Shown: positions 1-32,959 of the stretch, one piece after another
Layout: each line of letters starts with the position of its first letter
Numbering within the stretch: the first letter of the stretch is position 1
Source of the DNA: Clostridiales bacterium
GTDB lineage: Bacteria > Bacillota > Clostridia > Lachnospirales > Lachnospiraceae
Assembly: GCA_020860565.1 (NCBI GenBank)
Contig: JAJBUA010000062.1
Location: 1 to 32,959 of the forward strand
Length of the DNA: 32,959 nt
Direction of reading: 5' to 3'
The notes under the pieces: generated by a model
Seen by the model: the letters and a program-made list of their open reading frames with translations, nothing else
Database searches by the model: none
What the model was told of the DNA's origin: nothing
Program-made: the position numbers and the translations under genes

Positions 1-62
1 ATATTATTGATTATTATTGATTTTTAGTACTTTTAGATGTAAAATATAGATGACTAGAAAAG

Positions 63-97
63 ATGACTACATAATGTGTATTATGTAGTCATTTTTT
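63..97 (+). terminator. Intrinsic terminator, best read on the plus strand
   Basis: A perfect 13-bp inverted repeat (ATGACTACATAAT at 63-75, its complement at 80-92) with a 4-base loop is followed on the plus strand by six T. It would end a plus-strand transcript entering from outside the window. Read on the minus strand the tail is only CTTTTCT, so it may also act weakly for the recombinase gene that ends at 117. Confidence 0.7.
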
Positions 98-116
98 GAC
101 GTGTATTTTACTTATG

Positions 117-1025
117 TCAATTGTAAACCTTATGCATTTCCTCGTTACTCACTCTCATAACCCCAGGAATGTCCATCTCCACCAGTCCCATTTTATTTAA
201 CGCGGCCAATTCTTCTTCCATGCTGATCTGTGTATAGATTCTCGTGGTATCCAAACTGGAGTGTCCCATAATATCTGCCAGATGGTTCGCATTTTTCTCC
301 TCCGCATAATATACGCATGCAAAAAGGTGTCTCAGATTGTGCGGAAAGATCTTGCTCGGCATAATTCCGGCTTTCTTGCCGAGTATTTTCATATCGCGCC
401 AGATATTGCTCCTGTCCAATGGTCTGCCGCTCCTCGTAATAAATACACAGCCATCTTTGATTCCCTGCTCCCTGATATAGTTCTCAAGCACATTCTTTAA
501 ATTCTCCGGCATCAGCACGATCCGGCTCTTTCCCTTTAATGTCACCTCAGCCAATCCGAACCGCACGGCCTCTACCGTAATAAAACGGAGTTCACTCACC
601 CGGAGTCCCATCGAGCACAGCGTCTGGATCACCAGACTCAGCTTTTCTTTCCCCAGAAAATTTGCCTCTTTTATCAGCTGCATGTATTCCTTCTTTGTGA
701 GCACTCTGCTGTTTGCACGAAATGTTTCCTTCTGCATTTTCACCAGCTTCACTACACATTCGTACCATCCTTTTTTCTTAAAAAAGCCATTTAATGCGGA
801 AAGCTTCGCGTTCACACTTCTGATCTTATATTTGTTGATCAGCATTTCTTTGTAACGCATAACCAGGCCTTTATCCACTTTCCTCCCATCCAAATACTGC
901 CGGAATTTCTCCAGGTCTCGCAGATACTGATCAATCGTATTTTTACTCTTTTCTTCCTCTATCAGCGTTTCCCGATAACGCTTCAGTATGCCCTCACTGA
1001 TGATTCTGCTTTTGTCTTTATACAT
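117..1025 (-). CDS. Tyrosine recombinase/integrase family protein
   Basis: A site-specific recombinase of the phage integrase/XerC-XerD family, which cuts and rejoins DNA through a 3'-phosphotyrosine bond. The full catalytic set is visible, numbered from my start: R142 in GLRVSEL, K166 in the beta-hairpin LKGKSR, H229 and R232 in HNLRH, H255 in GHSS and nucleophile Y264 in RIYTQ. Residues about 12-85 match the SAM-like core-binding domain. The first ATG (1034) directly abuts the AAGGAGGG box at 1035-1042, whereas the ATG at 1025 sits 9 bases from it, so I start there, giving 302 aa. No phage, transposon or attachment-site features lie beside it, so it could be a chromosomal Xer-like enzyme or a remnant of an element whose rest is outside the window. 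Family certain, role unknown. Confidence 0.9.
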   Translation of the reverse strand: MYKDKSRIISEGILKRYRETLIEEEKSKNTIDQYLRDLEKFRQYLDGRKVDKGLVMRYKEMLINKYKIRSVNAKLSALNGFFKKKGWYECVVKLVKMQKETFRANSRVLTKKEYMQLIKEANFLGKEKLSLVIQTLCSMGLRVSELRFITVEAVRFGLAEVTLKGKSRIVLMPENLKNVLENYIREQGIKDGCVFITRSGRPLDRSNIWRDMKILGKKAGIMPSKIFPHNLRHLFACVYYAEEKNANHLADIMGHSSLDTTRIYTQISMEEELAALNKMGLVEMDIPGVMRVSNEEMHKVYN

Positions 1026-1034
1026 AAAATGCAT

Positions 1035-1337
1035 CCCTCCTTCTGATATGGTTTTATATTAGTTTTCCTCTCTGACGAGAGGCTTATACCCGCAAGATAC
1101 TATAATGCATCACTGCCATAAAATCGACCTTTTTCTTTATGGGATGAAGCAATAAGGGGAAAATTATATGCAAAAGAAAAGACTCCAATCAATAAACGCC
1201 TTTCAAGCATCAACTGATCAGAGCCTCGGCCACTCATCTTTTTTGAAAATATACTTGCCAAATTGAAAAACATCTGTTATTATACTCTTGTTGTGGTTTC
1301 TATACAGAACCAATAAGCAGTCAAGGGAGGTGCTGAC
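1035..1337. other. Divergent intergenic region between the recombinase gene and rpmB
   Basis: It holds the recombinase ribosome binding site (1035-1042), a 6-bp hairpin at 1067-1082 (CCTCTC/GAGAGG, 4-base loop) in the recombinase leader, and the rpmB promoter at 1255-1283. A TATAGT-like -10 for the recombinase can be read on the minus strand near 1100, but I find no convincing -35. I see nothing else between 1110 and 1250. Confidence 0.5.
1255..1283 (+). promoter_or_regulatory. Sigma-A type promoter of rpmB
   Basis: TTGCCA (1255-1260), a 17-base spacer and TATTAT (1278-1283). An overlapping TATACT at 1281-1286 is an alternative -10. It lies about 50 bases before the rpmB start, with AGGGAGGTG at 1324-1332 as ribosome binding site. 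Confidence 0.65.
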
Positions 1338-1523
1338 ATGGCAAAATGTGCAATCTGTGAGAAGGCAGTTCACTTCGGTAATAATGTAAGCCATTCACAT
1401 AGAAGATCCAACAAGATGTGGAAAGCAAATGTGAAATCTGTCAAGGTTAAAGTCAACGGCGGTGCGAAAAAGATGTATGTATGTACTTCTTGCTTACGTT
1501 CTGGTCTTGTTGAAAGAGCTTAA
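1338..1523 (+). CDS. rpmB: 50S ribosomal protein L28 (bL28)
   Basis: Structural protein of the large ribosomal subunit. The 61-residue length and the start MAKCAICEKAVHFGNNVSHS match bL28. Cys4, Cys7, Cys49 and Cys52 form two CxxC pairs, the zinc-binding (C+) form of this protein; many bacteria also carry a Cys-free paralogue used under zinc limitation, and none is seen here. It is monocistronic, with its own promoter and a terminator starting right after the stop codon, and it is the only plus-strand gene supported in the window. A strong AGGGAGG box precedes the ATG. Confidence 0.97.
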   Translation: MAKCAICEKAVHFGNNVSHSHRRSNKMWKANVKSVKVKVNGGAKKMYVCTSCLRSGLVERA

Positions 1524-1553
1524 AAAAAGATCCTGCTTCGCAGGATCTTTTTT
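1524..1553. terminator. Bidirectional intrinsic terminator
   Basis: GATCCTG (1529-1535) pairs with CAGGATC (1541-1547) around a CTTCG loop, flanked by an A run on the left and a T run on the right. It ends rpmB on the plus strand and the long leftward housekeeping operon on the minus strand. Between it and 1626 there are two more short inverted repeats, GTGCC/GGCAC and CTGCCG/CGGCAG. Confidence 0.9.
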
Positions 1554-1625
1554 CTTGCCATAACATACGAAAGGTGCCCGCACGGCACTTATCTGCCGAC
1601 GGCAGGCCCTATAGCTGTACAAATA

Positions 1626-1763
1626 TTAACAGCTGAACAAATAATACCCCAAGGCAAGGCACCCGATCATAAACACCAGCGTGGACAATGTTTCCGGTAT
1701 GAAAAGAAGCAGTGTCATCCCCGCACCGAAACAAAACAACATAAGGCCAACAACTCTTTTCAT
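1626..1763 (-). CDS. Small two-helix membrane protein, function unknown
   Basis: A 45-residue protein starting MKRVVGLMLFCFGAGM, made almost wholly of two hydrophobic segments (about 4-20 and 25-42) split by a Pro-Glu turn, and ending in a Cys. I recognise no named family, though tiny proteins of this shape are common in Clostridia. The frame stays open up to a TTG at 1817, but no Shine-Dalgarno precedes that, so I use the ATG at 1763, whose own ribosome binding site is also poor (TCGAG). It lies 138 bases after gerW and is the last gene before the bidirectional terminator. Start and reality are moderately supported. Confidence 0.55.
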   Translation of the reverse strand: MKRVVGLMLFCFGAGMTLLLFIPETLSTLVFMIGCLALGYYLFSC

Positions 1764-1900
1764 CTCGACAACCCGGATAGCAGGATTCCCTGTATTATAT
1801 GTCCCATACTGCTCCAAAAGACCACAAAGCTGCTGACTTTCTTTATTTTATCTGCATCAATGGAAACTCCTGCCTTCCCACGTACCCGGAAGTTTTGCTT

Positions 1901-2299
1901 CTATTCCTCTTCTTTTGCAGCGATCTCCTCCGCGGCTTTCATCGCTTCCGGCGAGATCTCCTCCTGCTTCTTACCCGTGAAACGATTCACCAGATCAGGA
2001 ACCAGATCGATCACCTTGGTAACCGGATCCTGTGACTTGACGCTGACCAGCTTGGTCACGCCGTTCTGGATCACCAGCACTGCGCTCGGGCTCATCTTGG
2101 CGCTCATACCGCCGCCCCCGTTATTTTTCGCGTTGTCCGCGAAAGCGCCGGCCGCCATCCCGCAGCTGACGTCTACTAACGGGAGAATCGTCGCCCCGTC
2201 AACCTGGATCGCTTCCCCCACTACGGTCTTTGTCGTGACAAAGAGATCCATCCCCTTAAATAAGGATTCCAATGTCTCTGAAAAATGATTGTCTGCCAT
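1901..2299 (-). CDS. ytfJ: GerW family sporulation protein (YtfJ)
   Basis: The sequence matches the GerW/YtfJ family, which in Bacillus is made in the forespore and needed for normal germination. Marks of the family are LFKGMDLFVTTKTVVGE near the N-terminus, ILPLVDVSCGMAAGAF, the glycine run NNGGGGMSAKMSPSAVLVIQ in the middle and the following VTKLVSV. The last 25 residues are charged (EEIAAKEEE). At 132 aa it is usual length. It begins 14 bases after the DUF2953 gene, the same partner ytfJ has in Bacillus (ytfI), supporting both calls. An AAGGAGGGTGTAGTA leader precedes the ATG. Confidence 0.92.
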   Translation of the reverse strand: MADNHFSETLESLFKGMDLFVTTKTVVGEAIQVDGATILPLVDVSCGMAAGAFADNAKNNGGGGMSAKMSPSAVLVIQNGVTKLVSVKSQDPVTKVIDLVPDLVNRFTGKKQEEISPEAMKAAEEIAAKEEE

Positions 2300-2313
2300 T
2301 ACTACACCCTCCT

Positions 2314-3459
2314 TTATCTCTCTCGATCCAAAAACCAGCGAATCAGTTTTCGGAAATTCCGGTCAAATAACATCCGCGCCGCGATCCATAATACCGTCAG
2401 GATCCGGGCTCTGCCTTTCAGGCTGACCTCGCCTTCCAGCACCTTTTCCTCAAACACCGGAATCAGTTCCAGTTTCCCGGCATAACATCCGTAAAACGGA
2501 CTGATGTAAGTCAGGATCTGTCCGGTTGTACTCGGATCATCAAAACCAAATTTCACCCGACCGCTCAGCTTCTGCGGAAAGATATGCCGAATCAGGCGGA
2601 AAATCTGGCGCTTCATCAGGCAAAAGGTCTTCTGATTGTCCTTGTTTTTAAGGAACGCAACCGCCCATTCCTCCTTATCCCGGATCGCCTGAAACTTCTC
2701 ACGCGCCGCGGCCGCCACGGAACGGATTTTCTGTAAGATTCCCCTGATTGTCCCGACACACTTTGCGTTTAATTTCTCATAGATTCCGGTAAGGAAAGAT
2801 GAGGAACTTTGCGGCTGAGTTTCTTCTATATTATTACCAGTAGTCTCTTCCTTACCATCCATTCCCTCTATATGAATGGTTTGTTCGACTCCATCGGTTT
2901 TTTTCAGGTCAGCTGCCTCTGTATTATTTACCTTGATTTTTGCTTTTGTCTCTGCCTTTACCTCTGTCTTTGCTTCCGCTCTTACTCCGCCGTCATCTTC
3001 CCGGTTTATTTCCTCTTTCCCCGTTTTTTCGGCATTCTTTTTCTTACTCTCAGCACTTGACTCGCACCCTTTCAAATTCTCAGTGCCTGCATCCTCGTCC
3101 GTATCTTCTCCGGCTCCGGATGATGCTTTCCCATGCGACTTTGTTTTGGAACCTGCATCCGGCTTTGTTTTGGGACTTGCATCTTCCCCCGCTTCCTCCG
3201 GCAGTTTCATGCCAAAGACCCGGAAGCCCAGAACCCTGACCGTAACATCCAGTGCTTCCTGATACTCCGCTTTTGCCGATATCAGATGCAGCAGCCACGT
3301 CACTTTTGCAAGGCCCGCGGGCTTTCCGTCAAATGCCCCTTCCACACGGTAACGGATCGGAACCAGCAAAACCAGCAGAATCAGCAGCAGAATGATTCCC
3401 AGAATGATCAGCAGGACGATCCCCACGATTTTCAGAACCCCCAACAGCAATGCTAACAT
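2314..3459 (-). CDS. DUF2953 domain protein (YtfI-like), membrane anchored
   Basis: A 381-aa protein with an N-terminal hydrophobic helix (about residues 3-35, rich in Leu, Ile and Val) followed by VPIRYRVEGAFDGKPAG, the usual start of DUF2953 proteins. A charged low-complexity stretch (about 95-215, mostly Lys, Glu, Ala, Thr and Gly) separates this from the conserved C-terminal part, which includes LSGRVKFGFDDPSTTGQIL and YAGKLELIPVF. The family is found in spore formers next to YtfJ; its biochemical role is unknown. Its start overlaps the end of the upstream 94-aa gene by 7 bases and uses GGGGAGAAT inside that gene as ribosome binding site, so the two are probably translationally coupled. 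The long linker is probably disordered. Confidence 0.85.
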   Translation of the reverse strand: MLALLLGVLKIVGIVLLIILGIILLLILLVLLVPIRYRVEGAFDGKPAGLAKVTWLLHLISAKAEYQEALDVTVRVLGFRVFGMKLPEEAGEDASPKTKPDAGSKTKSHGKASSGAGEDTDEDAGTENLKGCESSAESKKKNAEKTGKEEINREDDGGVRAEAKTEVKAETKAKIKVNNTEAADLKKTDGVEQTIHIEGMDGKEETTGNNIEETQPQSSSSFLTGIYEKLNAKCVGTIRGILQKIRSVAAAAREKFQAIRDKEEWAVAFLKNKDNQKTFCLMKRQIFRLIRHIFPQKLSGRVKFGFDDPSTTGQILTYISPFYGCYAGKLELIPVFEEKVLEGEVSLKGRARILTVLWIAARMLFDRNFRKLIRWFLDRER

Positions 3460-3737
3460 AATTCTCCCCGTTTCACTCTGTCGTCAACAATTCTCCGAAC
3501 TACCTCAAGCGCCTCCCAGTATGTAACCGCGATCCCGACGATCAGGCGATCCTGATCACACAGGGGCGGCAGCAACAGCTCCGCCGATGGATAAATCTCA
3601 AGCAGATTATTCCCATAAACCGGCGGCGTAATCACATAAACCTCCGGCTGCAACTTTCCCTCCCGGAGTCCCTGAAGGATGTCGAACCGGCGCTGCCGTG
3701 CTTTGTCTCCCAGATACAGATCTTCCACCACCCGCAT
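3453..3737 (-). CDS. Conserved-looking hypothetical protein, 94 aa
   Basis: I do not recognise this protein. It is soluble, with no Cys motif or membrane segment, and has a central VYVITPPVYGNNLLEIYPS and a C-terminal helix EALEVVRRIVDDRVKRG. It is tightly packed: 13 bases after cinA and overlapping the DUF2953 gene by 7 bases. ATGGAGA upstream of the ATG is a fair ribosome binding site. Position in the cinA-ytfI-ytfJ run suggests the same transcript and perhaps a sporulation-linked role, but that is inference. Confidence 0.8.
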   Translation of the reverse strand: MRVVEDLYLGDKARQRRFDILQGLREGKLQPEVYVITPPVYGNNLLEIYPSAELLLPPLCDQDRLIVGIAVTYWEALEVVRRIVDDRVKRGELC

Positions 3738-3750
3738 AAGCTATTCTCCA

Positions 3751-4998
3751 TCAGCCATAGTTTTCCAGAATCGAACGCCGCAGCAGATCGAGCGCCTTTA
3801 CCACCGACTGCTCACGAATCTTTGCCCGGCTGCCTTTAAAATGATATTCCTCCACATTTACCTTATCTTTCATGTAGGTCGCGATATAGACCAGGCCGAC
3901 GGGCTTATCGTCCGTCGCGCCGCCGGGACCCGCGATACCGGTTACCGCGATACAGGCGTCGCTTTCTGTCGCAAAGACTCCCCCGATCGCCATCTCTCTC
4001 ACCGTCTGCTCGCTCACCGCCCCGTACTGCTTGAGCGTTGACTTGCTGACATCGAGAAATTTACGTTTTGCCTTATTCGTATAAGTGACAAAACCGCTGT
4101 GAAATACATCCGACGCTCCCGGTACGTTGACAATTCTCCCGGCAATCAATCCGCCTGTGCAGGATTCGGCTGTCGTAACCGTGAGATCATATTTCTTCAA
4201 CAGATCGACTACCACCATCTCCAGAGTCTCATGCTCCTTCGTCGAATATACATAATTGCCAAGACGGCCCTTAATCTCCTTTACCACCGGGGTAAGCAGC
4301 TTTTTGGCTGCCGCCTCGCTCTCTGCCCGCGCAGTAACACGGATATGCACCTCGCCAGTCTTGGCATAGGTTGCAATCGTCGGATTGGTCTGCGCGTCGA
4401 TCAGATCCAACAGCTTATCCTCGATCACGCTCTCACCCAGGCTGCACACCTTGATCATCTTGGAGCGAATCAGTTCCGGCTGGCGGTGGTTCAGATACGG
4501 ATACACCTGCTTGCGGAAAATCGGGATCATCTCATTGGGCGGCCCCGGCAGCAGGATCGCGGTCTTCCCGTTCTTTTCCAGAATCAGACCGGGCGCCGTG
4601 CCGTTGTCATTGTCCAGAACAATCGCTCCCTCCGGGACGAGTGCCTGCTTCCAGTTATTTTCCGTAATGACCGCAAAATTGTTGCTCTTCAGATAATTTT
4701 CGATCCGTTCACGGGTGCGTACATCCTCTGTCAGCGGCATCTCCATCACTTCCGCACAGGTCTCCTTGGTCAGGTCATCTTCCGTCGGTCCCAATCCTCC
4801 GGTCAGAATCACGATATCGGAACGATCCAGTGCGGTACGGAAGGTCTCCGCCAGACGGTCGCTGTTATCTCCCACCACAGACTGGTAATACATGGACAAA
4901 CCGAGCAGCGCACACTTCTCCGCCAGATACTGAGTGTTGGTATTTACAATATTTCCCATCAGCAGCTCGGTCCCCACCGAGATCAGTTCTACTGTCAT
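3751..4998 (-). CDS. cinA: CinA family competence/damage-inducible protein, NMN amidohydrolase
   Basis: A two-domain protein. Residues 1-170 are the MoaB/Mog-like domain with MTVELISVGTELLMGNIVNTN and the loop LTGGLGPTEDDLT; residues about 255-412 are the PncC-like domain that deamidates nicotinamide mononucleotide to nicotinate mononucleotide, with TTAESCTGGLIAGRIVNVPG and VTGIAGPGGATDDKPVG. This domain recycles NMN released by NAD-dependent DNA ligase. The open frame includes a TTG two codons earlier, but the ATG at 4998 has GGAG 10 bases upstream, so I use it (415 aa). It starts 2 bases after the pgsA stop. The recA gene that often follows cinA in Firmicutes is not here; the 94-aa gene is in its place. 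Confidence 0.95.
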   Translation of the reverse strand: MTVELISVGTELLMGNIVNTNTQYLAEKCALLGLSMYYQSVVGDNSDRLAETFRTALDRSDIVILTGGLGPTEDDLTKETCAEVMEMPLTEDVRTRERIENYLKSNNFAVITENNWKQALVPEGAIVLDNDNGTAPGLILEKNGKTAILLPGPPNEMIPIFRKQVYPYLNHRQPELIRSKMIKVCSLGESVIEDKLLDLIDAQTNPTIATYAKTGEVHIRVTARAESEAAAKKLLTPVVKEIKGRLGNYVYSTKEHETLEMVVVDLLKKYDLTVTTAESCTGGLIAGRIVNVPGASDVFHSGFVTYTNKAKRKFLDVSKSTLKQYGAVSEQTVREMAIGGVFATESDACIAVTGIAGPGGATDDKPVGLVYIATYMKDKVNVEEYHFKGSRAKIREQSVVKALDLLRRSILENYG

Positions 4999-5000
4999 AA

Positions 5001-5543
5001 TCAAATCGCTCCTTCCGTAAGCACCTTATGGTTCTTTGCGATATAATCAATCAGCGACACAACCGTCAGGATCAACGCGATCCAGGTACAAACTGTTGTT
5101 GCCATACTCAAAAGCGGTATATCAATGATCATAAGGATAACCGCAATCATCTGAAATGTCGTTTTAAACTTGCCCCAGTAGCTTGCCGCAATCACGATCC
5201 CCTGCTCCGCCGCGACCAGACGGAAACCACTGATAATAAATTCCCGGCTGACAATGATGATCGTCATCCATGCCGCGAGCTGTCCCAGCTCAGTCAGGCA
5301 GATCAGCGCGGAGCAGACTAACAGCTTATCAGCCAGCGGATCCATAAACTTGCCGAAGTTGGTCACCAGATTGTACCTGCGGGCAATCTTTCCGTCCAGC
5401 AGGTCCGTCAGGCTCGCTACGATGAAAATCGTTACCGCCACATAGCGGAACATGCGCGACGTGCCGCCCTCCGCCAGCAGAAAAAACACAAAAAACGGAA
5501 TGAGGATCACCCGCAGCGTCGTCAGTTTATTCGGTAAATTCAT
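5001..5543 (-). CDS. pgsA: CDP-diacylglycerol-glycerol-3-phosphate 3-phosphatidyltransferase
   Basis: Membrane enzyme making phosphatidylglycerophosphate from CDP-diacylglycerol and glycerol 3-phosphate, the first committed step to phosphatidylglycerol. The CDP-alcohol phosphotransferase signature DGx2ARx8Gx3Dx3D is complete: D50, G51, A54, R55, G64, D68 and D72. At 180 aa with several hydrophobic segments it has the usual size, and MNLPNKLTTLRVILIPFFVF is a typical start. It overlaps rimO by 17 bases and ends just before cinA, so translation is probably coupled along this row. Confidence 0.96.
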   Translation of the reverse strand: MNLPNKLTTLRVILIPFFVFFLLAEGGTSRMFRYVAVTIFIVASLTDLLDGKIARRYNLVTNFGKFMDPLADKLLVCSALICLTELGQLAAWMTIIIVSREFIISGFRLVAAEQGIVIAASYWGKFKTTFQMIAVILMIIDIPLLSMATTVCTWIALILTVVSLIDYIAKNHKVLTEGAI

Positions 5544-6864
5544 CGTACACCTCCCCGGTCAGATCATAATCCGAAGCCCCAGTCACCCGGACTCTTACAA
5601 AATCCCCTGAGACAAAGAGCTCACCGCTGGTTACAAAGATATATCCGTCCACATTCGGCGCGTCCATATAGGTGCGCCCGACATAAGCCGGCTCATCCGC
5701 AAGTTTTCCCTCAATCATCACATCCAGGATACGGCCAATCATCTCCTCCGACTTTTCAAAGGCGATCTCCTGCTGCAGCTCCATCACCTCATCGCGTCTC
5801 TGCTCTTTGATCGTCTCCGGGATCTGATCCGGAAATTCCGCCGCCGGGGTGTCCTCCTCTGCGGAATACGTGAAAACTCCCAGACGTTCAAATTCCATCT
5901 CGTTCACAAATTCCATCAGAATCTCGTGATCTTCGTCGGTTTCACCGGGGAATCCGGTAATCAGCGTCGTGCGAAGCGCGATATCCGGAACCCTCTCACG
6001 GATCATGCGGATCTTTTCCCGGAGTTCCTCCTGATTGGTCCGGCGTCCCATACGCTTTAAGACACGGTCGCTCGCATGCTGGATCGGGATGTCCAGATAA
6101 TGGCAAATCTTTTCTTCGGAGGCAATCGTGTCGATCAGCTCCTCCGTAATCTCTTCCGGATAACAATATAAGATCCGGATCCAATAAAGGCCGTCCACCG
6201 CCGCCAGCCTGTGCAGCAGCTCCGGCAGCTTTTTTTCTCCATAAAGGTCGACTCCGTAAAGCGTCGTCTCCTGCGCAACCAGAATCAGTTCGCGCACGCC
6301 CTGTTCTGCCAGACCTTCTGCCTCCTTCACCAGATCTTCCATCGGCACGCTGCGATAGCGCCCCCGAAGACTCGGGATGATACAATAGGTGCAGTGTTTA
6401 TCACAGCCCTCTGCGATCTTTAAAAAGGCATAATGCCCGCCGGTCGTAAGGATCCGACCGCCTCCGGGCTCCGGCGTCCGATCTGCTTCCATCAGACGCA
6501 GAGTCTTCTCCCCCTCAAGCGCCTTTTTCAGTACCACACAGATCTCATCATACGACGAAGTACCCAGAATCCCGTCAACTTCCGGAATCTCATCCAGAAT
6601 CTCCTGCCGGTAGCGCTGTGCCAGACAACCGGTTACGATCAGTGCCTTCAGGTGGCCGGTTTTCTTTAACTCGGCCATCTCCAGAATCGTATTCACACTT
6701 TCTTCCTTCGCGTCATTGATAAAACAGCAGGTATTGATGACGATAATATCTGCCTCCTGTTCATCATCCGTAAAGGTATAGCCGTCCCGGGTCAGAAGAC
6801 CCAGCATCATCTCGGTATCGACCAGATTCTTGTCACAGCCCAGAGATATACACAGAATTTTCAT
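5527..6864 (-). CDS. rimO: Ribosomal protein S12 methylthiotransferase RimO
   Basis: Radical-SAM enzyme that adds a methylthio group to the beta carbon of a conserved Asp of ribosomal protein S12. The N-terminal UPF0004 domain carries Cys10, Cys46 and Cys80 for the second Fe-S cluster; the radical-SAM cluster is CDKHCTYC (Cys154, 158, 161); the C-terminus is a TRAM domain (about 375-445). At 445 aa it is full length. I prefer RimO over the tRNA enzyme MiaB because of MKILCISLGCDKNLVDTEMM at the N-terminus and the RimO-like AEGCDKHCTYCIIPSLRGRY. GAGGAG precedes the ATG. Confidence 0.95.
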   Translation of the reverse strand: MKILCISLGCDKNLVDTEMMLGLLTRDGYTFTDDEQEADIIVINTCCFINDAKEESVNTILEMAELKKTGHLKALIVTGCLAQRYRQEILDEIPEVDGILGTSSYDEICVVLKKALEGEKTLRLMEADRTPEPGGGRILTTGGHYAFLKIAEGCDKHCTYCIIPSLRGRYRSVPMEDLVKEAEGLAEQGVRELILVAQETTLYGVDLYGEKKLPELLHRLAAVDGLYWIRILYCYPEEITEELIDTIASEEKICHYLDIPIQHASDRVLKRMGRRTNQEELREKIRMIRERVPDIALRTTLITGFPGETDEDHEILMEFVNEMEFERLGVFTYSAEEDTPAAEFPDQIPETIKEQRRDEVMELQQEIAFEKSEEMIGRILDVMIEGKLADEPAYVGRTYMDAPNVDGYIFVTSGELFVSGDFVRVRVTGASDYDLTGEVYDEFTE

Positions 6865-6940
6865 AAAAGAAGCTCCTCGTAAAAAAGGCCGTCCCGAAAT
6901 GTGTGATATGAGGCAGCCTTATTTTTCCCTTCTGTTCTTA

Positions 6941-7189
6941 TTATTCTTCTTTGTCCTGATCTCTGACAATCTTTACCTTACCGCGGTAAAGCTCCTGTAC
7001 CGCAATCGAAAGCGGTTTATTTTCCGCATCTTTGCTGTTGATCAACGGTTCCTCCCCATCGATCAGCTGTCTCGCCCGTTTCGCGGACGCGAGAACAATC
7101 GAATACCGACTCTGAACCAGCGGTTCTTCTCCCGGCTGTACATCTTTATTAACAGCTTCAATCAAATCCAGATAAGATGGACGCAACAT
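6941..7189 (-). CDS. rpoZ: DNA-directed RNA polymerase subunit omega
   Basis: Small accessory subunit that helps assemble RNA polymerase. The 82-aa protein starts MLRPSYLDLIEAVN and has the family core YSIVLASAKRARQLI followed by KPLSIAVQELYRGKV. AAAGGAGATATTGCC gives a good ribosome binding site. It lies between gmk and rimO, the usual gmk-rpoZ pairing of Firmicutes. Confidence 0.95.
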   Translation of the reverse strand: MLRPSYLDLIEAVNKDVQPGEEPLVQSRYSIVLASAKRARQLIDGEEPLINSKDAENKPLSIAVQELYRGKVKIVRDQDKEE

Positions 7190-7212
7190 GGCAATATCTC
7201 CTTTTTCTATCC

Positions 7213-7237
7213 GGCAAACGCTATGATATCGTTTGCC
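7213..7237. other. Hairpin in the gmk-rpoZ spacer
   Basis: GGCAAACG (7213-7220) and CGTTTGCC (7230-7237) form a perfect 8-bp stem with a 9-base loop. No T run follows on either strand, so it is not a standard terminator; it sits about 12 bases before the rpoZ ribosome binding site and may be an RNA processing or stability element. The rest of the 135-base spacer is AT-rich and featureless to me. Confidence 0.5.
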
Positions 7238-7324
7238 TCCTAAATTTATTATCGTTATTTTCAGATTACTAGATTACTATCAATCATTTATTATTTTTAT
7301 AAACCCACTGCGTAAGCAAAAGGA

Positions 7325-7954
7325 TTACATACAATATCTTTCTAATTCTTTCTTCATCTGTGTGATAAAAGCTGCATTCGCGGACATCCGCAACCGCTGC
7401 GATGAGATCAGCGCGTGAAGCTCTTCCGCACAGACTTCAAGTTTGTCATTCACCAGAATATAATCATAGCGATCCATAAAGGACGCCTCCCTCGAAGCCT
7501 GACGGAGACGATTCAGAATCACCTCTTCGGACTCTGTGCCCCGGCCTCTCAGCCGGTTCTCCAGCTCGGCAGCTCCCGGCGGCGTTACAAACAGCAACAG
7601 CGTATCCGGGAATTTTTCCTTTACCTTTAATGCTCCCTGGACCTCGATCTCAAGGATCACGTCCTTTCCGGCCTCCAGCTGCTCATCTACGTAATCCTTC
7701 GGCGTACCATAGTAATTCTCTACATACTGCGCGTATTCAATCAGTCCGCCGTCGCGGATCCGTTTTTCAAACTCTTCTTTCGTTACGAAAAAATATTCCC
7801 GCCCGTTCTCTTCGCCCGGCCGCGGACTCCGGGTCGTCGCGGACACCGACAGCGCATACCGCTGCGGATAGCGCGAGAGCAATTCCCGGATCAGTGTACC
7901 CTTTCCCGCGCCGGAGAAACCGGATATCACGGTTAATATCCCTCTCTGGTTCAT
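7325..7954 (-). CDS. gmk: Guanylate kinase
   Basis: Phosphorylates GMP to GDP with ATP, needed for GTP and dGTP supply. The P-loop SGFSGAGKGT lies near residues 11-20, followed by SVSATTRSPRPGEENGREYFFV, the GMP-binding part, and ENYYGTP. The ORF can be extended five codons to an ATG at 7969, but that codon overlaps the ribosome binding site GAGGTG, so I start at 7954 (209 aa), which also fits family length. It belongs to the yicC-gmk-rpoZ row. Confidence 0.96.
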   Translation of the reverse strand: MNQRGILTVISGFSGAGKGTLIRELLSRYPQRYALSVSATTRSPRPGEENGREYFFVTKEEFEKRIRDGGLIEYAQYVENYYGTPKDYVDEQLEAGKDVILEIEVQGALKVKEKFPDTLLLFVTPPGAAELENRLRGRGTESEEVILNRLRQASREASFMDRYDYILVNDKLEVCAEELHALISSQRLRMSANAAFITQMKKELERYCM

Positions 7955-7978
7955 CGTTTCACACCTCATTTATATAGT

Positions 7979-8064
7979 TACGGCGCATCTTCTTGCCCGG
8001 CTCACAAGCAAGCTTGTCGCAGGGACTGGCTCCCTTTCGACAGCGCATCTTCTCGCGCCGTCTG
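7979..8064. other. Structured spacer between yicC and gmk
   Basis: This short spacer is full of inverted repeats. Read on the minus strand (operon direction) it holds GACGGCGC/GCGCTGTC (8 bp with one GU pair), then GTCG..AGGGA/TCCCT..CGAC, then ACAAGC-TT-GCTTGT, and it repeats GAAGATGCGC twice about 55 bases apart. No U run follows, so these are not terminators. No small gene is visible, although remA (DUF370) sits at this place in many Firmicutes. Confidence 0.5.
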
Positions 8065-8069
8065 CCTTA

Positions 8070-8948
8070 TCACTCGATGTTTTGAATTTGCTCCCTTACT
8101 TTTTCGATCTCTGTCTTCAGGGCGATGGCTTTATCCGCTACTTCCGGATCGGAAGATTTGGAAAGTGTGGTATTTGCCTCGCGGTTCATCTCCTGTGCAA
8201 GGAAATCCAGCTTGCGCCCGACACAGCCGCCGTCTTGCAGTTCCTTCTTCGTCGCATCGATATGGCTGCGCAGACGGACCATCTCCTCATCCACACAGAT
8301 CTTATCCGCGTAGATCGTCACCTCCGCGATGATCCGGCTGTCATCAAAAGTCCTGCCGTCCAGAATCTCTTTTACCTTTTCTTCGAGCTTCGCGCGATAC
8401 TCCCGGATAATCTCCGGTGAACGCTCCTCTATAAAATCGACCAGCGTCATCATGTAATCCAGCTTACCCAGAAGATCTTCTCTCAGCTTTTCTCCCTCAA
8501 GCACGCGAGAATCGACAAAGTTCTTTGCGGCGCCCTCGATCACTTCGGACAGCCGTTTCCACATCTCATCCTCGTCCTCCGGCTCCTGCTCCATCGTCAG
8601 AACCTCCGGCATCTTCGCCAGATCGGACACCCGGATATCATTTTCCAGTCCGAACGACTTCTCCATCTGCCGGAAACAGTCCATATACTCGGCAGCAAGC
8701 GCGGCATTATACTTTAATGCCAGAGACCCTTCGGTATAATCCTCATACGTAATATAAACATCGACCTTCCCCCGCTGGACATAGGTCTTTAAAAGATTGC
8801 GAATCTGCGCTTCAAACAGATTGAATTTTTTCGGCATCTTAATTCCCAGATCCAGATATCTGTGGTTAACGGCCTTCATCTCCACCGAGATTTTATAGTC
8901 CGCCGTAACCGTCTCGTACCGTCCAAAGCCGGTCATGCTTTTTATCAT
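8070..8948 (-). CDS. yicC: YicC/YloC family endoribonuclease
   Basis: A 292-aa protein with the family start MIKSMTGFGRYE, the segment MKAVNHRYLDLGIKMP and the conserved C-terminus ELQDGGCVGRKLDFLAQEMN followed by REANTTLSKS. YicC proteins form a clamp-like ring and cut RNA; in Escherichia coli YicC is linked to turnover of the small RNA RyhB. It is first in the leftward housekeeping operon, with a consensus promoter about 60 bases upstream and AAAGGAG before the ATG. In Bacillus the orthologue yloC also starts the cluster with gmk and rpoZ. Confidence 0.94.
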   Translation of the reverse strand: MIKSMTGFGRYETVTADYKISVEMKAVNHRYLDLGIKMPKKFNLFEAQIRNLLKTYVQRGKVDVYITYEDYTEGSLALKYNAALAAEYMDCFRQMEKSFGLENDIRVSDLAKMPEVLTMEQEPEDEDEMWKRLSEVIEGAAKNFVDSRVLEGEKLREDLLGKLDYMMTLVDFIEERSPEIIREYRAKLEEKVKEILDGRTFDDSRIIAEVTIYADKICVDEEMVRLRSHIDATKKELQDGGCVGRKLDFLAQEMNREANTTLSKSSDPEVADKAIALKTEIEKVREQIQNIE

Positions 8949-9007
8949 CGGGTTTCGAGCTCCTTTTCCATTCGCACTGGCATAATAATTTCAAACAGTT
9001 ATCAAAT

Positions 9008-9036
9008 ATTATAAGCCATTCCCAAAAACAAGTCAA
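9008..9036 (-). promoter_or_regulatory. Sigma-A promoter of the yicC-gmk-rpoZ operon
   Basis: On the minus strand TTGACT (9036-9031), a 17-base spacer and TATAAT (9013-9008), giving a start near 9001 and a leader of about 50 bases before yicC. It is one of the best promoters in the window. Confidence 0.85.
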
Positions 9037-9074
9037 TCTCCAGACTTGCAAATCCGCCGGGAAATTGGTCTATG

Positions 9075-9165
9075 TAATCGAGCAGGAGGCTGCTTTTTGC
9101 CTCCTGCTCGCCGCGCGGGGCGGGTGCGGCGCAAGCCGCGAAATTCCCTGCCCGGCTCTGTGCAT
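9075..9165. repeat. Structured dispersed element, copy A
   Basis: This ~90-bp segment is a diverged copy of 29027-29117. It contains a perfect 12-bp hairpin (9079-9090 with 9099-9110), then a longer outer stem (GGGGCGGG at 9117-9124 with CCCGGCTC at 9151-9158) enclosing GCGGC-GCAA-GCCGC (9126-9139). The loop GCAA is a GNRA tetraloop on the plus strand. Differences from copy B are largely compensatory within stems, which points to conserved RNA structure. Its strand and function are unknown; it may be a REP-like repeat or a small RNA. Confidence 0.75.
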
Positions 9166-9199
9166 ATAAAGGCAGCCGGAACCTTGTCAGGGTCCCGGC
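9166..9199 (-). terminator. Terminator-like hairpin after the DUF1540 gene
   Basis: On the minus strand GCCGGGACC (9199-9191) pairs with GGTTCCGGC (9183-9175) in a 9-bp stem with one GU pair, followed by TGCCTTTATAT. The U tract is imperfect, so termination may be partial. It abuts element copy A. Confidence 0.6.
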
Positions 9200-9220
9200 C
9201 CACATCATCTATTGTGTCTG

Positions 9221-9541
9221 TTATCTTGTCTTAAACGTATCACACAGCGTCTGCTCTGCCGTGTTTGCGCTCTCCCCTCGGATCCCGATCTGCTCGGCGC
9301 GGCAATGCCGTTTCTCGTTGTAGATACAGTTGATCGCCTCGCAGTCGATCTCCAGACGGTTTTCCGGTGTCTTGAATACATTTTGAAAGAAGCCGTCTTT
9401 ATTCTCATCAAAGCTTCCGCAGCATGTATCTTCTTTCGCCATTGCCTCATGACCGTCGACAACAATCGCCTGCTTACAGCAGCGCTGATCCGCGTTGTGC
9501 ATACAGTTTGTCACACTACAATCCAGTTTTGTCATATTCAT
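9221..9541 (-). CDS. DUF1540 double-domain Cys-rich protein
   Basis: A 106-aa protein with two copies of the DUF1540 motif: LDCSVTNCMHNADQRCC with IVVDG (residues 6-30), then IDCEAINCIYNEKRHC with IGIRG (65-89), each followed by one or two late Cys. The spacing suggests each unit binds a metal, but this is untested; the family is common in spore-forming Clostridia. The frame opens 10 codons earlier at 9571, but AGGAGG lies inside that extension, 5 bases before the ATG at 9541, so the start is here or two codons later (MTKLDC). It stands alone between thrS and element copy A. Confidence 0.88.
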   Translation of the reverse strand: MNMTKLDCSVTNCMHNADQRCCKQAIVVDGHEAMAKEDTCCGSFDENKDGFFQNVFKTPENRLEIDCEAINCIYNEKRHCRAEQIGIRGESANTAEQTLCDTFKTR

Positions 9542-9706
9542 GCATACCTCCTGTGAATCATTTTTTGCCATACACCGTTAGTATGCATTTTTTATCGATT
9601 ATTATTCGTAACAATCCGGAAAATACAGGATATCTCCGCTATAATTTTAATGATTCCAATACAGCGTACTGAAAAGCCCTGTACGGAGAAGAACCGACAT
9701 CAATCG

Positions 9707-11632
9707 TTACTTCTCCTCTCCCGCGTCAATTCTCCGGGACGCAATCTCTTGGCAAATATCGGCGATAAAGTTCTCCAGCGATCTCTGCCCCTCGTCTCCC
9801 TTTGCGCGGCTGCGGACTGCGACAAGTCCCTCTTCCTGCTCTTTCTGACCTACCACCAGCATATAAGGGATCTTCTGCATCTGAGCGCTGCGGATCTTAT
9901 AACCGATCTTCTGATCCTGAGTATCCAGTTCTGCACGGACTCCGGCATCAAGAAGCTTCTCTGTTACCGCCTTGGCGTAATCCATAAATTTTTCGGAAAT
10001 CGGCAGTACCTTTACCTGCACCGGAGCCAGCCAGGTCGGAAATGCTCCCGCAAAATGCTCGATCAGAATGCCGATAAAACGCTCAACCGATCCAAAGCAA
10101 ACGCGGTGAATCATAATCGGTCTGTGCTTCATGCCGTCCGCTCCGGTATATTCGAGTTCAAAACGCTGCGGCAGCTGGAAATCCAGCTGAATCGTACCGC
10201 ACTGCCAGGTCCTTCCGATCGCGTCAACCAGATGGAAATCAATCTTTGGTCCGTAGAACGCGCCGTCCCCTTCATTAATTACATAAGGAAGACCGATCGA
10301 CTCAAGCGCCTGCTTCAGACCCTCCTCTGCTGCCGCCCAGTCTTCATCTGACCCCATCGAGTCCTCCGGACGAGTCGACAGTTCTACATGATACCGGAAT
10401 CCAAACAGTTCATAGACCTGATTGATCAGTGCCGCAATCCTCGTCACCTCGTCACGGATCTGCTCCGGCGTGATAAAGATATGGGCATCGTCCTGTGTAA
10501 AGCAGCGCACACGCATCAGGCCATGTAGTTCTCCGCTCTTCTCATGGCGATGTACCAAGCCGCACTCTGCATAACGCAGCGGAAGATCCCGATAAGAACG
10601 CGGCTCGTTCTGATAAACCAGAATCGATCCCGGACAGTTCATCGGCTTGATCGCAAAATCATTATCGTCAATCACAGTCGTGTACATATTTTCCTTATAA
10701 TGATCCCAGTGGCCGGAGGTCTCCCAGAGGCTCCGGTTCAGCATGATCGGCGTAGAAATCTCTACATAGTCATTCCGATAATGGATCTCCCGCCAGTATT
10801 CCATCAGTGTATTGCGCAGTACCATGCCGTTTGGCAGGAAAAATGGGAATCCCGGGCCATAATCACTCATCATGAACAGCTTCAGTTCTTTTCCTAATTT
10901 CCGGTGATCGCGTTTCTTCGCTTCTTCCATCATCGTAATATAGGCTTCCAGTTCATCTTTTTTCGCAAAAGCGGTTGCATAAATACGGGTCAGCATCTTG
11001 TTGTGCTCATTTCCGCGCCAGTACGCGCCGGCGATGCTGGTGATCTTGTACGCCTTGCCGACTTCTTTTGTACTCATCAGGTGCGGTCCCGCGCAAAGGT
11101 CGGTAAATTCACCCTGTTTGTAAAAGCTGATAACCGCATCTTCGGGAAGATCCTGAATCAATTCCACCTTATAAGGTTCTTCCTTCTCCTGCATCAGAGC
11201 GATCGCCTCCGCCCTCGGCAGTTCAAAACGCTCCAGCGGCAGATTTTCCTTGATGATTTTCTTCATCTCTGCCTCGATCTTCTCAGTATCCTCCGCACTG
11301 ATCGGCTCTTCAAAATCAATATCATAATAAAAACCGTCTGCGATCGACGGACCGATTGCCAGCTTTGCCGAGGGGAAGAGACGCTTGACTGCCTGTGCCA
11401 TCACATGGCTCGCGGTATGGCGCAGCGTCGCCAGGCCCGCGTCATCCTTTGCGGTGCAGATATTTAATGTGCAGTCATGGTCAATCACGGTGCGCAGATC
11501 CATCTTTTCTCCATCCACTTCGCCGACACAGGCCACACGCGCCAGGCCTTCGCTCAGATCCCTTGCGATGTCGAGGATTGACATAGGCTGTGCGTATTCC
11601 TTCACACTTCCGTCTTTTAATGTGATCTTCAT
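9707..11632 (-). CDS. thrS: Threonine-tRNA ligase
   Basis: Charges tRNA-Thr with threonine. At 641 aa it has all parts: TGS domain (1-60), the N2 editing domain with HTASHVMAQAV and later DLCAGPHL, the class II catalytic core (about 240-530) with NCPGSILVYQ carrying the zinc-binding Cys and the motif 2 Arg in HRHEKSG, and a C-terminal anticodon-binding domain (about 540-635). AAAGGAG precedes the ATG. It is controlled by the T-box leader immediately upstream and appears to be a single-gene unit. Confidence 0.98.
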   Translation of the reverse strand: MKITLKDGSVKEYAQPMSILDIARDLSEGLARVACVGEVDGEKMDLRTVIDHDCTLNICTAKDDAGLATLRHTASHVMAQAVKRLFPSAKLAIGPSIADGFYYDIDFEEPISAEDTEKIEAEMKKIIKENLPLERFELPRAEAIALMQEKEEPYKVELIQDLPEDAVISFYKQGEFTDLCAGPHLMSTKEVGKAYKITSIAGAYWRGNEHNKMLTRIYATAFAKKDELEAYITMMEEAKKRDHRKLGKELKLFMMSDYGPGFPFFLPNGMVLRNTLMEYWREIHYRNDYVEISTPIMLNRSLWETSGHWDHYKENMYTTVIDDNDFAIKPMNCPGSILVYQNEPRSYRDLPLRYAECGLVHRHEKSGELHGLMRVRCFTQDDAHIFITPEQIRDEVTRIAALINQVYELFGFRYHVELSTRPEDSMGSDEDWAAAEEGLKQALESIGLPYVINEGDGAFYGPKIDFHLVDAIGRTWQCGTIQLDFQLPQRFELEYTGADGMKHRPIMIHRVCFGSVERFIGILIEHFAGAFPTWLAPVQVKVLPISEKFMDYAKAVTEKLLDAGVRAELDTQDQKIGYKIRSAQMQKIPYMLVVGQKEQEEGLVAVRSRAKGDEGQRSLENFIADICQEIASRRIDAGEEK

Positions 11633-11644
11633 ACAAGTACTCCT

Positions 11645-11890
11645 TTATAATTTAAAAATAAAAAATCCCCTGCCACATAAAAATATATGGCAAGGGACGA
11701 TCATTACCGCGGTTCCACCCTGCTTGACAGGGATCATCAGGAATCCCCATCCTCTCATTCTGACGATAACGGAGTCACCGTGTCCGATTAAGGACCGCTC
11801 TGAGCTGGTCTTCCCGACATTTCCTGTGAGATGCTTCCACCCGCCCATCTCTCTCTGAAACATTCCATGAAGGTACTCTTCTCATCAACG
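11645..11890 (-). promoter_or_regulatory. T-box riboswitch, threonine specific
   Basis: A complete T-box leader for thrS. Stem I is closed by CGTTGATGAG (11890-11881) pairing with the region around 11795-11804; the specifier loop reads GAAGACCAGC, with Thr codon ACC at 11809-11807 followed by a purine as usual. The T-box sequence AGGGTGGAACCGCGG is at 11721-11707. Uncharged tRNA-Thr is expected to pair with ACC and the T-box bulge, favouring the antiterminator and thrS expression. Confidence 0.95.
11655..11697 (-). terminator. Terminator of the thrS T-box
   Basis: GTCCCTTGCCATATA and its partner TATGTGGCAGGGGA fold into a long stem followed by a T-rich tail (TTTTTTATTTTT). It competes with the T-box antiterminator just upstream. 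Confidence 0.9.
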
Positions 11891-11912
11891 CTTTGTCTTT
11901 CAGCTAAATCCG

Positions 11913-11940
11913 ATTATAACACGGAAAAATGTTTTGTCAA
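11913..11940 (-). promoter_or_regulatory. Sigma-A promoter of thrS
   Basis: TTGACA (11940-11935), a 16-base spacer and TATAAT (11918-11913), both hexamers perfect. Transcription would start near 11906, just before T-box stem I. Confidence 0.88.
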
Positions 11941-12093
11941 GGCGGCATTTTCTATCATTCTTCCTATGCATTTTGATGTCACTTTCATCCTTTGTAAAAG
12001 GATTCCTCTTCCCTTGCCAAATACATTGTTTCATGTGATTCTTCTCACCTTATCTTTCTATCGTATCCTATACATCCTTTGTTTTTCGTTCTG
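11941..12093. other. Spacer between the thrS promoter and the Rpn-like gene
   Basis: AT-rich, without an open reading frame I believe. The only structure is a 7-bp hairpin ATCCTTT-GTA-AAAGGAT at 11987-12003 without a T run. No clear terminator for the Rpn-like gene is seen. Confidence 0.4.
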
Positions 12094-12936
12094 TCACATG
12101 CTCTGGCGGAATTCATCAAAAGACTCCGCTTTCAACGCAGAACGTATCCACTTCTTTAAAACCAATTCATCATTCTCGTGTATAATCTGTTCGTGGATGT
12201 CCCTCGGCACCTCTCCCTGCTCCGACAAAAAATCCATAATCGTATCTTTCAGCCCATCTATCCGTCCTTCTTCTCGTTCATCTCTCAGCATTTCTCTGAA
12301 TAGCATATATTTCGCCTCCCAACTTCGCTCCTGTTTGATTGCTACAACCCTTTGATCCAAAAAGTTTGGAAGATCATTTCTGCTCATAGAAAAAGATCGA
12401 TCATCTGGATGCCCTACGTATTTCAGAAAATGAACCAGTTCTGTTGGTACATCCTGAGGATTCGTTCCTTTTGTACTCAACAATATAGTTCTGCTCCCAT
12501 CATTCAAGAGCTCTCCGGTTTCTTCGCAGGTCATCTGGCAACGGTAACGATATAATTTCTTTCCAAGCGGATCGAAATCGCAGATAAAAATGACATACGC
12601 ATCCGGCAGTTCATTGTAATCCGTACCGCTCGGAAGCGCGTTCATATCCATACCGGAATGATAAAAACGACACCGTCTGAGTAAATTCTTAGGCGGTTTC
12701 ACCTGCATTTCCACATTGAAACGCCGCTCTGTCTTATTTTCAACCGCCAGAACATCCAGCCGTACTCCGCGATAATCCGGGTGATAATCCATCGTCTTTT
12801 CAGTAACGATTGTCACTTCCAGAATCTGCATTTCCAGTATCGTTTCCAGCATCCGCCTGCAGGTTTCCTCGTCATTCATAACCGCAGCAAACATAAACGG
12901 ATCTTTAATTGTCAGCTTTTGAAACTCTTTTGCCAT
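12094..12936 (-). CDS. Rpn family recombination-promoting nuclease / PD-(D/E)XK transposase-like protein
   Basis: A 280-aa protein of the Rpn (YhgA-like, transposase_31) group, PD-(D/E)XK nucleases that promote RecA-independent recombination. The active-site pattern is visible: D61 in VRLDVLAVENK, then E76 and Q78 in RFNVEMQV, the E-x-Q variant normal for this group. The segment after it (RFYHSGMDMNALPSG and YVIFICDFDP) is also typical, and the C-terminus is a charged helical region (about 215-265). It appears intact, with its own promoter. The ribosome binding site is buried in a hairpin. It lies at the edge of an AT-richer block, as mobile genes often do; no terminal inverted repeats were found. 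Confidence 0.88.
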   Translation of the reverse strand: MAKEFQKLTIKDPFMFAAVMNDEETCRRMLETILEMQILEVTIVTEKTMDYHPDYRGVRLDVLAVENKTERRFNVEMQVKPPKNLLRRCRFYHSGMDMNALPSGTDYNELPDAYVIFICDFDPLGKKLYRYRCQMTCEETGELLNDGSRTILLSTKGTNPQDVPTELVHFLKYVGHPDDRSFSMSRNDLPNFLDQRVVAIKQERSWEAKYMLFREMLRDEREEGRIDGLKDTIMDFLSEQGEVPRDIHEQIIHENDELVLKKWIRSALKAESFDEFRQSM

Positions 12937-12943
12937 ATCTTAT

Positions 12944-12966
12944 CCTCTCTCTTAACGAGAAAGAGG
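12944..12966 (-). promoter_or_regulatory. Hairpin hiding the ribosome binding site of the Rpn-like gene
   Basis: On the minus strand CCTCTTTCT (12966-12958) pairs with AGAGAGAGG (12952-12944) over 9 bp, one of them GU, with loop CGTTA. The 3' arm contains the only Shine-Dalgarno-like sequence for the ATG at 12936. A mRNA start at the -10 box upstream would include the whole hairpin. Confidence 0.6.
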
Positions 12967-12979
12967 AATCCTGATTTAT

Positions 12980-13009
12980 AGTATAAACGAAATACACAAC
13001 CTATTTCAA
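12980..13009 (-). promoter_or_regulatory. Promoter of the Rpn-like gene
   Basis: TTGAAA (13009-13004), an 18-base spacer and TATACT (12985-12980). The start would fall near 12973, a few bases before the hairpin that covers the ribosome binding site. Confidence 0.65.
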
Positions 13010-13102
13010 TGATAAATACCATTAATTTTTTAAAATACCTGTCACATCCACGCTTTTCCAGCTAAATGCAATTCAATCAGAGAAATATTTTTCATCAAAC
13101 CC

Positions 13103-14290
13103 CTAGTCAAAAAACTCTCGTGTGATCTGTCCAAATATTCTGCATCCCCTTTGGATATCTTCATCTTTCGAAGCCGAGAAGTTAAGCCGGAACGCATGTC
13201 CAGGTCTGGATGGATCAACAGCAAAGGCCTCACTTTTTACAACCCCGACCCCTGCGGCAATCGCGGCATCACTCACTGCATTAATATCCTCACTTTCTGG
13301 TATAACAACCCAGATAAACATGCCGCCTTCCGGAATCAGAATATGACATTTAGAAGAACAATATTCCATCAGCCCATCAGCCATAATCCGGCATTTTCTT
13401 CCGTATATCGCACTGATCGTTTTCAGATGTTCCTCATAATCCATTTTTCCAAGAGCTTTCAGAATAATTTTTTGATTATAAATCGGATCCTGACCATCAG
13501 CTCCCTTGACGACTGAAATTTTGCGAATCAGTTCATTGGACGCATATAAAAATCCAACTCGCAGGCCCGCTGAAAGTGTTTTTGAAAAAGAACCCACATA
13601 AATTACTCTGCCGTCATCATCAAAACTTTTTATTGTCGGTACCGAATCCCCACAAAACCGAATTTCTCCATATGGATCATCCTCATATATAATCAGATCA
13701 TACCTGCGTGCCACTTCATATATTTCTTTTCGTCTCTCAATCGGCATCGTGAGGCCGGTCGGATTCTGAAAATTAGGAATCAGGTAAACATATTTTCCTT
13801 TTCCACGTTTTGCCTGCTTTTCCAGTTCTTCCGGTATCATGCCATTTTCGTCCATAGGAATACCGACCGGTATGGCTCCCACATTTTTCATGCTGTTAAA
13901 TCCGTTAGGAAATGTAAATTCATCACAGAAAGCCTCATCACCCTCTTCGCACAAAGTCCTGGGGACCAGTCCCAGCGCTTTGCCGGAACCGGTCAACATC
14001 ATAACCTGATGATTGTTCTCCGGACAACCTTTTGTCGCAATCAGTCTTTGACGGATCCAGCTGCTAATCTCTGCTTCTCCCGCAAGTGGTCCATACTGAA
14101 GTACTTTCATCGGGTCTTCTTCAAATACCTCGCGGGCGCACTCCTGTAAGATCTCAACAGGTATACTTTCCGCTGCCGGATTCCCCAGCGCAAAAGAAAT
14201 GAATCCTGGAATTCTGCTTCCTCTCTCCGCGATATCTCGAATCAGGCTTTTCTGGTTGTCCTGTATTTTTTCAGGAAATCTGTATATCAT
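13103..14290 (-). CDS. PLP-dependent aminotransferase, class I/II (2-aminoadipate/aromatic type)
   Basis: Fold-type I aminotransferase of the group related to LysN/AAT and MocR C-terminal domains; it moves an amino group between an amino acid and a 2-oxo acid. Visible residues are NPTG (176-179), the YEDDPYG segment (about 202-208), the Schiff-base lysine K237 in GSFSKTLSAGLRVGF with the phosphate-binding Arg244, and the substrate carboxylate Arg in HAFRLNFS near the C-terminus. At 395 aa it is complete and has no winged-helix domain. Its ATG overlaps the nhaC stop by 4 bases, so it is translated with the antiporter and is last in the operon. The substrate cannot be read from sequence; the D-2-hydroxyacid dehydrogenase in the same operon suggests branched, aromatic or similar amino acids. 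Confidence 0.92.
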   Translation of the reverse strand: MIYRFPEKIQDNQKSLIRDIAERGSRIPGFISFALGNPAAESIPVEILQECAREVFEEDPMKVLQYGPLAGEAEISSWIRQRLIATKGCPENNHQVMMLTGSGKALGLVPRTLCEEGDEAFCDEFTFPNGFNSMKNVGAIPVGIPMDENGMIPEELEKQAKRGKGKYVYLIPNFQNPTGLTMPIERRKEIYEVARRYDLIIYEDDPYGEIRFCGDSVPTIKSFDDDGRVIYVGSFSKTLSAGLRVGFLYASNELIRKISVVKGADGQDPIYNQKIILKALGKMDYEEHLKTISAIYGRKCRIMADGLMEYCSSKCHILIPEGGMFIWVVIPESEDINAVSDAAIAAGVGVVKSEAFAVDPSRPGHAFRLNFSASKDEDIQRGCRIFGQITREFFD

Positions 14291-15741
14291 GCCATACCTC
14301 CATTTAAATTATCTGTATAAGTTTTTTCATGTCCCCTTTTCGCTACATCTGACTCGTTCGAGTGCCATACGCCAAAACCGGTGCAGGCACAAAGAACAGA
14401 AAACACCGGCACAAGCCAACATAACAGAGCAAACGGAATATAACCGATGCCAATTCCAAAAACGCCTGTAATATAAGCAGTCGCAGAAGACCAGGGAATT
14501 AATGGAGCACCAATGGTAGCAGAATCTTCCAGTGAGCGGGAAAGCACTTTACGATGGACATCCAGTTTATCATAGGCGTCCCCCATCGCCTTTCCCGGAA
14601 TAATAATACCAAGCATCTGATTGCCTGTCAGCATAACAATGCCCCACCCAAACACAAGTGTGGTTACAATTAAACTTCTCGTGGATGTGACCACTCTCAA
14701 AAGCATCTCAACAAAAACATCAAGAATTCCACATGACTTCAATGCTCCTGCCATAAAGGACGAAAAGAAAATAATAGAAATCGTCCCGATCATGGAAGCA
14801 ATGCCGCCTCTCGTAAGAATTGTATCTACAATCGAAACTCCCGTTGATGAAACATAGCCGTTCAACGCCGCGCTCATAACGGATCGCACCGGCACCTGCT
14901 GCGTCAACATTGCAATGATTACGCTGACAACGGATGCAGCTCCCATAGCCAGAACAGATGGAACTTTTAACACGGAGAGAGCCAATACCATTACGAGTGG
15001 AAGCAGGCAGATCGGCGTCAGATTAAAACTTCCCTCCAGCGTGTCTATCATCAGATTCACCGTTGTTGCATCAAATGCTGTATCCGCATATTTCAGGCCA
15101 ATTACAATATACAGAATCAACGCCGCTAAAGTTGCCGGGAGTGTCGTATACATCATAGAACCAATATGAGAATACAAATCAGTTCCAGCCATCGCCGGTG
15201 CTACATTAGTCGTATCAGACATCGGCGACATCTTATCCCCAAAATAAGCACCGGAAACAATCGCACCCACCAGAACCGTTCCCGGAATACCCATATTAAC
15301 ACCAATCCCAAACATTGCAAGTCCCATCGTCGCCATACTTCCAAAGGAAGTACCTGTAAATACAGAAGTCAGCATACACAAAACAAAACTCAGCGGCAAG
15401 ATCGCCAGAGGCGAAATTATTTTCAGTCCATAATAAATAAGTGTTGGCAGCGTACCTCCGATCAGCCATGTTCCTACCAGAATACCGACCAAAGCAAGAA
15501 TAATCAACGGTACTCCACAATTTGACAGATTTTCCATGGAAAGTGTTTGGATTTCATCCCATTTTGACTTCTGTAACAGTGCTATCACAACCGATACTAC
15601 TGCTCCCGCAAATACAGACATCTGTGTGCCAAACCCCATTTTCATACACGCAATAATGACGACAATCAAAATAATTAACGACACGGTCGCCGTCAACATG
15701 CCCGGATGATTCTTTTCCCTGATGCTTCTGTTTTCCTTCAT
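14287..15741 (-). CDS. NhaC family Na+/H+ or Na+-coupled organic acid antiporter
   Basis: A 484-aa integral membrane protein with about 11-12 hydrophobic segments. The family core is plain: FTGTSFGSMATMGLAMFGIG, then GAIVSGAYFGDKMSPMSDTT and later DTILTRGGIASMIGTI. NhaC proteins exchange sodium for protons, and relatives such as Bacillus MleN exchange malate and protons for sodium and lactate. Placement between an aminotransferase and a 2-hydroxyacid dehydrogenase favours an organic acid substrate over pure pH control, but this is inference. AGGAGGAG lies before the ATG. A terminator-like hairpin lies upstream, between it and the AEC gene. Confidence 0.9.
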   Translation of the reverse strand: MKENRSIREKNHPGMLTATVSLIILIVVIIACMKMGFGTQMSVFAGAVVSVVIALLQKSKWDEIQTLSMENLSNCGVPLIILALVGILVGTWLIGGTLPTLIYYGLKIISPLAILPLSFVLCMLTSVFTGTSFGSMATMGLAMFGIGVNMGIPGTVLVGAIVSGAYFGDKMSPMSDTTNVAPAMAGTDLYSHIGSMMYTTLPATLAALILYIVIGLKYADTAFDATTVNLMIDTLEGSFNLTPICLLPLVMVLALSVLKVPSVLAMGAASVVSVIIAMLTQQVPVRSVMSAALNGYVSSTGVSIVDTILTRGGIASMIGTISIIFFSSFMAGALKSCGILDVFVEMLLRVVTSTRSLIVTTLVFGWGIVMLTGNQMLGIIIPGKAMGDAYDKLDVHRKVLSRSLEDSATIGAPLIPWSSATAYITGVFGIGIGYIPFALLCWLVPVFSVLCACTGFGVWHSNESDVAKRGHEKTYTDNLNGGMA

Positions 15742-15775
15742 AATTTTTGACTCCTCCTGCCATTTTTTCTTTTAT

Positions 15776-15821
15776 AATAAAAACGAAAAGAAGCTGAAAA
15801 GAGTAAAATCTCCTCACAGCT
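15776..15821 (-). terminator. Possible attenuating terminator inside the operon
   Basis: On the minus strand AGCTGTGAGGAG (15821-15810) pairs with CTCTTTTCAGCT (15803-15792), 11 of 12 positions including two GU pairs, followed by TCTTTTCGTTTTTATT. It lies in the 124-base gap between the AEC gene and nhaC and could lower expression of the last two genes. The stem is not perfect, so strength is uncertain. Confidence 0.5.
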
Positions 15822-15865
15822 CCTTTGCCGTATTTATTCATCATAAATTTTTCAAATCGTCAGTT

Positions 15866-16789
15866 TCACATATTCAGTCCATTGAGTAAAAAGGCACTCC
15901 ACAAAGGTATTGTAATCACGCATAATGCAGTAGTAAAAACAACACTTTTAGCTGCCGCCACCTCATCTGCTTCATATTTTGCTGCCAAAATCGATGTCGT
16001 GCTTCCCGCCGGCGTCGCCGACAACAGTGTGCAAACTCCTACTGCCAGTTTATCTGCCCCGGCAATCCGGCCTCCTGTAAACACCAATAGTGGTATCATC
16101 ACCAGACGAATCCAAGCAAAATAAATCTGATTTTTCCCCATAATACCTTTAAAATCCACTCCGGACAAAACCGTTCCTATATAAACCATCGTCAAGGCCG
16201 TACAGCAATTACTGAGCGATATTATCGTGTCTTTTATTACCCCAGGCAGCGAAATCCGAAACGCCATTATAATCAATCCAATATAAGTAGCAAACATACA
16301 TGGATGCAAAAGCACTTTACGATAAATTTTTCTCTTATCCTGCCCTTTCTGAAAATAAGAAACGCCTGCCGTCCACATCACAACTCTCTGCGGTATTAAA
16401 AATACGGCTGCATACAATAGCCCTGCCTGACCAAATACACCTTCCGCCAACGGATTCCCCATAAATCCAGAATTTGGACAGGCTGTGCCGTATTGATAAA
16501 CCTCTTTTTCTCCAGACGGCATTCTTCGATACATAAATCTTGCAACCATCAGAGACAGCACCTGAACCAGAACAGCCGCAATAAACACCTGCAGAAATTT
16601 CCCCCAGAATCCCTCTGCTAAATCAGCAGAAAATGCCTTAATGATATTACACGGAAGAACAGCATATAAAATAATATCCGTCAGGCATTTTTTTCCCGCA
16701 TCTGTGATAATTCCTTTTTCCCGCATAAGAAAACCGGAAATTATGAGAAGCAGCATCATTCCCATTAAACGATACAAACCAGAAAACAT
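15866..16789 (-). CDS. AEC family transporter (auxin efflux carrier/MleP type)
   Basis: A 307-aa membrane protein with about ten hydrophobic helices. The start FSGLYRLMGMMLLLIISGFL and DIILYAVLPCNIIKAF, plus GTACPNSGFMGNPLAEGVFG in the middle, match bacterial AEC carriers, a group that includes malate and other organic acid permeases. It begins 4 bases after the dehydrogenase stop codon, so the two are probably coupled. With nhaC it gives the operon two carriers, perhaps one for uptake and one for exchange. Substrate unknown. Confidence 0.9.
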   Translation of the reverse strand: MFSGLYRLMGMMLLLIISGFLMREKGIITDAGKKCLTDIILYAVLPCNIIKAFSADLAEGFWGKFLQVFIAAVLVQVLSLMVARFMYRRMPSGEKEVYQYGTACPNSGFMGNPLAEGVFGQAGLLYAAVFLIPQRVVMWTAGVSYFQKGQDKRKIYRKVLLHPCMFATYIGLIIMAFRISLPGVIKDTIISLSNCCTALTMVYIGTVLSGVDFKGIMGKNQIYFAWIRLVMIPLLVFTGGRIAGADKLAVGVCTLLSATPAGSTTSILAAKYEADEVAAAKSVVFTTALCVITIPLWSAFLLNGLNM

Positions 16790-16793
16790 ACCG

Positions 16794-17795
16794 CTATCCT
16801 TTCACAACTTCTTTGTCACAGGAACCTGTTGTTATGTAAGATTCCAGATTTTCAATCGTTGTTTCATTCATATTACTGTCTGCTTCATCCGTAAAGAATG
16901 CGGCATGCGGCGTAAAGATTACATTCGGATGTGCCAAAAGTTTACTCAGAGACGAAATCGGGCAAATATCATACTGTTTTTGCTTTTTCAAAATCCCCTC
17001 TCCTTCTATTACATCCAGGCATACTCCGCCAAGTTTACCACTTTCAATTCCGGCAAGCACAGCATCTGTATCAAATAAACCGCCTCGTGACACATTGATC
17101 AGGATCACCCCATCCTTCATTTTCCGGATTGCCTCCGCATTTACCATGTGATGGTTTTTCTCATTATAAATTGCATGATAAATAATCACATCACACTTTG
17201 CATAAAGATCGTCCAATGTCGTAAACTGAGCGTATTCCTTTACTCTTTCATTGGGGAATGGATCATATGCATACATTTTTCCGGGTCTGAATCCGCTCAG
17301 GCACTGCATCGTTACATAACCGATCCTCCCGGCGCCTACAATTCCTATTGACATATTACGGATTTCTCTTCCCATCAAACCAGCCAGCTGATAATTACCA
17401 TGTTCCACATTCAGAATCTGAGTCCGAAAGTGACGGAGTGCCGCCAGTACGAGCATTACCGTATGTTCCGAGATCGCGTTCGGTGAGTAATATGGCACAT
17501 TTGCTCCCTTCAGCCCATATTTTTTCATTGCCGAAATATTAAAATGATCGTATCCGGTGCAGCAGCAGCATACGTAACGCACTCCATTCTCTGCAATTTT
17601 TTTAAAAAATTCTTCGCCTTCCTGATGATCCGAAGTATAGATCATCGCCTCACATCCAAACTCCTTCAGCTTATCCAGCGTTTCCAAAGTTGGGGGACAA
17701 TCGATCGCAACCAATTCGATGTTGTCATATTTATCCGCATATGGCCGGAACCTTTCCGTACCACCACGCACCGTATTATAAACTGCAACTTTCAT
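16794..17795 (-). CDS. D-isomer specific 2-hydroxyacid dehydrogenase (D-lactate dehydrogenase/VanH-like)
   Basis: NAD-dependent enzyme interconverting a 2-oxo acid and a D-2-hydroxy acid. The Rossmann motif G154-x-G156-x-x-G159 and an acidic D178 (YAYDPFP) point to NAD over NADP. The catalytic set is present: R237 in NVSRGGLFDT, E266 (or E264) in DVIEGEG and H297 in FTPHAAFFTDEA. The NVPYYSPNAISEHTVML segment and the PHAAFFTD ending resemble LdhA, VanH and 2-hydroxyisocaproate dehydrogenases rather than phosphoglycerate dehydrogenase. Odd detail: four Cys in a row at 76-79. The ORF extends six codons upstream to 17813, but AAAGAGG fits the ATG at 17795 (333 aa). First gene of the operon. Confidence 0.92.
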   Translation of the reverse strand: MKVAVYNTVRGGTERFRPYADKYDNIELVAIDCPPTLETLDKLKEFGCEAMIYTSDHQEGEEFFKKIAENGVRYVCCCCTGYDHFNISAMKKYGLKGANVPYYSPNAISEHTVMLVLAALRHFRTQILNVEHGNYQLAGLMGREIRNMSIGIVGAGRIGYVTMQCLSGFRPGKMYAYDPFPNERVKEYAQFTTLDDLYAKCDVIIYHAIYNEKNHHMVNAEAIRKMKDGVILINVSRGGLFDTDAVLAGIESGKLGGVCLDVIEGEGILKKQKQYDICPISSLSKLLAHPNVIFTPHAAFFTDEADSNMNETTIENLESYITTGSCDKEVVKG

Positions 17796-17821
17796 CCCAA
17801 AACCTCTTTCCATCTAAAATC

Positions 17822-17860
17822 AAAAAGGGTACCGAATCATTTCCAATTCGATACCCCTTT
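17822..17860 (-). terminator. Terminator-grade hairpin in the leader of the hydroxyacid operon
   Basis: On the minus strand GGGTATCGAAT (17856-17846) pairs with ATTCGGTACCC (17837-17827), 11 bp with one GU, extended by A-U pairs, then TTTTTGATTTT. It starts only a few bases after the predicted transcription start and ends 27 bases before the dehydrogenase ATG, so the operon must read through it. It could instead end transcripts coming from the regulator gene. Confidence 0.75.
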
Positions 17861-17866
17861 GTACGT

Positions 17867-17877
17867 TGGTAATACTA
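17867..17877. promoter_or_regulatory. Candidate FCD/GntR operator
   Basis: TGGTAATACTA fits the consensus TNGTNNNACNA known for FadR-subfamily regulators. It overlaps the -10 box of the predicted dehydrogenase promoter, and a gene for such a regulator is the next one upstream. Binding here would repress the operon. This is a match to a short consensus, not proof. Confidence 0.5.
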
Positions 17878-17903
17878 TAACATGCCTTTACGTATTGTGT
17901 AAA
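17874..17903 (-). promoter_or_regulatory. Promoter of the 2-hydroxyacid operon
   Basis: TTTACA (17903-17898), 18 bases, then TATAGT (17879-17874). TTACAC with a 17-base spacer is an equivalent reading. Transcription would start near 17867. Confidence 0.6.
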
Positions 17904-17927
17904 AATAAAAACGTTTAAACCTCACGC

Positions 17928-17961
17928 GCATGAAAATAAAAACAATTTCCGGTTTTCATGC
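17928..17961. other. Inverted repeat upstream of the hydroxyacid operon promoter
   Basis: GCATGAAAA (17928-17936) and TTTTCATGC (17953-17961) are perfect 9-base arms separated by 16 bases. The repeat starts 3 bases after the regulator stop codon and lies about 25 bases upstream of the -35 box. It has no T run, so it may be a protein-binding site or a weak 3' hairpin for the regulator mRNA. Confidence 0.5.
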
Positions 17962-17964
17962 ACT

Positions 17965-18654
17965 TTATTGATAAAGATCATAAATGTTTTTCAGATAAAA
18001 CTGCAAATGACTTCTCATCATCTGCTCTGCCCGTTCCTCATCATTATCTGAAAGAGCCTGATAAATACCAATATGTTTATTGAGAACATAACGGCTCCGT
18101 TCATCTCTGGGAATCATAAGCATATGAAAAATTGCGCGGGAACGATACCGCTGTATTGTCTCGTAGATATAGGAATTATCCGATGCCTTTGCGATAATTG
18201 AATGAAACTCATTATCCAGAATCAATTTCTGATAAAAATTATCGCTTGTTGCAGCCTCCTTAAATTCGTCAATATTATGTTTTAACCGCTCCATCTGCTT
18301 CACAGAGATATTTCTCGCGGCAAAATATGCAGCCTTTGGCTCTAAAAGCAGACGGAATTCACAGAAATCAACGTAATCTTTTAACGATATATTTTGCACC
18401 TGAAAACCATTTTTTTCATTATGCTCTAAAAAACCTTCCTGTTCCAGACGAAGCAAAGCATCTCTAACAGGTGTACGGCTCATATCAAAGAGTACGGCCA
18501 GATTTTCCTGCAAAATTTTTTCACCTGGAATCAAACGACCGCGCAGCACTTCTTCCAGTATCATCTCGTACGCCAGTTCTGTGTTTTTCAGAAATGGTTG
18601 CTTCTTTAAGATTGATTCAGACAATACCTGATAATATTTTTTGTCATTAGTCAT
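17965..18654 (-). CDS. GntR family transcriptional regulator, FadR/FCD subfamily
   Basis: A 229-aa regulator with an N-terminal winged helix (about 20-85) showing GEKILQENLAVLFDMSRTPV followed by RDALLRLEQEGFL, and a C-terminal all-helical FCD domain (about 92-225) with the likely metal-ligand signature LDNEFH, then a His in NKHIGIYQAL and another in MMRSHLQF. FCD regulators sense small carboxylic acids, which suits an operon acting on 2-oxo and 2-hydroxy acids. The ORF begins six codons earlier at 18672, but GGGAG sits 5 bases before the ATG at 18654, so that is the start. It reads the same way as the operon and is 64 bases after the flavoprotein gene, so it may be co-transcribed with it. 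Confidence 0.92.
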   Translation of the reverse strand: MTNDKKYYQVLSESILKKQPFLKNTELAYEMILEEVLRGRLIPGEKILQENLAVLFDMSRTPVRDALLRLEQEGFLEHNEKNGFQVQNISLKDYVDFCEFRLLLEPKAAYFAARNISVKQMERLKHNIDEFKEAATSDNFYQKLILDNEFHSIIAKASDNSYIYETIQRYRSRAIFHMLMIPRDERSRYVLNKHIGIYQALSDNDEERAEQMMRSHLQFYLKNIYDLYQ

Positions 18655-18718
18655 AATATCTCCCAATGTCATTCCTGTTTGATTCCTGTGGTTCCCAGCT
18701 CCTGCTTATGGAAATATC

Positions 18719-19339
18719 TTACCGGATAAAATTCGTCTGCCGGCCTCTTTCAGTCTCTGGCAGCGAAATGCCTGTCTCGCGGCCTTTTTCAAAGCATTTC
18801 AGCATCCATGCCAGATTACGCGCCAGGTTACGCATGGTCCGCAGTCCCTCCTCGTCCTGCTCCGCTTCTCCCGGTACACGTCCATGGACATTATTCCAGT
18901 AGGTAGAGCCGACGGTCGGCATCTGCGAGATTCCGAAATATTTATTCAGCACATCAAAGGACGCCGTCGTTCCTCCTCTTCTTGCCACGGCGACTGAGGC
19001 TCCCGGCTTAAACTTGAAAGCACTGCCTCCGCTGTAAAACACCCGATCGAGGAAGGATAAGATCCGTCCGCTTGGATGCGCATAGTAAACCGGTGTCCCA
19101 AATACAAACCCGTCCGCTTCTTTTGCCTTCTGAATGAATTCATTTACCTTGTCATCCTCAAATACACAACCCTTTTCTGTGCACTGTCCGCAGCCGATAC
19201 AATCACGGATGGGACCTCCGCCGATCTGGAAGATCTCATACTCGATCCCTTCTTTCTCAAGCTGCTGACCCACCTCAAGCAGGGAACGATACGTATTGCC
19301 GTTTTGTTTTGAACTTCCGTTTAACATCAGAACCTTCAT
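18719..19339 (-). CDS. Flavodoxin-fold NAD(P)H-dependent oxidoreductase with Fe-S type Cys motif
   Basis: A 206-aa protein of the FMN reductase/iron-sulfur flavoprotein group. The FMN phosphate-binding loop is LNGSSKQNGNT (6-16) and the second flavin segment is FGTPVYYAHPSG. Between them is C47-x2-C50-x2-C53-x4-C58 (CIGCGQCTEKGC), the compact motif that holds a 4Fe-4S cluster in archaeal iron-sulfur flavoproteins; whether a cluster forms here is untested. The open frame starts five codons earlier, but GGAGGT precedes the ATG at 19339. It has its own promoter and lies between the gcv operon and the GntR gene. Electron donor and target are unknown. Confidence 0.87.
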   Translation of the reverse strand: MKVLMLNGSSKQNGNTYRSLLEVGQQLEKEGIEYEIFQIGGGPIRDCIGCGQCTEKGCVFEDDKVNEFIQKAKEADGFVFGTPVYYAHPSGRILSFLDRVFYSGGSAFKFKPGASVAVARRGGTTASFDVLNKYFGISQMPTVGSTYWNNVHGRVPGEAEQDEEGLRTMRNLARNLAWMLKCFEKGRETGISLPETERGRQTNFIR

Positions 19340-19374
19340 CTCAACTACCTCCATTTTGTCTGAATCCGATTCTT

Positions 19375-19403
19375 ATTTTATCAGAGCTTTCGTTATTTGT
19401 CAT
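19375..19403 (-). promoter_or_regulatory. Promoter of the flavoprotein gene
   Basis: ATGACA (19403-19398), a 17-base spacer and TAAAAT (19380-19375), about 35 bases before the start codon. No terminator separates it from lpdA, so read-through from the gcv operon is also possible. Confidence 0.55.
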
Positions 19404-19409
19404 TATGTT

Positions 19410-20801
19410 TTATATCCTCACTGCCTCCGTGATCATCTCGCTGAAGGACGGATGCGGCCGGACGACAGCCGCCATCTGCTCCAACGTCAGCTTTTCCCGA
19501 ATCGCGACGGCAAACTCGCTGACCATGTCAGTCGCACGGGCGCAGAGAAGATGTACGCCGAGGATCACATGGGTATCCGTCTCATAGACGACTTTGATAA
19601 ATCCACGTTCCTGCAGGGTCAGTACGGATTTCCCGTTTGCGGAGCTCAAAATCTTGTGACTCTTTGCCGTGATCCCCCTCACTTTTGCTTCTTCTGCTGT
19701 CAGTCCCACCGAAGCGATCTCCGGACTGGAATAAATACACGACGGGATCAGATCCGGTTCCGCATCAACAGCCCGGCCGGCTATATGACGCACTGCCCGC
19801 AGTCCCTGTGCCGTCGCCGCGTGAGCGAGCTGGATCTGCCCATTCACGTCACCGACTGCATAAATACCGGGGATACTGGTCTCGTACCAGTCATTCACCA
19901 GAATGCGCCCCCGTTCCATCTCCGGCGTACATCCCGCTGAAAATAATCCTCCTGTATAAGCGCGCCGTCCTGTAGCGATCAGCACTGCCTGAGCCGTGCA
20001 GCTGTGTTCTCCATCTTTTTCTGTATAGGTGCAGCAGATGCCTTCCGGCGTCTGCGCCAGTGCGGATACCTTTGCCCCCGTATGGATATCAGCACCCTTT
20101 TTCTTTAACGACAGCTTCAGACTCTGACCGAGTTCCCGATCCATATTAGCAATCAGTGACGGCAGCACCTCCAGGATCGTCACCTTTGTCCCCAACGACT
20201 GTCCGATCCCGGCAAATTCCACGCCGATCACCCCGCCGCCAATGATCAGCAGAGATTCCAGCGGTTCTCCATCGTAAAAGAGGAGGTCGTCGCTGGTCAT
20301 GACGCCGGGCAGATCACTGCCGGGGATCGGCGGGACAGATGGCACACTTCCTGTGGCGATAAGAATATTTTTCGCCTCCAGCAGCGTCTCTGAACCGTCC
20401 GGCGCGGTCACACAAACCTGTTTTTCTTTTCCGGAATCCAGTTCATTTTCCTCATCGGACTGAATCGTCCCTGTCCCCTGATAAACCGGAATCTTCGCCG
20501 CCTTTAGCCGCATCGCAATGCCCTTTTGCAGACTTTCGACTGTCGTTTTTCTATGTTCCTGCAGCATTTTCATATCTACAGACGGTCTGCCTGATACAAT
20601 CCCGAAACGCCCGCATTCCTCTATCTCCCGGTAAACATCCGCCGCATGAATCAGCGTTTTCGTCGGGATACAGCCGCGGTTTAAACAGGTGCCCCCAAGG
20701 ACTTCCTTTTCCACCAGCGCGGCAGAAAGTCCCAGCCTTGCCGCCTCAAAGGCAGCCTCATATCCCCCGGGGCCTGCCCCTATAATAATAAGATCCAACA
20801 T
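19410..20801 (-). CDS. lpdA: Dihydrolipoyl dehydrogenase (glycine cleavage L protein)
   Basis: FAD enzyme that reoxidises the dihydrolipoyl arm of the H protein and passes electrons to NAD+. The FAD-binding GxGxxG is at 8-13 (IIGAGPGGYEAA), the redox disulfide is C39-x4-C44 in GGTCLNRGCIPTK, the NAD-binding loop is IIGGGVIGVEFAG and the catalytic pair is H450/E455 in HPSFSE. At 463 aa it has no N-terminal lipoyl domain. It is the last gene of the gcv operon, 43 bases after lplA; no pyruvate or 2-oxoglutarate dehydrogenase genes are near, which supports assignment to glycine cleavage. Confidence 0.96.
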   Translation of the reverse strand: MLDLIIIGAGPGGYEAAFEAARLGLSAALVEKEVLGGTCLNRGCIPTKTLIHAADVYREIEECGRFGIVSGRPSVDMKMLQEHRKTTVESLQKGIAMRLKAAKIPVYQGTGTIQSDEENELDSGKEKQVCVTAPDGSETLLEAKNILIATGSVPSVPPIPGSDLPGVMTSDDLLFYDGEPLESLLIIGGGVIGVEFAGIGQSLGTKVTILEVLPSLIANMDRELGQSLKLSLKKKGADIHTGAKVSALAQTPEGICCTYTEKDGEHSCTAQAVLIATGRRAYTGGLFSAGCTPEMERGRILVNDWYETSIPGIYAVGDVNGQIQLAHAATAQGLRAVRHIAGRAVDAEPDLIPSCIYSSPEIASVGLTAEEAKVRGITAKSHKILSSANGKSVLTLQERGFIKVVYETDTHVILGVHLLCARATDMVSEFAVAIREKLTLEQMAAVVRPHPSFSEMITEAVRI

Positions 20802-20844
20802 TTTCTATCCTCCTGATCGGATTTACCCGTGCTTACGCCGGTTA

Positions 20845-21861
20845 TTAACATGTCCCACTGCGGGACGAAAAGCCGCCGCGCAACATTGCAGCCAACTCCG
20901 CCCGCACCGTCTCCGGCACATTCCGTTCCGTAAGGATCCGCTCCAGCACACCGCACAGTGCCTCTGCCTCATAAAGACAACCAGCCAGCTGCGCGTCCAC
21001 TCCGTCGAACCATTCCGCCTCCATCGAGTCTGAAGACAGCAATGCTTCTTCAACGATACCGCCATTCACTTTCAACGCCAGTTCCACCTCACCCCAGTCA
21101 AATCTCTGCCCGAACCGGTCGGTAAAAGGAATCTTTCGCCCATATTTCCACTTGCGGGAGGCAAAGCGCTCCCGCAGGCGACCAATCTCGTCCCAATCGA
21201 AGCGTGTTTCATCGAACGTCTCCATTTTCCTTCCATAGACATGAGAAAACGAATCCGTCATCGCCGCCTTCATGGATTCTGTTGTAATCTCCGCGCACAG
21301 AGACGACAGGTTCGTCACCCGTGAACGGACGGACGCGACTCCCCTGGACTCCAGCTTGGCTTTTGACGGATGTAAGAAACGCGACATTGACGCGATATCT
21401 GCATCGAGAAGCAAAGTTCCGTGATGATAATAATAACTGCCGGAGTCATAAAACGCGTTTCCGGAAAATTTCTGCCCCTCCAGTACGATATCATTGCGAC
21501 CGGTCAGCTCTGCCTTCAGACCAAAAGCGGCAACTGCGTCAATGATCACCTGCAGTTGTTTCTCCACATCGGCATTTTCTTTGCGCAGGCAAAAAGTAAA
21601 ATTCAGATTGCCCCGGTCGTGATAGACCGCGCCGCCGCCGGAAAGACGGCGCGCCAGATGGCCGCCGTCCTTTTCCAGTTCTGTCACCCTGCATTCCTTC
21701 CAGCAATTCTGGTTGCGGCCGATGACAACGGTATGTTCATTCTGCCACAGGAAAAGGATGCACTCCTCCGGTCTGGTGTGAAAGGTGAGATACTCTTCAA
21801 TGGCCAGATTCTGATAGGGATCCATCGTTTTACTGGTATAGGATGAAATACGCTCAATCAT
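20845..21861 (-). CDS. lplA: Lipoate-protein ligase
   Basis: Activates free lipoate with ATP and joins it to the lipoyl lysine of acceptor proteins. The lipoate-binding RRLSGGGAVYHD (71-82), the following GNLNFTF and the catalytic K131 in GQKFSGNAF are all present, with a C-terminal accessory domain (about 250-338) as in LplA. The frame opens at a GTG 10 codons upstream (21891), but GGGAG fits the ATG at 21861, giving 338 aa. It lies between gcvPB and lpdA, so its main acceptor is most likely the GcvH encoded in the same operon. No lipoate synthase gene is in the window, which fits lipoate salvage. Confidence 0.95.
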   Translation of the reverse strand: MIERISSYTSKTMDPYQNLAIEEYLTFHTRPEECILFLWQNEHTVVIGRNQNCWKECRVTELEKDGGHLARRLSGGGAVYHDRGNLNFTFCLRKENADVEKQLQVIIDAVAAFGLKAELTGRNDIVLEGQKFSGNAFYDSGSYYYHHGTLLLDADIASMSRFLHPSKAKLESRGVASVRSRVTNLSSLCAEITTESMKAAMTDSFSHVYGRKMETFDETRFDWDEIGRLRERFASRKWKYGRKIPFTDRFGQRFDWGEVELALKVNGGIVEEALLSSDSMEAEWFDGVDAQLAGCLYEAEALCGVLERILTERNVPETVRAELAAMLRGGFSSRSGTC

Positions 21862-21901
21862 AACAGTCTCCCTTCCATCGTCCTTTCCCACAGCTTACCC
21901 A

Positions 21902-23332
21902 TCATTCTCTGCAATAACGCACAACCGGCTTTCTCGCTGCCGCCACCTCATCCGGGCGGCCGATCGGCGCCGCCAGCGGATATTCATGCATCCGCTCCGG
22001 CATCTCCTCCGACTGCTTCATCACTTCGATAAAGATCTTCACAGCCTCGTCCAGCGTCTCCCGGCTCTCGGTCTCGGTCGGCTCCACCATCAGCGCCTCA
22101 TGGACAATCAGCGGGAAATACATCGTCGGCGGATGGATGCCGTGATCCAGCAGCGCTTTCGCGATATCCAGAGCAGATACATTACGCTCATGCTTTTCCC
22201 GCTGCAGCGTCATCACAAACTCATGCATGCAGGTATGATCATAGGCCATCTGATAACAGGCTTTTAGTTGATGCATCATATAATTGGCGTTCAGCACCGC
22301 TCCTTCCGCGGCTTCCGGGATTCCCTCGCGTCCCAGTGTGAGGATATAGCACAATGCCCGCACAACCACCAGGAAATTACCGTAAAAGCTATGCACGTTG
22401 CCGACCGCCTGACTGCCTCTCGTCATCTCGTATCCGTCCGCTCCCTTTACCACGCGGATACCCGGCAGGAACTCCTGCAGGAATTTCTTACAGGCCACCG
22501 GCCCGCTGCCCGGACCGCCGCCGCCGTGCGGAGTGGAAAAGGTCTTATGCAGATTCAGATGCATCACATCAAAGCCCATGTCCCCCGGACGGGCAATCCC
22601 CATAATCGCATTGAGGTTTGCTCCGTCATAATAGCACAGGCCGCCGGCTTCATGGACGATGCTCGTAATCTTCGCGATATTCGGATCGAACAGTCCCACG
22701 GTGTTCGGATTGGTCAGCATCAGACCGGCCGTGTCCTCTCCCACAGCAGCGCGCAGCGCTTCCAGATCCACGCACCCATTCGCATCAGACGGAATATTCA
22801 CCACGTCAAAATCTGCCATAGCCGCACTGGCCGGATTGGTTCCATGCGCAGAGTCGGGGACGATAATCTTTGTGCGCTTCTGATCCTGGCGGCTGACATG
22901 ATAGGCCTTAATCACCAGCAGACCGGTAAATTCCCCATGTGCTCCCGCCGCCGGCTGCAGCGTGCAGGCATCCATGCCTGTGATTGCACACAACGCTTTC
23001 TCCGTCTCTCCGATGACCTCCAGACACCCCTGCACATCTGCCGCAGCCTGCAGCGGATGGATCTGGGTAAAGTCTGCAAGAGCCGCGGCCTGGTCATTGA
23101 TCTTCGGATTATATTTCATCGTACAGGAGCCAAGCGGATAAAATCCGTCATTAACACCGTATGCCTGCTTCGCAAGCTCTGTATAATGCCGGCTGATCTC
23201 GGTTTCCGACACTTCCGGCAGCATCGGCTTTTTCTCTCTCCGTGAGACACCCTGGGTGCTGTCCGGCGCTTTGCAGTCCGGGATCAGGTCACAGCCTCTC
23301 CCCGTTCCTCCCAGTTCAAATATCAGCTTCAT
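21902..23332 (-). CDS. gcvPB: Glycine dehydrogenase (decarboxylating) subunit 2
   Basis: C-terminal half of the split P protein, which decarboxylates glycine and passes the aminomethyl group to lipoyl-H protein. The PLP lysine is K263 in NLHKTFSTPHGGGGPGSG; FYPLGSCTMKYNPKIN and VPDSAHGTNPASAAM are family marks. At 476 aa it is the usual size. Its ATG overlaps the gcvPA stop by 4 bases, as expected for two subunits made in equal amounts. Confidence 0.97.
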   Translation of the reverse strand: MKLIFELGGTGRGCDLIPDCKAPDSTQGVSRREKKPMLPEVSETEISRHYTELAKQAYGVNDGFYPLGSCTMKYNPKINDQAAALADFTQIHPLQAAADVQGCLEVIGETEKALCAITGMDACTLQPAAGAHGEFTGLLVIKAYHVSRQDQKRTKIIVPDSAHGTNPASAAMADFDVVNIPSDANGCVDLEALRAAVGEDTAGLMLTNPNTVGLFDPNIAKITSIVHEAGGLCYYDGANLNAIMGIARPGDMGFDVMHLNLHKTFSTPHGGGGPGSGPVACKKFLQEFLPGIRVVKGADGYEMTRGSQAVGNVHSFYGNFLVVVRALCYILTLGREGIPEAAEGAVLNANYMMHQLKACYQMAYDHTCMHEFVMTLQREKHERNVSALDIAKALLDHGIHPPTMYFPLIVHEALMVEPTETESRETLDEAVKIFIEVMKQSEEMPERMHEYPLAAPIGRPDEVAAARKPVVRYCRE

Positions 23333-24645
23333 GCCAGCACCTCCTTGATCACAGACAGCAGTCCGTCGATCTCATCAACCGAATTCATCTCCGTCGTGCA
23401 CCAGAGCATCTCCCTCTCCGCGATCGTCAGCCCGGACAGATAGCCTCTTTCTGCCAGCCGGTCAGCGAGTTCTCTGGCATCACAGGGACAGATCGTAACA
23501 AACTCATGAAAATATTCTCCGCCGTACTTTCGGGAAAAGCCCAGATTCTCCAGGCCGGAGCACAGGTAATGAGCAAGGTTCATACAATTCTTCGCTGTTT
23601 TTTCCAGTCCCGCGCTCCCCATTGCGGCCAGATAGACCGCCGCTGTCATCGCGCACAACGCCTCATTCGAACAGACATTGGAGCTTGCTTTCTCCCGGCG
23701 GATATGCTGTTCCCTCGCCTGCAGTGTCAGCACAAAGGCACGTTTTCCTTCCGCATCCACCGTCTGGCCGACAATCCTTCCCGGAAGTTTACGCATCAGT
23801 TCTCTGGTCGCCGCCATATATCCCAGATATGGACCGCCAAATCCCATCGGCAGTCCCAGCGGCTGGCCATCGCCCACTGCGATATCCGCTCCACATTCCG
23901 CCGGCGTCTTTAACAATCCCAGTGAGATCGGATTGCAGCTCATGATCAACTTCGCTCCTGCCTCATGAACTGCTTTGGCAATCGCAGCACCGTCCTCGAT
24001 CAGGCCATAATAATTTGGCGACTGGATCAGCAGACAGGCAATATCTTTCTGATCCAGTCCGCACCACGCATCAATATCCGTAAGACCATCCTGATCCGGT
24101 AAAATGATCAGTGGCGCGCCGCTTCCAAAGCAATAGGTCCGGATCACCGAAAGGACCTTTGGATCTACCGATCCACTGACGACAACCGTCCCCCGCCTGC
24201 GATCCCGGCACATGGCCACTGCTTCCGCCGCGGCTGTAGCACCGTCGTAAACAGACGCATTGGATACGTCCATGCCGGTCAGCTCACAGATCATTGTCTG
24301 ATATTCAAAGATCGACTGCAGGATTCCCTGACTGATCTCCGCCTGATAAGGCGTATAAGCTGTGACAAATTCTTCCCTCGAAGTCACCTGCCGGACAATC
24401 GCCGGAATATAATGGTGATACGAACCGGCTCCCCGGAAAATATGGGAAAACCGGGTATTCTTCGCAGCAATCGCCTCGATTTTACGCGATACTTCCAGTT
24501 CGGAAAGGCCCGGTTCCAGATCCAGCGGTTCCCGGCAGCGCAGCGCTTCCGGGATGTCTGCGTATAACTCGTCAAAGGAGCTCATACCGATATCCTGAAG
24601 CATCTGCTGACGCTCTTCTCTGGTATTAGGAATATAAGATCCCAT
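23329..24645 (-). CDS. gcvPA: Glycine dehydrogenase (decarboxylating) subunit 1
   Basis: N-terminal half of the split P protein and partner of GcvPB. The start MGSYIPNTREERQQMLQDIG and the segment RGAGSYHHYIPAIVRQV followed by FVTAYTPYQAEISQGILQ are typical; it has the P-protein fold but no PLP lysine. The reading frame is open for 40 more codons up to 24765, but AGGAGGTG sits just upstream of the ATG at 24645, and the resulting 438 aa equals the family length. A small hairpin GATAAG/CTTATC lies in the 82-base gap after gcvH. Confidence 0.96.
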   Translation of the reverse strand: MGSYIPNTREERQQMLQDIGMSSFDELYADIPEALRCREPLDLEPGLSELEVSRKIEAIAAKNTRFSHIFRGAGSYHHYIPAIVRQVTSREEFVTAYTPYQAEISQGILQSIFEYQTMICELTGMDVSNASVYDGATAAAEAVAMCRDRRRGTVVVSGSVDPKVLSVIRTYCFGSGAPLIILPDQDGLTDIDAWCGLDQKDIACLLIQSPNYYGLIEDGAAIAKAVHEAGAKLIMSCNPISLGLLKTPAECGADIAVGDGQPLGLPMGFGGPYLGYMAATRELMRKLPGRIVGQTVDAEGKRAFVLTLQAREQHIRREKASSNVCSNEALCAMTAAVYLAAMGSAGLEKTAKNCMNLAHYLCSGLENLGFSRKYGGEYFHEFVTICPCDARELADRLAERGYLSGLTIAEREMLWCTTEMNSVDEIDGLLSVIKEVLA

Positions 24646-24727
24646 AATAGACACCTCCTGTCCATGAAACGATGACGCCCTGCATAGAGACATCATCGGC
24701 ATTATTGTGCATCGATAAGCTTTGGCC

Positions 24728-25114
24728 TTATCCGTTCTCTTTCTCACTGGCGCAGTGAGCCTCATATGCCTCCGCGTCCAGCAGTTCTTCCTCTTCCGTC
24801 ACATTCTCTACCTTCACAAACCACGCCTCGTAGGGCGCTTCATTAATCTGTTCCGGATGATCAAGCAGCTCCTCATTAATCTCCATCACCGTTCCGCTGA
24901 CCGGAGAATAGACGTCAGAAACCGCTTTGACTGACTCAACATCGCCAAGCGCTTCCCCTGCGGTCAGTTCATCACCAACCTCCGGCAAATTGACAAATAC
25001 GAGATCTCCGAGTTCGCTCTGTGCATAATCGGTCAGGCCGATCGTGGCGATGCCATCCTCGATTTTTACCCACTCATGGGATTTGGAATAACGCAGTTCT
25101 TTTGGGAAATTCAT
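24728..25114 (-). CDS. gcvH: Glycine cleavage system H protein
   Basis: Lipoyl carrier that shuttles the aminomethyl group between the P, T and L proteins. The lipoyl lysine is K63 in [18 protein letters not shown]. The 128-aa length is normal, and the N-terminus [17 protein letters not shown] is typical. The C-terminal tail is acidic. AGGAGGATATATT is its ribosome binding site. The 134-base gap before it contains a TATAAT at 25168-25163 but no good -35, so an internal promoter is possible but weak. Confidence 0.97.
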
Positions 25115-25248
25115 AATATATCCTCCTACTGACTAAAATTCTGATTGCTTTTAAGTTTAATAATTATAGTAACCTGCTTTACTTTTTCTACTAAGGTATA
25201 TCATATATGCCAATAAAGTAGTCTCTGCGCATATAAACATTGAAACAT

Positions 25249-26337
25249 CTATTTTTTTGTCTTCGAATAAAACGGCAGCGGCACCACTTCTGTCTCCACC
25301 TGACGCCCGCGCACATTGACGCTCAGCCTCGTGCCGATTTCTGCAGCATTTAAACTTACCAGCGCCATCGCGATCGGGTACCCCAGGTACGGTGCATGCG
25401 TGCCGGAAGTCGTCATACCCACCTGCTCACCATCCATAGAGACCGTCATATGCTCCCGCACGATCCCGCGTCCGACAACCTTCAGCCCAACCCGTGTCCG
25501 CCGAATCTCTCCGGCAAGCAGTGCTTCCCTGCCGATAAATTCTTCTTTTTTCAGCTTTACCGCAAAATTCAGCCCCGTCTCCAGCGGAGTTACGGTCTCG
25601 TCCATCTCATGTCCATACAACGGCATCCCCGCTTCCAGACGAAGGGTGTCTCGCGCACCAAGTCCGCACGGGATCAACCCGTCTGCTTTTCCGGTCTCCA
25701 GCAAAAGCTCCCACATCGCCGGCGCCTGATCCGCCGCCATATACAGTTCATAACCGCCGGAGCCGGTGTATCCCGTCTTGGAAACCACACATTTTATGCC
25801 GCCGATCTCCGCGTTAAAATTGGCACTGTAATATTTCTCCGGGAAGCTTTTTGCCGGCAGCAGGCGACCCAGGATCTCCTGTGCCTTCGGTCCCTGTACC
25901 GCAATCTGCCCCACAGTATTGGAAATGTCAGTAAAGACGGCATCTCCCTGCTCGTGAGCTTTCATCCAGGCAAAATCTTTGTCTTTATTCGCTGCATTTA
26001 CCACGATAAAATAGCTGTTTTCCCGCACCTTATAGACGATCAGGTCATCCACGCACCCGCCGTCCTCATAGCACATCACGCTGTAACGCGCCTGACCATC
26101 GTACATATTGGTAAAGTCGTTGGTCAGCACATGATTCAGCAGCTTCAGCGCGTCCGGTCCAGCACAGGTAATCTCTCCCATATGGGAGACATCAAACAGC
26201 CCGCAGGCTTCACGCACGGCCATATGCTCCGCAATCACCCCGGTTTCGTACTGCACCGGCAGCAGATAACCGCCAAACGGAACAATCCGCCCGCCGTATT
26301 TCTGGTGAATTTCGTATAGCGACGTCTTTTTCTCCAT
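25249..26337 (-). CDS. gcvT: Aminomethyltransferase (glycine cleavage T protein)
   Basis: Transfers the methylene group from aminomethyl-H protein to tetrahydrofolate, releasing ammonia. The 362-aa protein shows YEIHQKYGGRIVPFGGYLLPVQY, VREACGLFDVSHMGEI with the folate-binding region after it, GYTGSGGYELY, and GLGARDTLRLEAGMPLYGHE. It is the first gene of the operon, directly after the glycine riboswitch terminator, with AAGAGGAGG before the ATG. Confidence 0.97.
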   Translation of the reverse strand: MEKKTSLYEIHQKYGGRIVPFGGYLLPVQYETGVIAEHMAVREACGLFDVSHMGEITCAGPDALKLLNHVLTNDFTNMYDGQARYSVMCYEDGGCVDDLIVYKVRENSYFIVVNAANKDKDFAWMKAHEQGDAVFTDISNTVGQIAVQGPKAQEILGRLLPAKSFPEKYYSANFNAEIGGIKCVVSKTGYTGSGGYELYMAADQAPAMWELLLETGKADGLIPCGLGARDTLRLEAGMPLYGHEMDETVTPLETGLNFAVKLKKEEFIGREALLAGEIRRTRVGLKVVGRGIVREHMTVSMDGEQVGMTTSGTHAPYLGYPIAMALVSLNAAEIGTRLSVNVRGRQVETEVVPLPFYSKTKK

Positions 26338-26370
26338 TTTCCCATCCTCCTCTTAATAATTTTTTTAAAT

Positions 26371-26412
26371 GAAAAAGCGCGAGACAAATCATCCTTTTAT
26401 TTGTCTCGCGCT
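26371..26412 (-). terminator. Expression-platform terminator of the glycine riboswitch
   Basis: AGCGCGAGACAAAT and ATTTGTCTCGCGCT form a perfect 14-bp stem (26412-26399 with 26389-26376), followed by TTTTTC. The 5' arm shares two bases (26412-26411) with the 3' strand of aptamer 2 stem P1, so ligand-stabilised P1 and the terminator compete. Confidence 0.92.
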
Positions 26413-26565
26413 CTGTCATATTTACCTGAAAGATTCCCGGTCGCCCGGTTGCTTCGTCGGCGCAGCCCACGGCTGCTTTCCAGAGTATCGTCAGAAGCTG
26501 GTCCTTTTGCCTGAGAGTTTCTCTTCCCCTTCGGCGCACACCTTTGTATCTCTCCCAGCAACCTC
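26411..26565 (-). promoter_or_regulatory. Tandem glycine riboswitch
   Basis: Two aptamers lie in a row on the minus strand. Aptamer 1 (about 26565-26487) has P1 GCTGG/CCAGC, GGAGAG, GCGCCGAAGGGG and AACTCTCAGGC. Aptamer 2 (about 26485-26411) has P1 CTCTG/CAGAG, GGAAAG, GCGCCGACGAAGC and AATCTTTCAGG; the change GGAGAG to GGAAAG is matched by CTCTC to CTTTC. A terminator follows, so glycine binding should switch the gcv operon on. Confidence 0.95.
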
Positions 26566-26596
26566 ATCCGATTACTATTCACTTATTTATGAACCT

Positions 26597-26625
26597 AATC
26601 TAACATACAAAGTTGGAAAAGTCAA
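26597..26625 (-). promoter_or_regulatory. Promoter of the gcv operon
   Basis: TTGACT (26625-26620), a 17-base spacer and TAGATT (26602-26597), about 30 bases before the glycine aptamers. It sits 41 bases after the ppk1 stop codon. Confidence 0.8.
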
Positions 26626-26666
26626 TTCTGGTTTGCCAACGTTATTTTTTTCACAGAATCTCTTCC

Positions 26667-28907
26667 TTACCTGTCAGCAGGCTGTGTGTAGCCTGTAACA
26701 TCTCCTCCGTAATTCTCCGCTGTGCCCTCGTCTTCTTTTCGCACGGTTTCATATGCGCACTGGAAGAAATATTCCTGAGAGTTCAGCTTCTTTTCTCCCT
26801 CCGCGGCTATTCTCCTCCGGTAAGTACCATCCGGCATCTGGTCTCTCGCCTGCACATTATCCCGCAGCATCGTATCAAACATCGTGCGCAGCCGGTTACG
26901 GATCGCCGGATCAAGAATCGGCACAGCCACCTCTACACGCCGCAGCGTGTTGCGCGTCATAAAATCAGCTGAAGATATGTAAATCTTTTCCCGCTCTCCG
27001 CATCCAAAGATATAAATGCGCGAATGTTCCAGAAAACGTCCCACGATACTGACGACATGAATATTGTCTGTCTTTCCTTCCATGCCGGACTGAACACAGT
27101 TGATGCCCCGGACGATCATATCCACCGTCACGCCGGCCTCGGACGCTTCAATCAGTTTATCGATGATCTGTTTATCCGTCAGGGAATTGATCTTCACGCC
27201 GATGTAGGCATCACCGCCGTTTTTCTTTTCCTGAATTTCCTCATCGATCATATCAAGGACCCGGTTCTGCAGGCATTTCGGCGCGACCAGAAGATGCTCC
27301 ATGCGGTCTACCGTCTCGCCCATAAAGAGCGCCTGAAATACCTCTGCCGCCTCTTTTCCGATCTCCTCATTTGCCGTGATCAGCGACAGATCCGTATACA
27401 GGCGGGCCGTTTTTTCATTATAATTGCCGGTGCCGATCTGGGTAATGTACTCGATCCGTCCTTCCTCCCTGCGTGTGATCAGGCAGAGCTTGGAATGTAC
27501 CTTCAGCCCATCCAGTCCGTAGATCACATGGCACCCGGCATCCTCCAGACGGCGCGACCACTCGATATTATTCTCCTCATCAAAACGGGCTTTCAGCTCC
27601 ACCAGTACGTCCACCTGCTTGCCGTTTTCCGCCGCAGCTACCAGCGCTTCCACCACCTTGCTGTTTCTCGCCAGCCGGTAAAGCGTCATCTTGATGGAGA
27701 TTACGGTTTCATCCAACGCCGCCTCATTTAACATCCTTAAGAATGGAGTAATGCTCTCATAGGAATAAGAAAGCAGAATATCGTGATCCATCACCTGTGG
27801 GATAATCCTGCTGTCATACCGCACCATCCTGCTGTGCTGCGGAACCCGTTTTTCATAGAAAAGTTCCGGTTTCTGCCGCAGCTGATCCTGAAGCTGATAG
27901 AGGAAGGACAGATCCATCGGCGCTTTGGTCACAAAGACCTGCTCATCCCTCAGGCCCAGCTCATGAAAAAGCTGTGCGGTAATCGGTTTATTCAGTTCAT
28001 GCGAGATTTCCAGACGCACCGGGCAGAGTCTGCGGCGGCGGCGGATCACCTCCGCCATATGATCCCGGTAATTTAACTCTTCGTCGAAGACCTGATGCTC
28101 GTCGATATCCGCGTTCCGCGTAATGCGGATCAGACATTTCTCCTCAATCACATATTTTTTAAATACCCGCGGCAGGAAATGCAGGATCATCTCCTCTGCC
28201 AGCATAAAGCAGCCCGGACGCGAGGGAATCGCGATCAGTCGGTCAAATACGCCGCCGTCGCAGGAAATGATCGCGATTTTCTCTTTTTCCTTCTTTGTAC
28301 CGATCACTGCCACTGCGTAAATTTCTTCATTCTTCAAAAACGGAAACGGCTGTTTGCGGCCTACTACCATGGTAGAAAGCAATGGCTGAATCTCTCTTGC
28401 AAAATATTTTTTCAGGGTTTCCTCTTCTTCCTCATTTAAAGAACCGAATTTTAACAGCCGCAGTCCTTCCTCTGCCACAGACTTCATCAGTTTCTCGTAT
28501 GCTTCGTCTTTCCTGCCGTTAAGCAGGTGTACCTGTGTGAGGATCGCCGTGGTCTGTTCCGCAGCGGTCATATTGGTCTTATTCTCCCGCTCCTCTTTTT
28601 TGAGCAGCATCCGGTCATGCAGCGAACCGACACGCACCATGAAAAATTCATCAAGATTGCTCTGAAAAATTGACAAAAAGTTCAGTCTCTCGCACAGAGG
28701 ATTCTGCGTAGATTCTGCTTCTTCCAGTACCCGTTCGTTAAATTTCAGCCAGGACAGTTCCCTGTTCTGATAGCAGCTTATGTCATTCATCTTTCTCAAT
28801 TCTCCCATGTTTTCTTTTCTTCCTTTGGACTTTCCCGATTTCAGCCAACTGATCACAAGAACCAGTATGACTGCCAGAATTACGGCCATACCTGTTATTT
28901 TCATCAT
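26667..28907 (-). CDS. ppk1: Polyphosphate kinase 1 with N-terminal hydrophobic segment
   Basis: Makes inorganic polyphosphate from ATP. The PPK1 N-domain begins at CYQNRELSWLKFNERVLEEA; the two phospholipase-D-like catalytic domains carry the conserved His in LKVHSKLCLITRR and in RFLEHSRIYIFG. The body of about 705 aa is full length. The start is open to debate. The frame runs to 29057, but the predicted promoter (28960-28986) rules out starts beyond about 28953. The ATG at 28907 adds a 16-20 residue hydrophobic helix (GMAVILAVILVLVISWL) followed by basic KSGKSKGRK, which looks like a membrane anchor; ATGs at 28808 and 28790 would give the normal soluble form, the latter with GGGAG upstream. 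I list the longer form because the segment looks coded. No terminator is seen after the stop. Confidence 0.9.
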   Translation of the reverse strand: MMKITGMAVILAVILVLVISWLKSGKSKGRKENMGELRKMNDISCYQNRELSWLKFNERVLEEAESTQNPLCERLNFLSIFQSNLDEFFMVRVGSLHDRMLLKKEERENKTNMTAAEQTTAILTQVHLLNGRKDEAYEKLMKSVAEEGLRLLKFGSLNEEEEETLKKYFAREIQPLLSTMVVGRKQPFPFLKNEEIYAVAVIGTKKEKEKIAIISCDGGVFDRLIAIPSRPGCFMLAEEMILHFLPRVFKKYVIEEKCLIRITRNADIDEHQVFDEELNYRDHMAEVIRRRRRLCPVRLEISHELNKPITAQLFHELGLRDEQVFVTKAPMDLSFLYQLQDQLRQKPELFYEKRVPQHSRMVRYDSRIIPQVMDHDILLSYSYESITPFLRMLNEAALDETVISIKMTLYRLARNSKVVEALVAAAENGKQVDVLVELKARFDEENNIEWSRRLEDAGCHVIYGLDGLKVHSKLCLITRREEGRIEYITQIGTGNYNEKTARLYTDLSLITANEEIGKEAAEVFQALFMGETVDRMEHLLVAPKCLQNRVLDMIDEEIQEKKNGGDAYIGVKINSLTDKQIIDKLIEASEAGVTVDMIVRGINCVQSGMEGKTDNIHVVSIVGRFLEHSRIYIFGCGEREKIYISSADFMTRNTLRRVEVAVPILDPAIRNRLRTMFDTMLRDNVQARDQMPDGTYRRRIAAEGEKKLNSQEYFFQCAYETVRKEDEGTAENYGGDVTGYTQPADR

Positions 28908-28912
28908 CTCGT

Positions 28913-28921
28913 TTATCCCAT
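28913..28921 (-). other. Start-Gly-stop mini-ORF before ppk1
   Basis: ATG GGA TAA preceded by AAGGAGA with a 4-base spacer, the best ribosome binding site in this leader. It ends 5 bases before the ATG at 28907. It could feed reinitiation at that ATG or simply be chance. Confidence 0.35.
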
Positions 28922-28959
28922 TTCGTCTCCTTACCCATCGTTTTCTGCCTGCCCGCTCT

Positions 28960-28986
28960 ATTGTACCGGGTTCATGTAAAGTCCAA
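28960..28986 (-). promoter_or_regulatory. Possible ppk1 promoter
   Basis: TTGGAC (28986-28981) and TACAAT (28965-28960) with a short 15-base spacer. It lies between element copy B and the ppk1 start region. The spacer is shorter than ideal. Confidence 0.45.
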
Positions 28987-29026
28987 AAGCAGCGTAATGT
29001 AAAATTCAGGTTAAGTGGACGCGGGA

Positions 29027-29117
29027 TAATCGAGTAGGAGGCGGCTTTTTGCCTCATACTCGCTGCGCAGAGCGCGTGCAGCGTAAGCTGCTAATTTCCT
29101 CTCGCGCTCTTGTGCAT
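29027..29117. repeat. Structured dispersed element, copy B
   Basis: Diverged copy of 9075-9165, same orientation. Hairpin 1 is CGAGTAGGAGGC/GCCTCATACTCG (29031-29042 with 29051-29062, one mismatch) with a loop ending in CTTTTT as in copy A. The outer stem AGAGCGCG/CGCGCTCT (29069-29076 with 29103-29110) is perfect and encloses GCAGC-GTAA-GCTGC (29078-29091); GTAA is again a GNRA loop on the plus strand. The end GTGCATAAAAAGCAG is shared with copy A (GTGCATATAAAGGCAG). Confidence 0.75.
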
Positions 29118-29150
29118 AAAAAGCAGACACTCCTGACGGATATGTCTGCT
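29117..29150 (-). terminator. Terminator of deoB
   Basis: On the minus strand AGCAGACA (29150-29143) pairs with TGTCTGCT (29129-29122) and is followed by TTTTTATG. It lies 31 bases after the deoB stop and its U tract runs into element copy B. Confidence 0.82.
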
Positions 29151-29180
29151 GTCTGCTCAACATCTGTTTTGTATCTGTTT

Positions 29181-30371
29181 CTATTTCAATTTCCTTAAAA
29201 TCGAAGCTCCGACCGTCCCTTCCGGCATCTCTACTCCGAAATTGTCCGCGATCGTGGCACCGATAATGGCAAAGGTATTCTCCTCCGGCAGTTCTCCGCT
29301 TCCTTCCATAGATGGCGAATACGCCAGAAACGGCACCTTCTCCCGTGTATGATCCGTTCCGCTGTAAGTCGGATCATTTCCGTGATCCGCCGTGATGATC
29401 AGCAGATCATCCTCTCTCAGGGTATTCAGCAGAATTCCCAGATTCCGATCGAACTTCTCAATCTCACGCGCGTATCCCTGCGGATCTCTCCGGTGTCCCC
29501 ACAGAGCGTCAAAATCGACCAGATTTACAAAGCAGAGGCCGTGGAAATCTTCTCCCGCCATGGCAATCGTCTGCTCCATGCCGTGAACCGAGCTTTTTGA
29601 TTTCAGTGCTTTTGTGATCCCCTCTCCATCAAAGATATCCCGGATCTTACCGATGGAGATGACATCCAGCCCGGCAGCCTTCAGTGCGTCGAGGACTGTC
29701 CTGCCGAACGGTTTCAATGCGTAGTCATGACGGTTGCTCGTCCGTTTGAACTCTCCCTTTTTCTTGCCCACATAAGGTCTCGCGATCACCCGCCCGACCT
29801 TCCACTCGTCCTTCATCGTGATCTCACGGGCGATCTCACAGCACCGGTACAGTTCGTCCAGTCCGAACGTCTCCTCATTGCCGCAGATCTGCAGTACGGA
29901 ATCTGCGGATGTATAAACGATCATATGACCGGTCGCGATCTCCTCTTCTGCCAGCTCTTCCAGTATTTCCGTACCGCTGGCGCTTTTATTGCCAATGACC
30001 TTGTGCCCGGTTCTCTCTTCCAGTTCCCGGATCAGTTCCGGCGGGAATCCATGTTCGGTAAATGTCTGGAATGGCTTTGTCACTTCCAGCCCCATCATCT
30101 CCCAGTGTCCCGTCATTGTGTCTTTTCCGCGGCTCAGTTCCTTCAGTTTTGCATAATAAGCCAACGGGTTTTCCACCGGCTCTGCCTGTCTGAGCGGACA
30201 TAAGTTTGCCATCCCCATTTTCTGCAAATTAGGGATCTCGAAGCTGTCCACAGACTCTGAAATATGTCCCAGCGTGTTCACTCCCACATCCCCGAACTCC
30301 TGAGAATCTTCCATTGCGCCGATTCCCAGAGAATCCATAACGACCACAAATATCCGGTTCCATTTGCTCAT
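29181..30371 (-). CDS. deoB: Phosphopentomutase
   Basis: Interconverts ribose or deoxyribose 1-phosphate and 5-phosphate, feeding nucleoside sugars into the pentose phosphate pathway. It belongs to the alkaline phosphatase superfamily: metal-binding [20 protein letters not shown] at the N-terminus, a mid-protein KSASGTEI carrying the phospho-Thr site, and the later [14 protein letters not shown] and [19 protein letters not shown] metal ligands. The frame opens six codons earlier, but GGAGGAG supports the ATG at 30371 (396 aa). It begins 23 bases after the CmpB-type gene and is last in the argH-led row. No nucleoside phosphorylase genes are adjacent. Confidence 0.96.
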
Positions 30372-30394
30372 TTGCCCATCTCCTCCCATCGGTT

Positions 30395-31393
30395 TTATTT
30401 TTCTCCCTGTAAATCTCTGTCAGTCGAACGTAATTCTTCTTTCTTTTCCCGCATCGATTTCTTCAGTTCCTCCAGAGCCTCGCGGTAATCCTCATGCCGC
30501 ATTCTGGGGAAAGCCTCCAGAAGATGTCCGGTTCCATAGTAATGATGCCGGAGCATCTTCCTTTTATAGTTTTCCACGAGGATCTCCAGCTCCTTTTTCC
30601 TGCTGAGAAGCTTCTGATACTGAGGATCTTTTTCCGCTTCCTTTTCTACTTCAATCGATACCATCATCAGCTTATTTCTCATCTCGGCGACATTCTCCCG
30701 CGCTTCGTTCTGAATCCTCTCCGCTGCGTCTTTCGCCTCCGCTTTGGCAAGCGCCGCCTGCACTCTCTGCTCGTCGATCCGCTGATCTGTTGCGATCGCT
30801 GTCTTTGCAATCCGTTCCGTCATCCGGTCACTGATTTCCCTGAGTTCTCCCGTAATGTGATCCAGTTTTTCCAGATCATGGCTCAGGCCATTTACAACCA
30901 GTACCGTCGCAACCGTATCTACTGCATACAGACAGTACAGGATAACCATTCCCCAGATCCCGATCATTGATGGGATGATTTCCATCAACGCTGAAACCAG
31001 CGGATGAATCACCCTCACCATCAGCACACAGCCGATTCCCCACATCAGGCTGAATTTCAGGCAGACATAACCGCCGAGATTGAATGGTTCATCCGTGTAA
31101 TCCCACCATCTCATATGAAACAGCTTATCCAATGCCCAGCCACCAAAAAGCTCAATCGCACTGGTCAGGCACATTCCTCCCAGAAACAGCACCAGAAGAT
31201 TTTCCTCCATCGGGAGCAGCAGCACGATCACCGCCAGCATCCCAAATCCGTAAATCGGGCACACCGGACCGTTCAGAAAACCGCGGTTTACAATCGTTCC
31301 GAATGTAACCGCATGATAGGCCACCTCCACGCACCATCCCAGGCAGGAATAAATCAGGAAAAATGCGCATAACAGATAGAAATCATTCATCAT
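30395..31393 (-). CDS. Putative ABC transporter permease, CmpB/type IV family (PF06541-like)
   Basis: A 332-aa membrane protein. The N-terminal half (1-165) has five or six hydrophobic helices with [33 protein letters not shown] and [20 protein letters not shown], the marks of the CmpB family, common in Lachnospiraceae and named after a proposed ABC transporter role that is unproven. The C-terminal half (about 165-330) is a long charged, coiled-coil-like cytoplasmic region ending in [16 protein letters not shown]. No ATPase gene is nearby, so a stand-alone role is possible. It lies 43 bases after argH and 23 before deoB. Confidence 0.85.
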
Positions 31394-31436
31394 TTATTTT
31401 CTCTTTCACGCTGTGTTTTTCTTTACAAAGGCTTCT

Positions 31437-32810
31437 TTACTCCTCCAACATCTTCCTGTATCTCTCCACCACCTTCGCCATCGCCTCGTGTCCGGGCGCG
31501 CCGATCGTCTCCCTTCTCTGCACGCAGGTTTTCATGCCGATGGCGTCGTAGATATCTGCTTCAAAGGCCGGGCTGACTGCCTGATAATCTTCCAGCGGCA
31601 GGTCGTCCAGCGCGATCCCTTTATCAATGCACATCAGAACCAGACGCCCGATGATGCCATGGGCATCGCGGAAGGGTACGCCGTGATTGACGAGATAATC
31701 CGCCGCGTCGGTCGCGTTGGTAAAGCCGTTCTTTGCGCTTGCTTCCATAACATCTTTGCGGAAGGTCATTGTCGCGATCATGCCGGTAAAGAGGGCAAGA
31801 CACCCCTTGACGGTATCGATCGCATCGAAGGTCAGTTCCTTATCCTCCTGCATGTCTTTATCATAAGCTAAGGGGATCCCCTTCATCGTTGTAAGCAGCG
31901 ATATCAGCGCACCGTACACGCGGCCGGTCTTGCCGCGCACCAGTTCGGCGATATCCGGATTTTTCTTCTGCGGCATGATGCTGCTGCCGGTGCTGTAAGC
32001 GTCATCGATCTCTACGAAGCGGTACTCATTGGAATTCCAGATGATGATCTCCTCGCTGAAACGGCTCAGATGCATCGAGATCAGCGATAACGCGCTTAAA
32101 AGTTCGATCACGTAATCGCGGTCGGAGACGGAATCCATACTGTTTAACGTTGGTCCGTAAAAACCGAGCAGTTTGGCAGTATAATCTCGGTCCAGCGGAT
32201 AAGTCGTACCGGCCAGCGCTCCGGAGCCCAGAGGACAGTAGTTCATCCGCTCATAACTATCATGCAGGCGGCTGCGGTCTCTCGCGAACATCTCAAAATA
32301 CGCGCCCATATGATGCGCGAGCGTCACAGGCTGCGCTTTCTGCAGATGGGTAAAGCCGGGCATATAGGTGTCCAGGTTTTCCTCCATGATTTTCAGAATT
32401 GCCTCCAGCAGTTTCTTTACCAGCGCGTCGATCTCACCGATCTCATCGCGGCAGTACAGCTTCATATCCAGCGCCACCTGATCGTTACGGCTGCGGCCGG
32501 TATGCAGACGTTTGCCTGCGTCGCCGATCCGCTCGATCAGATTTGCTTCCACAAACGAATGGATATCCTCATGTTCCGCGGTAAACTGCAGGCGTCCCTC
32601 GTCCAGATCGGACAGAATTCCCTCTAATCCATCGATGATTGCTTCTTTATCTTCTTCGCTCACGATTCCCTGTTTTGCCAGCATTGTGACATGCGCGATG
32701 CTGCCGCGGATGTCCTGACGGTAAAATTTGCGGTCAAAGGATAAGGACTCGTTGAAATTGTGAACGAGCTGGTTTTCTTCTTTTGTAAAGCGGCCTCCCC
32801 AAAGCTTCAT
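31437..32810 (-). CDS. argH: Argininosuccinate lyase
   Basis: Splits argininosuccinate into arginine and fumarate, the last step of arginine synthesis. The fumarase-superfamily signature GSSIMPQKKNPD is clear, along with the N-terminal MKLWGGRFTKE, HTGRSRNDQVALD with the substrate loop, and THLQKAQPVTLAHH with the catalytic His region. At 457 aa it is full length. GGGAG lies about 12 bases before the ATG, a slightly long spacing. argG, its usual partner, is not in the window; 149 bases of structured non-coding-looking DNA lie upstream. Confidence 0.97.
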   Translation of the reverse strand: MKLWGGRFTKEENQLVHNFNESLSFDRKFYRQDIRGSIAHVTMLAKQGIVSEEDKEAIIDGLEGILSDLDEGRLQFTAEHEDIHSFVEANLIERIGDAGKRLHTGRSRNDQVALDMKLYCRDEIGEIDALVKKLLEAILKIMEENLDTYMPGFTHLQKAQPVTLAHHMGAYFEMFARDRSRLHDSYERMNYCPLGSGALAGTTYPLDRDYTAKLLGFYGPTLNSMDSVSDRDYVIELLSALSLISMHLSRFSEEIIIWNSNEYRFVEIDDAYSTGSSIMPQKKNPDIAELVRGKTGRVYGALISLLTTMKGIPLAYDKDMQEDKELTFDAIDTVKGCLALFTGMIATMTFRKDVMEASAKNGFTNATDAADYLVNHGVPFRDAHGIIGRLVLMCIDKGIALDDLPLEDYQAVSPAFEADIYDAIGMKTCVQRRETIGAPGHEAMAKVVERYRKMLEE

Positions 32811-32959
32811 AAATAATTATATCTCCCTTCGATTTAAGTCATTCCGTCCGTCCATGATTTCACAACATCTTCCGAGGACCGCTTGCGCTTAGGTTTTCAC
32901 GTAACGGTACTAAACTCACCGGAAAACCATCCGGTTCGTTAAGTGCCGACGTGAAAAAT
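32811..32959 (-). promoter_or_regulatory. Structured leader upstream of argH, cut by the window edge
   Basis: Two exclusive foldings can be drawn. In one, TTTTCACGT (32894-32902) pairs with ACGTGAAAA (32949-32957), continued by AACG/CGTT (32903-32906 with 32937-32940) and an inner ACCGGA/TCCGGT hairpin (32918-32923 with 32930-32935). In the other, GGTTTTC (32892-32898) pairs with GAAAACC (32922-32928) around CGGT/ACCG. It does not match a T-box or a riboswitch I recognise. It may be a regulatory leader or an intergenic repeat. Confidence 0.45.

Follow-up and report, generated by a model that had tools for sequence, protein, structure and literature searches.

The same folded sequence occurs at two distant places in the window, the whole 32,959-nt stretch of Clostridiales bacterium DNA analyzed in this study. 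This raises the question of why its shape is kept at both. A preliminary description had proposed a two-copy element, maintained at each place as an RNA. Our analysis indicates that the matching folds are most likely due to a tiny mobile element and not to two local regulatory RNAs.

Structure of the two copies in the window

The window contains the following copies and neighboring hairpins. The copies are matches to a covariance model of the family (R1, see below), and their parts are predicted folds.

9077..9170, plus strand: copy 1 of the repeat (103 bits, E 8.5e-23)
9079..9110, plus strand: hairpin 1 of copy 1
9113..9163, plus strand: stem 2 of copy 1, with an inner stem, a GCAA loop and a one-sided bulge containing ATTCC
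9175..9199, minus strand: terminator-like hairpin of the DUF1540 gene (9221-9571, minus strand), fold z -3.0
29029..29122, plus strand: copy 2 of the repeat (104.4 bits, E 3.7e-23)
29031..29062, plus strand: hairpin 1 of copy 2
29064..29116, plus strand: stem 2 of copy 2, with a GTAA loop
29123..29149, minus strand: terminator-like hairpin of the metalloenzyme-family gene (29181-30389, minus strand), fold z -3.3

The two copies align end to end with 79% identity over 96 bp, as had been described. The exchanged base pairs reported in their stems are present in the sequence, together with the GCAA and GTAA loops. Copy 1 comprises hairpin 1, stem 2, TGTGCAT and the start of an A-tract. The copies had been ended at 9165 and 29117; the model matches extend them to 9170 and 29122, where they abut the terminator hairpins. 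Read from the sequence, the T-rich tail CCTTTATATG of the DUF1540-gene hairpin meets the 3’ end of copy 1, and the T-tract GCTTTTTATG of the metalloenzyme-gene hairpin meets the 3’ end of copy 2.

Both copies are about 5 standard deviations better folded than 200 dinucleotide shuffles on either strand. The z values for the two copies and two strands are -5.26, -5.03, -5.02 and -4.72, and none of the 200 shuffles was as good in any of the four cases. An Rfam scan of the window found only a T-box and a glycine riboswitch above the gathering threshold, and nothing at either copy. A permissive scan of copy 1 gave 8 matches, all below threshold. The earlier reading that the element belongs to no recognized class is consistent with Rfam, which has no such family.

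A dispersed family with conserved pairing

A BLAST search with copy 1 as the query gave 48 matches in the genome of the window (G000). From such matches 34 copies were picked and aligned (alignment A2), leaving out copies with a long insert, and R1 was built on this alignment. With a cutoff of E<=0.01, R1 has 82 matches in G000, including both window copies, although those near E 0.01 may be chance. ‘Two-copy’ therefore describes the window and not the genome.

The RNAalifold consensus of the 34 copies contains 27 pairs, 17 of which show changes on both sides. These are distributed over all helices, at 5 of 10 pairs in hairpin 1 and at 8 of 12 and 4 of 5 pairs in the two helices of stem 2. Paired cells make up 96.9% of the alignment at these positions. 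The covariation score is 0.379, compared with 0.174 for shuffled and 0.038-0.063 for slid controls, the slid control being flattered by a structure derived from the same alignment. The preliminary description was thus right that the shape is kept by compensatory change, the covariation being far above controls.

The unit has a constant plan of hairpin 1, stem 2, TGYGCAT and an A-tract. Stem 2 includes an inner five-pair stem with its loop, and a long bulge on one side contains ATTCCTT or a similar sequence. The loop is GNNA in 26/34 copies and GNRA in only 9/34, the most common form being GTCA (13 copies). A conserved GNRA loop is consequently a property of the two window copies and not of the family. 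Some G000 copies (L035, L036, L037, L038, L041, L042, L043, L045 and L046) carry a structured insert of ~55 nt at the foot of stem 2, which contains GCGGAGC(GTAGAC). Copies in other genera follow the same plan with different letters in the stems. In other genomes a second type of repeat continues with GCGGAGCG and a third hairpin.

To look for a long autonomous form sharing this 5’ end, we ran a hairpin-1 pattern on G000 and the sister species G019; none was found among the places followed up. The pattern occurs at 37 places in the two genomes. All 24 in G000 are inside R1 matches, and 6 of the 13 in G019 are outside the R1 matches listed, one of these being a long-insert copy in L120. A conserved-hairpin pattern was found in 3 stretches of the genome contig collection.

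Searching related genomes with the covariance model, as had been suggested, revealed further copies. At E<=0.001, R1 has matches in at least 19 of 61 relatives, counting its own genome. They include at least 12 of 24 members of the genus (own genome counted), at least 6 of 13 in the rest of the family and at least 1 of 24 in the rest of the order. Among 150 family genomes, again counting its own, at least 30 have matches. Copy 1 as the query matched nothing in plasmid and phage records.

The repeat adjoins T-tracts of terminators

The 3’ end of the repeat meets a T-tract, as read on the minus strand, in a single orientation; in most cases this T-tract belongs to an intrinsic terminator. A fold at z<-2 is present in the 55 nt that follow the element in 78% of 64 copies in G000, 78% of 46 in G019 and 76% of 25 in G012. 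For the 55 nt before the element the values are 16%, 13% and 28%, respectively. These percentages cover copies without another copy next downstream, from the best 71 of the 82 G000 matches (69 usable), 54 matches of G019 and 30 of G012. By a mechanical longest-ORF rule, the nearest ORF on the right of the 82 G000 matches is on the minus strand in 60, on the plus strand in 21 and absent in 1, and the left-hand gene is on the plus strand in 44 and on the minus strand in 34. Several exceptions are found directly upstream of ribosome-binding sites, and there too the minus strand is T-rich. CATA is common at the filled border of copies.

Two further terminators in the window are free of the repeat and have copies in G019.

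11640..11667, no strand assigned: repeat-free site on the T-tract side of the T-box leader terminator; G019 has a copy (L131:3826-3921)
11690-11897, minus strand: T-box leader (Rfam scan) upstream of a threonyl-tRNA synthetase-like gene
26344..26376, no strand assigned: repeat-free site at the T-tract end of the terminator downstream of the glycine riboswitch; G019 (L133) has tandem copies
26489-26567, minus strand: single glycine riboswitch aptamer (Rfam scan) upstream of a gcvT-like gene

The tandem copies at the G019 glycine riboswitch terminator have a run of N in between. In G036, which belongs to another genus, two copies (L050 and L069) differ from each other at a single base. Both adjoin what we take, from a leader motif seen in the flanks, to be T-box-like leader terminators. 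At ~3590-3800 of L131, a different long palindromic repeat (GTTCCTGAGAGGAAAGAATGTCC ... GGACATTCTTTCCTCTCAGGAAC) lies beside the element at the G019 T-box site. This palindromic repeat is absent from the T-box site of the window.

Turnover between sister species

Sites were compared between G000 and G019. Searches with 32 G019 flank pieces gave 26 matches in G000, and 20 places plus the T-box site of the window were compared (21 sites). The alignments of 10 sites were uninformative. Seven sites are cleanly empty in G000 as read by eye (L189, L190, L192, L195, L199, L204 and L207), and none of the seven has an exact CATA at the junction, again by eye. Scars of a lost copy are seen at 3 of the 21 sites (L198, L203 and L205); at some of the empty sites, too, a copy may have been lost instead of never gained. 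The T-box site of the window is also empty, and G019 holds another repeat there besides.

Ten sites are occupied in both species and provide 11 copy pairs, three of which include a truncated or long-insert copy; the rearranged copies L035/L125, L109/L162 and L114/L127 are omitted. The right flanks of these pairs are 85-99% identical and the left flanks 66-96%, with at least 88% in 9 of 11. The elements themselves are 72-92% identical, which places them at percentiles 3-94 of 2287 random pairs. Elements at shared sites are no more alike than random copies. The closest pair of copies at unrelated G000 loci is 100% identical, with right flanks 65% alike.

The second type of repeat also differs between the species. 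A copy of ~118 nt follows directly after a terminator in G019 and is absent in G000 (L089 vs L141). TTTTTACTT flanks this insertion on both sides as a possible duplication, an arrangement expected from neither intron homing nor simple Y1 transposition.

These comparisons do not support an RNA whose shape is maintained locus by locus. They point instead to a dispersed repeat that turns over and is placed by T-tracts and terminators.

Polar tandem arrays

Many copies are preceded by older ones. In three genomes, the flank upstream of 51 of 166 matches has the ending of an older copy; some such short endings may be due to chance. Stricter patterns were applied to 146 matches, including the best 62 of G000; of these, 7 with a poor 5’ end and 1 with a short flank were set aside. 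Among the rest, an older copy is represented by its 3’ module only in 25, by both modules in 15 and by its 5’ module only in 8, and nothing was found in 90. The downstream control gave 3 and 0 of 144. When the eight 5’-only cases were read, three looked like chance; the other five were either a true 5’ remnant or older copies that are whole or almost so. Inspected by eye, the 25 remnants with the 3’ module only have their start in the bulge in 14 cases and within the inner hairpin in 6; this truncation count is biased, since a new copy protects the 3’ end of the old one. The host flank is intact at one such site (L151/L207). Decayed remnants are many, and internal deletions occur too.

Arrays in G000 and G019 usually have the junction TGYG|ATCGAG and those in G012 TGYGCA|ATCGAG, with one CAT|ATCGAG in G019. 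At the site of copy 1, G019 retains the beginning of an older copy resembling that of the window, followed by a new copy of another type at the terminator. In these sequences, new copies lie between the terminator and older, decaying copies, making the tandem arrays polar.

Strand and level of selection

Plus-strand G.U is frequent at a single pair in the foot of stem 2, occurring in 20/34 copies of G000, 15/56 of G019 and 25/30 of G012. This favors the plus strand as the folded one. At the other pairs, G.U and A.C cells number 25:18 in G000, 35:40 in G019 and 26:35 in G012. The lack of a consistent G.U excess over A.C outside the one pair suggests free decay of resident copies. The fold thus seems to be selected in moving copies and not at each locus.

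Mechanism of movement and alternative explanations

The dispersal of the repeat, the near-identical copies at unrelated loci and the site differences between sister species lead us to conclude that it is very probably a short (~90 bp) non-autonomous mobile element. It would be placed by T-tracts and terminators, and its fold would be selected while it moves. The mobilizing enzyme may recognize a folded single strand containing hairpin 1 and stem 2. Selection for pairing in the moving lineages could then give rise to subfamilies with swapped pairs, while resident copies would decay. The preliminary description had named a known REP or insertion-derived repeat as an outcome against its reading. 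Insertion-derived origin largely applies, with no known REP or insertion sequence matched.

A tentative route, to which we give somewhat less than an even chance, is that a Y1 enzyme (IS200-type, HUH) transposes the element in trans as single-stranded DNA. Such an enzyme might since have been lost or be unrecognized in several carriers. This route is consistent with several features of the first type of repeat, which lacks inverted ends and evident duplication, has a hairpin close to each end and shows a short, fixed border and a single orientation. Three IS200-like copies (L080 in G001; L220 and L221 in G019) start after a hairpin and ...TATG, as judged by eye, and the repeat, taken on its minus strand, likewise starts behind a hairpin and ...TATG. 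The second-type repeat adjoins the insertion sequence in L221 and L080. The ends of the three IS200-like copies do not resemble the repeat. A fixed TATG target would predict CATA at empty sites; CATA is common at filled borders, and an exact CATA is present at none of the seven clean empty sites.

Co-occurrence analysis with the transposase families Y1, IS110 and Y2_Tnp found no mobilizer. Y1 is present in 16/30 carriers and 77/120 other genomes (p 0.30), and G000 contains a single Y1 fragment. In a chosen set, neither IS110 (9/12 carriers, 10/12 non-carriers) nor Y2_Tnp (4/12 in each) was associated with the repeat. The group II maturase GIIM does not track it either (11/30 carriers, 47/120 others, p 0.84), and RVT_1 is absent from the carriers G020, G034 and G036. 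These negative results are weakened by the draft state of all the genomes, since drafts often lack insertion sequences and introns.

Retroposition of a structured RNA of ~90 nt, SINE-like on A-rich targets, would account for several of the same observations, and we regard it as unlikely. A plus-strand RNA ending near CAUAAAA would pair with the 3’ end of the T-tract (TTTTATG) and be reverse-transcribed into the site, with polar accretion and 5’ truncation of old copies. The T-tract side always holds the 3’ end of the element, and CAT seems to be supplied by the element, clean empty sites having no CATA. Priming by the T-tract would explain both the CAT and the 5’-truncated remnants, which exceed those with both modules or the 5’ module only. 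The bulge and inner hairpin, where most of them start, might stall a polymerase, and the host flank at L151/L207 is undamaged. However, neither reverse transcriptase family noted above tracks the repeat, and the sole reverse transcriptase of G000 adjoins a retron-type RT-2 RNA. The shielding of old 3’ ends by new copies and the internal deletions also count against this reading.

Two readings do without movement at present. If the repeats acted in place as functional RNAs or 3’-end elements, in terminator insulation, RNA stability or attenuation, their fold, covariation and steady position by terminators would be expected. Yet the type of element differs between sister species at the same site, G.U is not in excess outside one pair, left-hand genes lie in either orientation and decayed remnants are many, and we consider such a role very unlikely. 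Least probable to us is that movement has ceased and gene conversion homogenizes or swaps old fixed repeats. The shared ends could seed such exchange, and the seemingly random element identity at shared sites agrees with it. Clean empty sites and extra copies speak against it, and so does the G019 copy-1 site, which keeps the old remnant beside the new copy.

Implications

The covariation in the preliminary description is true and most likely reflects a mobile element’s life cycle. If this is right, a tiny mobile repeat lands time and again at terminators of these bacteria, riboswitch and T-box terminators among them, and gene ends and attenuators are rewritten repeatedly. The polar arrays would record the order of insertion. 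That strong covariation can come from such a life cycle calls for caution in covariation-based RNA discovery.

Comparison with known systems

REP/BIME sequences are described as short dispersed extragenic palindromes in which complementary changes keep pairing, presumed to be moved in trans (PMC2817692). The repeat resembles REP/BIME with RAYT in being short, dispersed and extragenic, with pairing kept by complementary changes. It differs in that its unit consists of two different stem-loops, linked to terminators in one orientation. REPs have a GT(A/G)G head before the palindrome; the repeat has GTAG in 17/34 copies and GCAG in 14/34, with these bases inside the stem. A RAYT gene flanked by two inverted copies was not encountered, and the Y1 fragment locus of G000 (L118) has no R1 match at default search strength (best E 0.4).

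Group IIC introns insert after a stem-loop such as a terminator (PMC7923331). The repeat similarly sits just after a terminator-like stem-loop, apart from the exceptions before ribosome-binding sites. Unlike these introns, it is ~90 nt long and its presence does not correlate with a maturase, and a search for the group II ribozyme core gave no Rfam intron match at the copies. In G019, the 5’ end of a group II intron (L210, G019:C23) follows a second-type hairpin, a T-tract and TTTTTTATG. This 5’ start was placed by eye from the start motif of such introns. Separately, L209 (G000:C78:10800-13800) contains a 405-codon reverse transcriptase ORF, encoded on the minus strand, and next to it an Rfam RT-2 RNA match; this locus is probably a retron.

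Hairpins near both ends, the lack of inverted ends and the single orientation are shared with IS200/IS605 elements and their non-autonomous derivatives, as is, by eye, the TATG border of the three IS200-like copies. Ends in common with a resident autonomous element were not found at 11 Y1 loci (L077-L084, L118, L220 and L221). Two of these loci have an R1 match, both being second-type repeats beside the insertion sequence. Like classical MITEs, the repeat is short, non-autonomous and intergenic. Unlike MITEs of the DDE type, its ends ATCGAG and TGYGCAT are not inverted copies, and no target duplication is evident by eye at clean empty sites of the first type.

A search of the open-access literature, judged from titles and the starts of abstracts, yielded no paper that we recognized as describing the repeat. 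It represents a real family of structured, mobile, terminator-associated repeats without an Rfam match, not recognized in the open-access literature searched. While it misses a defining feature of each, the repeat resembles REPs in its life style and group IIC introns in its target.
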